Source of the DNA: Diphasiastrum complanatum
Lineage: Eukaryota > Streptophyta > Lycopodiopsida > Lycopodiales > Lycopodiaceae
DNA: 64,000 bases
Assembly: GCA_029204225.1 (NCBI GenBank)
Contig: CM055107.1
Coordinates: 12,974,040-13,038,039, forward strand
Direction: 5' to 3'
Under the pieces are notes generated by a model. It was given only the letters and a program-made list of their open reading frames with translations. It searched no databases and was not told the DNA's origin. The position numbers and the translations under genes were made by a program. This document shows positions 1-64,000 of this stretch, piece after piece (position 1 is the stretch's first letter; every line of letters begins with the position of its first letter).

Positions 1-2599
1 CACGACAAGGCCAATGGGACGATTGGGTAAGAAGGAAATTCTTACCATGATAATGCAGAATCAGATCTTGCTAGTGGGTACATTGACATACTCGTAGCTT
101 GGCTCCTATGTTGATCTTGGCTTAACATTGTAAACTTGTCCATAACATATGCAAAATGTTGTAAGTGATGTGCTTTGTACTAGTCTTAAGGGAAAAAATA
201 TGTTATATACATGACAACGATCATATTTTTTGTTGTGTTTTGGCAAATGGACTTTATGTTGAATAAATGGAGGTAATTCAATTAGCATCTTTATGTTGAA
301 AATGTACATTGTCCAAATGACATGGTAAGGCCATGACAAGAAGCAACACCAAGCTCCAAATGCATACTTGTATAGTGGGCCTAGGTTCAAGTGTGCACCT
401 ATGAAAATGCTCTCTTTATGCTATTATTTATCATCGTTATAAGGAAAAGCTCATGGTTGTGAGCCCATGGAGTCCCTAGGGTAGGTTGCCCAGCCATCGG
501 GGGCACACTCATTGAAGATTTTACCTAGAGTTCAATATATTTATAGCTTTGACTCCTTTGCTAATTTAAACTAAATATTTTTGGGAGCTCACATTTATTG
601 AGAACGAATTGGTAATTTGTCAAAAACCTTTTTACAAATAGCTATTGAACCATAAAAAATACATAGAACATAAGATTTAGAAAAATATGTTATGATAGTG
701 GACTTATAAGCTCTTATGTAGGAATTTTAGAAGAACTACGAATAGGCTTATGAATATTGGGTTGGACTCTCAAATAATATTGAATCACCATGTCCAGACT
801 TTCACCTCCTTTTCCTCTAGAGTTGTTTTGGTTGAGCAAAGTAAGAGACTCAACTCCTGCACCATTTAGCCCCTGTGTCCTATTGGTTGACCAATCATAG
901 CCTCAATTCTCCCTTTAGCAAACATCTTTAGAACATAGTTAATTTTTTGCTTACCCTTATAATTGAACTCTTCGAGCCATAATTTTGCCTCACCAATGTG
1001 TCTTTCGGATCTCCTTTTCAATTCTTTAATAATACCAAAATCCTTGTTTGTGACTTTGATCACAAATGTCTCCTCAACATTTACATATCGATTTGACTAA
1101 TTTATTGTTATTATTATGTTAAACAGGTCTATGGTGGATACACAATATCTGCTTGCACATGAGCATGAAATTAAACTTGGGTGGGCTTGGACCAAGTATC
1201 TAACCACATATGGGAAGGGAATGTAATATGTGGGCATGGAATTTAACCTGGTTGGGCTTGGGGTGTGGGCAACCCAACCGAGCATCTTTCACCACAACCG
1301 CAGGCAATGAATTTGACTAATTACTTGTTCCAATACTTTTATTGAATCTTGCATATGATGCCAATTTTGCATGCCATGGCCCATTTTAGTGTATTCAAAG
1401 GGCCTACAAATCATGTGAACTTTAACACCCAAATGGCGAAAACTTCATTTTGAGTGGCAATGTGAAAAGTAATGTCATATAAATCTAAAAATTATCATAA
1501 TAGAGCTATTACATAAAATACTTAGTCAAGGAATTCACACATCAAATTAAAGAATTTAGAATTTATAAATTGGTTCCAACTACACTAAAATCCTATCCTC
1601 CAACTACCTCTCCAAGCACAGTTTCAGTAAATTTGTATTATCTCTATTGTTATGACCTATCCAAGTAGAGTTTGAGCAGCAATGCTCTTAACCTTGTTTG
1701 TTATTCAAGCATTTGCTTAGAAGATTGAGTAGATACACAACATTTTATGGATAAGGTTTGTGTAAACAGTCACGTTGCAAAATTTCTTAACTATTTTCGC
1801 CAAAGAAAGGCTCTGATGTGGCACTTCCGCCTCAAGCTACTGCCCTCTCTGGACCCCTCCCCAAACACACAGACACATACACAAACACACACAGACTCAT
1901 TTTTTGAGATTAGAGAACGAGGCAAAAAGCACATGGCTGACATGGTACATTAGGTGATAGAGGGTCAAAATTGGCCAAGTAAGGGCAACCTTGGAGGGTC
2001 TTGGTTTGAATGTTTGAATGTCTTTAGTTTTGAAAGTGAGTAGTGGTTGTCCCTTTGTTTACTCACCGTTATCCTTTTAGGAATCTGAATCTCTGAATTG
2101 GCCACGTTTGGGATTTTATGGAGCCCCAATAGAAAGGGAAAAGGGACATTATCCAACGCCACATACAAACATTTTCATTTGAGGGGCCTTGGGATCACTA
2201 CCCATCATCAGTTACGGATCACTTTGGGCCACCGAAAGGGACGGACTTAAACAAAATGCAGGATCAGGAATGGTGATCCCCTCTTCATCCATCACACTCT
2301 CTCTCTCTCCCACTGAATGGATGAATGGAGAAATCAGGTATTATATGGTGAGATGGTGCAATGGCAGATTGGAGCAGCTTGCAATTGTATATAAGAGGCA
2401 TATTGCAAGCTGGGTTTGCATATTTGCATTCCAATTTTGAGAGATAAAGGTGCAGAGGATTGGTAAACACTTGCCTCAGGCAATGAGCTTTGAATTTGAA
2501 ATGTGGGTCGTGTGCAACTGGAGGAATGAAGGTGTATTGGATGAGGGTGTTTTTGTATGTAATTCTGGTGGCAAGAGAGGCTGCGCTGGATGAAAGTGG
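1..2599. other. Intergenic region upstream of the sigma factor gene
   Basis: No gene is recognised here. Short open frames, such as one on the minus strand at 866-1063, resemble no family I know and have no flanking splice or family context. A CA-rich stretch lies at 1860-1893 and a CT-rich stretch at 2297-2310. The last 250 bases probably hold the promoter and 5' leader of the sigma factor gene. Confidence 0.5.
2388..2394 (+). promoter_or_regulatory. Possible TATA box of the sigma factor gene
   Basis: The heptamer TATATAA sits about 210 to 240 bases before the candidate start codons at 2600 and 2636, a normal distance for a plant core promoter with a 5' leader. The CT-rich stretch about 85 bases upstream could be a Y-patch-like element. 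Only sequence and position support this. Confidence 0.35.
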
Positions 2600-5500
2600 A
2601 TGGTGGTGGTGGTGAGGAGTTTTGAGGTGGCGACAATGTCTGGAGCTGTGGTGGGGCGAACAATCCTTTCTGATCAGTGTTTTAAAGCTTATATGCTGCA
2701 AGCTTCCAATGCTGGAGAGTTCTTTAACTGTCAGGGTGATACTGTTACTTCATTTCAAATTTGTGTACTCAGTGAGAAAAATTTTCTCTGAAATGTTATT
2801 TCACTTGTAGTCAGAGTGGATAGATTTTCATCTGAACTATGTTTTTGTTTATCTAGTGTATTAATCCATTGAATTTATTCTGCTCAATGAAATAATGGCT
2901 GCTTGTAAGTTCATTGCTCACTCATGTTCAAGTCCTCCAAACTTTTTGTCAGTCTTAATTGGCCAAAAGGTTCCAATTGGGTTTATACTGTGTTTCTGAT
3001 CTTCAGAAAGAACAGTTCTGCTGTGCGTTTATTTTCCTGTTCTTGTAGCAAATCATAATTCCGCTCTAAATGTCAGCTAGGTAGTACTATTCTTGATTGG
3101 GTTATGCAGTATAGTTTCGTACGTTATTTTCACGCTTCTAAAATAAGGACATGACTGAATCCTCGTTGCTGTAGGTTTTTGCTCAAAACCTCACAAGGAA
3201 TTTGTTCCTTCCAGAAGAGAGAGTGCTAGAGTTACCTGCCTGGGAAATTTAAATGCTGGCCACCCAATAGATGTCTTAGACAATTTTGGTGCCTGGTAAG
3301 GTCTCCAATCTCTTCTGTATATGTTATATGTTACTGCTATCCATTTTAGTTGAAATTTTGATTTAGAATTAAAAATAGCCTGTTTGCTCCTTGACGATCT
3401 CGTACTTCAAAAGCATATCTGAGCTGCCCAAAATATTACAGTGAAGATTATGACTGTCTCACTCACCCTCATTGCTTTTGTTAGGCTCTCTGTATCTCCA
3501 CAGTTGTTAGGAGCACAGCTAGCCACTTCACCCTTGCTGCAGAAGAGACAAACTTTTAAGCAGCCTTTCAAAGCTGTTGCCACCACCTTAACAGAAAATT
3601 GGTTAGCTAGTGAGGAATTGACCTCCCTTGCTGCAGCTGAAGAGGCCATGGCTCTTGCAAGATCTGCAGTGATGGCTGCAAGAGAAGTAGCTTATCTGGC
3701 CACCTCTCCAACGGATACAGACACATCAACTGACTTTTCATCAGAAACTGAATCTTTAAAAGTGGAGCAAATCAGTGGACTAGATGAAACGGGTAGGTTT
3801 GGAGTTTCTCACAGTTTAAGGGGCTTCCAAAAATATTCTGAAACTGGACTCATTTATGAGGACAGTCTTACTGGTGCCGCAGCCATGGGGACGCAAAGCA
3901 CCCTGCAGTTTTTGGGTACAGTGGTTGAACCTGCAATATGGGACACAGCGTTGTATAAAGATGAATCGGGTTTGGATGATGAACAACTTTTCTCTCATAA
4001 GGAACTAATTGATTTGATGTCTTCAAACAGTAATGAGGTCATTGCAGTCAGTTCAAAAAGGCATTCAGAACGAGCTACAAGAAGAGTGAAGGCAAAGGAA
4101 AACAAAAAGGCTGCTGTCATAGAGCCTGTCCGTCCAAAGCCAAAACGTGCAAAGAAAAGAAAGCTGGCAGCTGAATCACCAAATATGATCAGTGCCTTTT
4201 TAAGAAAGGCGGGAAAATCTCGGCTCCTGACTGCAGCTGAGGAAGTTGAAATGGCCAAGGGAACTCAGGTACTATTCGGCTACAATTCAAGTCTATGACT
4301 TCTGGTCTTTGAATTCTTATCGTAGCGATTGTTAAATTGTGTACCCTGTAAATTTCGGGATATGAAAGAGCAGAATTTATGATGTAATAGTAAAAGTTCA
4401 CATTGAATAAGCTAATTGCTAACAAACATATTGGAGGTATTTTCTCCAACACTAGTGTATACAGTAATCATACATCTGTACTGCACTTTAATTAAAGGCA
4501 GCAGAAACCTTTGAGATTAATGGTTGACTCGGTTGCTTGTGCTTCATTCAGGAACTTATGAAGATGGAAGAAATAAAAGCAAGGTTACAGAAAACAATGG
4601 CCCGTGAGCCTACGTCCAGGGAATGGGCAGAAGCTCTGGGCATGGATCATCATGATTTTGAGAAAAAGCTTCAGAAAGGGCGCTTGTGCAAAAGTATGCT
4701 ATTTCGATCTAACCTGCGCCTTGTAGTTTCCATTGCCAAAAGGTATCAGCGGAGAGGAGCATCTCTTCAAGATCTTATTCAGGTATTTGCTGAAAGCTTC
4801 TCTGAAATTTTTTTTAAGAAGTAATTAACTTGTGACTGTTTTTTTTCTAATTTTTGAAACTAGTGTTCTTTGGAATTTCTGAAGAATGTTAAATCTTCGA
4901 AAGGGCACACTTAATGTTCAGGATGCATTTTCTATAGTGCTCATTTCTGTGCAGGATGGGACGACTGGTCTCCTTCGAGGAGTAGAGAAGTATGATGCAA
5001 AGAAGGGTTTCAGGTTTTCAACCTATGCAAGCTGGTGGATAAAACAAGCTGTAACAAAATCATTGGCCAAATATTCTGTTCCTGTGCGCTTGCCTGTAAG
5101 TATCCATCTATTGTTTCAATAAAATATCAAGTTTTCTGTTTCTGTCTTCCTTAAGATGTGTCCTTGGCTTTTAAGATTAGGGAGACTAATGACCTAATGT
5201 GGACTTTTCTCTTTAAGCAATTGTCACCAAGTACTGTTTGGAAATGTTTCAAAAAGAATTACCGATACCATAATTTCTGACAGCATGATTTGAATTACAT
5301 GATAGATGTACTTATATGAGGTATTTTCACGGATCAATAAAGCAAAATCTGAACTTCTTGAGAAAGATGGGCATCAACCAAGTGTTGAAAAAATAGCAGA
5401 GTTCGCAGGATTAAGCACCACGAAGGTTATTTCGGTCACGAGGTTGTTCAAGCAGGCCAGATCATTGGATAAACGTATAGGAGACGAAGACAGTAGCACA

Positions 5501-8221
5501 CTTGGTGTAAGCATTTTGGTCCTACCTTAATAGACATCAGTGATTGAACTGCCGTTATTAGCATTATCTTTTGTGTTTATCATTTTTCTGGAATAGTTGG
5601 ATCTGCTTGTATGTCCCGTAATTTGTTGCTGGTATGCATGAATAGTTTCCTTCAGATTACCCCCAGCTCCCCTATAAGCAAAATAATCAAAAGCAAAATC
5701 TTGTATGCCCAGTTTCAAGCTTTTACTTTCAGTATGCATACTTACAAAAACAATTCTCTCCTACTTTGACTAGGAACACTTCAAAGACTCTATCTAACTT
5801 ACATACTAGGATCAAGTTTGAAATTTTACTAGTGTTTCATTGTGAGGGGCTATTATTTTTTAAGTGTTCGTGTCATTACTGTCATGAGTGTCATGGTTTA
5901 TCTTGGCACTATGTAAAGCCTTAAATGTTCAATCAATATGTGAAGTCTATTGTTTTGGGAGACACGTCCTCAATATTAGGGTTACTGGAACTAAAGATAT
6001 CTAGTATTGCTGTGTGTGGCTGAGTAACTAGATATTGGTTGCTAATTTTGGTTGATTTCCCTGGAATTGCCAACTATAACAGCCATTGTGTTTATAAAAA
6101 CGGATAGCAATGTCAGAAAAAGTATCAGAATAACCATATGCATACTGTATGTGGCCACACAATTTATTTGGAAATGTATGTAATTGCACGATTCCAGTTG
6201 CATTATCAAGAAATAAAGATAAGTTTAAGGCGGTTTAAAGAGCAAGAGTAGACGTTGTCGGTAATTCTGTATGAATTTTCTCTTACTCTCTATTTATGCA
6301 GTTATTGAGGAGTGGAATGGTGAACAAACAGTATTAGTGTCACTGTCTTCATGTGACTTGTGCTTTCTCTGCCTTAATCACTGATTGCGGGATTTGAGTC
6401 TATAATCTAAAACTTGTTCCAAGTTGCGAATACATGATAATCTTTTCGTTTAGTGAGCTTATATCATCAGATTGAGGCTAGAGAACTTAGCTCTATTTTA
6501 CTATATTTGGCCTCAACAGGGATCTTATTTTCCAAAAACAACTTGATCATTTAGCTGGAAGACCACCTACTTTAAATCTGAAGCAATGCTAGCCTGGTTT
6601 TGTTCTTGTCCGTTTGTAGCTTTTTAAAAATTAGTCCTTACCATTTTCTTGCAATAAAAGTGGAGCTGATCAGATGGGGAATTTTGTTTTTGCGAAATGT
6701 GTTTTCTGAGCATTCAATACGCTCTTACTGCCAAATCTTCATCTGTCATTGTAAGAGTTAAGCTGCAACCTACTTCTGATTGTATTTTTTGTTATTCGGT
6801 AGTCTTTTATCCTATCCGGCCTGTTCTTAGGAAGATTCACATTGATTTCTAATTTATAGTCCGTTGTCAGCTGTTGTTGATAGACTTTGAGGTAGATAGA
6901 TTGTCGCAGTGAATCTACTCTGATTTCTTGATTCCTCCTTTTACAATGCTAGTGTGGGATTGATAATTTTCCAGTTCTGTATAGTAAAGAGATCTTCGTA
7001 CTAGCTTCTGCGGAGCTGCGATACCCCTTGAAAACATTTTCTTTCTTGATTCTAAACAGTGAACAATCATCAAACGAGGTGATAAGAGTGTGATTCTTCC
7101 CCTAACACTATGTTACAATGTGGAAGTTACAATATGAGTAGCTCAGTTTGAGTACATTCAGGTTTTGAAAATTCTGATCGAATGATACTGTACTACACAG
7201 AGGAATTGCTGAGATTAGTTGTGATTTGAGTCTTTCTTCTTCAATTTTGCTGTGCCTCTTCCTGCAGAACTTTCTAAAGATGTAGATTACCGTGGCAATT
7301 TTATCACTCTCAATGTAAGAGCAAAACTGGCAGATATCAATATTCAACTCCTGATTCCAAAGAAAGAGGAGGGCATTGTGCATTATGTGTTTTCACACTA
7401 CAAAGCTTTGTTAGATTTGGATCTGGGGTCCCAGGGAAATAGATGGAAATTATGTAAAGTTTTCTCTTCTCTTCCACGGGCTTTTGAGCTATTTTTGACG
7501 AATTCACTTGACATGGCTCAGTAGAATTGGTTGCTACTCAAAACTATCTTGCTACACTGAAATGAATATCCTCTTAGAAATCGTTCCAGGTATATACTTG
7601 ATAGACAACTGCTCTGTTACCAGCAGGTGCTGGGATGCAACCGTTCTCTCCCTTCGTCAAGAAGTCAAGAATTTTTTGTGAGAAAGGCCATCTACCACTA
7701 ACAAGTTCACATTACAGCAAACTCTCATTATCGTGCTTCTTTGCATAGTATGTCTGGCAGTCTGATCTCTGAGTGTTCATGACTTTCTCTTCCAGCAGTT
7801 ACATTTCTTGTAGCTCTCCAAACTAATCAAATTTCCAAGGTATACATACTGTAAACACTGAAACCCAAGGCAGCATGCCAAGGCTACTCCTATATTAACA
7901 TGGACATGCTGCTGACAGGATTTTCTGGCAGATAACCACACAAGGTCCTCCATTGATGTTGCTGAACAGGAGCTTATGAGAAAATGCTTAGATCAAATTC
8001 TAAATACGCTCTCACCTCGTGAGAGAGATGTCATGGTTATGAGATATGGACTGGCTAATGCAATGCCCAAAACTCTGAAGGACATAGGGGTGGCTTGCAA
8101 CCTGTCAAGGGAGCGAATACGCCAATTAGAGCGTCAGGCTATGCGCAAACTGAGACAACCTGGGGTCAATTGTGTGATGCGTACATATCTGGGGGACATA
8201 GATTTGTTTGCAGCTGAGTGA
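2600..8221 (+). CDS. SIG: Plastid RNA polymerase sigma-70-type factor (SIG family), seven exons
   Basis: Exons: 2600-2735, 3175-3295, 3485-4268, 4552-4782, 4955-5095, 5306-5506, 7919-8221; every junction is GT/AG and phases match, giving 638 codons. The first in-frame ATG after a stop is 2600; 2636 is an alternative (626 codons). The protein would guide plastid-encoded RNA polymerase to promoters. An N-terminal extension, probably with a transit peptide, is followed by an alanine-rich helix (about residues 134-155), a basic stretch, region 1.2 (near 320-347), region 2.1 ([17 protein letters not shown], about 400-416), regions 2.2-2.4 with [15 protein letters not shown] (from about 444), region 3 (472-538), and region 4 with the -35-reading helix-turn-helix [17 protein letters not shown] (about 600-616). 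The helix and basic stretch recall SIG1, while the RLPMYL-to-LDKRI part reads nearer SIG2, so the subtype is unresolved. Intron 6 is 2.4 kb. Confidence 0.9.
5507..7918 (+). other. Large intron 6 of the sigma factor gene
   Basis: This 2412-base intron separates regions 3 and 4. Its donor is GTAAGC and its acceptor follows CTGACAG. The acceptor choice restores an acidic DFLADN stretch that corresponds to the EVIADP-type linker of plant sigma factors. An open frame at 7252-7524 has no recognisable similarity and I treat it as chance. No transposon was recognised inside. Confidence 0.75.
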
Positions 8222-8266
8222 GCATTGTGGGGGACATAGATTTGTTCGCAGCTGAGTGAGCATTGT
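8191..8266 (+). repeat. Tandem 38-bp duplication across the sigma factor stop codon
   Basis: Two 38-base units (8191-8228 and 8229-8266) differ at one base. The first unit holds the last codons (GDIDLFAAE) and the stop; the second repeats them in the 3' untranslated region. Because 38 is not a multiple of 3, the second copy is out of frame and untranslated. Confidence 0.95.
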
Positions 8267-8668
8267 GGATATCTTTCTTCAAAGGTTGGGTATGTAAAGT
8301 ATATCATTCAGGCTTTAGCTATGTGAAGGTCTGAAAGATCTTATATTCATTAATTTATGAGGCATATGATGTTCAGCTTTGATGAGCTTAAGTGTTATTT
8401 GATTTTTTTTTGTGAACAAATCAGAACCCATAATGCATTGAAGTCAATTTTTGAAATTCTGGTTTCTGTGAGAGCAAAGGAATCCAGTCGATGTTTTCTC
8501 GGTGGCTTTTGGCTAACATAGGAGCGTTATGAAGTGTAAGATTGAATATCTTACCTTGGAGATGTGGGCAATGTCTGGACTCAATCCATTTTTGATGTAT
8601 ACAAGCACCAATGCTGCACCATAAAACTTTAGATTCCTACTTTTTCTGAACATTACTAACTTCGATGT
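8222..8668 (+). other. Sigma factor 3' untranslated region and spacer
   Basis: Apart from the second duplication unit, this holds AT-rich sequence with no gene. It ends where similarity to the copia element A LTR begins. The polyadenylation site is not certain. Confidence 0.5.
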
Positions 8669-8933
8669 TGATTTCTATGAATGATTGCTATCAAGAACTA
8701 TAATACTTGTTGTTTCAGGTGCAGGCCGTACAGTGGATAGTACTCCACACGTGTGAGGCCGCTTTCACTAATTTATGATGTGTTGATCCATTGCTCTTGC
8801 TTAAATCTAAGTGTAGTGAATCTAGATCAAGATCTAATGTGTAGAACTTGATAGATCCATTGATTAAGCAACCAATAACTCTCTATGACTGTTAAGTACA
8901 ATCATTATTGTCCTAAAAACTGAAATTTTATCA
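8669..8933 (+). repeat. Element A 5' LTR remnant (3' part only)
   Basis: This matches the last 265 bases of the 3' LTR (14045-14309). The first roughly 596 bases of the LTR are absent, so most or all of the U3 promoter is missing and the element cannot start its own transcription from here. It ends in CA directly before the primer-binding site. Confidence 0.92.
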
Positions 8934-8945
8934 TGGTATCAGAGC
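8934..8945 (+). other. Element A primer-binding site
   Basis: TGGTATCAGAGC is complementary to the 3' end of initiator methionine tRNA, the usual primer of plant copia elements. It abuts the LTR end. Confidence 0.93.
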
Positions 8946-9520
8946 TAAGTAAGAGAGTGATCATTTGAATCATAAAACTTGCAAAGATCATTGGCAAAAT
9001 TTGTTTTTGACCAATACTAGTGACTCATCTAGAGTGATAGTTTGTTTCTATTTGGATCAAATCGACTTGGAGGCTGTGTATGTACTTTTCACATGTATGA
9101 AACCGTATAGCAACTTTCATTTCATGTTACTTTGTGTTTGTTGGTCCTAAAATCACAATTCTAGTTCATTTTTTGTGCTTTTTGAAGCATAGTATTGATC
9201 TAGATTCAATCTAGCTAATGCCTATGTCCAAATAGAGTTTTGGATCATTGAAGCATTTCTTTTTGGAGTTTAAGATCAGATCTAAGACTCTAATTTGTTC
9301 ATATCCTTAGTTGAAGTGAAATCTCTAAGAAAATTGTAAAGCAAAATCTTTTGTGAGAGTGAAAGCTAGGAATTTTTGTCAAGATCTTTGTGTATCATTC
9401 AAGCTTGTGTGCTAGTTTGATAGAGACAAGGCTATAGGCAATCTTGTGAGCTTTAGGCCTTTCATAGATCTTTAAAAATTCAAAAATCTTTTTGATTTTT
9501 TGTAGAGCATTCATTCTATA

Positions 9521-12500
9521 ATGTCATCCATGGGTGGTTATTTGTTGGAATCAAGTGAGAGACTTATTTTACTTGGAGAGTGAGGATGGAATCACTCCTA
9601 GTGATCCATGATCTCTTTGACATAGTTCTAGGAGTTGAGGAAGAGCCTCAAGCTCCCCAAGAACAAACCAAATACAAGAAGAGAGTAAGATTAGCTCTAC
9701 ATTGCATAAAGTTGAATGTATGCAATGACCCCTTGAAGGAGGTGTCTTTTTGTGCCTCATCCAAAGAGGCTTGGGATTCATTAAAGAGTATCTATGAATC
9801 CAATAACACTTTAAGAATCCTCATGCTAAGAAATCAAGTTTTTCAAAGCATGAAAGGAAGTGGAGAGAGTGGACAAGAGTATGTCCTTAGGATCAAATCT
9901 CTTAACAAGTAATTGAGTGCAATAGGAGAGAAGATCCAAGATCAAGAGCTAGTACAAATTATATTGAATGGCCTAGGTGATGAGTTCACCGACTTAGTTC
10001 AATCATTTGCTATTCAAGACACTCTTCCATCCATTGAAAAGTTGCATAATGTTCTTGTGGTCAAGGATAGTAGACTTCTACACCTCAAGACAAGAATGGA
10101 TGGCATGTCACTTAATGGAGGAGAGGAGAAAGCAAACTTTACATCCAAAGGCAAGAAGAAACAACATCCATTCAAGAAGAATCAAGGCAAGGAGGCCGAG
10201 ATGAAGAATGGAGGATCTACTTCCAAAGGCAAGGTGAAAAACAAGGCAAAGCTCAAGTGTTTCTTTTGTGGGAAGAAAGGACACTTTGCCTCAGAATGCT
10301 ACGTGAAGAAGAATCAACAAGCCAATGGAGATCAAGGGAACATTGGTAAAGAGAAAGAAGATGAGGATGGATTCAACACATCCTTAATGGTTGCATCTAC
10401 ACCAACTTCAAGTCAAGACACATGGTGGATAGATAGAGGGGCTAGTTCTCACATGTCTTTTAACAAGCATTATTTTTCTACTCTTCTCTCTTGTAATGAC
10501 TCTAAGAAGTCAATATACACTGCTAGTGATCAAGAATGCAAGATAGATGGCATAGGATCTATTCATCTTTGCTTAGGCACATCTAAAAGGATAGATCTAG
10601 GTAATGTTTTGTATGTTCCTACCATTTGAAGAAACTTGCTTAGTGTAGGACAATTAATGGACAATGGACTAGATGTACATTTCAAGAATGGAGTTTGGTC
10701 CATCTTGAAAAATGACAAGTGCATAGCTAGTGACATCAAGCAAGGTAGACTTTTCAAGTTGGATGCTAATGTTGCAAATGAAAGTGTGAACTTGGCTAGG
10801 GAGGAGCTATCTCAAGTGGAGTCAATGGCAATCAAGGAACTAGCTCTCGGCCTACCAAGAGCTTTCAAGAAGTGTGGAAAGATGTGTGAGGCATGTGGCC
10901 TTGCAAAGTCACACAAATCTTCTTACAAGAGATCTTCATCAAGATCTCCCTCTCCCTTGGATCTCATACATTCTGATGTACATAGTTTTTCACATGCAAG
11001 TAATGGAGGTTCCTTGATGTATGTAGCTTTTATAGATGATTGTACTAGATTCACATGGATTGAGTTACTATCAAAGAAAAGTCTTGTTTTTTAAGTTTCT
11101 TTTTCAGTTTAAGTCTCTAATTGAGAAGCAACTTAGTACTTCCATCAAAGCACTAAGATGTGATAATGGAGGAGAGTACACCTCCAATAAAATGAAAGAC
11201 TTTTGTGAGATCAATGGCATTGAATTGCAATACACTTGTTCCTACACCCCCCAAAAAAATGGGGTGGCCGAGAGGAAAACTAGGAGTCTATGTGAGTGTG
11301 AAAGGTCTTTAAGACTTGATGCATCACTTCCCATCTCATTTTGGAGAGAAGTTATAACATGTGCTAATTACTTGTGTAATAGACTTCCTAGTAGTGCTAT
11401 TGATGGGATCTCACCTTATCAAGCTTTGTTTGGTAAGGAACCCAATGTAAAAGACTTTAAGATCTTTGGACGTATTTGTTATGTCCACATCCCTTTGGAG
11501 ACAAGAAGGAAGGAAGATGCTACCTCCTTCAAAGGGATTTTTGTTGGCTATGGAGAAAATAGCAAGGGCTATAGGATATATGATCCTATATCCAAGAAAG
11601 TAAAGGTAAGCAAGGATGTACTTTTTGATGAGTCACAATTTGCTAAGCGCTTGTCTAATGGATCTAACCCATTGTGCATTGAGGATCTTGAAAAACCCGA
11701 GGAGGATCTTGACAAACCCGAGGAAGATCTTGACAAATCCGAGGATGGAGACAAGGATCCTAGTCAAAGGGGGCCGAGAAGATCATCAAGAAGCAAGGTT
11801 GAGCCCTCAAGGCTCACCTATGTGGACAAGGGAAAGCAAAAGGAAGAATCTACATCTTCTACCTCTTACCCTTTCTTAGCTACATTGCTTGAAGAACAAT
11901 CATCTTTTGAAGAAGTGTGTAAATCTAAAGTTTGGAGAGATGCAATGCAAGTAGAGTATGATGCATTAGAAGAAAATCATACTTGGACTCTTGTAAATCT
12001 TCCAAGAGGGAAGAAACCACTTGCATGTAAGTAGAATAAAGTACAATCAAGATGGATCTATTAGTAAGTACAAGGCTAGGCTTGTTGCTAAGGGATTTTT
12101 TCAAATAAAAGGATTGGATTATGAAGAAACATTTGCACTTGTAGCTAAGCGTGTAACTATTAGATTAATCATTTGCATTTCTACTTTGTTCAAGTGGGAT
12201 CTCTACCAAATGGATGTGACAAATGCTTTCTTGAATGGCTTCTTAGAAGAGTAAATCTACATAATGCAACCCGAGGGCTTCATCAAGGTTGGTGAGGAGC
12301 AAAAAGTGTGCTACTTAAGGAAGAGCCTATATGGCTTGAAGCAAGCACCTAGAGCTTGGTACTCTAGGTTGCATGATTTTCTCTATTCCCTTGGCTTTGT
12401 ACTAAGTGCTTATGAACCTTCTCTATATTTCAAATGTAATGAAGGAAAGATCATCATTTTGGTGCTTTATGTTGATGACATCATTATGACAGGAAATGAT

Positions 12501-13435
12501 GATGAAGGCATAAGCAAAGTAAAAGTTGATTTATCTAGTGAGTTCAAGATGGTAGATCTAGGCTTCCTAAAGTTTATACTTGGGATAGAAGTGTCTAGAA
12601 GTAGCAATTGTACTTTCATAAGTTAATCTAAGTATGCTTCTTCCATTCTTGAAAGGTTTGCTATGAAAGATTGTAAGGGGATTGACACCCCTATGGAGCA
12701 TGTTGTGAAAGCAACTAATGAAGCTAATGAAGCATCCTTTGAGGACATCACCCTCTTTAGGAAGCTTATAGGCTCTCTAATCTATTTAACCATCACTAGA
12801 CCTGACTTAACTTTTTGTGTAAGCAAGTTGAGTCAAAGTATGCAAGCTCCTTTAGTTCATCAATGGAAAAGTGCCAAGAGAGTACTTAGATATGTTTCTA
12901 GTACTAGATTTTTTGGCATCTTCATGAAGGATCTTATTTGCACTTGAGAGCCTACTCGGATTCAGATTTTGCAGGTGACAAGATGGATAGAAAGTCCATT
13001 AGTGCATTTGCAACATTTCTTTGTGGAGGAGTAATATCTTGGCTTTCCAAAAAGCAAGATACTATCTCACTATCTTCTTGTGAAGCCAATTACAAGGCAT
13101 TGACTTCAACAACCAAAGAGCTCCTATGGCTAAGAAGACTCTTGATGGAGCTACATGTGCTAGAGGCCGAGGAGATCCCTTACATATTCTGTGAAAATCA
13201 AGCTTCTCAACAAATTGCTTCAAATACTATCTTCCATGCTAGAACAAAGCATATTGAGATAGCTCACCACTTTGTGAGGGAGAAGATACAATCCAAGGGG
13301 GCGCAACTACATCATGTACCATCATCCGAATGCATAGCTGATATCTTAACCAAGCCATTGTCCAAAGATCCATTTTTCAAGTTAAGATATGCTCTTGGAA
13401 TTGTAGATAGATGTACATTAGATTTGCCAAGTTAG
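9521..13435 (+). pseudogene. Element A gag-pol polyprotein, disabled
   Basis: The frame starts as MSSMGGYLLESSERL and loses frame near 9570. In-frame stops follow at 9910-9912, 10627-10629, about 11092, 12032-12034, 12252-12254, 12624-12626 and 12945-12947, with frameshifts near 11090, 12035 and 12940. Recognisable in order are gag, a zinc knuckle (CFFCGKKGHFASEC near 10258-10299), a protease motif altered from DSGAS to DRGAS (near 10430), integrase (RCDNGGEYTS near 11156), reverse transcriptase (LYVDDIIMTG near 12470) and RNase H. The integrase zinc-finger start (normally WHKRLGHPN) is deleted: LSQVES runs straight into MAIKELALGLP. It is closely related to element B but clearly dead. Confidence 0.95.
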
Positions 13436-13448
13436 AAGTGAGGAGGAG

Positions 13449-14309
13449 TGTTGAAAATTGTCACTTCTCACTTGACATTGTTTATTGTAAATAAAGATCA
13501 ATCATTAGAACATGGTTGATGATTTGATTTCACACATGTGGAGCCTGTTCCCACGTGTGAAAGAAAGTACTTTTCATACTTGTATATATCTAATTTGATT
13601 TTGTATCAATCTAGTTAGTGTGAACATGATATGACTAGTTTTTAGTCAAGTTGACTAGTCACCTAGAAATTAGCTTTTCCTTGCATGTGCATGAGTAAAT
13701 GCTCCCACATGGCAAGTGGATGTTCACACGTGTGTATAGAGTTCTAGAAGATAAGAGTTGACCATTTTTCTTAGATCCTATTTTGTAGGGAATATTCCTA
13801 TATTCTAGGAAACTGGCTCTGTGGATTTTAGCCATATTCTAGAAGGTCAACTTTGGATAAGGATCAAGGATGGATCAAATGGATAGATCTGAGTGATGTG
13901 GCACTCTTCACACGTGTGAAGACTTGCTGGATTGTACCAGACTCGTGGATGTGCTTGATCCATAAAAGGATCATCATTTTGCTAATGAAATTGATGAGAC
14001 TTTTGCATTCTACACTTTTGTGAGATTTCTAGTCATTAGAATTGTGATTTCTATGAATGATTGCTATCAAGAACTATAGTAGTTGTTGTTTCAGGTGCAG
14101 GCCGTACAGTGGAAAGTACTCCACACGTGTGAGGCCGCTTTCACTAATTTATGATGTGTTGATCCATTGCTCTTGCTTAAATCTAAGTGTAGTGAATCTA
14201 GATCAAGATCTAATGTGTAAAACTTGATAGATCCATTGGTTAAGCAACCGATATCTCTCTATGATTGTTAAGTACAATCATTATTGTCCTAAAAACTGAA
14301 ATTTTATCA
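13449..14309 (+). repeat. Element A 3' LTR (861 bp)
   Basis: It starts TGTTGAAAA right after the purine tract AGTGAGGAGGAG and ends TTTTATCA. Three CACACGTGTG palindromes lie inside (13725, 13909 and 14122). The one at 13909 extends to an 18-base perfect palindrome at 13905-13922. Such G-box cores can bind bZIP or bHLH factors. Confidence 0.9.
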
Positions 14310-15065
14310 ATTACTACCAATCTATATTTGAATGGTGTGGATAAAGCCCAACACAACCCTTGTTTCATATGCATAAACTTTGTTAGAAATCTGGCTTTAC
14401 AAAAACTATCTAGTCATGACTTTGTTCCTTTTCTGGAAGATGGAAGCAATACCATTAATAATGCTATGGTAATCATTAAATAAACCTTTACTAATATGAT
14501 ACCAGATCATTTGATAGGGAAAGGAGAATTACCTTTTTTACTTTGTACCTTTAAGTCACATAAAAACACCTTCAGATGGATTACAAATGCACATGACTGC
14601 TATTTTTCAAAGGTGGCCACATTCCTTTCTAGAGCTCTTGGTATTCTGTCATCGCTCCTCATGGAGGGTGCAGGCCTTAAGGCACATTCATACCAGAGTT
14701 ACCTAAATGTGGATACCAACCTATTTTAATCTCCCGCTAAGTAGCCCTGATGGGCTAAAAACTGTCATATGTAAAATGATATTATATGCGTTCAAATTTT
14801 GCAAGAACAACAATCTTGCATATAAATGAAAACCTAACAATGGAGAATTCAAATGGAAATGGGTTTGTCAACCCTACTGATAAATGGACTCCTACGGATA
14901 AATTACTACTATGCCAATGGAATGATTTATTGATTGATAACTGCATTGTGAGACTAGGTAATAAGACTTGGAAATAAGTTAGTGGTATTTCTATGGGCTT
15001 TGCTTGCTCACCTTCTTGGTGTAATTGGTATTTGTCATTTTATTATTCTTAGTCTGAATTCCATA
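14310..15065 (+). pseudogene. Degenerate reverse transcriptase fragment, Penelope-like or rvt-like
   Basis: Broken frames continue directly from the element A LTR. One piece (near 14530-14640) reads LPFLLCTFKSHKNTFRWI, similar in layout to the 'pyLy.lPKiHK...fRpI' block of Penelope-like or rvt enzymes. About 300 bases on (near 14935-15050) comes NKTWKQVSGISMGFACSPSW (one codon now a stop) then CNWYL, which fits the 'Q..GipMG...SP..cnly' motif of the same class. Copia and gypsy enzymes do not read this way. The YxDD box was not found. Assignment rests on memory of family motifs, and several stops show it is dead. Confidence 0.45.
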
Positions 15066-17639
15066 TCAAACAAGTACTCAGAGATAAACCTATTTTCAAT
15101 CGTTAATCTCTGTTCTGGAGTACGACTCAAGTTTGAAAAGTACACTAAGCAATAAATTTCTCAACTAGGTTACACTCAACACAAAGTTAGTAACATCACC
15201 TTCATGTGAAACACTTACATGAACCACTGAGTGAAATATTTTCTAACTTAGGAAATTAAAGTTAAAGAAAAGAAATAATAATTACAGTATGAAACCACAA
15301 ACTTTGGCAGACAATTTATAAAAAATTTCCAAGTATAACTATCCTTAGAATCCAATTCTAAGATATGATAATTCATTCAACTAGAATCTCTAGGAGAATC
15401 ATTAAGATATAGAATGATTAAAACTCAAATATCTCAGATACTCTTTTGAGTTAAGTGCTCTTATTTCTAACACCAAATGCCAGAAAACAACATTCATTTA
15501 TCTTAATAGACATGTCTGTCTCCTATGATAACTAGAGATCCAATCAAAAGAAAAAACTGTACTCAAGCATCTGCAGACCATATACTGTAGCAGAATAGCA
15601 TCCACTAGATAAATTAAATTCTCTACAAGTATAATAACTTTCCTTGTGAGAATTTCTGTGAGATCCATAGGCTCTCAATTAAAATACTGAAGTAGAGAGA
15701 TTCAAAACACTGATTCGAATTCTTACTCAATTAATAGACCAAGACTTAATCGTCACACCTAAGAATCATCACAATTTCGAATAATTCTTTGACAATAACT
15801 AAGTATCTATTTATCATCCGTCAATCATAAATATTTAGATTCGTATGATTTGTCAATCATAATTTTCTAGAATCCAAAACCCATAATCATTTACAGGATA
15901 CTGGAGTATATGTCCAACATAACTCTAGAAAAATTAAAAATCATTCCAAAATCTTTCCACTAAGAAAATACTAGATTTAAGAATATTCTTCAAACATGAT
16001 TCTTTAACTGAAGTGCAAGATTCAAGGTCTATAAACCACTGGTAATTAAAGACTGAACGTATACCAAAATGACAATCATCTTCAACTACAAAAAAAACTT
16101 TAGATTACAATCTAGAATCAAATCTAAATACCCAAAGTCCTGCTAAATATTAATTCAGTTATTATTCTTGGATTCATTATAATTCGTTATTCAATTGATG
16201 GCTATGAGATACAACTACTGAGTCTATTTCCTTAACTAAGGAATACTCTATCCCAAGAATAATATATATCCAATGCACATAATTTTAACTGATGAACCCA
16301 AATGATTCACTAATCATGCGTCTTACAAACAATATAAATCAAAACCATCAAATTTTGGTGAATTCACATCACACTGATTGTTTTACCAATTATCTTCACT
16401 CTGGAGTAATCAACTACTCAAGTTAATGGCCAATGATTCAGAAATCTCAAATGTCTAGGTGAAGAATTCAATTATACTAGTATGACACCACATTTAGATC
16501 CTTATCCAAATCATTTGTAAGTTAATCCATAAGTCTTCTATACAAAAATTTGTTAACTCTGCAAGTATCTGTCAAAACAATACTTGATCATATGTCTATG
16601 TTCACCAACTAGGTTAATTGCACCAAATAATCCTAGTAACCAGGAATACACAGTAGATTCATACAAGATTAATCGTGCACATATGTGAATAATCTCACTA
16701 TGACCTAATACATAAACACATTTTTATCTGACAGATTCCTCCAGAACCCACATATGTTACTCACATATCTCACTGAGATCTTGTAACTCAGCTACAAAAG
16801 ATTTTCTATTTCTCATGAGTAAATAACATATTCAAAAACTCTCTGAGACGAATAACATTCACTCTCAACAATTTTCCAATCCAACTTACCTCTAATTACA
16901 TAATTTTTTCACTCAATCAACCCCTCTCTGATCCTAGTATTAAACTAAGATTAGGTTGATCCAATACAGAACTCTCATACTTAAATTCTGATCAAACTTA
17001 CTTCTATTCCACTCAAAATGGAATTAGTAACCTTTGACCTTTTATTGTACTACTTATAGATAATGATTCAAATATCAAACTTGTTCTAGTTCTAGATTGT
17101 CCACACAATCCCTAGAGAATTCCTCTTTTTCGAAAAGTTCCAATTAGGTATCTTACTCTGAATCTATCCAAATTTACTTTCAGACCAGATCTCATTTCTA
17201 TACCACAAATGGTTTTCTTCCAAAACTATGCAACCTACAGATTTCCAAATAGAATTTTATTCTGCCACTTCACCCCTCCTTTTAAAGAAATTATAAATTT
17301 CAATAAAAGTTAACTGGAAAGATGACATATAAAAATATCTAAATCCAAGAAAAGTCAGTAATAAGTGCTTCAACTAAAGGATTCACTCTATTACAATTAT
17401 GACTTTTCCTTCAAATATTTCAACCCGAGTGATAGAAACTACCATTCCATCGAAATCCATTTATGCACAAAGAGATATTCTAGGTTTAAGAAATCGAACC
17501 ACTTTGACTTTAGAATTTATCTGACTTCTAAGTCTATTCACACAAGTAGTGATTTATATGACATAACAGTTTTTCAGAAGAATAACTTCATGCTAAAAAG
17601 AATCATATAACCCAGTCTTGGTCAAAGTTGTGACAGTAT
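15066..17639. other. AT-rich stretch without recognised genes
   Basis: About 2.6 kb of very AT-rich sequence with stops in all frames. It may be part of the LTR or internal region of the minus-strand copia fragment whose 3' LTR starts at 18167, but no far LTR end could be found. I see no gene here. Confidence 0.4.
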
Positions 17640-17683
17640 CGAATTTTACAAAGACTCAAAAAATATACAATGACTCAAAAAAT

Positions 17684-17955
17684 TACGATTTTTTTGAGTC
17701 GATGCGGTATCGAAAGTTCTAACTTTTGGACATCGAAAAATCTTGGATTTTTTGAGTCGATACAGTATCGAAAGATTCTGAGTTGACAGTGTCAGATTTT
17801 ACAAAAGGTCAAAAATATCGCATAGCGAACCAGGGTCGAAAAAGTTAGACCCGATCCAATCTAATCCAAGGTCAAAGACGCCCGTATATTTTCTGCCTCA
17901 ATCCAATCCAGGGTCGAAGATGCCCGTATATTTTCTGCCTCGATCCGATCCGCCG
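17684..17955. repeat. Two short tandem duplications next to a copia 3' end
   Basis: A unit of about 57 bases holding TTTTTTGAGTCGAT and GTATCGAAAG occurs at about 17684-17721 and 17741-17778. A second unit of about 45 bases holding CCCGTATATTTTCTGCCTC occurs at about 17860-17905 and 17905-17950. Both are imperfect. They may be internal repeats of the LTR that starts (minus strand) at 18167. Confidence 0.75.
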
Positions 17956-18099
17956 ATCCAGAGTCAAAAATTTCTCTAATGGAATTGACATTGGGATGAA
18001 AAGGCTTGGGTTGGAAAAATTCGATCTTGAATTTTTTGATCTTTTGTAAGGAAATTTAAGTCTTCTTCTTCCTCCTCTTTTTTTTTATTTTCGGGATAG

Positions 18100-18745
18100 A
18101 TATAAACAAGAATTTTTCAGGATGCTCATTACCTAAAGGAATTGGGCTTCAGCATAGAATTCCAACACTCCCCCTTAATGTGGATCCTGAAAAATTTTGA
18201 TCTATAGATTTAGCTGACTGTTAAATCTGAGATGGTGCTCCTTGGTGAAGTAATATGCTGCCATAAACTTTGTCCTACAATAAACCAAAGAAATTATCCT
18301 TGTGATGTAGTTGTCATAGTAGATGAATGTCGGATGTGACTGAATAAAATCGATATCTGTAAGTAGGTTCCTCAGCCAAATCGCCTCCTTGATAGCATTT
18401 GTGGCAGTTATAAAATCTGGTTCTATGGAAAATAATGTTACTGAGGACTATTTTTGGCTATAAGAGATTGGGCATTGATTGTATGGAAATGCAAATCTAG
18501 AAGTCGATATTCTAGTGTTGATATCTTCTGCCCCCTCTACATCTGTGTAGCCTTTGAGAGTATTGACTGATGTATCAAACTTCCGTTGACTTATAAAAAT
18601 CAGTCTGCTAGGTCGTATTCGAAAAATATACTCTAGTGCTAACATGCATTTCAGATCTTCAACAAAATTAGATTGTTATTGAGAATTAATGTATCATCTA
18701 CATAAAGAGTGGAACGATCTGATACAGACTTGAGGAGCTTTCCTT
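18100..18745 (-). pseudogene. Minus-strand copia 3' fragment: RT remnant, RNase H, purine tract, start of LTR
   Basis: Read on the minus strand, a reverse transcriptase box LYVDDTLI (near 18690-18710) runs into an RNase H domain with LKGYTDVEGAEDINTRISTS (near 18510-18570) and, after one stop, ATNAIKEAIWLRNLL. It ends with a purine tract (AAGGGGGAG) and an LTR start TGTTGGAATTC at 18167. Copia elements keep RT and RNase H about 100 residues apart; here they almost touch, so an internal deletion took the region between. The left LTR limit is not visible. Confidence 0.8.
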
Positions 18746-18754
18746 TATAAGATC

Positions 18755-19570
18755 CATTTGAAACATGTACCAACATCAAAATGCTTGGCTGATCTTCTTG
18801 CTAAGCCACTTGCAAGAGAACCATTTTCTAAGTTAAGATTAGCTCTCAATATTATCAGCGAATCTATATTAGAATAATAGCTTAGTTTTGAGGAGGAGTG
18901 TTAGAAATTTGGCAAAACTAGCCATTGTAAAATGGTCATTTGACTTGTTTGACCATAAAAAAATTTATGTGTACATATTTAGGAGTATGTGACCTTCTCT
19001 CTCATTGTATTTCTTAGTCTCAAATTCGAGTTAATCTACTTGTGAAAGAGAATACATCAATCACGGAAGTTGGTAGAGTAAATTATGTGATTATGCATAG
19101 ATCATGTCATAACTGATGGAGCTTGATTCAAGACATGATCAGGGCTTGATTAGGGAGAGATTAAGGGTGATAGAACTCTATTAGAAGGGTCGGCCTGAGA
19201 TGTATATATATGTGATCAATCCTTTGTAAATTTATGGTAAGTGATTTTCTCTTTCGTGAGAATCAAATTGTTGGCAATTTTGGCAATCTTCTTGTTTATG
19301 GGGAATTGATATTGTCTAATATTTTGAGTTCATTCCTTTGGAGCTGACCTGAATCAAGTACTATACTTTTCACACGTGTGATAGGCTGTGGGGATCATTA
19401 AATGCTAGTTTAAGTGAGATATTCAAGTGTTCTTGCCAATTTAGATGCAAATAAGCTAGAATTGAGTGCTAGTATTCTATCTTATAGATCTACATGCAAT
19501 CCTTGATGCTTGATTGATCTTTTGGGATCCAAATAAGATTGACTTGTCTGATTTTTCAGATTTTCCAACA
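18755..19570 (+). mobile_element. Plus-strand copia 3' end: RNase H tail plus 3' LTR
   Basis: The last RNase H codons (CLADLLAKPLAREPFSKLRL, about 18785-18845, stop at 18875-18877) match the ILTKPLSKDPFFKLRY end of element A. A purine tract (GAGGAGGAG) and an LTR of 672 bases (18899-19570) follow. The LTR begins TGTTAGAAA and ends TTTTCCAACA, a near inverted repeat with TG...CA ends. It carries a CACACGTGTG palindrome at 19371. The rest of the element is missing. Confidence 0.85.
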
Positions 19571-22537
19571 TCATTCTCTACACTCAACAATTAGTCTATT
19601 TCTTTCATTATTGCTCACCTTCCTTAGTTGAAGCTCTCATACACTATATTGCTTATCAAATATTATTATTACATAGGGCTAACTATTATGTTTGGTCAAG
19701 TTTGAGCATTGTCTATAAATAAGCAAGAGACATCAATTTTTGAATCTTTTGGCTCATTTGCAAGTGAGAGCTCTAAGCTTTCTCTTGTTAATGTGAGCCT
19801 TGGGATTTCCTTTGCTAGGTCTCATGTGTGTTATCTACATGAATCCATGCTCTACTCCATGCTATGTACTCATTCTTCATTCTTAATGTTGTTTTATGGA
19901 AATCTTTGTGTTTCTAGCTTTCTATGGATACGATATCTTGAAATGCTTTGTATTTCTCTTGCTATTAGCTTTACTTTTATTGTAATTGATATTACTTTGG
20001 ATTTGGCACATGACACCAAGACAAACATCAATCACTTGGGATATATTGATCCATTTGGCTACCTTGAAGACTAATGGGGATGGAGTCTAAGTAAGGTCTA
20101 TGCCATGTAAATGAATAAAGTTATGGAGCATTTGAGCAACCAGGCTGCCGACTCTCTGTTAAAATTAAACCCACTTGACTGCGTGGTGGTGAGGTGTGTA
20201 GTTAAGGTGTCACTCCCGAGTTTGAGCATTAAGATTATTTCTTTTTTTCACTTCTACAATGCATTTTACATGCATGCATTCTCATTGAGGAAGTGCTCAA
20301 AACAGCAGAAACAAATAATTTTTGGTATTGTTGAAGCTGTAATGTATGGACATTGGGATGCAAGGCATAATTCGTGGAGGAGCTTACTCACCAAAATGCA
20401 TGCACTCCAACCCCATAATCGCTACACAATATTTGCAAACCAGATGTAGTAATGAGCAAAAATCTAGGTGCAGCAATGCATGAACCATCGGATCCAACAT
20501 ATAATAGGCAAGGAGGCACACAAATCATAGCAACCTTTGTTGGAACTTGTTTGATCTCTGAAGTAGTAGAGGTTATGAAGCTCTTATGTGGGCGGCTTGT
20601 CTGAGCCTGGTTATGACAGGAAGGATAAGGTCAACAAGACTGCCCAAAGTACATATGGGGATTTGACTCTATTTCCACACTTTGGATTGAACACAGCTCT
20701 TGAAAGAAGAAGAAGAAGAGATTGTGAGCCGAGATTGATTAAAGTGCTTCTTATTCAAACTAACAAAATCTGCATAAATGATATAGTTAAATGTGAATGC
20801 GAGTGTGAAGCTCGTCAGGTGTGGTAAATGGTTATTAGCAAGACGACGAAGGCTGCTATCTATCTGGCATTCTGCCCAGTAGTACTTTTTACTAAATCGT
20901 ATGAATATGTTGTCAGTAAAACTGTTCATGATTGCCTGGTGATGGATGGGAACCTGTTGGCTGGCTACATCATTGGATTGAGGATTGATACTTAAGAGAG
21001 CTCCAATGGTTGGTTTTTGGTGTTATTCACAGGTTATATGATTATTTGGTGCTGAAAATTGTCATCAGGGTCTTTTGGGTTATGCGAACTAGTGTAGTTG
21101 GCTGATTGGGAACCATTTCTGATAGATTAGTGTATAGTGGGGTTTTAGATCAGAGTTGTGCTACTGTATTGAATGTGTGTGCTGCTTCTGATGAGGAGTA
21201 GGGTACACCATTAGCGTTGCTGTAACGTTCTAATATACTTCCACGAATGCACCTTGGAATCAAATTGACTACTCTCGAGATTTACGTATCGTGGATTATC
21301 ATTAGTTTCATTCATCTGTTACAACACGCCATATTAACTCGGCTTATGCTATGAAGATTCTTGCTGTTGTATGTATGATCTGAGTCTATCTTGATATTCA
21401 ATGATTGGATTCTCTGTGCTATTATTTCCACATTCGCACGTGCTGAATGCATGTTAGATCGATCTCAGTGTATAAAAACTTCTGTGTCTGGTTCCATTGC
21501 CTAAAGCTTGCAGATCTAGAAGGATGAGTTGTTAGATCATGCTACTTAGTGATTGCATTTGCATACTTGGCAGTTCACCCTTCTCCAGGGACTACTGTCT
21601 AGCCGATTGGGATATCCTGCTAGGAGATATACTGTTTTTTGATATTTCTTTAGTTTATGGATGGAGTTGATAAGTGGTTAAAGTGGAGCTACGAGTGCAA
21701 ACGTAATAAAAAAGAGTTTGTTGTACAAGCTTCAGATTGGCCATCAAAAAAATGCTTGCAGCAGAGCCTTGTGCTCATGTGTGCACGGCTTTTATCTGAT
21801 ACCTGGCTTTCAAATCTGTATGATGGATTCTAGGATCATGCTTTTTGCTGACTCCCACATTCTGGAAACAGTCGTTTGATCAATCTTCAGCAGAAACTGA
21901 TTGATGCATTAGCACCCAAGGCTAGGACAAATTTTGATATAAACTCTTCTAAAAAAACTCTCAAGCTCATACACATCAGCATTAAAAGAGCATGTACCAT
22001 CAGCACTAGAGAGACATGAGTTCTTTCTCCCTTGATATTTGGAATTTGAATTGCAAAGATTAGCTAGTGATGGAGTTTTAAGTACCCTCTTTGGAGTCTT
22101 GCACCAACAGGCAGACCACTGCCGCAGCAAGCAGAGAGAGAATTTTGATCACACAAAAACTGTGACCCGAAAAACAACATAAAATAACAAAAAATCCACA
22201 AAGAGAGAATTTCAGGAACAATTGTATTAGACATCTCTAACTCTCCACAGGGGAGTACCCACTTTGCCTGAAACTTGTTAGCTTCAGTTTTAAGCTATAA
22301 AAACTAGAAAGATATTGAAAAGTTCAAAGGTCCATCACAAAGGCTACCTTGAACAAAGCTAAAAAACAGTGAGGACTTAAGATAGAAAGTGACACTCATT
22401 GAATGATCCTTTTACTAAAGGTGCTTTCTGTTTGATATACAGCTTTGCAGTACACATTCTGCAGTTTTTCAGACACCAACAAACTAGCCATTTTCAGGTT
22501 GCAGAATGCATAACTGCCTCTATAAAAAAACTTAAGG
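19571..22537. other. Intergenic region between copia 3' LTR and TPK gene
   Basis: Nearly 3 kb with no recognised gene. The open frames at 19709-20074 (+), 20111-20449 (+) and 20588-20827 (+) match no family I know and show no clear splice context. The end near 22537 would hold the TPK 3' untranslated region. Confidence 0.45.
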
Positions 22538-25500
22538 TTAGCTATCTATGAGGCAGGATAAAGTAATCTTCCCCGAATTATCCATATCAAGTGTATTGAA
22601 CTGCTGGCAAATTTCGTAAATGTCTTTTTGCGAGATTTTGCCCATTTCCTTCAGCTTGTACACAACAAACTCAGATTTGCTGCATTCAAATCCAAACAAA
22701 CAAAGTCAACCAAGAGGCGAACAACAACTAGGAAATTGCTCAAGCATAATCTCACTCTTGCATTGTAGGGAAACTCGTTATCAAACAGATTGTGTTACTG
22801 ATACTAAATTGTCTGTGACTCATACGTGTATAAGATGAGCAGTCTTGACTCCATGACCAATGATGTGCAATTTTACTTATGCAAAATACCAGCAAGAACT
22901 GCATAATGCATATAGAAAAAGGACGAAAGCAGCATAATTGCATTGATGTTCAACGTAACACAAAAAAGTGTAGTGAATTTGTTTTAGAGGTAATCATGCA
23001 ACAATGGGAGACGGGAAAAAGTTGTGCCAAGTAGCATCAACTTTCAATCTCGTTACTTGAAGAAACAGACGTCAAAACAGACTTCAAAAAACTAAAAGGT
23101 CAACTAGCAAGCAACATTTTTTGTCTAAGCAAACTCGACATAAAAGTCTTGAACATATTCTTTAGACTAATGGCTACCATCGATATTTAAAAAAGCTACT
23201 ATTCACTGTATTATACAAGCATAAAATTCCTTTCAACTGTCAAAAGCACATAATTGAAGAACTGAGGATGCTATACTACACAACACCAGAGTCTCATGAC
23301 CGATGCTTTAGCCACTAATCAAGCGATTACTAGAATCATGGAAGCAAGCATTGCAAAGACAACAGGGCATTGCTCAATGTATTACTTCAGCCTGTTGCTT
23401 CCTCTTTCACTCTTGAATCCACATCTCACAGACATGCAGCTTTGATTCACACAACATACACAAACTGTTAAGCTCAGGTGTCTATATATTATCAATCGGC
23501 ACTTTTCCTTCACAACCAGTTATCTACAGAACTCATGTGTAGCTAGAACTGAGGCACTAGTACCCACAAATGGTGTACTGGTACCAATATCTAACAATGC
23601 AACATAGCCAAAAGTATCTACAGAAAAGTTAGGTTATTGATACATCATAAAAATCTGTGCCACGAGATACAGGTATGTACATATGAGACACAGGCAGAGG
23701 TTCAAACGTCATTTGAGATTAACTTTTGAGTTCCAGACTCAGATTTGGAGGAAATTTTTTTTATAGCTGGTCCTCCTTTGCTCCTTATACATGCTAGTGT
23801 TCCACGCATATTATAGCAGCTTCTGACTCAATACAACGTGGCTAGTCCTTTTACACATCTCTTCAATACTATGGTTTCTTATATGGCTCTATTGAAGGGG
23901 CTGTTTTGAATCCAACCATATATAATTAGAGTCAGCTCTTTTTGCTGATAAATCTTAGCATGGTCCATAAGGTCATCTTTCACATTATGGGAAATTCTTG
24001 AGAGGTTCTTGCTGATATTGTCACCTGACGTCCACGGTCCCTGTGAACAGCTTGGGATCTCTTTGCACCACTAGATCCATTTCTTCCTGCTGCAATGACA
24101 TTCCTATTATGTAATATGTACGACTAGCTTGAGGTGCATTTCTACATGTTGGACTCTCTATTGTTGGTATTTTACCATTCCCCTGACACATTACCCAACG
24201 GGGTTGGCTCAGTTGGTTGGCTTGGCATCCAAAGTTTCTTTGGTCCCAAGTTCGAGCCTCCCCTTGGAAACCAAGAAGCATTCCCCTGACACACTTGGGC
24301 TACGAGGTGGCTTGGTGTATATGTAAGCTATCTGCTGCTACCTTTCATGGTACTCTTGTCCATCTGACTAGCATGGTATTCATATGCAACAGAGTTCGAT
24401 TGGTGCTCTCTAACAGACTCCTTTTACTATATGGTAACAGCCTACAGGGTTCTTATAGCACATTGGCAGAGTTCTACTCTTAAGTATTTGGCAGCAACAT
24501 TCTTATTTCATGCTTTAGGCAATAGGTACATGATGTTGCTTCCCTTTGCTATTCCTGGTCCAAAGAAATACCACAGACAACAGCGGTGTGTCTAGTTAGA
24601 CGCTGCACAGTTTCTTTTCTCTTCCGTCGTTATCTCGTTATCTTCAGCTTTCTTTTTGTAGTAACATGTTTTGGACTTTCTATACCCATGACATTGATCT
24701 TGATGTTTTTATTTGGCATTTTCGGTCCAGCTGGTTGGCATCGTATGAAAGCATGTAACTAAAGGGTTCTAATTTGGTATAACCATATACAAAGTACGAA
24801 TAAGTTAAGCTTTTCTCTTGAAATTACTAGGTGTTAATACTTGCCTGCAGTTGAAGACTAGTCTATTCTATTATACAAGAATGGTAGAAAGAAACATGAG
24901 TTGTGAAGAGATCGGATAGCATAGTGCTCACGTGATGTAGCCATTGTTATCAATGTCTGCAGCAACAAGATCTCCAACAGTCATCTGACGATGCAGCACC
25001 CACTTGGCAATGAGTCGGTTTCGGCGATCAATGCGAGCTTCTGCAAAAAAAAGAAATGCACGAGCTACCGCAAGGGTGCTGACCAGTAGCCATATAGCAG
25101 CAAATAGCCGACCTTCCATACTCTGGAACGTGTGATCACCATACCCAACTGTGGTGACAGACATGCAAGCTAAATAGAAAGAATCCAACCAGCTCAGTTG
25201 CTCCAACCTGTGCATCACAGCAGTCCCAACCCCCAAACACCCAATTACCACAAGCATTGCCAAGGCTACCTTCATTCTGATCCGCATTCGTCCTTTCTTC
25301 GTATTCACAAGATAATTCATTGCTGTCTCATGGTGGCTACCCTCAACTGCACTCAACAATAGGGTTTCCTGCCTTTCCAGAACAAAAGCCACCATTCCAC
25401 TCAAAAGAATGTCTATGAATCCGAATCCTACTAACACAAATGCACAGGCGAATAGCTTGGCCGTTGCCGAAAGAGGAGCAATATCACCATAACCTATTGT

Positions 25501-26262
25501 ACAGAGGGTTACAACACAAAAGTAGAGGGCATCTACTATAGGATGAGTCGTAGATCCTGAAAAATCCTTTCTGTTCCATATGTAGATCAGAACCCCCACA
25601 AACATATAGATTACAAGCCCTATGCTTGCCTGAAACACAATAGATGAAACCTTCTTCAATTGTGGCTTCTGACATTTGTCCTTGGTTTCAAACGCCACCG
25701 ACAGTGCAGGCGCTGTCATCGATTTTCGCAAAAACTTCTTGACTGGGTGATGGGCTGCTTCAAACTTCTTGACTGGGCGATAGGCTGCTTCTTCATCATC
25801 TTGCGAGCAAACAAGAGGCAAAACCAAAGATTTTTGGCTATCACCCCTATTAGACTCACCTAATTTCTGATCAATATCTTCATTTTCTTCTTTTGATCGT
25901 GTTTCCGAGAAATCCTTGTCCCTGACCTCTTTGAAAGCGCTTTTGAATTCCCGCGGCGACCTGCCATTGCTGCTCGTCCTCTTAACGCTTCTTTGAGCTG
26001 CCGGCGAAAAGAAAGCGGCATCATAATTCCCATCGTCGTCGTCACCATCGGGGCTCCTTGGATCGAACAAGAAGTGGAGGCTGCTTGTTGGGCTCTCTAG
26101 CGATCCATACACAAGCCTTTCCTTCAGAGACCCGTCTTCAATGCGAATTGGAAGAGTCTTGCTCACCACAGGGGATCCTTCCGGGATGTTAAAGAGCCTG
26201 GGATCTAACGCAAGGGGGATCTTTGGCCTTGAACTGGGTCGCCCTAAAAGGGGCTCTTCCAT
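22538..26262 (-). CDS. TPK: Two-pore potassium channel, TPK/KCO family (TPK3/TPK5-like)
   Basis: Exon 1 is 24932-26262 and exon 2 is 22538-22679, joined AC|C inside a threonine codon of the first EF hand, where plant TPK genes typically carry their intron. The protein has 490 residues. M1 lies at about 206-229, pore 1 has TIGYGD (255-260), M2 268-295, M3 331-350, pore 2 TVGYGD (371-376) and M4 384-407. EF hand 1 is D436 to E447 (DIDNNGYITKSE). EF hand 2 is D475 to C486, with cysteine where an acidic residue normally completes the Ca2+ loop. RKSMTAP (179-185) resembles a 14-3-3 site and aligns with RS(K/R)TAPAM of TPK3/TPK5. Such channels conduct K+ across the tonoplast or thylakoid and respond to Ca2+. 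The 2252-base intron carries an antisense SINE. Confidence 0.93.
22680..24931 (-). other. TPK intron
   Basis: The donor is GTGAGC (minus strand) and the acceptor follows GAATGCAG. Apart from a SINE at 24191-24278 nothing is recognised inside. Reading through the donor gives a stop two codons later, so a 444-residue protein lacking EF hand 2 and half of EF hand 1 would result from intron retention. Confidence 0.85.
24191..24278 (+). mobile_element. Short tRNA-derived SINE, copy 1 (in TPK intron, antisense)
   Basis: The 88-base body holds a Pol III A box (TGGCTCAGTTGG, 24205-24216) and a B-box-like GTTCGAGCC (24250-24258), 34 bases apart as in a tRNA gene. It is flanked by a perfect 15-base direct repeat, CATTCCCCTGACACA (24176-24190 and 24279-24293). 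It ends CCAAGAAG with no long A or T tail and is about 85% or more identical to the copy at 50817. A tRNA gene is unlikely because the stems do not pair cleanly. Confidence 0.85.
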
Positions 26263-26272
26263 TTTACACTCA

Positions 26273-26800
26273 CTCTCTCTATCTTCTGCACTACCTCATG
26301 AATCATCATCCCCTTCCATGAGACACACAATTCACATGTAAGCTCAAAAACAAGAGCAAGATCAAGATGTGGGTTAGAATAACAATAAGGTGCCGCTGCT
26401 GCACTACTGCAAGATCAGTGTAGCTTCATTGTTGCTGCTCTCTCTATATATTCTGCACTACCTCATGAATCATCATTCCCTTCTTCCATGGCATAGACAA
26501 TTCACAAGTGATTCAATAGCAAGAGCAAGATGTGGGTTAGGCTAATCTTCCATGCCATAGACAATCCACAAAGTGATTCAATAGCAAGAGCAAGATGTGG
26601 GTTAGACTAATGATAAGCTGCTGTTGCTGCAAGATCTGAGTTATCTCTTATGCTGTTGCCATCTCGCTATATTTTGCAAGGATTCATCACCCTCTTCCAT
26701 GGCACCGACAATTCACATATAATTGAATAGCAATAGCAAGAGCAATAGCAAGATTTGGGTTAGATTAATGCTTATGAGGTGCTGCTGTTGCTGCAGTGAT
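26273..26800 (-). repeat. Imperfect repeats in the TPK 5' leader or promoter
   Basis: A unit of the type 'CTTCCATG...GACAATTCACA...ATAGCAAGAGCAAGATGTGGGTTAG' occurs four times (starting near 26315, 26485, 26548 and 26693). A longer unit with CTGCACTACCTCATGAATCA starts near 26287 and 26455. Copies are 60-170 bases apart and diverged by substitutions and small indels. They lie directly before the TPK start codon and probably form its 5' untranslated region or proximal promoter. Confidence 0.8.
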
Positions 26801-27417
26801 TGAAGATATTTGTTGTGCTGCTGCTGATGATGTTGTTGCTTATGCTCGAGGACGATTTGAACGATAAGGGAGAAGCCAAATGGTGATGGGATTCGGACTC
26901 GCGATCCACGGTGGATGGACGGCAGCAGGAGAAGGCTCGGCGGACGCTTGCAATCGTCACAACAGCCCAAAGAGACAAGAACAAGTCAGAAGAAATCTTG
27001 TAAAGCCAAGTCAGCATAACACGTTTAGGGCAAGACCCCCTTTTCTAGGGTGTCTTTCCATGTTAGGGCCTATTCCCCTTGTCACCGGTTTACCGGTTCA
27101 AAATGACATCAAGAAATGGTGAACAGGTGAGCAAAAGACTTTCTTGGAGCGCAGGTCCCGGGCCCAACGAACAATTTTTGACGAGCACAGATTTTGTGTG
27201 AGCGTGGCACTCGTACCTATGCACGCCCACACGCACACGAGGGACAATGTGCCTTTGGAGTATATTTGCAAGCAAAATCAGTTCTCCTAAAATTTTATGG
27301 GCATGGATGTCACGTGGCAAGCCTGCAGGGCGGGCAGCGTCGGGGGGCCACCTGGGGACATGCGTCGGGCGTTCAACCTGGTCGCAGCCAAATGAGCCGG
27401 GCCAATAAGATACGAGG

Positions 27418-27587
27418 CCCATTGTTGCACCTAAATGGCAAGTCAAATCCAATGGCCAACCCTAGTACTTCATGTCAAAAGGTTTGGTAGATTGTTGTTG
27501 GTACTGTTGTGTGATGCTCCCATTGGTACTCTGACCTGATGCCCCCATTGTTGAACCTAAATGGCAAGTCAAATCCGATGGCCAACG
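27418..27587. repeat. Direct repeat of about 44 bp
   Basis: The sequence 'CCATTGTTGCACCTAAATGG' and the following 24 bases (27418-27461) recur at 27544-27587 with about two changes. The surrounding region is GC-richer than its neighbours and has no recognised gene. Confidence 0.8.
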
Positions 27588-28212
27588 GAACAAAGCAGCA
27601 CTCGAGAAAACTGGCCAACTATAGGAATGACATTGGCAAGTTTTCTCAAAAATCTGCACCATAAAATATATGACGATTTTTTATACAAGCATATACACCT
27701 TTTTATAAGTAAAAAGTCTTAAAAAACTGAGAAGTTTTATAAAATGCAGGTTTTTTGAGGATAACTGAAAAGAGGTTTCCGAGCATTGGATTGAAGCATT
27801 GCAAGACCCACTGGCACTGTAGTGAGCCTGGAAAGAGCCTTCTAGTTGAGGGCCCTAAAGTCACTCCCAAGGTAGGGCTGACTAGGGCTGCTATGCACGT
27901 GGACCATGACTTAGACCCATAAATAAATTTTTTTAATAATAGACCAATGATAATAATAATAATGTATATTGTATTATTAATGCAGAATCCAGATGTACAT
28001 ACAAAATATTTTAACTTTAAAAAAAATTCCAAACCTGGAAATGAGCCTAAGAATCAAATAGCCCTAAGTCTAACGGCAGTCAGAAAATTGAATCCAAGAA
28101 TGGGAATAACCCTAAATTTAATGAGCAAAAAACCCTAAAACTGAAATAGAGGGACGGAGACGAGGAGCGGACCCTAAATTTTCTTTTCCAAAATAGACCC
28201 TAAAATTGAGGG

Positions 28213-28214
<2 letters not shown>

Positions 28215-28284
<70 letters not shown>
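28215..28284. repeat. (GA)n microsatellite
   Basis: About 35 uninterrupted GA units. Confidence 0.98.
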
Positions 28285-28286
<2 letters not shown>

Positions 28287-28529
28287 CTTTGAGGCAGATT
28301 TCACACACGGCAAGATCTTATTGATGGCCTCAGATCGAATGGTCACAATCTGCATAAATAAACTGGAGATTCAAACGTCAAGCAAATAAAACCAACGTCC
28401 AATTTGTGGTGGGTCTTAAATTAGCTTGCGTGTGTGGCAAGGATCAAGCCACTTGGCATTAAGGAATTTTGTATCTCTTTTGAAAGACTTATTCTCTTCA
28501 TACTCTTTTTTATTAAAAGTCCTTTGCAA

Positions 28530-29060
28530 AAAAGTAAGTTGAGTAGAGTTGAATACTTGAGTCGAGTATGTACACGCTCAAACCTTGGCCATTACGTATT
28601 AGGTTCTCGTCATACATAGGTGGATTATCTAGTGTAGTACCCGAGCCATTGGAGCGGCGAGGGTGACTATAGCAAGTAGCCCACCGTTGGATGACGAATA
28701 TCAAACATAGCAGCTGTAGATCTACGGTGGAGATTCAGAACACTTTAAAAGTCTTGCTATGGTTGAGAATTGGGCTGTTTTTAACCAACTCAATGATGCC
28801 ATATGTCTCTATCACTCCACAAATGCTACGATATAAAGAATATTCCTTTTGGTAGGAGTGAGTTGCCTAGATTGTTTACTTGAGTCACATCAATGCACAA
28901 TGCACACTCAAACCTTGGCCATTACATTGTAAACCATAGTCCATGAGTGGCGAAGAGTTGTTTACTTGAGTTGCATCAGTGCATGCTCAAACCTTGGCCA
29001 TCACATTATAAACTTGTTTATTGAAGTCACATCAAGCGCATGCTCAAACCTATAAAATTT
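28530..29060. repeat. Degenerate tandem array with the core CTCAAACCTTGGCCAT
   Basis: At least four units of roughly 60-75 bases share 'GTTTACTTGAGTCACATCA' followed by 'GCTCAAACCTTGGCCATTAC', near 28540-28597, 28870-28935, 28950-29013 and 29013-29055, with an unrelated insert after the first. The units are diverged. Function unknown. Confidence 0.75.
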
Positions 29061-30118
29061 GGTCGCAGACCCTCTAGTAGCCTATTTGTGCTCCATATTT
29101 AGACTTGGCCAATTGTTTGATGTATAACATTTGTATAAATTCATCAAGGGGTTATAATAAATACAAAAAAATCGAAAGCATAAGGAAACCATTGTTTGCA
29201 AGAACTTAGAGGCTCGATTGTGATGGTCCAATCTCAATACGTGTCCATGGAACCTTGATCATTGAATTTTGTATTACGAAAATATTGCTACTCTCCATGT
29301 TGACTCCAAAAAAATAGGAACATTTGGTGTAGATGTCTTTGGGTGTTGGAAATTATAGTTAGCTCAATTTTATGTTGGAAATAGTAGACAATGTCTTAAA
29401 TTCTTGTGTTTGTTTTTTTTTAAAGGTTTGACAATTTTTTATACAACATTACTACATACACAATTACGAGAATATCAAACCAAATTCTCCTTTTAGCAGC
29501 TTCAAACTTTTGTGAACAAATCTTTCTACAAAAGTAAGAAAAAAAAGGCAAAAGATGAGAGAATTAATCATTCCACAAGTACAATATGTCAAAATGAACT
29601 ATTATTTCAACTAGTTACAAGCTTTTAATTCCACATTTCAATGATCTATAATTGAAATTTAGCTTAGGACAAAAGCTATTTTACAATCAAAATGTAAATA
29701 AACTTGATTTAGTTTTTGTTATTTTTTGTGATTAAAACTAAACATCGTAAATTGGCTTACATGTCAAAATGCATCATGTGAGACAAATCAAAACTTTTAT
29801 CTAACAAAAAGTATGTATACATGCATGGACATGGTCTCGTTAAGCAAACATGCATCATGTGCTAGTATCTTTATCTAACAAATACGGAATCTAACATAGT
29901 GCTCAACTAATAATCATACAATGTCAATTATAAATTATCACATAATAAGGTTATTGCAATAATTGTGCTCAAGATATGTTATTTCAATGATATACTATGT
30001 TGCTGCAAATTGGTTCATATGTAGACTTATAACTCGTAAATAACCACCAAAACTTTGACTTTTGTATGAATTTGTAATTGTAATGTTTATTGAATTTATT
30101 TAGCTCACCCAATGGTTG

Positions 30119-30300
<182 letters not shown>

Positions 30301-32804
30301 GTGTTTGGCTCAATTTCAAGCTAGTCTAACCAAGGTACTATGAACCTTCCCTAACAATTATTTGGTCTTTACGTTTTCTAGATGTCTATTTACAAGATAG
30401 TAAAGTGTCACTCAAATCTAATGCAAATCAAGAAAAACAAAGGAAAGAAACAAATAAACATACCCAAAAAAAAACTGCGTAAAATAAATGGATCGCTTGA
30501 TGAAAATAAAAAGTTATTTGTCACTCATATAGTAAAGAGTAAGAATACCAACCAAGCATCATGCCATGAATTGGGATAAATCTCGAGTTATCATGTTGAG
30601 TATAATCTGGTCTTTTTCAAATGGTGGGGCTTTTTATCTCTTTCATGAAAACAAATCTAGATTTCCTAACTTTAATAATCGTGATTTGTTGAATGACCTC
30701 ATTGATACACACCTAGGATGTTGTTCCCAGTTGTAAATCTCAAAATTATTAAGGGGTGGTGTGCTATACTTTTGGTACCACATTCTATCGAGAATTTGTA
30801 CGAAAGAACACTACACTTCAAAATTATAATTATCATTGAAATAAATATCACGTATCCACTATCTTGCCTTGTTTGTAGATTCCAAAATTCTTGGGTCTTT
30901 AACCCCTAGGTAAATATTGGTATTTGTTGTCCATAGTCTACTAATTTCAGTCTAGTTATCAATCAATTTCCAATTCAGTTGTCACAGAAAATTGTTTTCA
31001 TATCATATTGGAACGTAGCTCCTTGTGATTTTTTTGAGACCTTACTTGGTCACTGAATAGGATTGAGCTTACTGAGAAGGAGAACTAGACTGCGTGAGGA
31101 TTTTCAAGATTCTATTCAAATGCATCACCCGTTTTCCCATATTTTGGCTCATAAGACGATTCTCTTTCTTTTCCTTTTAACGCATACTTTTTTTGTCCTC
31201 TTAAGGGATTCTCGTCTCTTATAAGATCTGATAACAAAGCTAAGGTGGAAGTCTAATCTTTCAAAAGTCAACTATGGCTACCCACACTCCCCAACGTAAA
31301 AATTAATTATCTTATGTTTTTAGAGGATATGCAATTTAATTTTTTTGTGCAAAATTTTGCAGAGTTATCCATGAAGCCATATATTCATTTTCCAGCCAAG
31401 TTACCAAATATATGATCAATGTTTGAAGGTAAATAATAGTCTTTAATTGTCAATTTGTTGAATAATTTGAAACTAATACTGATGCTTACAATGCTATTCA
31501 GTGAGCATGATTTTCATATCATCCATTAGAAAGGTATACCCAATAACTCTTAGAATTTAGCACCATACTATAATGGATCAACCATATATGGCATTAATCA
31601 TCTATTTGTTTGTCTAAAAGACTTGCACTATCTTCTAATGGAATCTTATGTGTTGATGACGATAGCAATACTAGCTTTAAATCATCATAGAACCATGTCA
31701 ACACCTTTTTTCTTCTTCAATTGGTAAAAAACTCATATGACCAACTTCTCATATCTCGAGTTGAGTTCTACTTTTACTTGTCTCCTCTTCTTTAGGTTCA
31801 CCCCCATTCATCATGAACATGTTACCTTCTTAAATTTTGGTTTATTTTCGTTAGGTTGGCTGAAATTGAGTTCAAATACTCTTCTTTCATATTTGCTTTT
31901 CTTTTTATTCTTTTTATTTGCTCTTATATCATCTTATCCCAATCACTGAATGGAGACAAGTGCTCTTTTATTTTCAAGGATGTTTGGATGTTTGGATATG
32001 TGCGTAATAACTTTTCCTTATCTCTTGCAATTAGTAAATATACATATAAAAATCCAAATGATGTAATGAACATTTTTAGTCTAGATTCTCCAACATATAC
32101 TTTTCTTCAAGTTTTGTATTCTTATAATTTACAAACTCAATAGCTATCATCCTACCTAGGTTGTGTATAAATAATTATCACTTTGATATATAGTTATTTG
32201 TTGGCTTTAAGATAGTGTTCTCATAAAAAAAAATGGCATCAATCAGACCTTCACAACATACTCAAAGCTCATAAAAGTCACAGCAACTCATGCATCTACT
32301 ATCACATCAAGTATGACCAGTCACAAATAGTTTTATTCTTGGATCGAGTTCTCTAATACATGACCATGGATGTCATCCACTTATACTATCAATGACTTTA
32401 CAAGTCATACCTACTTCATTTAATTACATGTTTTAGTCGTCTTCAAATTCATGATGCTTCTTGAAGTAGCTACACCTTTCATTTCCTTTAGTTGAAAGTG
32501 AGCAGATCAAAGAAAGTTGGTCTGCGAACAAGTGGAAGATCTAGCTTCAGGATTAAAAATTGCTCTTCACATTTCCATATCCATCAAATCAGCCTCTCCT
32601 TCTCATTATTTCTTGGAGTATGTGGAATCTGGCTTGGCATATGCTCATGTAAATTTCCTTTTAAGATGGTTTGATAATTTCTTTTCATTCATCTCCTTTT
32701 AAGCATTGGCATTGCATGTTTTGGCATAGTAGCAACTTCTCTTTTTTAGAACTATCTTCGGTTTAGAGGTAGGATATTGCTCTCTTTTTTAGCAATTCTT
32801 TCAA

Positions 32805-32805
<1 letters not shown>

Positions 32806-32890
<85 letters not shown>
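32806..32890. repeat. (TG)n microsatellite, 85 bp
   Basis: An uninterrupted run of about 42 TG units, which can adopt Z-DNA under negative supercoiling. Confidence 0.98.
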
Positions 32891-32893
<3 letters not shown>

Positions 32894-35800
32894 TGGCATG
32901 TGGTTACTATCTTGTATGAAATTGCAAATCAAATCTTTTGCTCTTGGGGTATAGTGATTAGATTCATTATTATCTATTTTTTGCAAATTTGTTGGAGCAT
33001 ATATCACAAAATTTGATATTCTAGTAGATTTGAGTTTACCCAAGAATTTTATTCAATGATCTTCATTGAAGTAACACCTGAGACAAATTGTGATGGAAAC
33101 ATACGATGAAGGCCAAGACCCCTCCCTATCTCCCTCCTAATAAGGTTAGAGAAATTTGTTATTCTTGATGTAGGTGCAAGTATGTTTGCATGCAAATTCA
33201 AGTTTCGATTGCGTGCCATTCTAGCTATCTTAATCTTATCATAATAAATGCTGATTTTGCGACTAATATGACACCTCCAAGATAAGTCATCTTTGCTTAA
33301 GCTCACATTTGGGTCTTTTTAACATAATCCTCAAATGAACTTGAGATACTTGGCAAGACACTATAATGTTTTACTATATAGTAGAACGAACTTATCTAAA
33401 AGCACTACCATAAACTTTCCCAAATACATATGAGATCAATCATTCATCATCTCTTGGATGGTTGTTGGGGCATGAATCTATGATACAAATGTAGTGGCCA
33501 TACCCACACTTCAAGCCGATCTTAGGGATATGTTTTGATGATAATCTTATTGAAGTTTTTAACTCCAGATATAAAGTCATTTATTCTCGGAACTTATATG
33601 TTTTTTCATAGTTTAACTTATTTAGTCTATCATAACCTAGGCCATATGCACAATATGTCTCCTTTCTACTTACGATATGAGAGAACAAGTATTAGCCTAA
33701 AAGTCCAATGGGCCCAGTATGTCACATTCTAATATATTCTTATAGTTGTTTAGCTATCGCGTAATTTTCTTTCTAGCTAAGCCCAAAAAACAAGATGATT
33801 GCCAAAATGAAGTCTACCTTATGGTCTATGATACTATCTTTCTAAGAAGAACTCTAGAATAGAATAGAAGTTTTCAATAAAAGATAAGCTTGAAGAATAG
33901 CCATCATAATCTACATAATTTTTTAAGCATTTGGCTTATAAAAGACTTCATACTCAAATACTTTTAAGTACATTTTTTTATCTACAAATGAGATGTAAAA
34001 GGCTAAGGTTGAATATCTTCATCCCATAGAATGAATGTTTTCTTTCTATTTAAGGTTTTTATGATCCACATGAGGAAATTTTTATTTATAATAAAAAGAC
34101 TTATAATGTTAAAATATATCAATCCTATTCAAATTCATGGCATATTAATTTGTAAGCTCAACTTCGTGCAGAACAATCTTATTCCAATCTAAAAACATCC
34201 TTGACCTTTGCAAGCCTAACTAAACATCTATGATCATAAACAAGTGCAATAATTATTTTTCCTAAGAGTTTTTCTTGAGTGTGTAAAGAATTGTTAAGAC
34301 CCAAAAAGAGCTATAATAAATGGCATGCACACTTCCTACCTGCTTCATTAAAAAAAATCCTTCTTAAGGCAAATTATTTGATTGCACATGGGAGGTTGTT
34401 CTTGACTTATTTCTCTTCGATGGACATTATTTTGGTGGTGGATCCTAGTTTTTGGCATTTGTGCTTTCCGAGCTCATGCACAAGACTCAATTTTGTTTGT
34501 TCAGTAGTAATCCACTAGAAGTGCTAGACCCAAAACTTCTGCCACTCTTTCCTCACTTTCTCTTGAATTTCTTCATTGTGAGGGCAATACTCTATTTCAC
34601 TTGCCTTGAGGCAACCATGGTTGAGTCTTACACGCAATGCCCTACAAGTTTGCTACAATTTGCAATCGCATTAAATCTCATAATCATCTAGTAATCCCAT
34701 AATGAAAACCTCACACTATAAATCCATGAATTCCTAAAAGTGATACTCTTGTCACTTTTGGCACCAATGACACTTGATTAAATATAAGGATAATCACCAA
34801 CCACAAAGACCTTATGGACTACATCTTTGAGAATCCTTTCAAGTGGTTGGCTTTAGATGAAGGTCTCTCCTCCAAGATGTAGCCTTTCCATCCAAGAAGA
34901 TGACTACAATGGAAGCTAAAGCAACAATTCCATCAATTTATCCCATCTTCAACCAAATTTGCGTGCATGTCGCTTTTTCCCTTTTAAAAAATATAGCTTG
35001 AGAATCAACATTGGTAGAGCCTCCTGAATGTATTTGTATCATACTAGTAGATATGAAGGGTTGTCACATTCTAAAATAATTGCTTGAAATCTGGGGACTC
35101 ATGGAAAATTTTGAACCAACAAATTGTGAAAACTTTGGCCAACAAGTTGTTCTAACCCTTCAAGTTTGAGCAATATACCCACCATTAGAGGTTTGTGTAT
35201 ATCATTAGAGCTCGCTAGCCTTAACTATAACTATTATTATATCTCACATTTGTATGGTAGGTTAATAATTTCTACTCTTATCCCATTCGAACCTGTTCCA
35301 TCTCAAAACTTAAAAGCATTCTTCAACTTTCTATCATTGTTTCTTGTTGTCAATAAGTTACAAGGCCTTATTAAAGTTGTCACAAGTTCAGCATCCAATT
35401 CTTTCTCCTTGTTTTCTACTTCAACTACATTTGAAGATGACGACCTTTCTTTTCACTGTTTTTCATATTATATTCAATTAATCACTAGTCCATCTCTACC
35501 TTAGCCTCTATATACCTATGACTATTGATTTCCATCTATTTTATGGTCAGTGATTTTATAAATCCTCCCAATAAGGCATTATTTGGCTCTTCTTCTCTTC
35601 ACCTAATTGGGCTTTATATGGTTTGACTAACACCATACATTCCTTTGACAATTTTATGGAAGGCATTGGTTAGCAATAACATTTTCATAAAGTTTTTATG
35701 TGCCATTCGTGAGAAATCATTTTGATTCACGTAGTGATTCAAAACCCAGATCCTACAACATATATATCATTGTAGCTTTTTTCTTAAGCATCTTTATTTG

Positions 35801-37103
35801 TGCCATCATTTTTGAGGCTAGATCAACTTTAGTTTGTAGAATCGATTTCAGCATCTTCATTTTTATATTAACAATGCAAACAAAGTCTATTGTGAACCCA
35901 GGAAAGATGTCCTCTAACGTTTTCTACAATGTTCTGCTCCAAGGTTTTTTGCAAGATTTTTCTCGAAACTATCGCTCTCCAAGGTCTTCCCTCTAGGTAC
36001 AATCCCTCTTTCTCATCCAAGTTTATCATGTCATATTCTCATATCGGTAAGTTATGAAATGCTTGCTACAAATACAACAGAGGAACTGCTTACCTAATGG
36101 CATATCATAGAAGCATCCCGTGGGTTGCATGTTATGGCTGTGGGCCAGGCTCGTCATGATACATTCCGTATCTGAGCTCCAGCTACAGAAAACATATACT
36201 TGGCAGGTACTATATGTCTTTTTATATGTGCATGCCCAAGTATGACATATTTGATGTGTTGGCATCGAGACACACTTTGAAGAAAACCTTTCCAATGACC
36301 TTGTGTAACAGACAGGCTATAGGACCACTAAACCACATGCCAGTCACAATTAACTAGTTAAAATTTGCATTGTTTTGCAACAACCTTTTTTTTTTGAAAT
36401 TATTATCTAATAGGTGTCGCATAGAATGATATGCGATCCAATGATGCTATAGTCAACAAACTATAAAACCTTCAGCTAAAGGACAGTCATATCAAGTTAA
36501 TATAAGGTCACAAATTTCAACAATTGCATCAAATTTTGAAGCAATGTGAAAGATTAGCAACTGAAATATGCAAACCTCCAGCAATATGAACTATCTGAAT
36601 TTGATGATTTGTCCAGTCCTGTTTAGATTTAAATTCTAGTCATAGGCAGGTACCAATGCACTGCGAAGACAAATACGATAGAATCACGGGTACGCTGGAA
36701 TGTGACATCAAGCTTCGATATGTTTGCTATCTCATATTGATATTTTCAAGCTGGAGTCTAAACTACAAGGACACTTTACGACTTTCATAATTTCAAAGGT
36801 AAAGAATGTTCATTTCCAGAGTGCATGCTCAACTTGAACCTGAGCTTATAATTGGCTGCAGTCGGAGTTGTTACTATATCATACATCAAAACTTACCCAC
36901 CAATTTTAAAAATATATCATTTCACTGTCCAAGCAAGATGAACTCTCAGCAGAGTATCAGCCATTGTGTTAAAGATGTAAGCAGAAATATTAACACAAAC
37001 TTTCCTGTATTGTTTCTAAAAGCAGAAAGCCATCAAGATTCAGACATAAAGAGCTTATTAGTGCTACTGTTGTTTTATAATCATTTGATTAGGACGGGAT
37101 CCA

Positions 37104-37232
37104 CAGATCAGCACTACCAACTTATGCACTGGATTGACACATGCATTTTTCTTTTCACGGTCAAAAAACATAGATCAGCACTACTACAACTTACGCATTG
37201 CATTGACACATGTATTTTCCTTTTCACGGTGG
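37104..37232. repeat. Imperfect 60-bp tandem duplication
   Basis: Two units (about 37104-37162 and 37173-37232) share GATCAGCACTAC, GATTGACACATG or its variant, and CTTTTCACGGT. They lie about 150-280 bases after the MMS21 stop, so they may be in its 3' untranslated region. Confidence 0.75.
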
Positions 37233-37380
37233 AAACTTTTACAACCATGTCAAAAGGTAGATTTAAGTGTTTGCAAACCTTCAACATCAAGCATCATGAG
37301 TTTAAGAAATAAGAGGAAGTGCATTAAGGCAGTGTCTCTCGAATGAAAGCTTTTGATGATCATATTCTCAATCTGAAGTG

Positions 37381-37710
37381 TTAAGCTTCATCTTCATCAA
37401 GCTCTGTGCAATCAGCTACCATGTGAGCTTGGCTTGAAACTTGACCTCTGACACGGAGCTCTTGAATTTCCATCAGCAGAGAAGGATCACACAGCATACT
37501 TGATCCCACAAGAATTCTTGGGCAGCCTGCACAGAAGTCATAAAAGAAACTAGCTAGGTAAAAAGCAAACAAGTTCAGCAAGATTGAAAAAAAGTTGCAC
37601 GTCTCAGTTGTAACTGACAAGTAAAAATTATGTATCACTACAAAAGTATACACTCTATTCAAGCAATTGAATAACTGAGAGCCAGGGTGCTGGGAGCAGG
37701 ACAAGGAGCC

Positions 37711-37765
<55 letters not shown>

Positions 37766-40700
37766 GTACTAAGAAGATACATAAGCCTGCAGGGTACATT
37801 TCAAGTGTGATAAGCATCTTAGGAGCGCATATACATCTCCAATGAAACACGTAAATAGACAAAACAAGTTAAACTAGTACAACCAAAGAGATATAAATGT
37901 CTAGATAAAAAGGATGAGAAAGTCTCTCTGAAATATATAATCTGTCTGTATCAAAGTGTCTCCATATGGACTGAGGCAGCTCACTTCTCGATGTCACAAC
38001 GGGCTCTCCTCAGGACAAACATCTCTCGTGTCATAAGAGCTACACAGCTCTGGTCCACATATGATGTACGAGAGCATAGAAACAAAGGCTGCTCACAGTA
38101 TAGGCAATAATATCTACCTCGAATCTCATGTAGAATAGGACACTAAGATATAATATTCTCCTTTGTCTCTAGTAAGCCCATAGGGCACAACTGAGATATC
38201 CTGTCCTCACACAAAACCCCTTGAAAACGACCTATCTTGATGCATAGCTATGTCTCTATAAATCCTCTTTGGTAGGGAGAAAGCAATCCAACATCATCTG
38301 CATAGAAAAGGATTCATATCAAGAACTCATCCAACAAGCATCTCTGGTCACCTGATTGTCCAATGACTCTACAAAACACCACATGCCGCTGTGAGCCATT
38401 TCAATATTTATAATTTACAAGTCTAATGTGTTCACACTGAGGCAGGAATATAAGTACATGATAAGGATCGAGACGATTCACAAACAGCACTATTAGATGG
38501 CGAATAATAAATGAGGCACTTAAGGCCCCCAATCATATGGTCCAACTGACAAATACTGATTGTGCGGACCCATTGAAAACTTGTCTTAATGACATTCCAA
38601 GTTGCCTCTTTGTAGATTCGAAATTTAACTTGTACATCATGACTCGATGGCGTCGACCTTTGCAAGTCGTTACAAATTTGTTACAGCTTAGGTTGCCCTA
38701 AAAAGTTAAAGGGTAGCTATTGAAGATATGCAACTGCCTTCAAGTTAACGCTGGTACTTCTTGAATTCATCTACTAGGACTATAATATTCGCGCAGCGAA
38801 CTCATCTTAGGTCTGAACATTCAAGTTAAAATTCTCCTTTAAGTTATCAATAATTTCAATAAAGAGTATTCTGACTGACATGAGTAAGATCACTAGTACA
38901 AGCTTTGAAACAGATCTCTTGGATACAAAGTCATGGTGACCGATTCTTTTGTACCACTGAACCTTGTGACAATTCCTGACAATTAACATTTCTAGTTTGA
39001 AGATTTGATAAATTAGAAAAACTTAGTTTGTTATAAGTTAGCATTCTAATTTTGAATGAAGTCTTATCTTTTCTTCATGTTTGCATTAGAACGTCAATTT
39101 TGAGAACTATTTATACTCATGTAGCATAGTTTAGAAAGTATGTTGCCTCAAATGACTTGTTTTTTCACATCTTGGAGCTTTCTTACTAACTTCGTGTAAT
39201 GGTTATGCAGGTTGAAAGATAAACAATGCATATCCATTGGACAAATATGGCACCTACACCATCCAGTTTTATCATTACAGCCCCAAAAGAAGATTTCAAA
39301 CACACCTCCCACAAATCACACGTGCACCCTTTGAAGCTTGTGAAATATGAAATTGCAACAAAATGGGTGATTTTGTAGCAAATTTGCCATTTTTCTCCAG
39401 ATGTATTATCTCATTTTCGTTATTACTATTTGAGCAAGGGACGACGCCCACCATTATATTCTTAACAAACTCCAAGTTTTTATTGATTCTTACCTCCAAA
39501 GTGAATTTCAGAAAAAAATATGTGATGAAAATTGTCCCTACAAAGGTAGACATTGAGTGCTCTCAAACTTTATTGGAGTACCTGCAGCAGCGCACTTGCA
39601 AGGTTGCCTCCGTGAAAAGCGCTTGATATACGCCATCACAGCTTCGCGTTCATAGACATGGCGGCAATCGGCACTGTAGTTAAAAAACAAAAAACTGCTA
39701 TTTACGAATTGTAATTAATGAAACAAAATTCCCAGAAGGAAAAAAACTAGATACATCAGAAGAAGATTACCACAAAGAGAACTTTAATCAGTGGCTCTTT
39801 CTGACAACCGAAAGCATGACATGTATTTGACTCACATCAATGGGAAGAGTGAACATACCAAAATACTGGACTCTGCTCAAAGATTTGACTATGCTCACCA
39901 AAATGACATCAAGAAATAATTTTCTACATGTCCTAGTTGTGGTTGGATTATAAATTCAAGCATTTGTTTCCTAAAGGTAGGTTCATGAAAAAGTTTATCT
40001 TTCAGCATTTGCTTGCCTGATTCGTGCTATGAAATGAATCTCTAGTTTGTTTGTGCTCATTTGGACCACTCTAAGGCCTTTGGTATGCAACTAAATAAGC
40101 CATTATTTTCAGAATTTCAGCCCTGTTCATTGTTGTAGAGTTAGGGTGCACTCTATAGAAAGAAAGATAATTCAACAGTACAGTAACAAGCAACATAACA
40201 TCTTGTAACTCATGCCTTTTGGCCTTTGCGTTTCCATTTGGTGATTGAAGTTCCAATTTGGCACCAATTGTGCCTCTATCTATACTACTCCCCAAGAGGA
40301 AGAATGTAACTAGCATTCACTCAATCAAGCTCATCTTAGCTTCTTCACCTTTGCTGTCCCGTTGTCTTTGTGATTGTTATTTCTCTTTGCAATTAGATTG
40401 AAGCTGAGTAGTTCTTGTTTTCTAACAAGGTCGTGCAATATGCTTTCTTAGTTGCAATGAAATGATATTTTGGGCCTGATTATTCTGGACAGTGTTAAAA
40501 ATGCTCCAAAATTTTCCAAAGAAAGGAGTAACATATGCAGACTCGGTATGTTTGGAACTCTGCAGATTTCTTGCTACTGAGATCTATGACAATTTACATT
40601 AGGCAATCTAGATAGTTCTTCTGTCTCAATCTAGACATGGCCTCATAAATGGATCTGTTAGATCTTGTACACTGGGATGGGAGATCTAGAAACTGATGTT

Positions 40701-43700
40701 TGCCTATCAACATTACCTTTTCCAAAGAATTACAGGAGCATCAATCTCTAAGTTACCTTTCAATTTCACAGCCACATGATCATTTATATGCCAGCACCTA
40801 GGAGGCCAAAGGATATGGGCCAGTTCAAGGTGGCCATTTATTTATGAGAGAAATATAACCTACAAGAATTCATCTTGGCACAGCACAATGAGGAATGCAC
40901 TCATATCTCTATTTTTGGTAACTGTTCAATGCTCCAAAATTGCCGATTTCAATACATGGCTCCACACAAAGATGACTCAATTGCCAGCTTGCCACACACC
41001 TGCATATCAATGTTGATCCACCCCCAAGTCTAGAGCTCCTATCTTTGCTACTTTGAGTGGAGATTTTGGCTTCAAGACACCAGCATCCCACACCACCAGC
41101 ACCCCCCCAAACAGGGTTGACTAAGCTTCACCTTGTTTCTAGTGGAAAGGATGGAGCACATTTAACCCACTAGAAGGTTGGGCAACCCTAACCAATCTAT
41201 GGTGAGACGATGAGATAATGTACGAAGATCAACATCAGCGTTTTTTTATGGCAAGCATCAAAGACTTGTAGGTGGTCAACATTGATGAAATGTCCTCAAA
41301 GATTCGACACCAACCTGGAACAATTGTCACTTTGATGTGGACCAACAACAAGAATCTAAATCAGATGCTCTTCAATGATGTGAAAAGTACAGTACTAAGG
41401 ACCATAAATGGATCTTTGAATGATCCACAAGGTGATTGTATGCTTGTTAAACAATCTATCAGAAACTAGTCATCAGAAAACAAGATCTAGTTTAGCAGCT
41501 TGATAGGAAACAAGTAGAGACAATCAAAGCATTGATCACATAGTCTAATCCAACTCCACACGTGTGGAAATAAGGCTGTAGTACGGCCTGTAGACAGTGT
41601 TTACAAAGTGCCAAAGCTGGGTTTCATTGGAAAAATAGAGTAATCACCATACAATGAGAGGAAACTCGAGTTTCTCCTTGAGGCTCCAAAAAGTTTCTCA
41701 GAATCAATTTTAGAAATGGAATCCATTTCTCACTATGGAGAATGGAAATACATAGTAAAACACACTTCCTTTGCAAAGTTAGGTGAAAATCCAGCATGTA
41801 ATAAGGAAGTAGACTCCACTTTCTTGCCCTAATGTGAAAACCCTAGCCTAGATCCAAGAGTCATGCTTGGTCGGTGCATGGTAGGTACAAATCTCATCAT
41901 AAATCATGGTCTAGATCCTACAAAGTAGGAATCTCTACCAAATAGACACAACCACTCCTCTTGACTCGTGGTAACCTACTTTAGGTGTGTATGTACAAGT
42001 GGCACTTTGGCCATTCAAGTAACCAACAAACAATATTGACAAAATGTACAATATTCTACATGGCTAGATTTGCCAATGTAGGCAATTTTTCACAAATGAT
42101 CTATAAAAGCTATTGCCTAGTAGTAGCTTAAAGGAAAATGCACCACTGTTATGGCTACTTCCAATTGATATGTGAACCATCTTGAGCTGCACACTTGGGG
42201 TTTTGACTAACTGAGGATATGTTGCCACTATGTAGATATGTGGTTAAGAATGGCTTACCTTGCTCAGTTAAATGGCAGTAGACGATCAAATCAGTCTCAT
42301 AGTTATCCCCACCTAAAACATAGTGGCTATATCTTGAACCAATTTTGAGATGTTCATAATCTTGGGTTGCAACTTGCTGGTGCATGCATGTCCCATGAGA
42401 TACTAAGTGGCAGTCCTTTGCACTTTAGATCAATTAGCATGGCTAGAATGGGAGAACTAGTTTTTGCCAACATTTGTTGGTTATAAGGGCCTAAATACAG
42501 TATCTGGAATTTCAAAATGCAGAACATCCTAATGAGACATGGTTGTTGGTACTTGTTGGTACATAGTAACTGGGGACGATACTATGCTGAATAATGAAAA
42601 AGATGCTATAGATCTCAGATCATATATGGCATCCTAATGCATCAATATGTCAGTAAAATACGACATTATTCCCTGCATCATAGATGCAAAAAGACTTAGT
42701 GAGGCATGGGATATTTTTAAGTCTATGTATAAGACTATTTATTTTGCCAAAGTCCTCATCTTTTTTTCCTTGGAGTCAAACTCCCAACCTCAAGGAGAGA
42801 AAAGTAAGACCTTACCAAGTCACCACTTATTGCAGGACCAATGTTCTCCATTTGGAAAATTAGCTACAAACTCTAAGGATGCAAAAAAGAGAATATCACA
42901 GATTATCTTACAAGAATCAAGGATATAAGGGACCACTTAGTTGTTGTGAAGAGGCAGTCTAGGATAAAATTGAGCTTCTACTAATTAATGGCTTATGTTT
43001 TCATATATCAGAATACGCACCAGATCATGAAACGTGAAGGCCTGAACTAGTTATTACTTCTAGAAATACAAGTCCAAAATTGAAACTTCATCATTCTTTC
43101 ATTAAAGAATGAAGATAGAAACGTTTCAGCTAACTCTCAAACCATCTTGATAGACCACACTTCGACAAAGTTTTGGGGAGATATATTGGAAAGGAAACTT
43201 GCTATTGGCTCACACTTGTTATTGGCTGAACTGAATGGATGTGAGCCATCAAACGAGCTGCTTTCCCATAGATATGGTTGAAGATAACAAAGTGGTGGAG
43301 AGAAAGGGAGGCCAACATAGAATGGAAGATAATGAACAAAACATTGGGATTTCATATGAAAGATAAGCTGGCTTTGAAATCAAAACGACATTGAAGATAT
43401 TCCTTGAGTAATACTCAAAAGTGACAAAGATGTGAATGCGTTTGAAACATTAAAGGGTCCTTTGACAAAGAGTTTGACCATAAAATCCATCATGCATAGC
43501 ATTTTATGTAGGCTACAATTCTCTATTCTGTCATCAGCATCCAGGAGTATGAAGTCGCACTTTCTGCAACAGTAGATGGATCAAAGTGGTCGTACAGCTG
43601 CTAACTATTTGGGAAAAAATAATTTGTTAAACAAAGTGGCATATACAACCCTTCTTTGCAAGGAAATACAAAACTAATAAACTCAAATATAAAGTTATTG

Positions 43701-46700
43701 TTGCTATGAAGTAAGACAGGATTACTTTATACAAATCCCCAATTATGCACATATTAACACCTAAAACATCAAGCATGCCAAGAAATAGCATCTTGTTCAG
43801 CAAAAACAGCTTCAATCTTAACAATAGAATCTTTAGTTCAAACTTCAAATGAAAGAGTGGCCAAGAAGCAAATGACAAGAAGCTCCAATAAGTCAACAAG
43901 AAAAAAAAAGAGCGAAATCAAGCTATGAATATCAAATACTACACAACAAAGTTATGCAAAGATGAACGATCTTATTGATAGCACAACTCAAATCATCCTG
44001 GAAACTAGATCATCTATTCAATAAGAGTTATCTAAGAACATTGCAACCAGCTTTTGGAACTGAATAAACCTCCGAACTGGTTCTTTGAGCTCAGTGACAG
44101 GTTTTCCGGATAAAGGACACGTTGTGTTAACTATCCCAAATTGTGATGTTGTCATCACAATATCCTCACATTCTTGACCAGGCATTGGTTCACCAGCATG
44201 ATGTACATTCTGTACATCACATTGCACAAATGCACGAAACCTATCTTATAATTATGCCAGATTTCTGTGCATCAAGTATAAGGAAAAGTAAAGATAAGAG
44301 CTTGAGCATTTCAAAACCAGGACAATGATGTACTTGTATAAGGTTACACTACTCTAGAATATGAATCGATATGAATTGTAATTACTGCATTAGAGTTTCA
44401 ACACAAAAAGCACATACACAAAATTGCATGGGTGAGTGTGTTTAGGCTTTTTGACAAAAATGAAAAGCATTTATACAAATATAATCGTTAATTTCAGGAA
44501 AATCGCTTTAGTTATGAGTAGCTGAGTAGGACCAGTACAAACCCTTAATATTATTCGCACAGTCACTTGTCAAGTTGAGCATGGTCATGGTATAATGCTT
44601 GCTCGAATCGCAGTTCGAACCACGAATCTAGAGTGACAAGTTTGAAAGAAACCAGTGGATTTCATAATAGACATTTGAAGGATCTTATATAAACTGATAA
44701 AGATATCTGTGATACTGGAGAGTTTCTTCAATATATTATATATCTCTATTGATCTTTACGGCTACAACAAGTAAGTTGACTATGAGCGTCCAATTTATTT
44801 TGTGCATTTGTGATCTGCCATGCCGTGCAAGATGTGCTCTTTGTCCTATACATATAATTTCACTCGTTAAAAATAATGGAATGTACTAAGATCATTAGAA
44901 AATGATTAATTTATTTGAAATATCCTTTAAATTGTTGCTACTCGTCTTTGGCTGAAAGCCAACACTCGCTTATATCCATGATTCTCATGCTTGAACTTTG
45001 AACGCTGTTTATGCGCACTGATTAGTGAGAAATGCCTTTTGGATGTTCCCTTTGCAGCTAATTGAAGTAGACATTCAAATCTCAAGGGTGGATATAATTA
45101 AGAACTTCCATTGGAAACTATACACGAATCGTGGTCAATCCACCCTGGTTCGAACGGTTGTCTACTAAAAAATTGTCTGCCTCTTCTCATGAAAAGGGCC
45201 ATAAATCTACTAGAAGCTTTTAATACTACCATCATTGAGGAGGCAATGACATAGGGGGAGAGAGTATATTGTTGTTTTGTAATTTGTAAATTTTGACGAG
45301 CCCTCAGCCTTTGATTCTATTCCATAACATATGCTTATCCAAAGGTTGAGAGATCACCAGTTTTCACTAGACATGTCACACAAATTTGGGGAAATTATTG
45401 ATTTAAACATTTTAGATCTTGATTCTCTCTTGAGTTGAATAGCGCAACTGAGGTCCAGTAAGTTTCTTGCCCTCGAATGCTATCGGTCTATCGTTTTGTA
45501 AAAGAATTGCTCCTAGCGCAAAATTCAAATCAATTGCGTCAATTCTAACAACATTGAGCTCAAGCAACCATACGTTTGAGCTTCTCAAAACATTGGTTCA
45601 GTTCTTCGTTCCACTCAATAAATGGACTAGGTCAGCACTAATTACGATTTTTTTTCTCATGCTAATTTTGTGGTGCATAACCAACATCTTTTCTTAGTAT
45701 ATTTTGAGATATTAAAATCTTAATTTTGCCACCTAAAAATTTTGGTTTTCTTCTCTTGACTATTAAAAAAATAAAAACAATTTGAACGTACCTTCTTTTT
45801 TAACTCAAAAAAGCACAATGATATTATCTATCACACACACTATACATTTGACTCCATTAATGAGATCATCACATAAGAACTTGACTAGTCTACTTAATCT
45901 TCAACTCAACATAATTGAACTGTATTCATATGTAGAAATGCGGCATAGATCTCATAGGCTGTCCCATTCACATGGCCAAGTACAGCTTCACTGTCAGCTA
46001 TGCTGAAAATGGGGAGAAAAATAAGCTTTTACAAGGACACAAAAAAGTAGAACTGATCCACAAAAACATAGATCGGCTTTTCTTAGAGTTCATAAAAGAA
46101 CTTCAACATCCTGTTTGGTAACTGTTTCACAACAACATTCCATCAAGCAGAACCTGAAGATGGATTGTAAATCAAGAAACGTAAGTTTCCACTAAGTGTC
46201 ATATTCATATTAATAATAAAATGCATGTCAGCTACTGCTTCCAACAGCTTATTAATATAAGTAACTCCAGGTATTACTGACAACCAGACCTAGAAGATGA
46301 CTTGACATATTCCACCAATTAGTCATCTACATATTCCACCAATTAGTCATCTAGTTAATGGGCCCTCATCAAATTTACAAACAGGTTGCATTTTCATTCA
46401 CAACTAAAAAGCAAACATCTCCTTACTAGTTCTGAAAGAGATAAAATTAGGAACCCAGACTCTACAGACCAAAGTCAGTCTGAAGATGCTCCAGAGCACG
46501 GTGAAATACCATATAGTGGCCACTGGCTTACCCAAACTGCTTCCTTGAACTGCTTGTAATAAACGTGATTTTCAGGCTCTGAAGGTGCTTGTTTCTCGAA
46601 GTTTGCCGCTTGCTTCTTGAGGAGTTTCTTGAAATCTGTAGTCTGGGGCAATGAGATAAATCATAAATCTAAGATGCCAGTTGCTAGAGTAAAGCAAAAT

Positions 46701-49700
46701 AACTCATTTATATTTCAAGTTCCAGCATGCAGAAAGTAAACTTCTTAAAATCAGTGGCTGAGAAAGAAAAGCCACCCCTTCACTAATATTGTAGCTGCTG
46801 CTGATAGATTCAAGGGCCTTCGTATGATGTCCAAGATGGTCAGCAACAGAGATCAGTTCTAGGGTCGCAATACCAAGCTTTTCCACCTTTGCAAGAGATT
46901 CAGATATGTTATAAAAGGACTCTTCTAGGCAACACTTACACATACTTTGATGCCATTTTTTAAAACTACAAACTGCAGAAATTTTTAAGAAACAGAACCA
47001 GTAAAGATAGTAACAAGATGGTTGAAGCAATCTTTTTATCGCACTAGTACGCACAACAATGTGTATGCCATCAAGGTGGACAAGAAAAAGATACCTCTTC
47101 AGACCTGTTTTCCCTCTCAAGATCTTCAGCAACCAGCTTCATCATGACTACACAGTTGTGCAGATCCTGGTCAAAGGAGACATTAAAAAACTGGATCAAC
47201 ATAAACAAGACAACAAACACTTCTTAATGATGGTGAGTATTTCATGTGAAAAGTAATCACATGCATTTTATTGCTATAAGTTACAAATATATGTCACATA
47301 AAGCATCTCATAACAAAATAGACAGCAAATTGAAGATCACATGCCAATCTCCAACTAAGATCATTGTATAAACATCAAGATACTGCAGATTTTCCTCCAG
47401 AGGAGCCACAAATATGAATCTCGAATGAAGACCTCAAAAAACTCCAAACAATCAGCTATGGAATTAAAGCAAGTTTACCATTATACTATGCCAAATAAGG
47501 TTAGTAGGCATATATCAGCATGGCAAAAGTCCCAAGAGGCTCAAGCAACCTACTATAGTCCACTTTATTGAAAATGAGGCCCCATGACAGGCCCAACATG
47601 AAGATACATATATTTCATACTAATATGGACTCTTGAAGCCCATAATCTCAAGCGTAGATCCACAAGTGGAATTGCGCATATAAATGTTTGCCAATTGGGA
47701 AAACAATCGTGAATTTGTAGTGGGAAGCATCCATGGAAAGATGGGCAAAATGAAATGGTTCGTCGTTTTTAGAAGATATGTTTTGGTGATTAGAAATCTT
47801 GTTCTCCAATGAGAATCTGATAATCTTGGAAATCAAATAGGAGATAAGTGATCCACAAATCGCATGTTTCAAAGATACCTTACACCCATATAGGATTGCC
47901 TATGCCATCGAACGTGAGGAAGAGTCAACAAAGCTTAGAGATCATGTATCAAGTTTTTGTCATGGAGAAGCAATGACATTCCTGAAGGGGGAGGGAATGT
48001 TTGGGCTCTGTAATGGAAAACATAACCCCAGACATGGCTGATTGTGATTTGTCGGGATGGGTCAGGTTGAGGCATGGAGTACAGGTTAGTGGTCTGGCCA
48101 ATCGCTGACAAACTGTGTGAACTATGACAAGAAAGGCAAGCAGAGAACATAAAGAAACAGCCTATGGATGAGAGGAGCATCATACTACACATGAGCTACT
48201 TTGTGTTGACGAGCTTAAGAGCTAATGTAACAAACTCTAATCCTCCTGAAAGCCCTACCCTTTGGTGAATCCTCAACCAACAGATCGTTAAGAGGCATAT
48301 CATTAGACAAACGTGATAAATCAGCATGTTAATTTTAGACAGCAAATTTATCCATATATAATACATCTTCTACCCAAAAGAGAAAATTCAAAGACACAAT
48401 CAAGTCTAGTCAAAACTATGGTGGTGATGGTGATATCTCCCTCAACACTGGTGATGGTGATCTACTTTCCATATCTAGGTACATCTTTCTTAATAGTGGT
48501 GACACATACTTTTAATACAAAGAGCAAAAATGTTTGAGGAAGTATGTTACAGTTATGGACTCGGCTCATTACATTCGCCATGTCCATTTACATTTACTTT
48601 ACTTTATGCATAGGCAGGCTTTGGGCCCTTTTTTATTCATTATTTGACATTTAGACTATATGGTTGGCCTTGGGCCCTATTATTGACATTTAGACCATAT
48701 TATTGGCCTTGGGCCCTATGATTCACTATATTGGTTATTTGGTCAAATTACTGAGAGTGGGGGCCTTCTTGGAGGGCGCACTATTTTCCCTCTCAGATTG
48801 GCCCTAGCCACTGGAAGCTTCCTTTTAGGGCTTCCTCTTGGCAATAAGTAGGGATTCTGTGTCATTTGTTACTTGGTTGATGATATGATCTCCTTCTTTA
48901 GTCTCTTTAAGCTTTCTCTCTCCTGCTTTCTAGGGTTAAGTCGTGCTTATGTGATGCTTTCATAGACTAAATCTAGATCAGCCGTGGCTACATTCATAAC
49001 TATGTACTAATCAAAAAATAACAACAATTGAGAAACCGATGTTGTTTTTACCAAGACGATCAAAATGAGGCCATTCTGGCACAGATTTAAAGGACTTGAA
49101 AGAGGCTTTGTCAAGTACCATGAAAGTAATTATCACTAATCACCTATACCATAGAACCCACAGTTCCCAGAACCGTGGGTCCTGGGAAACGTAGTCATTG
49201 AACCGTGGTACGGTTCCTGCAATTATTTAATAAATTAATCTTTTTTTGCCAGTTGCCCCCCAAAATAGTTTTTGGCCCTCATTTTACAGTTTTTGGGCTG
49301 TTTATGATAATTCGAACTGTAAAAATCCACAGACTGTAAAACAGAATTGTAAAATCCACAGGCTGTTTTTGGGGGTAGGAACAAAAAAATAATAATTAAT
49401 TAATTAGTAAGGTTCCCCCTTGAATTTTCTGAGAACCGTACGGTTCACTGTACGGTTCTCAGAACCGTGGTGAACCGTACACGGTTCATTGATTCTACCT
49501 ATACATAAGTCTTGGAGCTCTACATGACAAAAATATCTCTTAGATTCAAGTTTTTTCTTGATCCCTAGCGATTTGCATATAAGGGTCAATCAATCAACGA
49601 AATACAACTTTCTTAATATTTTGCTTTAAGGACTCTCAAATGCACATTATAAGTGTAGAAAAAGACACAATAGGTAAGGGACAAAAAAAAATTCAAGCAC

Positions 49701-50277
49701 CAACAAAACGACAACACAACGTGGCACAGCTTGACAATGGCTGGCTTCACAAGAAAATTTTGAACCACCAACGTTCAATTGTTAATTGTTAGCAAGTCGT
49801 AAATTACATTTCAATCATGATCCCCGGGTGTTCAAATCGAGGAGGTTTGAATCTCAATTTGATTTATTTGAAACTTCTTAAAAATTTAAATTTAGCTCTT
49901 GCCAAACAATTTGAAAAACCCCTAGAAACTCCTCCAAATTCAAAAGAAACTGGAAAGAAACTTGACTAATTTCTATGAGATTAGAATCAAGAATCGTTCC
50001 CCAATCTATTTTGCACAAGGATTTTATTTTTCTCATGCCAGATTTGAGGCGTTAATTAAGAGAAACAATTCAGTCAGCGAAGCTATTGTTCAACAATGGC
50101 ATAGTGCAAACAGATTTTAGGCCCCTCTTCGTGATGCAAACCAGAATCACACACAAAAGGAATGGTATAAGACAAGTAAGTAAGTAGTTAAGTACTGACT
50201 GCCATGAGAGTTCGATCAGAGGACTCCAAGGCCTTGGCTGTGTTACGAATTCGCTCCAGTGGTGCAGCCCCCGCCAT
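37381..50277 (-). CDS. MMS21: SUMO E3 ligase MMS21/HPY2 (NSE2 subunit of SMC5/6), seven exons
   Basis: Exons in order: 50200-50277, 47095-47166, 46776-46886, 46532-46642, 44070-44209, 39582-39673, 37381-37526. Every intron is GT...AG and the joined frame is 250 codons with stop (249 residues), the usual size of plant MMS21. The N-terminal half is helical, for binding SMC5. The family signature NVHHAGEPMPG...EDIVMT (125-144) precedes the SP-RING: CPLSGKPVTEL (155-165), then DCRHVYE (173-179) and GCPRIL (202-207). C155, C174, H176 and C203 are the likely structural and zinc residues. The end is acidic (ELDEDEA). It adds SUMO to proteins within the SMC5/6 complex for DNA repair and to hold root meristem cells out of early endocycling. 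The 750-base coding sequence is spread over 12.9 kb. Confidence 0.95.
37715..37762. repeat. (GA)n microsatellite in MMS21 intron 6
   Basis: About 24 GA units. It makes a Leu-Ser repeat frame on the minus strand that is not real. Confidence 0.97.
37981..38360 (-). pseudogene. LINE fragment (RT and C-terminal zinc region) inside MMS21 intron 6
   Basis: On the minus strand ILFYADDVGLLSPY (near 38270-38312) is a reverse transcriptase YADD box of LINE type. Downstream, CPILHEIRGRYYCLYCEQPL (near 38080-38138) and YVDQSCVALMTREMFVLRR, with a stop at 37981-37983, resemble the C-terminal end of plant LINE ORF2 (CP...EIRGRY..LF...DQRCLALF..E). Stops and deletions in between show that it is a relic. 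Family assignment comes from remembered motifs only. Confidence 0.55.
39674..44069 (-). other. MMS21 intron 5 (4.4 kb)
   Basis: The largest intron, splitting the SP-RING between PVR and ADCRHVYE. It contains a copia gag relic (42440-43005) on the plus strand and an isolated CCACACGTGTGG palindrome at 41556-41567 like those in the copia LTRs of this window, suggesting a decayed LTR. Confidence 0.85.
42440..43005 (+). pseudogene. Copia gag relic in MMS21 intron 5
   Basis: Broken frames read FKMQNILMRHGCWYLL, then VKYDIIPCIIDAKRLSEAWD and IFKSMYK (42648-42731), then in another frame ENITDYLTRIKDIRDHL (near 42891-42941). This is the order of copia gag (W..K..N.L...W, AW..L...Y, ..YL..IK.I.D.L). 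A stretch at 42750-42870 interrupts it. No pol remains. It lies antisense to MMS21. Confidence 0.7.
44210..46531 (-). other. MMS21 intron 4 (2.3 kb)
   Basis: Between the codons for W124 and N125. No gene or transposon recognised inside. Confidence 0.85.
48617..48735. repeat. Three-unit imperfect tandem repeat
   Basis: Units of about 32-49 bases start GGCTTTGGGCCC or GGCCTTGGGCCC at 48617, 48666 and 48704 and contain TTGACATTTAGAC in the first two. Confidence 0.8.
49150..49496. mobile_element. Possible non-autonomous DNA transposon (hAT-like MITE)
   Basis: A 347-base segment is flanked by an 8-base direct repeat ACCTATAC (49142-49149 and 49497-49504), the size made by hAT transposases. Its right part is packed with GAACCGT/ACGGTTC in both orientations, including a perfect 12-base inverted repeat (49430-49441 and 49450-49461, loop 8). 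Terminal inverted repeats are weak (CATAGAACC against AGAATCAATG), so the class is uncertain. It lies in MMS21 intron 1. Confidence 0.45.
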
Positions 50278-50309
50278 GTTGTGAGACTCAAAGGACTCTC
50301 AAAACCCAA

Positions 50310-50515
50310 ATGAGTGCGATCCAACAACCCAAAATATTACTTCTTTCCGATACCACTGTGTCGCGGAGTGAGCTCTAGAGCAGTGAATGGGTGCGATCCA
50401 ACAACCCAAAATGTTACACTTTTTTCCTCCCTGCCCATGTCCTTCCTTGCAGCTCTATCTTCAAGCTCTTTCCTCCTTGCCCATGTCCTTCCTTGCAGCT
50501 CTATCTCCAAGCAAC
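50310..50515. repeat. Short repeats upstream of MMS21
   Basis: GTGCGATCCAACAACCCAAA occurs at about 50315 and 50390. A unit of 43-45 bases with GCCCATGTCCTTCCTTGCAG occurs twice between 50430 and 50515. They lie within 250 bases upstream of the MMS21 start codon, in its promoter or 5' leader. Confidence 0.85.
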
Positions 50516-50816
50516 CATCGTTCACACTCTTTATTTTCTTTGCACTCCTTCAAACCTGTAGGAGGGAAAGAGGGTATGTGGTTTTATACACACTAATTAG
50601 TTCATTGTTGAGGCCGTCATATGGCATAATTTTACTCCTTTGTTGAGGGTTAACCTATAAAAGTTGAGGTGGCACTCTTAAGGTAAGAGCTCAAAGATTA
50701 GATTGAAAATGATTTTGTTCTTATATGTTTTTTCAACGCAATCTCTATTTTGTTTTTTCTTTTCTCACAATTGAATGCCTTGCATAAGGCAAAGCTTTCA
50801 TTATATACTAATCACC

Positions 50817-50899
50817 CAACAGGGTTGGCTCAACTGGTTAGCTTGGCATCCAAAATTTCTTTGGTCCCAGGTTCGAGCCTCCCCTTGGAAACCAAGAAG
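50817..50899 (+). mobile_element. Short tRNA-derived SINE, copy 2 (upstream of MMS21)
   Basis: An 83-base body holds an A box (TGGCTCAACTGG, 50826-50837) and a B box (GGTTCGAGCC, 50870-50879). It is flanked by a perfect 18-base target-site duplication, CATTATATACTAATCACC (50799-50816 and 50900-50917). The A box departs from the tRNA consensus at one position relative to copy 1. The end, CCTTGGAAACCAAGAAG, is shared with copy 1. It lies about 540 bases upstream of the MMS21 start codon. Confidence 0.88.
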
Positions 50900-50917
50900 C
50901 ATTATATACTAATCACC

Positions 50918-51403
50918 TTGTTAGTTTTCCCGCCATAGCATATTAGTCTATCACTACTATTTGTGAAAAGGTGACCTGTGTGTGCTATGTGAGTTTAAGA
51001 TTTAGAATTGTTGATTTTTAATGTTCTAAGTCTTTTCTTTAATCTCAACTTTTTTGATTTTTAACAAATCTAATGTTTCCATGAGTTTATTGTTTGGGTG
51101 CATGAATAGGGCTAAGCCTACCTTCTTGTGATCTTTTAATCTCCTTGTTTGTTTATGTAGAAAGCTTATGGGCTTTGGAGATTGGACATTACGTTTGGGC
51201 TTTAAATCATAAAAGGCATTTGGCCCATAAAGCCCATGGACTTTGAAGTATGTACCAATCTATAGATAACAAGTGTCTGATCTAGGGCTCAATTTGAGTG
51301 CACATCTAGATTCATCATCAAGCTAGAAATCATGCATCTACCATGCTAGAACTTGGAAATACATGAAAAACTCATCAAAATCACTAAGATCCAATATACT
51401 ATT
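50918..51403. other. Spacer between SINE and copia element C
   Basis: No gene recognised. Its last five bases (CTATT) are the left target-site duplication of element C. Confidence 0.5.
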
Positions 51404-51674
51404 AGTTAGAATTAAAGTAGAATCATTGTGCTACTGTACTGTGGGTCCTATCAGTTGATAAGGATCAGTTGGCCTCGCCACAAGGCAAGTCGACGGGACA
51501 CGCATCCCGCCAACGACAACCTTGGTCATGCATGGGTTGCCTGAATGAACAACTATATGTACAGTGTAATTTCATTTTGAGAAATACAGTTATGTGAGCT
51601 TGTTGTGGAGAGTGTTTTCTGTCTGTGTTACTGTGTAGCATGATTTGTGTTCTTGTTCGAAGCAAATTCTAAGT
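51404..51674 (+). repeat. Element C 5' LTR (271 bp)
   Basis: It matches 63488-63760. The boundaries are fixed by the CTATT duplication on the left and by the primer-binding site on the right. A conserved stretch inside has the palindromic CCTCGCCACAAGGC region. Confidence 0.88.
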
Positions 51675-51686
51675 TGGTATCAGAGC
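51675..51686 (+). other. Element C primer-binding site
   Basis: TGGTATCAGAGC, complementary to the 3' end of initiator methionine tRNA, begins at the base after the LTR. Confidence 0.92.
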
Positions 51687-52942
51687 CGTACAGGGAGTGT
51701 ACACAGTACAGCATCGTCGTTGAAGAGAGCTTCGGGAGAACTGTCTTCTGAGAGTTCGGGGTTTACGGCGGGTTGAAGACGGAAGGAGAAGCACTGGTGC
51801 AGAGAGTTTGGCACATAGAAACTTGGTGAGCTTGAGACTGTGTGAGGATTCAGAGACAAGGGTTGTCGGCTAAATCAGAACCTCAGCAAACGGAATTTTG
51901 AAATTCCGAAGCAGGCTATATGGTGTTTGCAGTCAGTGTGCATTCAATCGGACACCGTTTGACAAACGGATTGAAGCATCAGAGTTCTAGCAGTAGGACG
52001 ACCTCAGAGCAAGAGGATAGGCCTGTCAGAACACTGTGAATTGGATGCCAAGAAGAGATTTGTGTGAAAAACCCTAGTTTGGGGTTTGGGAGCACAAAAT
52101 CAGAGATTTCTCTCTATTCTGAACCGTTTTGCAAGCTGTAAAAACCCAAAGGAGGGCGCCCTAGCAGTGCGAATCAGGTCTGAAGTGGTCATGGACAGTC
52201 GCGCTTTAGTTGTGAAGTAATCAGAATACCTTGAGGGCAGCCATAGCTGGTAAGCTAGAGGAGGAGGAAGCCGTGAGAGAGTAGGCAACTCACGCGCGCC
52301 CAACGCGGCGGATAGCGTAGTGTATTTGAGGGAATCCATGGCTGGAAGAGTCCATTTTAGAGCCCCAGATCGCTAACAGCCGTCTAATCGATAATGAGTT
52401 TATTCAACGATGAGGATTGAGCGTGGGGAGACAAATGTAAGCCGCAGGATTAAAAGCCACCATTGGATTCAATTGAAAAGGGCCCTGAAGAATTGAAGTG
52501 CATTCTGGCCTTCAACTTCATTAATAATTTTCATACTGAAATTGGAGTTGGGTCCCTTCACAAGTGAAGTGTGAACTTTCTTCAAGGTGAAGAAACAATT
52601 CAAAAACAAGGAAAATCCATATTTTTGGGTCCTTTGCCCGTTTTGACCCAAACGAAAGGCTATAACCTCCAAACGAAGGGCACCCAGACTATACCTGCAA
52701 GTATGGTACAGCAAAACAGAGTGATTGCAGCTGAGAAAGTGTTCGGAGTGCACCAAAAGTGATTTCACCATTCCATTGGGCACGTAGTTGGGAGTTGACG
52801 ACTGAGTGCATTTTGGAAGGCGACGCCGATTTGGCTTTCAAATTGGTGGAAAATCGACGAGTGGCCTGGTAAGGAAAAAAGCGCAGGTCATTATTTTCAA
52901 CTTCTGACATCGCAGTTGGCCTCGGCATACTGCTTTTAGCCT
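51687..52942 (+). other. Element C leader before gag
   Basis: About 1.25 kb between primer-binding site and the gag ATG. It is GC-richer than neighbouring DNA and has no long conserved frame; it would be the untranslated leader with the packaging signal. Confidence 0.6.
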
Positions 52943-55504
52943 ATGGCAGAAGTTTCAAGCAGTTTTGCTATGGCAAACATGGGAGAGTCCATTTTGAGTG
53001 AAAGTAGCAAATTGGACGGGATTTCCAACTATGCAGTGTGGAAATTCAAAATGAAAAATATACTAATGGAGAAAGACGTGTGGGAAGTCGATAGGTGATG
53101 AGAGAAGACCGCCAAATGAAGCGGATATCAAAGTATTTGACAAAAAGATGAGGAAAGCTTTGACCTTCATTAACTTGTCAGTGAAGGATCACATCATTAT
53201 CCACGTTTGTGATGCTGTTACACCCAGACAGACATGGGATGTGCTAAAGGAGCAGTTTGAGACGTCAAATCCATCAAGAATCATGTTTCTGAAGTCAAAG
53301 CTAAATAGTGTCCGAATGGAACAAGGAGAGCACATTCAGACGTATATGACCAGAATCAAAACAATGAGGGATGAATTGCATTCTATTGGTGAGCACATAT
53401 GTGATGTGGAGCTGATGCACAATGCATTGTGCGGCATTGCAAAACCCTATCAGATGTTTGTGAGCGGAATAGCATCAAGGGAAAGATTGTCAACCTTTGA
53501 CGAGCTCACAGGAATCTTGATGCAGGAAGAGCAACGGCGAGAAATGGTGAAAGCTAGACGTCAAAATACTGACGATCAGGCACTTGCGACACGCCAAAAA
53601 CAAGGAAAGGCCAAGGGCAAGAAGAAGTCTACAGCAATTTTCCAAGTCTCTGGAGGATGAGGGATCTTTCAGTAAGACCAAGAAGAAAGGCAAGTGCTTC
53701 CATTGTGGTAAAAAGGGCTATTGGAAGAGTGAATGTCGCAAATTCCTAGCGGAACAAGGCAAGGGGAAACCAAAGCAAGCAGGTAACCTTGTCAATGAGG
53801 GTGAGATTGAAGACTCAAGCATCTTCATATCTGCATTTTCATCTAATCAAGATGATCAAGTGTGGTATATTGACTCGGGAGCCACAAGACACATGACAAG
53901 TAACAAGAATTGGTTCAGAGCTTGAAAGTGTTGGATAACGGAACGTCTGTTTCACAAGCAAATGGCGATGTGTGCAAGATCAAGGGGATAGGCACCGTTT
54001 CAATCCAACTACTTGATGGCAAAAGCAGGATGATCATGGAGGTACTTTACGTACCAGGTTTGAAGAAAAATTTACTTTCTGTTGGAGTCAAAACTGATCA
54101 AAAGTTGAAAGTAGAATTCGCCCATGATCGTTGCTTTGTGAAGGATGTGAACCAAAAGTTCAAAGTTATTGCGGATGGAGTAAGGGAGCCCAATACAAAA
54201 TTGTACATGTTGAATGCTACAATCAAGGGGCAATATGGACTTGTATCATCCATTCCAAAACTGAGCTGTGGCATAAGAGGCTTGGTCACTTGAACTTGGG
54301 AAGCCTCAATTTGATGAGAAAATTGGAGATGGTAACAGGATTGCCTACTATAGAAGACCACTTGAAATCGATGTGCGAATCATGTGTATATGGGAAGCAT
54401 CGTCGATAGAAGTTCAATAAAGGGGGTGTTGCAAGGGCAAAGAACATCCTGGATTTAATCCACACAGATTTACGCGAGCCTATGATGACCATGTCCTTAG
54501 GTAAAGCCTTCTATCTCATGACCTTTATTGATAATATGTCATGTAAGACGTGGATCTACTTCTTGAAGAAGGAGGTGAATACAAGTCTAATGACTTCAAT
54601 GATCTTTGTGATCAATGTGGGATTAAAAGACAATTTACGCAAGCTCATACTCCTGCTCTCAATGGTGTAGCTGAGCGCAAGAATCGTATGATTGTGAAAA
54701 GTGCCAGATCTATGCTAGCTGAGATGAAACTACCAAAAGATTTTTGGTCAGAAGCATGCAGTACGGCAGTCTATCTTCAACATAGAATTCCTACCATTGC
54801 CATACCAAAAATAACACCTGATGAAGCATTCACGAAGAAGAAGCCAAAGGTGAACCACTTGCGAATCTTTGGATGTAAGGCCTTTGTACACATTCCTAAG
54901 GAAGAGAGACATAAACTTGATGTGAAAGCTATCAAGTGTACATTCCTAGGATATGATGAACGTGTGAAGGGCTATAGATGTTTTGATCAAGTGGAAAACA
55001 AAATCCATGTAAGCTGTGATGTTATCTTTGATGAATCCAAGATGTATGAAGACGAGGATGCTGAGAAGATAGATACATCTAGTGGGAAAGATGGTATAGT
55101 GAGGATACCTCCTGATGATGATCCATTCATTGACCTTCCAAGTGATGAACACGAGGATACATCTCAAGATACTACTACTCAACCCCAAGAAACAGATTGG
55201 AGAGGTAGAGATAAACCTTTTGGTGCAAGAAGGATTGAAGTTGCAGGTGACAAACGCAAGGAGAAGGATGTACCATGGGATACATTTTCACCAGAAGCCG
55301 ATCACCTGACAGGAAGCTCCCTAAGTGGTTTGAGAGATTGTTGGAGAGCCGCGACATGGATGACTTTCCATGATCATCTAGCCAGGGAGAGCTACAAAGA
55401 TCAACAAGAGAGAAGACACAACCTGAAAGGTATGAAGCAAATTATGCTCTCTTATCTAGCATTATTCAAAGCAAATAACCTTCGACTTATGGTGAAGCGA
55501 AGGA
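52943..55504 (+). pseudogene. Element C gag-pol, first part (gag to end of integrase), disabled
   Basis: The ATG at 52943 opens MAEVSSSFAMANMGESILSE. A frameshift near 53090 and others near 53640, 53920, 54290 and 54410 break it. Gag (53148-53660) is followed by a zinc knuckle whose histidine has become tyrosine (CFHCGKKGYWKSEC, near 53697-53738), a protease motif YIDSGATRHMT (near 53865), the integrase zinc region LWHKRLGHLN (near 54265) and the integrase core. About 30 codons are missing between WIYFLKKE and GGEYKSND (near 54565), removing the middle of the catalytic core. The frame runs into element B at the codons for AKD. Confidence 0.92.
55500..55504. other. Left target-site duplication of element B (AAGGA)
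   Basis: AAGGA precedes the left LTR and recurs at 61925-61929 after the right LTR. Removing one copy restores the element C reading GEAK-DDDIWVKAM. Confidence 0.93.
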
Positions 55505-56159
55505 TGTGAAAAATACAGATCCTAAGTGGATCTAAACTCCAAGATCATTGGCTTGAATGCTTGCACTCCAAACTACATAAGCTAGGAATTGGCAACACAT
55601 TCTATGCTACCTAGAATGCAAAGAACTTGATCAAAAAGCATTTATCACAAATGGAAACTTCCATAAACATCAAGTGCGGCCCAAAATAACATTATACAGT
55701 CCATAATACATCAACCTACCACTTTTGGAAAGCACCTAAGATCATACACAATAGCTTGAAGACAATACACACAACAATGCTCTCAATGGAGGAAGAAACA
55801 ATGACAATGATCTATTGATCTCAATGAAGCATACAAAAGGTTTCTCCAACCTGTTCTCCACGACTTCCCTACTATTTATGGATGAGGAAGATGACTCTCT
55901 CTCCTCTCTCTAGAAGGTACTTGACCCTAGATATTCCCTATATAGGAAAAATAGCTAAAAATGGCTTATATGACCAAAATACATCAAAATGGTCTCATTT
56001 TGAAGGGTATGAAGTTTGACACTTCATCATACTGAAAAAATACAGTAAATAAAAACATTGTGGCCTGGTTCACACGTGTGAAACTCCAGAACCAAAACTA
56101 TTTACAATTTTAGCCAATTTAGGCCTCAAACTAGCTAGGAAATGTTGACAATTTTCACA
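55505..56159 (-). repeat. Element B 3' LTR (655 bp)
   Basis: In element orientation it starts TGTGAAAATTG at 56159, directly after the purine tract GAAGAGAGAG. It contains a TTCACACGTGTGAA palindrome around 56069-56082 and a TATATAGG-like promoter motif near 55940. Confidence 0.95.
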
Positions 56160-59100
56160 CTCTCTCTTCAACATTGGATGCTAGTTTCAACATAGTCTTT
56201 GAGCACATTCCAAGATTAGATCTATGCATTAAATATAGGTCCTTTCCCAATGGTTTGGTGAAGATATCAGCCACACACTCCTTTGAAGAGACATGTTGAA
56301 GCTCCACCTCTTTGGCAATGACTTGATCTCTCACAAAATGGTGAGCAATCTCAATGTGCTTGCTCCTTGCATGAAAAACAGGATTGCTTGCCAAGCTTTG
56401 GGCTGAAAGGTTATCACAAAGTATGATTGGAGTCTTCTCTGGTTCCAGCAAGTGAAGATCCAATAACATCCTCTTGATCCAAAGAATCTCCTTGGTGCAT
56501 GTTGTTAATGCCTTGTACTCGGCTTCGGTGGAAGATAGAGAGATAGTTGGTTGCTTCTTTTATAGCCATGAGACCACTCCATCTCCAAGATAGATTGCAA
56601 AGGCACTTGTTGACTTCCTATCCATTTGATCACCTACAAAATCTGAATCTGAAAATCCACAAAGGTTAGGTGTAGTACCTCCATACAAGATGCCAAAATC
56701 TCTAGATCCCGAGATGTATCTAAGTACTCTCTTTCCTAGCTTCCAATGAGCCTCACTAGGATCTTGCATAAATTGACTTAGTTTACCAACCACAAAGCTT
56801 AGATCAGGTCTTGTGATGGTTAACCATATAAGAGATCCTATTAGCTTTCTATAGAGAGTAATGTCCTTGAAGGATCTTTCATTACTTCTTGTAGTTAGCT
56901 TTACATTTGATTCCATAGGAGTAGAAACAACTTTACAATCTTCCATATGAAACCTTTTTAGAATAGAGTTAACATACTTTTCTTGACATATGAATGTAGA
57001 TTTAGAAGTTCTAATAATCTCTATTCCTAAGATATAATGAAGTTTACCAAGATCTTGAATTTCAAACTCTCTTTTGAGTGCCATCTTGATTTCATCTATA
57101 TCTAGATTGTTACCACCACTTAAGATAATGTCATCAACATAGATCAAAAGTAAAGTGATATCATTTTCATTCAATCTAAAGTAGAGAGAATGATCATACT
57201 CACTCATAACAAAGTTTTGAGAAAGTAAGAAGGAATTGAGCTTAGCATACCAACTCCTTGGTGCTTGCTTTAGCCCATACAAACTCTTTTGGAGATAGCA
57301 CACATGATTAGGCTCATCATGTGAAACATAGCCCTCGGGTTGCTCCATGTAAATATCTTCTTCAAGATCACCATTCAAGAAGGCATTAGTAACATCCATC
57401 TGCCACATATCCCAATCATAAAGAGTTGCAAGAGAGATTAGGATTCGAATAGTTACCATCTTTGCCACGGGTGCAAAGGTCTCATCATAGTCAATACCAT
57501 ATTCTTGAGCATACCCCTTTGCCACCAACCTTGCCTTGTACTTGTTGATTGATCCATCTTGATTTGTCTTGATCTTGAAGATCCACTTACAACCAATTGC
57601 CTTCTTGTCCTTTGGAAGCTTTACCAACCTCCATGTGTTGCTTTTGATGAGTGCTTGATGCTCATGATCCATGGCTTGGATCCATTCCTTCTTTTGAATT
57701 GCTTCACCTACACAAGTTGGTTCATCAAAAGAGGTAAGAAAAGCAAAGTTAGAGTTGTCCACCACTTGCTTTCCTTTTTCATCATAGGTTAGCCTTGATG
57801 GCTTAGCCCTTTGCCTTTGAGTCTTCCTTGAAGTTTGCTTTGGAGTGGCATCTCCATCTTCATCCAAGACATCTTGCACATCATGATGATTAGTAGGCAC
57901 ATCAACATCAACATCAACAACATTGGAAACATTCTCTTCATGAAAGATGACATCCCTACTTATGACAACTTTCTTTGTAGAAGGAATGTACACTTTGTAA
58001 GCCTTGCTTACTTCACTATAGCCAACAAACACACCCTTCTTTGATGAAGGATCTTCTTTAGTTCTATCATCAAGTGTGATATTGACAAAACATGTACATC
58101 CAAAGATCCTACAATGCTTGACACTCGGCCTTCTACCATAAAGAACCTCATGAGGAGTTTTACCATCCAAGGAAGCACTTGTCCATCTATTACATAGATA
58201 GTTAGCACATGCTAAAGCTTCCCCCCAAAAAGACTTAGCAAGATTAGCATGTAGTCTCATTGCCTTGGCACATTCACAAAGGGTTCTATTCTTCCTCTCG
58301 GCCACTCCATTCTGTTGTGGAGTCCTAGGACTAGACATCTCCCTCTTAATCCCATGTGCTATACAAAAGTCTTTGAACCTATTTGAGGTGTATTCCCCTC
58401 CATTATCAGATCTTAAGCATTTGATCTTTGTATTGAATTGGTTTTCCATTTCATTCTTGAACTTGACAAATGCAGCAAACACTTCATCCTTACTTTTAAG
58501 AAGATAGATCCAAGTATACCTACTAAAGTCATCAATGAAAGTTGCATACATCTTTGCCCCACCATTGCTAGTTGTACTAGAAGAATGAATATCAGAATGC
58601 ACAAGTTGAAAAGCTTCTTTAGATCTAGAAGTAGATCTAGAATAAGCAAGTCTATGAGATTTGGACAAGGCACAATGTTCACAAACACTATTGTTTGCAA
58701 CAAGACTTTTAGGGAGACCAAGAACAAGCTCTTTCTTTGCCATTACCTCCAAAGATTTGAAGTTGGGATGGCCCAACCTCTTGTGCCAAACTTCTTGGTT
58801 TGTCAATTGCTCCCTAGCCATACATCCTTCATGATTAGAGATCACACATGCATCAAGCTTGAAAAGTTTACCATGCCTCCTACCTTGAGCAATCAAGGAT
58901 CCACATTTACTTATCAAACATGCATCTCCAATGAACTCCACATCAAGTCCTTTGTCAATCATTTGACTTACACTAAGCAAATTCTTAGTGATTGAAGGAA
59001 TGTACAAAACATTTTCAAGATTTGCTTTCCTATTTGTTGAAAGGGAAATAGGAATAGTGCCTATGCCTTTGATGTCACATTGACCATCATTTGCAGTGTA

Positions 59101-60096
59101 GATGATGTTACCTTCTCCCTCATAAGACAATAAGGATGTAAAGTATTCCTTATGTCTTGTCATGTGAGATGAGGCTCCACTATCAATCCACCAAGGATCA
59201 TTATCATCTATGTTGGCTAACAAACTTGAAGTCATAACAAGTGATTCACATGTGTTATGTTCTTCCTCATCTATTGTAAGATTTCCTTGTCTCTCTCCTT
59301 GCTCTCTTTTCTTCTTATAACATTCATTTGCAAAATGACCTTTTATCCCACAATAAAAGCACTTGAACTTTGACTTATTGTTCTTAGTAGAAGAGGAAGA
59401 GGAAGAGTGATCATCATGATCAAAGTTACCACCTTTGGACCATTTCCCTTTGCCCTTGAATTTGCCTTTTGTGAAGAAAGCCTCTTCACCTCCACCTTGC
59501 AAGGATGCACCATCAAGCTTTGATTGCAACCTATGTTCTTCAGCCAATAAGATTTCTTGCAAGTCAACCACACTTGGCAAGACTCTTTGAATGGCAAAAC
59601 TTTGCACAAGGTTAGCATGTTCATTTAGCAAACCATTCAACATAACTTGGACTATTTCACCATCTTTTATGTTCTCATCAATGCATGCTAAATCATCACT
59701 TAGGGACTTAACTCTCAAGATAAATGCATGAGCACTTTCACCCTCTCTTTGCCTACTAGAAAATATTTGTCTCCTTAGGGTCAATACCCTAGATGTGGAC
59801 TTTGATTCAAAGAGCTTCTTTAAGGCATTCCATGCCTCACTTGCACTTTGACACTTTCCAACTTCCTTGAGAAGTTCATTTGTAACATTCATTTTAATGA
59901 TATGAAGAGCCCTTTTGGCCTTCTTATCAAACCTTTGTTGCTCTTGAAGTGTGAGAGGTCTCTCTTCAATTTCTGCAACTATGTCCATGAGTTCATTCAA
60001 CTCAAGTAAGGACTCCATCCTCACTTTCCAAGTAGAGTAGTTTGATGAACTCAACCTTTCACTAGACTCTAGCATGATCCCACCATTGGAAGCCAT
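56155..60096 (-). pseudogene. Element B gag-pol polyprotein, one nonsense codon
   Basis: A single frame of 1313 codons is broken only by TAA at 56560-56562 (codon 1179), in RNase H between VSWL and KKQPTISLSS. Relatives have serine there, and TCA to TAA is one change. Domains: gag (1-230), zinc knuckle CFYCGIKGHFANEC (about 246-259), protease WWIDSGASSHMT (about 304-315), integrase zinc region WHKRLGHPNF (near 440), integrase core with RSDNGGEYTS (near 565), reverse transcriptase with QMDVTNAFLNG and LLIYVDDIIL (about 850-1080), RNase H with GFSDSDF and, after the stop, STEAEYKAL and ADIFTKPLGK. The final stop TGA is formed inside the first bases of the 3' LTR. Before the nonsense change it would have made a full copia polyprotein. 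Confidence 0.95.
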
Positions 60097-61257
60097 GATT
60101 CTAATGTTTCTTCAACTTTTAGGTTCTGTCCTAAAGCACTTAGCACTCACTTTTCTCTCAACAAATGATAGATAAAGAGATCTATGAAGATTTAGGACCC
60201 TAAAACACTTCTATCTTGAACCTAGATGGTTTCCAAGCATAGAAAGGAAGATTGAAACACATGCAACACTTTGCACACACTAAGAATGGATTACAAAATC
60301 AAACCAACCTGAACACACTCTTGCTTAAGCTCTCAAACTTTCCAGCAAGTGACCAAATCAAGTTATGGTGTGAAGAGTTACTTGCATTCTTAGAAAATAC
60401 CCAAAACTAGGATGCCAAGATTACCTAGTAATGAACAAACTTGATCAACATATGATCAACACACTAAGATATTGATTCAACCTGTAAAACCACATGTAAA
60501 CCACACTTCTAAAAGTTTATAAACTCCAGCAAGTGATAAATACAAGATTTAGAGGTGAATGAATGAGCACACTTAGTGAATCACAAGACTAGCTTCACTA
60601 TCTTGTCAAATCTTGGTGTTTAGATGTAGATCTAAGATCACTTCGCATGAGAATGTTCCTCAACCTGTTAAGAACCTGAAAACACACTTGCATAATGGTT
60701 AACACCTTCCAGCAAATGCTCCAATCAAATTACATAAGGAGAGTTACTTACATGCTCAACAAAGTACACCAAAAATTATGTCAAAATTGATGACAATCTT
60801 TACAATATGCTCTTCACAATGGAGCTTACAATATGTTCACCCAAAAAAGGGGATCTTTCATCCAAATGGGAGCTTTGCTCAGCCTTTAGGAGAATTACAA
60901 CTCACTCAAAAAGAGCATTTGTCATCCACTTAAGGAGAAGTTTCATCCACTTAAGGAGAGTGTTCATCCAAGAATGGAGATTGTCAACAATAGGATTGAA
61001 AAGAACATTGTTAGTATTGAATATGCACAAGCCTCACAATCACAAATGATTAGGTGTTATGATCTGATCCAAAATAGTTTCTTTTCAGCCTCTGATCTTC
61101 AATAGACCTGAAATATGCTTTTGATCCACAAGTTCAACTCACAAAACAAAGGTTAGTAAGATTTGATCAACAAAGCAATGCAAAATCATGCTAGAACTTG
61201 ATCAAACATCCAAATATCACCAAAAATGGAATACTTACTGTAAATAGAAGCCAACCA
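60097..61257 (-). other. Element B leader before gag
   Basis: About 1.16 kb between primer-binding site and the gag start. It holds several short repeated motifs (for example CACTTAAGGAGA twice near 60935-60960) and no long frame. It would be the 5' untranslated leader. Confidence 0.75.
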
Positions 61258-61269
61258 GCTCTGATACCA
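61258..61269 (-). other. Element B primer-binding site
   Basis: On the minus strand it reads TGGTATCAGAGC, complementary to the initiator methionine tRNA end, and begins at the base following the 5' LTR. Confidence 0.95.
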
Positions 61270-61924
61270 TGTGAAAAATACATATCATAAGTGGATCTAA
61301 ACTCCAAGATCATTGGCTTGAATGCTTGCACTCCAAACTACATAAGCTAGGAATTGGCAACACATTCTATGCTACCTAGAATGCAAAGAACTTGATCAAA
61401 AAGCATTTATCACAAATGGAAACTTCCATAAACATCAAGTGCGGCCCAAAATAGCATTATATAGTCCATAATACATCAGCCTACCACTTTTGGAAAGCAC
61501 CTAAGATCATACACAATAGCTTGAAGACAATACACACAACAATGCTCTCAATGGAGGAAGAAACAATGACAATGATCTATTGATCTCAATGAAGCATACA
61601 AAAGGTTTCTCCAACCTGTTCTCCACGACTTCCCTACTATTTATGGATGAGGAAGATGACTCTCTCTCCTCTCTCTAGAAGGTACTTGACCCTAGATATT
61701 CCCTATATAGGAAAAATAGCTAAAAATGGCTTATATGACCAAAATACATCAAAATGGTCTCATTTTGAAGGGTATGAAGTTTGACACTTCATCATACTGA
61801 AAAAATACAGTAAATAAAAACATTGTGGCCTGGTTCACACGTGTGAAACTCCAGAACCAAAACTATTTACAATTTTAGCCAATTTAGGCCTCAAACTAGC
61901 TAGGAAATGTTGACAATTTTCACA
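61270..61924 (-). repeat. Element B 5' LTR (655 bp)
   Basis: Nearly identical to 55505-56159 with the five differences clustered near its primer-binding-site half. It carries the palindrome CACACGTGTG at 61836-61845. Confidence 0.95.
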
Positions 61925-63433
61925 AAGGATGATGACATTTGGGTCAAGGCCATGGGAGAGGAGATGGAGTCAATTGCTATGCATAGCACATGGGACTTAG
62001 TAGAACCACTAGTTGTCAAGAAACCCATTGGTTGCAAATGGGTATATAGGACTAAGTACCATGCAGATGGAAGTATAGCAAAGCACAAGGCAAGATTGGT
62101 GATCAAAGGGTATGCACAAAGTAAAGGCATCGACTATGAGGAGACCTTTGTGCCAGTATGTAAGTGGAATACTCTAAATCTACTTGTTGCTTTAGCTCCA
62201 CATTTTGGTTGGCCTTTGCATCAGATGGATGTGAAATCTGCTTTTCTAAATGGTGAGTTTGAAGAAGAGGTGTTCATGGATCAACCTGAAGGTTTTGTAG
62301 TGAAGGGACATGAAAATAAAGTATGTCGCTTGAAGAAAGCGCTTTATGGTCTTAAACAGGCACCACGTGCATGGTATAGCAGAATTGATGCCTACTTCCG
62401 TTCAAAGGGGATGGTGAGAACACATTCTGATCCAAATCTATATGTCTTATGCTTTGATGGTATGGTTGTTTTGATTGCTCTTTATGTTGATGACTTGATT
62501 ATTACGAGAAATAATCAAGAGATGATAGACATGATCAAGAAAGACCTTGTGGAACAATTCGAGATGACAAATCTCAGCCTGATGCATTATTGCCTTGGAG
62601 TAGAAGTGTGGCAAAAAGGACACGAAGTGGGTTTAACATAGGTAAAGTATGTCAAAGAGCTGTTGCACAGGTTTAGGTTGCAGGATTGCAAACCAGTGAA
62701 TACTCCTATTGAACCAGGTGAAAAGCTTTCTAAGCTTGATGAGTCACAATCATTTAATGCTACGCTGTATAGGCAGTTAGTAGGGAGCTTGATTTACCTT
62801 ACCACGACTAGACCAAATATATGCTATGATGTTGGCATTGTAAGTCAGTTTATGGCAGCACCTACGGAAATGCATTGGAAGGCAGCTAAACGCATTTTGT
62901 GTTATGTGAAAGACACTTCAGATTATGGCTTGATTTACAGGAAGCATGATGGTTTACCTGAGTTGTGTGGCTATGTGGATGCGAATTGGGGAGGTGACTA
63001 TGATGATCGTAGATCCACCACAGGGTATGTATTTCAGTTTTGTGGTAGTTGCTTTTCCTGGTCTAGTAAGGAGCAAAGTGCAATTGCTCTATCCATCACA
63101 AAAGCAGAGCATAAGGCAATGTGTAGTGCAACACAGGAAGCTGTATGGTTGAGACAAATGTTGGAAGAAGTTGGCATGAAGCAAAAAAATCCCACGACAT
63201 TACATAGCGACAGTCAGAGTGGCATTTAGCTAGCAAAGAATCCAGTGTTCCATGCGAGAATCAAACACATTGAGATTCAATATCACTTTATACGTGAGAG
63301 GTTGCTGAGTCATGAAATTCATGTTGTTCATTGTAGTACGGGAAAACAACTAGCTGATATTTTCATTAAGCCACTTGTTGGAGAAAAGTTTGATAAGTTT
63401 ATATCAAAGCTTTCTGTACTTAAAGTTTGTTGA
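61925..63433 (+). pseudogene. Element C pol, second part (reverse transcriptase and RNase H), disabled
   Basis: It resumes the frame cut by element B with DDDIWVKAMGEEMESI. Reverse transcriptase is recognisable by GCKWVYRTKY, HQMDVKSAFLNGEFEE, YGLKQAPRAWY and LIALYVDDLIITR. A stop lies at 62639-62641 (after GLT) and another at 63227-63229 (after SQSGI). RNase H has GYVDANWGGDYDDRRSTTGY, and the frame ends ADIFIKPLVGEKF...VC at 63433. The RT and RNase H type differs from elements A and B, so C belongs to another copia lineage. Confidence 0.93.
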
Positions 63434-63487
63434 CTTTAAAGCTATGTATATGACTGTATAAAAAGTAGACCCTACTTTAAGGGAGAG

Positions 63488-63760
63488 AGTTAGATTTAAA
63501 GTAGAATCATTGTGCTACTGTACTGTGGGTCCTATTAGTTGATAAGGATCAGTTGGCCTCGCCACGAGGCAAGTCGATGGGACACGCATCCCGCCAACGG
63601 CAACCTGGGTCATGCATGGGTTGCCTGAATGAACAACTATATGTACAGTGTCATTTCATTTTGAGAAATACAGCTGCTATGTGAGCTTTTTGTGGAGAGT
63701 GTTGTAGTTTGTGTTATTGTGTAGCATGATCTGTGTTCATGTTCGAAGCAAATTCTAAGT
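63488..63760 (+). repeat. Element C 3' LTR (273 bp)
   Basis: It begins AGTTAGATTT after the purine tract AAGGGAGAG and ends AATTCTAAGT before the target-site duplication CTATT. Confidence 0.9.
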
Positions 63761-63765
63761 CTATT

Positions 63766-64000
63766 GTCCCTGTCTATACAACAACAGTAGTACGACAACA
63801 TTCACACATGTGATTCAAGCTACACAAAAAAATTACATTCTACACATCATAATTGAAGATATCAAGAGGAGAAGAGCTACAAGAAAACAACAACATTGAA
63901 GATGAATGTTCTCCAAAGATAGAGAGAACTCTTGAATACTTTCTCCATGCTAGTATATCTAGTCATAGTAGAAACAGTGTCACTTGGCCTCTTGCAAATA
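63766..64000. other. Sequence beyond element C
   Basis: No gene or repeat recognised in the last 235 bases. Confidence 0.4.

Follow-up and report, generated by a model that had tools for sequence, protein, structure and literature searches.

The two copies in the window

The window, that is, the whole 64,000-nt stretch of Diphasiastrum complanatum DNA analysed here (C16:12974040-13038039 of a 1.74-Gb assembly), contains Copia-like polyprotein frames at 9913-13435, 53067-55509, 56155-60111 and 61904-63229, and these frames are accompanied by long direct repeats, spaced about 5.4 and 5.8 kb, with the appearance of LTR pairs. One further frame has ion-channel domains and another a sigma-70 region, a content in keeping with a plant. 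The window also carries two copies of a short element, each between perfect direct repeats (Table 1). A first-pass annotation had described two bodies with common A- and B-box-like words and an identical 3' end, flanked by repeats of 15 and 18 bases, one pair per copy, and sequence comparison confirms this description. BLAST of the window at E values up to 10 returned no third copy.

Comparison of 30 loci, one of the window copies among them, places the conserved end of the element at ...AAGAAGCATT/...CCAAGAAGCATT and not at ...CCAAGAAG. Because the conserved part extends to ...CCAAGAAGCATT in these loci, the element is 90 bp long. Its CATT is counted twice, once as the 3' end of the element and once as the first four bases of the duplicated target. 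The earlier remark that both repeats begin with CATT is therefore true, but it does not describe a coincidence of two targets: the word is the element's own end as well as a requirement of the target.

Table 1. Positions of the features of the two element copies, numbered from the first base of the window.
Feature	Position	Strand	Remark
Left target site duplication, copy 1 (CATTCCCCTGACACA)	24176..24190	+	one copy of the repeat at the empty site
Element copy 1, 90 bp, full length	24193..24282	+	compared with 30 loci
A-box-like word TGGCTCAGTTGG, copy 1	24205..24216	+	sequence, against the box consensus
B-box-like word AGTTCGAGCC, copy 1	24249..24258	+	sequence, against the box consensus
3' tail AAACCAAGAAGCATT, copy 1	24268..24282	+	predicted single-stranded; final 4 bases overlap right duplication
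Right target site duplication, copy 1	24279..24293	+	its CATT is also the element 3' end
Left target site duplication, copy 2 (CATTATATACTAATCACC)	50799..50816	+	final 3 bases could equally belong to ACC, with which the element starts
Element copy 2, 90 bp, full length	50814..50903	+	diverged further than the subtype of copy 1
A-box-like word, copy 2	50826..50837	+	sequence
B-box-like word GGTTCGAGCC, copy 2	50870..50879	+	sequence
3' tail AAACCAAGAAGCATT, copy 2	50889..50903	+	
Right target site duplication, copy 2	50900..50917	+	

Family size and copy boundaries

Exact genome matches to the last 20 bases of the element in SINE context number 4062, as opposed to 0 for the reversed control, a count that leaves aside diverged copies and takes in duplicated regions of the assembly. 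The resemblance of the two window copies is thus not due to chance, a chance repeat was rejected, and the possibility that the genome holds only these two copies is refuted. A DNA search of the genome gave 53 matches from 40 scored candidates (of 2619 first-look candidates); 52 distinct full-length sequences from the fetched loci diverge from their majority sequence by a median of 6.7%. The 3' end is near-invariant: 2629 exact copies end ...GAAGCATT (read GAGCCTCCCCTTGGAAACCAAGAAGCATT), versus 33 in which the base after GAAG is other than C (T in 25), a comparison that leaves out copies with C but not CATT. Being short, non-coding, dispersed and present in many copies, the element has the general properties of a SINE; the A/T-rich or simple-repeat 3' tail usual in SINEs is absent, and the element ends in AAACCAAGAAGCATT, which is no repeat.

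Where full-length copies have an exact duplication of at least 12 bp (39 copies), the body starts between -3 and +4 bases from the duplication. Among 162 flanks of 150 nt, taken upstream and downstream of 81 sites, 8 contain SINE sequence; no longer element was found in the 154 SINE-free flanks, which give only 6 scattered alignments at E 1e-3. We rejected a fragment of a longer SINE on these grounds, and the doubt whether the copies might be pieces of a longer known SINE is settled in the same way. Alignments start after position 5 in 12 of 32 copies of a coordinate-ordered sample, 5 of them at position 23 or later; the remaining late-starting ones may be diverged rather than truncated. In the extreme case, L061, only the last 22 positions match, and the copy has its own 16-bp duplication with one mismatch.

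For copy 1, the joined flanks with one duplication match C16:16540512-16540648 (minus strand) at 137/137 positions, which identifies an empty site. The flanks of copy 2 match C16:16493827-16494092 (minus strand) at 99-100%, and since the match has the same 83-base gap as the window, copy 2 is present there. The insertion of copy 1, missing from this second C16 region, is hence recent. The region itself lies inverted about 3.5 Mb away on the same contig, matches the flanks of both copies at 99-100% (window 24120-50985; C16:16493827-16540648), and possibly represents either a second haplotype retained in the assembly or a duplication of recent date. On C14, a repeat relative with 77% identity continues across the copy 2 site, and at L035 a neighbouring tandem-repeat unit carries the uninterrupted target. 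With thousands of dispersed copies and an empty site, the first-pass view of a very short, tailless retroposon with box-like promoter words and target duplications is supported.

Target sites

Ninety loci and the window gave 177 matches, reduced to 124 after removal of repeats, at 81 sites; window copy 1 entered the duplication test as L001. Selection of the loci relied on matches in which the CATT end is included or favoured, and the right-hand CATT is consequently partly built in. The left-hand CATT is not, provided that the duplication is sought unanchored, i.e. from the bases after the element's CATT only, requiring an exact left repeat, 8 bp or longer, in a 60-base range. Such a repeat is present at 53 of the 79 sites testable at the 3' end, which gives the element the variable target duplications of a SINE; many of the 26 sites that have no 8-bp repeat hold old, truncated or complex copies. 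The four bases before the left repeat are CATT in 52 of the 53 sites and CATA in one (L051). Broken down by the search that supplied the loci, CATT is seen in 22/22 for the DNA search, 23/24 for the 3' 20-mer, 6/6 for the 19-mer outside SINE context, and 1/1 for window copy 2. A pyrimidine precedes CATT in 51/51 first-insertion sites (one site beside another copy's tail was omitted), while the background is 52% of 3075 CATT words in the same loci.

A CATT-anchored version of the test, which partly builds in its CATT result and is superseded by the unanchored one, found that 59 of 60 duplications start with CATT and that a pyrimidine precedes it in 57/57 (p about 1e-16 versus the 52% background). 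Counting the CATT, the duplications are mostly 14-17 bp long, with two outliers of 28 and 34, and the target is T/C-rich upstream of CATT. The CATT before the left repeat, together with the preceding pyrimidine, fits target-primed reverse transcription, in which the 3' CAUU of the RNA would anneal to a nicked ...AATG-3'OH. The element forms a real tailless SINE-like family that was recently active, and marks in the sequence give good support to its mobility by target-primed reverse transcription.

Tandem arrays

Copies often stand in tandem. Arrays of 2 to 8 copies occur in 20 of 81 entries, with 43 junctions, and since two L058 entries are one array, this makes 19 arrays at 80 sites; the coordinate-ordered loci, with L058 merged, have 4 arrays at 28 sites. 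Exact tandem junctions, in which one copy's end is followed by the next copy's start after a 4-28-base spacer, number 285 genome-wide (control 0), part of them repeated in duplicated regions. Among roughly 100 junctions listed, the spacers vary between sites and often end at different bases within a site, as at L009, C3:62353617-62353966 and C7:56268920-56269062. In one region, L058-L060 (C1:15422974-15423708), an array of about ten copies at a single site mixes diverged and near-consensus subtypes.

Arrays could also arise by unequal crossing-over or replication slippage instead of repeated insertion, as the identical neighbours in some of them (L011, L058) might suggest. Duplicated copies should be mutual closest relatives, and 12 of 44 array copies are indeed tied with or closest to an array mate (3 closest inside, 9 ties). 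The closest relative of the other 32, however, lies outside the array, which fits independent insertions; moreover, the end base of the spacers varies within a site, and arrays combine diverged with near-consensus subtypes. Crossing-over was accordingly rejected as the main source of the arrays, and we consider this explanation unlikely. From the density in the examined loci, we estimate roughly ten million Y-CATT words per genome for a few thousand copies, so random double hits should be few. On the relationships of their copies, the arrays seem to have arisen mostly by separate insertion events at the same site. We claim no polarity of insertion, since the copy nearest the consensus is the first in 7 arrays, the last in 5, a middle one in 3, and tied in 3.

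RNA shape and promoter-like words

Folded by itself, one copy reaches -32.7 kcal/mol (z -2.1). Alignment of 18 copies, hand-picked from the 52 for diversity, yields a predicted rod of four stacked helices that leaves the 15 nt of AAACCAAGAAGCATT single-stranded; when the 3' end is folded alone, an alternative hairpin CTTGG-AAA-CCAAG forms there. In the rod, 95.4% of cells are standard pairs. Both-sided changes are found in 5 pairs (reached by 4/500 shuffles), together with 20 further pair types (21/500), and the covariation score of 0.166 is reached by 0/500; sliding the partners destroys the signal. These statistics are to be read with the knowledge that related copies can beat all shuffles without any structure and that the structure was derived from the same alignment. 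The pair of columns 33 and 54, which splits the copies 8 to 8, probably reflects one event. We therefore regard the rod with its 15-nt single-stranded tail as a predicted structure with some covariation support.

The element contains internal words resembling the A and B boxes of Pol III promoters, which we assigned by sequence, against the box consensus. They are its only tRNA-like feature. ARAGORN reported no tRNA in the element, and Rfam gave no tRNA, 7SL or 5S match for either copy at E up to 10. The label "tRNA-only" in the first-pass annotation finds partial support in the box-like words but is not shown: neither ARAGORN nor Rfam reports a tRNA, the predicted shape is a rod and not a cloverleaf, and there is a 15-nt 3' extension. 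TTTT is absent from the consensus, and a transcript would therefore have to terminate in the flanking DNA.

Comparison with known systems

The closest mechanism, by analogy, is that of the tailless retropseudogenes of therian mammals, which are described as primed by complementarity of their last 2-18 nt (PMC5322556). According to that account, they share with our element small-RNA sources (there including tRNA), a single-stranded 3' end (predicted in our case) without oligo(A), a target complementary to the last bases, and target duplications. The lack of oligo(A) and the complementary target hold here as well, with CATT in 52/53 sites. The therian sequences are, however, portrayed in PMC5322556 as arising from L1 activity as a by-product, from many source RNAs and with many endpoints, the target being TT/WAAAAWW, whereas ours form one self-propagating, amplifying family in a plant host, with one fixed endpoint, the target Y/CATT, and tandem re-insertion. 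Many endpoints are not seen within the family (2629 CATT ends versus 33 in which GAAG is followed by a base that is not C).

Plant SINEs are summarized in PMC8825457 as built from a head, a body and a tail that is A/T or of low complexity; the AnnoSINE pipeline described there drops candidates rich in tandem repeats. Our element resembles the tRNA-type ones among them, as characterized in the same source, in its A- and B-box-like words, its high copy number and duplications of about 15 bp, but differs in its length of 90 bp and in lacking a separate body as well as any tail of poly(A), poly(T) or simple repeats. SINE-Finder, with its tail rule in the form given in PMC8825457, would probably miss it. 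This suggests that annotation of plant SINEs that relies on A/T tails and excludes tandem repeats could miss such families.

By the account in PMC3747384, the SINE/LINE pairs known from flowering plants numbered only three as of 2013. Those treated there, ZmSINE2/3 with LINE1-1_ZM and TS with RTE-1_Stu, have a fixed, conserved 3' end like that of our element, as in stringent recognition; in our case, unlike in those pairs, a rod of the whole element is predicted rather than a LINE-derived stem-loop, and no LINE with the same end was found.

ID elements of rodents, which use L1, are likewise very short, with a tRNA-type head and almost no body, but have an A-rich tail that our element lacks. 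Text searches of the open-access literature returned no description of a plant SINE that ends in CATT or re-inserts at its own site.

Proposed life cycle and helper enzyme

RNA polymerase III would transcribe the element from its internal A and B boxes, and the RNA, in keeping with the covariation among copies, would fold as a rod with the 15-nt single-stranded 3' tail AAACCAAGAAGCAUU. A LINE-type enzyme may then nick the bottom strand at AATG|R, the top strand reading Y|CATT as in the observed targets, and the freed AATG-3'OH, paired with the CAUU of the RNA, would act as the primer. The duplications of variable length would follow from a second nick, in most cases 13-18 bases further on, and the 5' truncated copies from incomplete cDNA. 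Because each insertion restores CATT and the duplicated target, the same site can be re-entered and arrays can build. We infer that this whole life cycle, with Pol III transcription, enzyme and priming as its conjectural steps, is very probably the best explanation of the two window copies, and that the 90-bp element is a genuine, recently active retroposon family of a plant genome, a SINE in its behaviour. Against this reading stand the failure to find a LINE with the same 3' end, the poly(A) at every LINE end that could be placed (4 of 8 stretches), and the 26 of 79 sites with no 8-bp repeat. More tentatively, and as a possibility rather than a probability, the element may be a minimal SINE in which the rod and the 15-nt tail are the whole retrotransposition signal, the last four bases are the primer-binding word that sets the target, and the landing site is rebuilt each time, arrays forming by re-insertion.

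With a near-invariant four-base end, a near-invariant target word and a covarying fold, the family provides a natural template of very small size for studying how a LINE-type enzyme selects its RNA and its target, and an unusually simple case for how such parasites choose their insertion site. Recurrent insertion at the same site would also weaken the assumption that a shared SINE insertion proves common descent.

The helper is a separate question, for which a stringent LINE, RTE-like or of another kind, with recognition of the rod or the tail and a CATT end of its own, has something near an even chance. The fixed 3' end and the strict CATT target speak for it, as do the plant precedents TS/RTE-1_Stu and ZmSINE2/3/LINE1-1_ZM set out in PMC3747384. 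Such a LINE was, however, not recognised by eye among the 30 fetched of 32 hits to the exact 19-mer 3' end outside SINE context. Seven of those hits have no adjacent full SINE body, two of the seven being copies of one locus; L077 adjoins a SINE fragment, and the others apart from L061 have no clear duplication. A 12-mer search gave 216 hits against 22 in the reversed control, with no dominant context among about 100 listed. Within the latter, AACATCTCCAAGAAGCATT recurs about 8 times and is possibly another repeat that ends in, or contains, the 12-base end of the SINE.

A scan of 99 sequences (357 kb, some overlapping, with a partial SINE filter) for exact repeats of at least 12 bp starting with CATT also counts against a stringent LINE: it found 12 left-maximal cases, compared with a mean of 4.4 over all 256 four-base words and a highest count of 23, and a second CATT-bounded family was not recognised by eye, the assignable cases being SINE remnants, tandem repeats and LTR elements. 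The helper searches are weak against a rare LINE, because the exclusion positions retain only some of the partners that might exist, about a third with the 19-mer and two fifths with the 12-mer. A stringent LINE may share too little sequence with the SINE to be seen, or may now be rare.

Alternatively, the helper is one of the genome's own poly(A)-type L1 elements, working in a tailless way, which would keep its preference for T-rich sequence upstream while the terminal CAUU primes instead of poly(A); we think this possible but lean towards doubt. LINEs with zf-RVT matches and poly(A) ends do exist in this genome: in eight stretches read, the 3' end could be placed in four, all with poly(A) soon after the stop of the frame. 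The target is T/C-rich upstream of CATT, and the therian retropseudogenes, as PMC5322556 presents them, end in single-stranded RNA regions complementary to TT/WAAAAWW. The mammalian by-product, however, has many source RNAs and endpoints, while the thousands of copies seen here go back to a single RNA and a single endpoint, a pattern suggestive of specific recognition. As for the element being no retroposon at all, its being short, non-coding and in places tandem might recall a DNA transposon, a satellite unit or a chance repeat, but this is hardly credible, as no terminal inverted repeats were seen by eye, duplication length varies, 5' truncation goes with a constant 3' end and the empty site is precise; a MITE was also rejected.

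With Exo_endo_phos_2, no LINE 3' end was recognised in the two stretches fetched. Eight small contigs (C429, C895, C2882, C3077, C3692, C4775, C4778 and C5075) have zf-RVT matches in very long open frames of up to 7233 codons. Except on C5075, these matches recur every about 8 to 31 kb, several near 19.7 kb, and the contigs may represent either something LINE-like arrayed in tandem or a GC-rich repeat.
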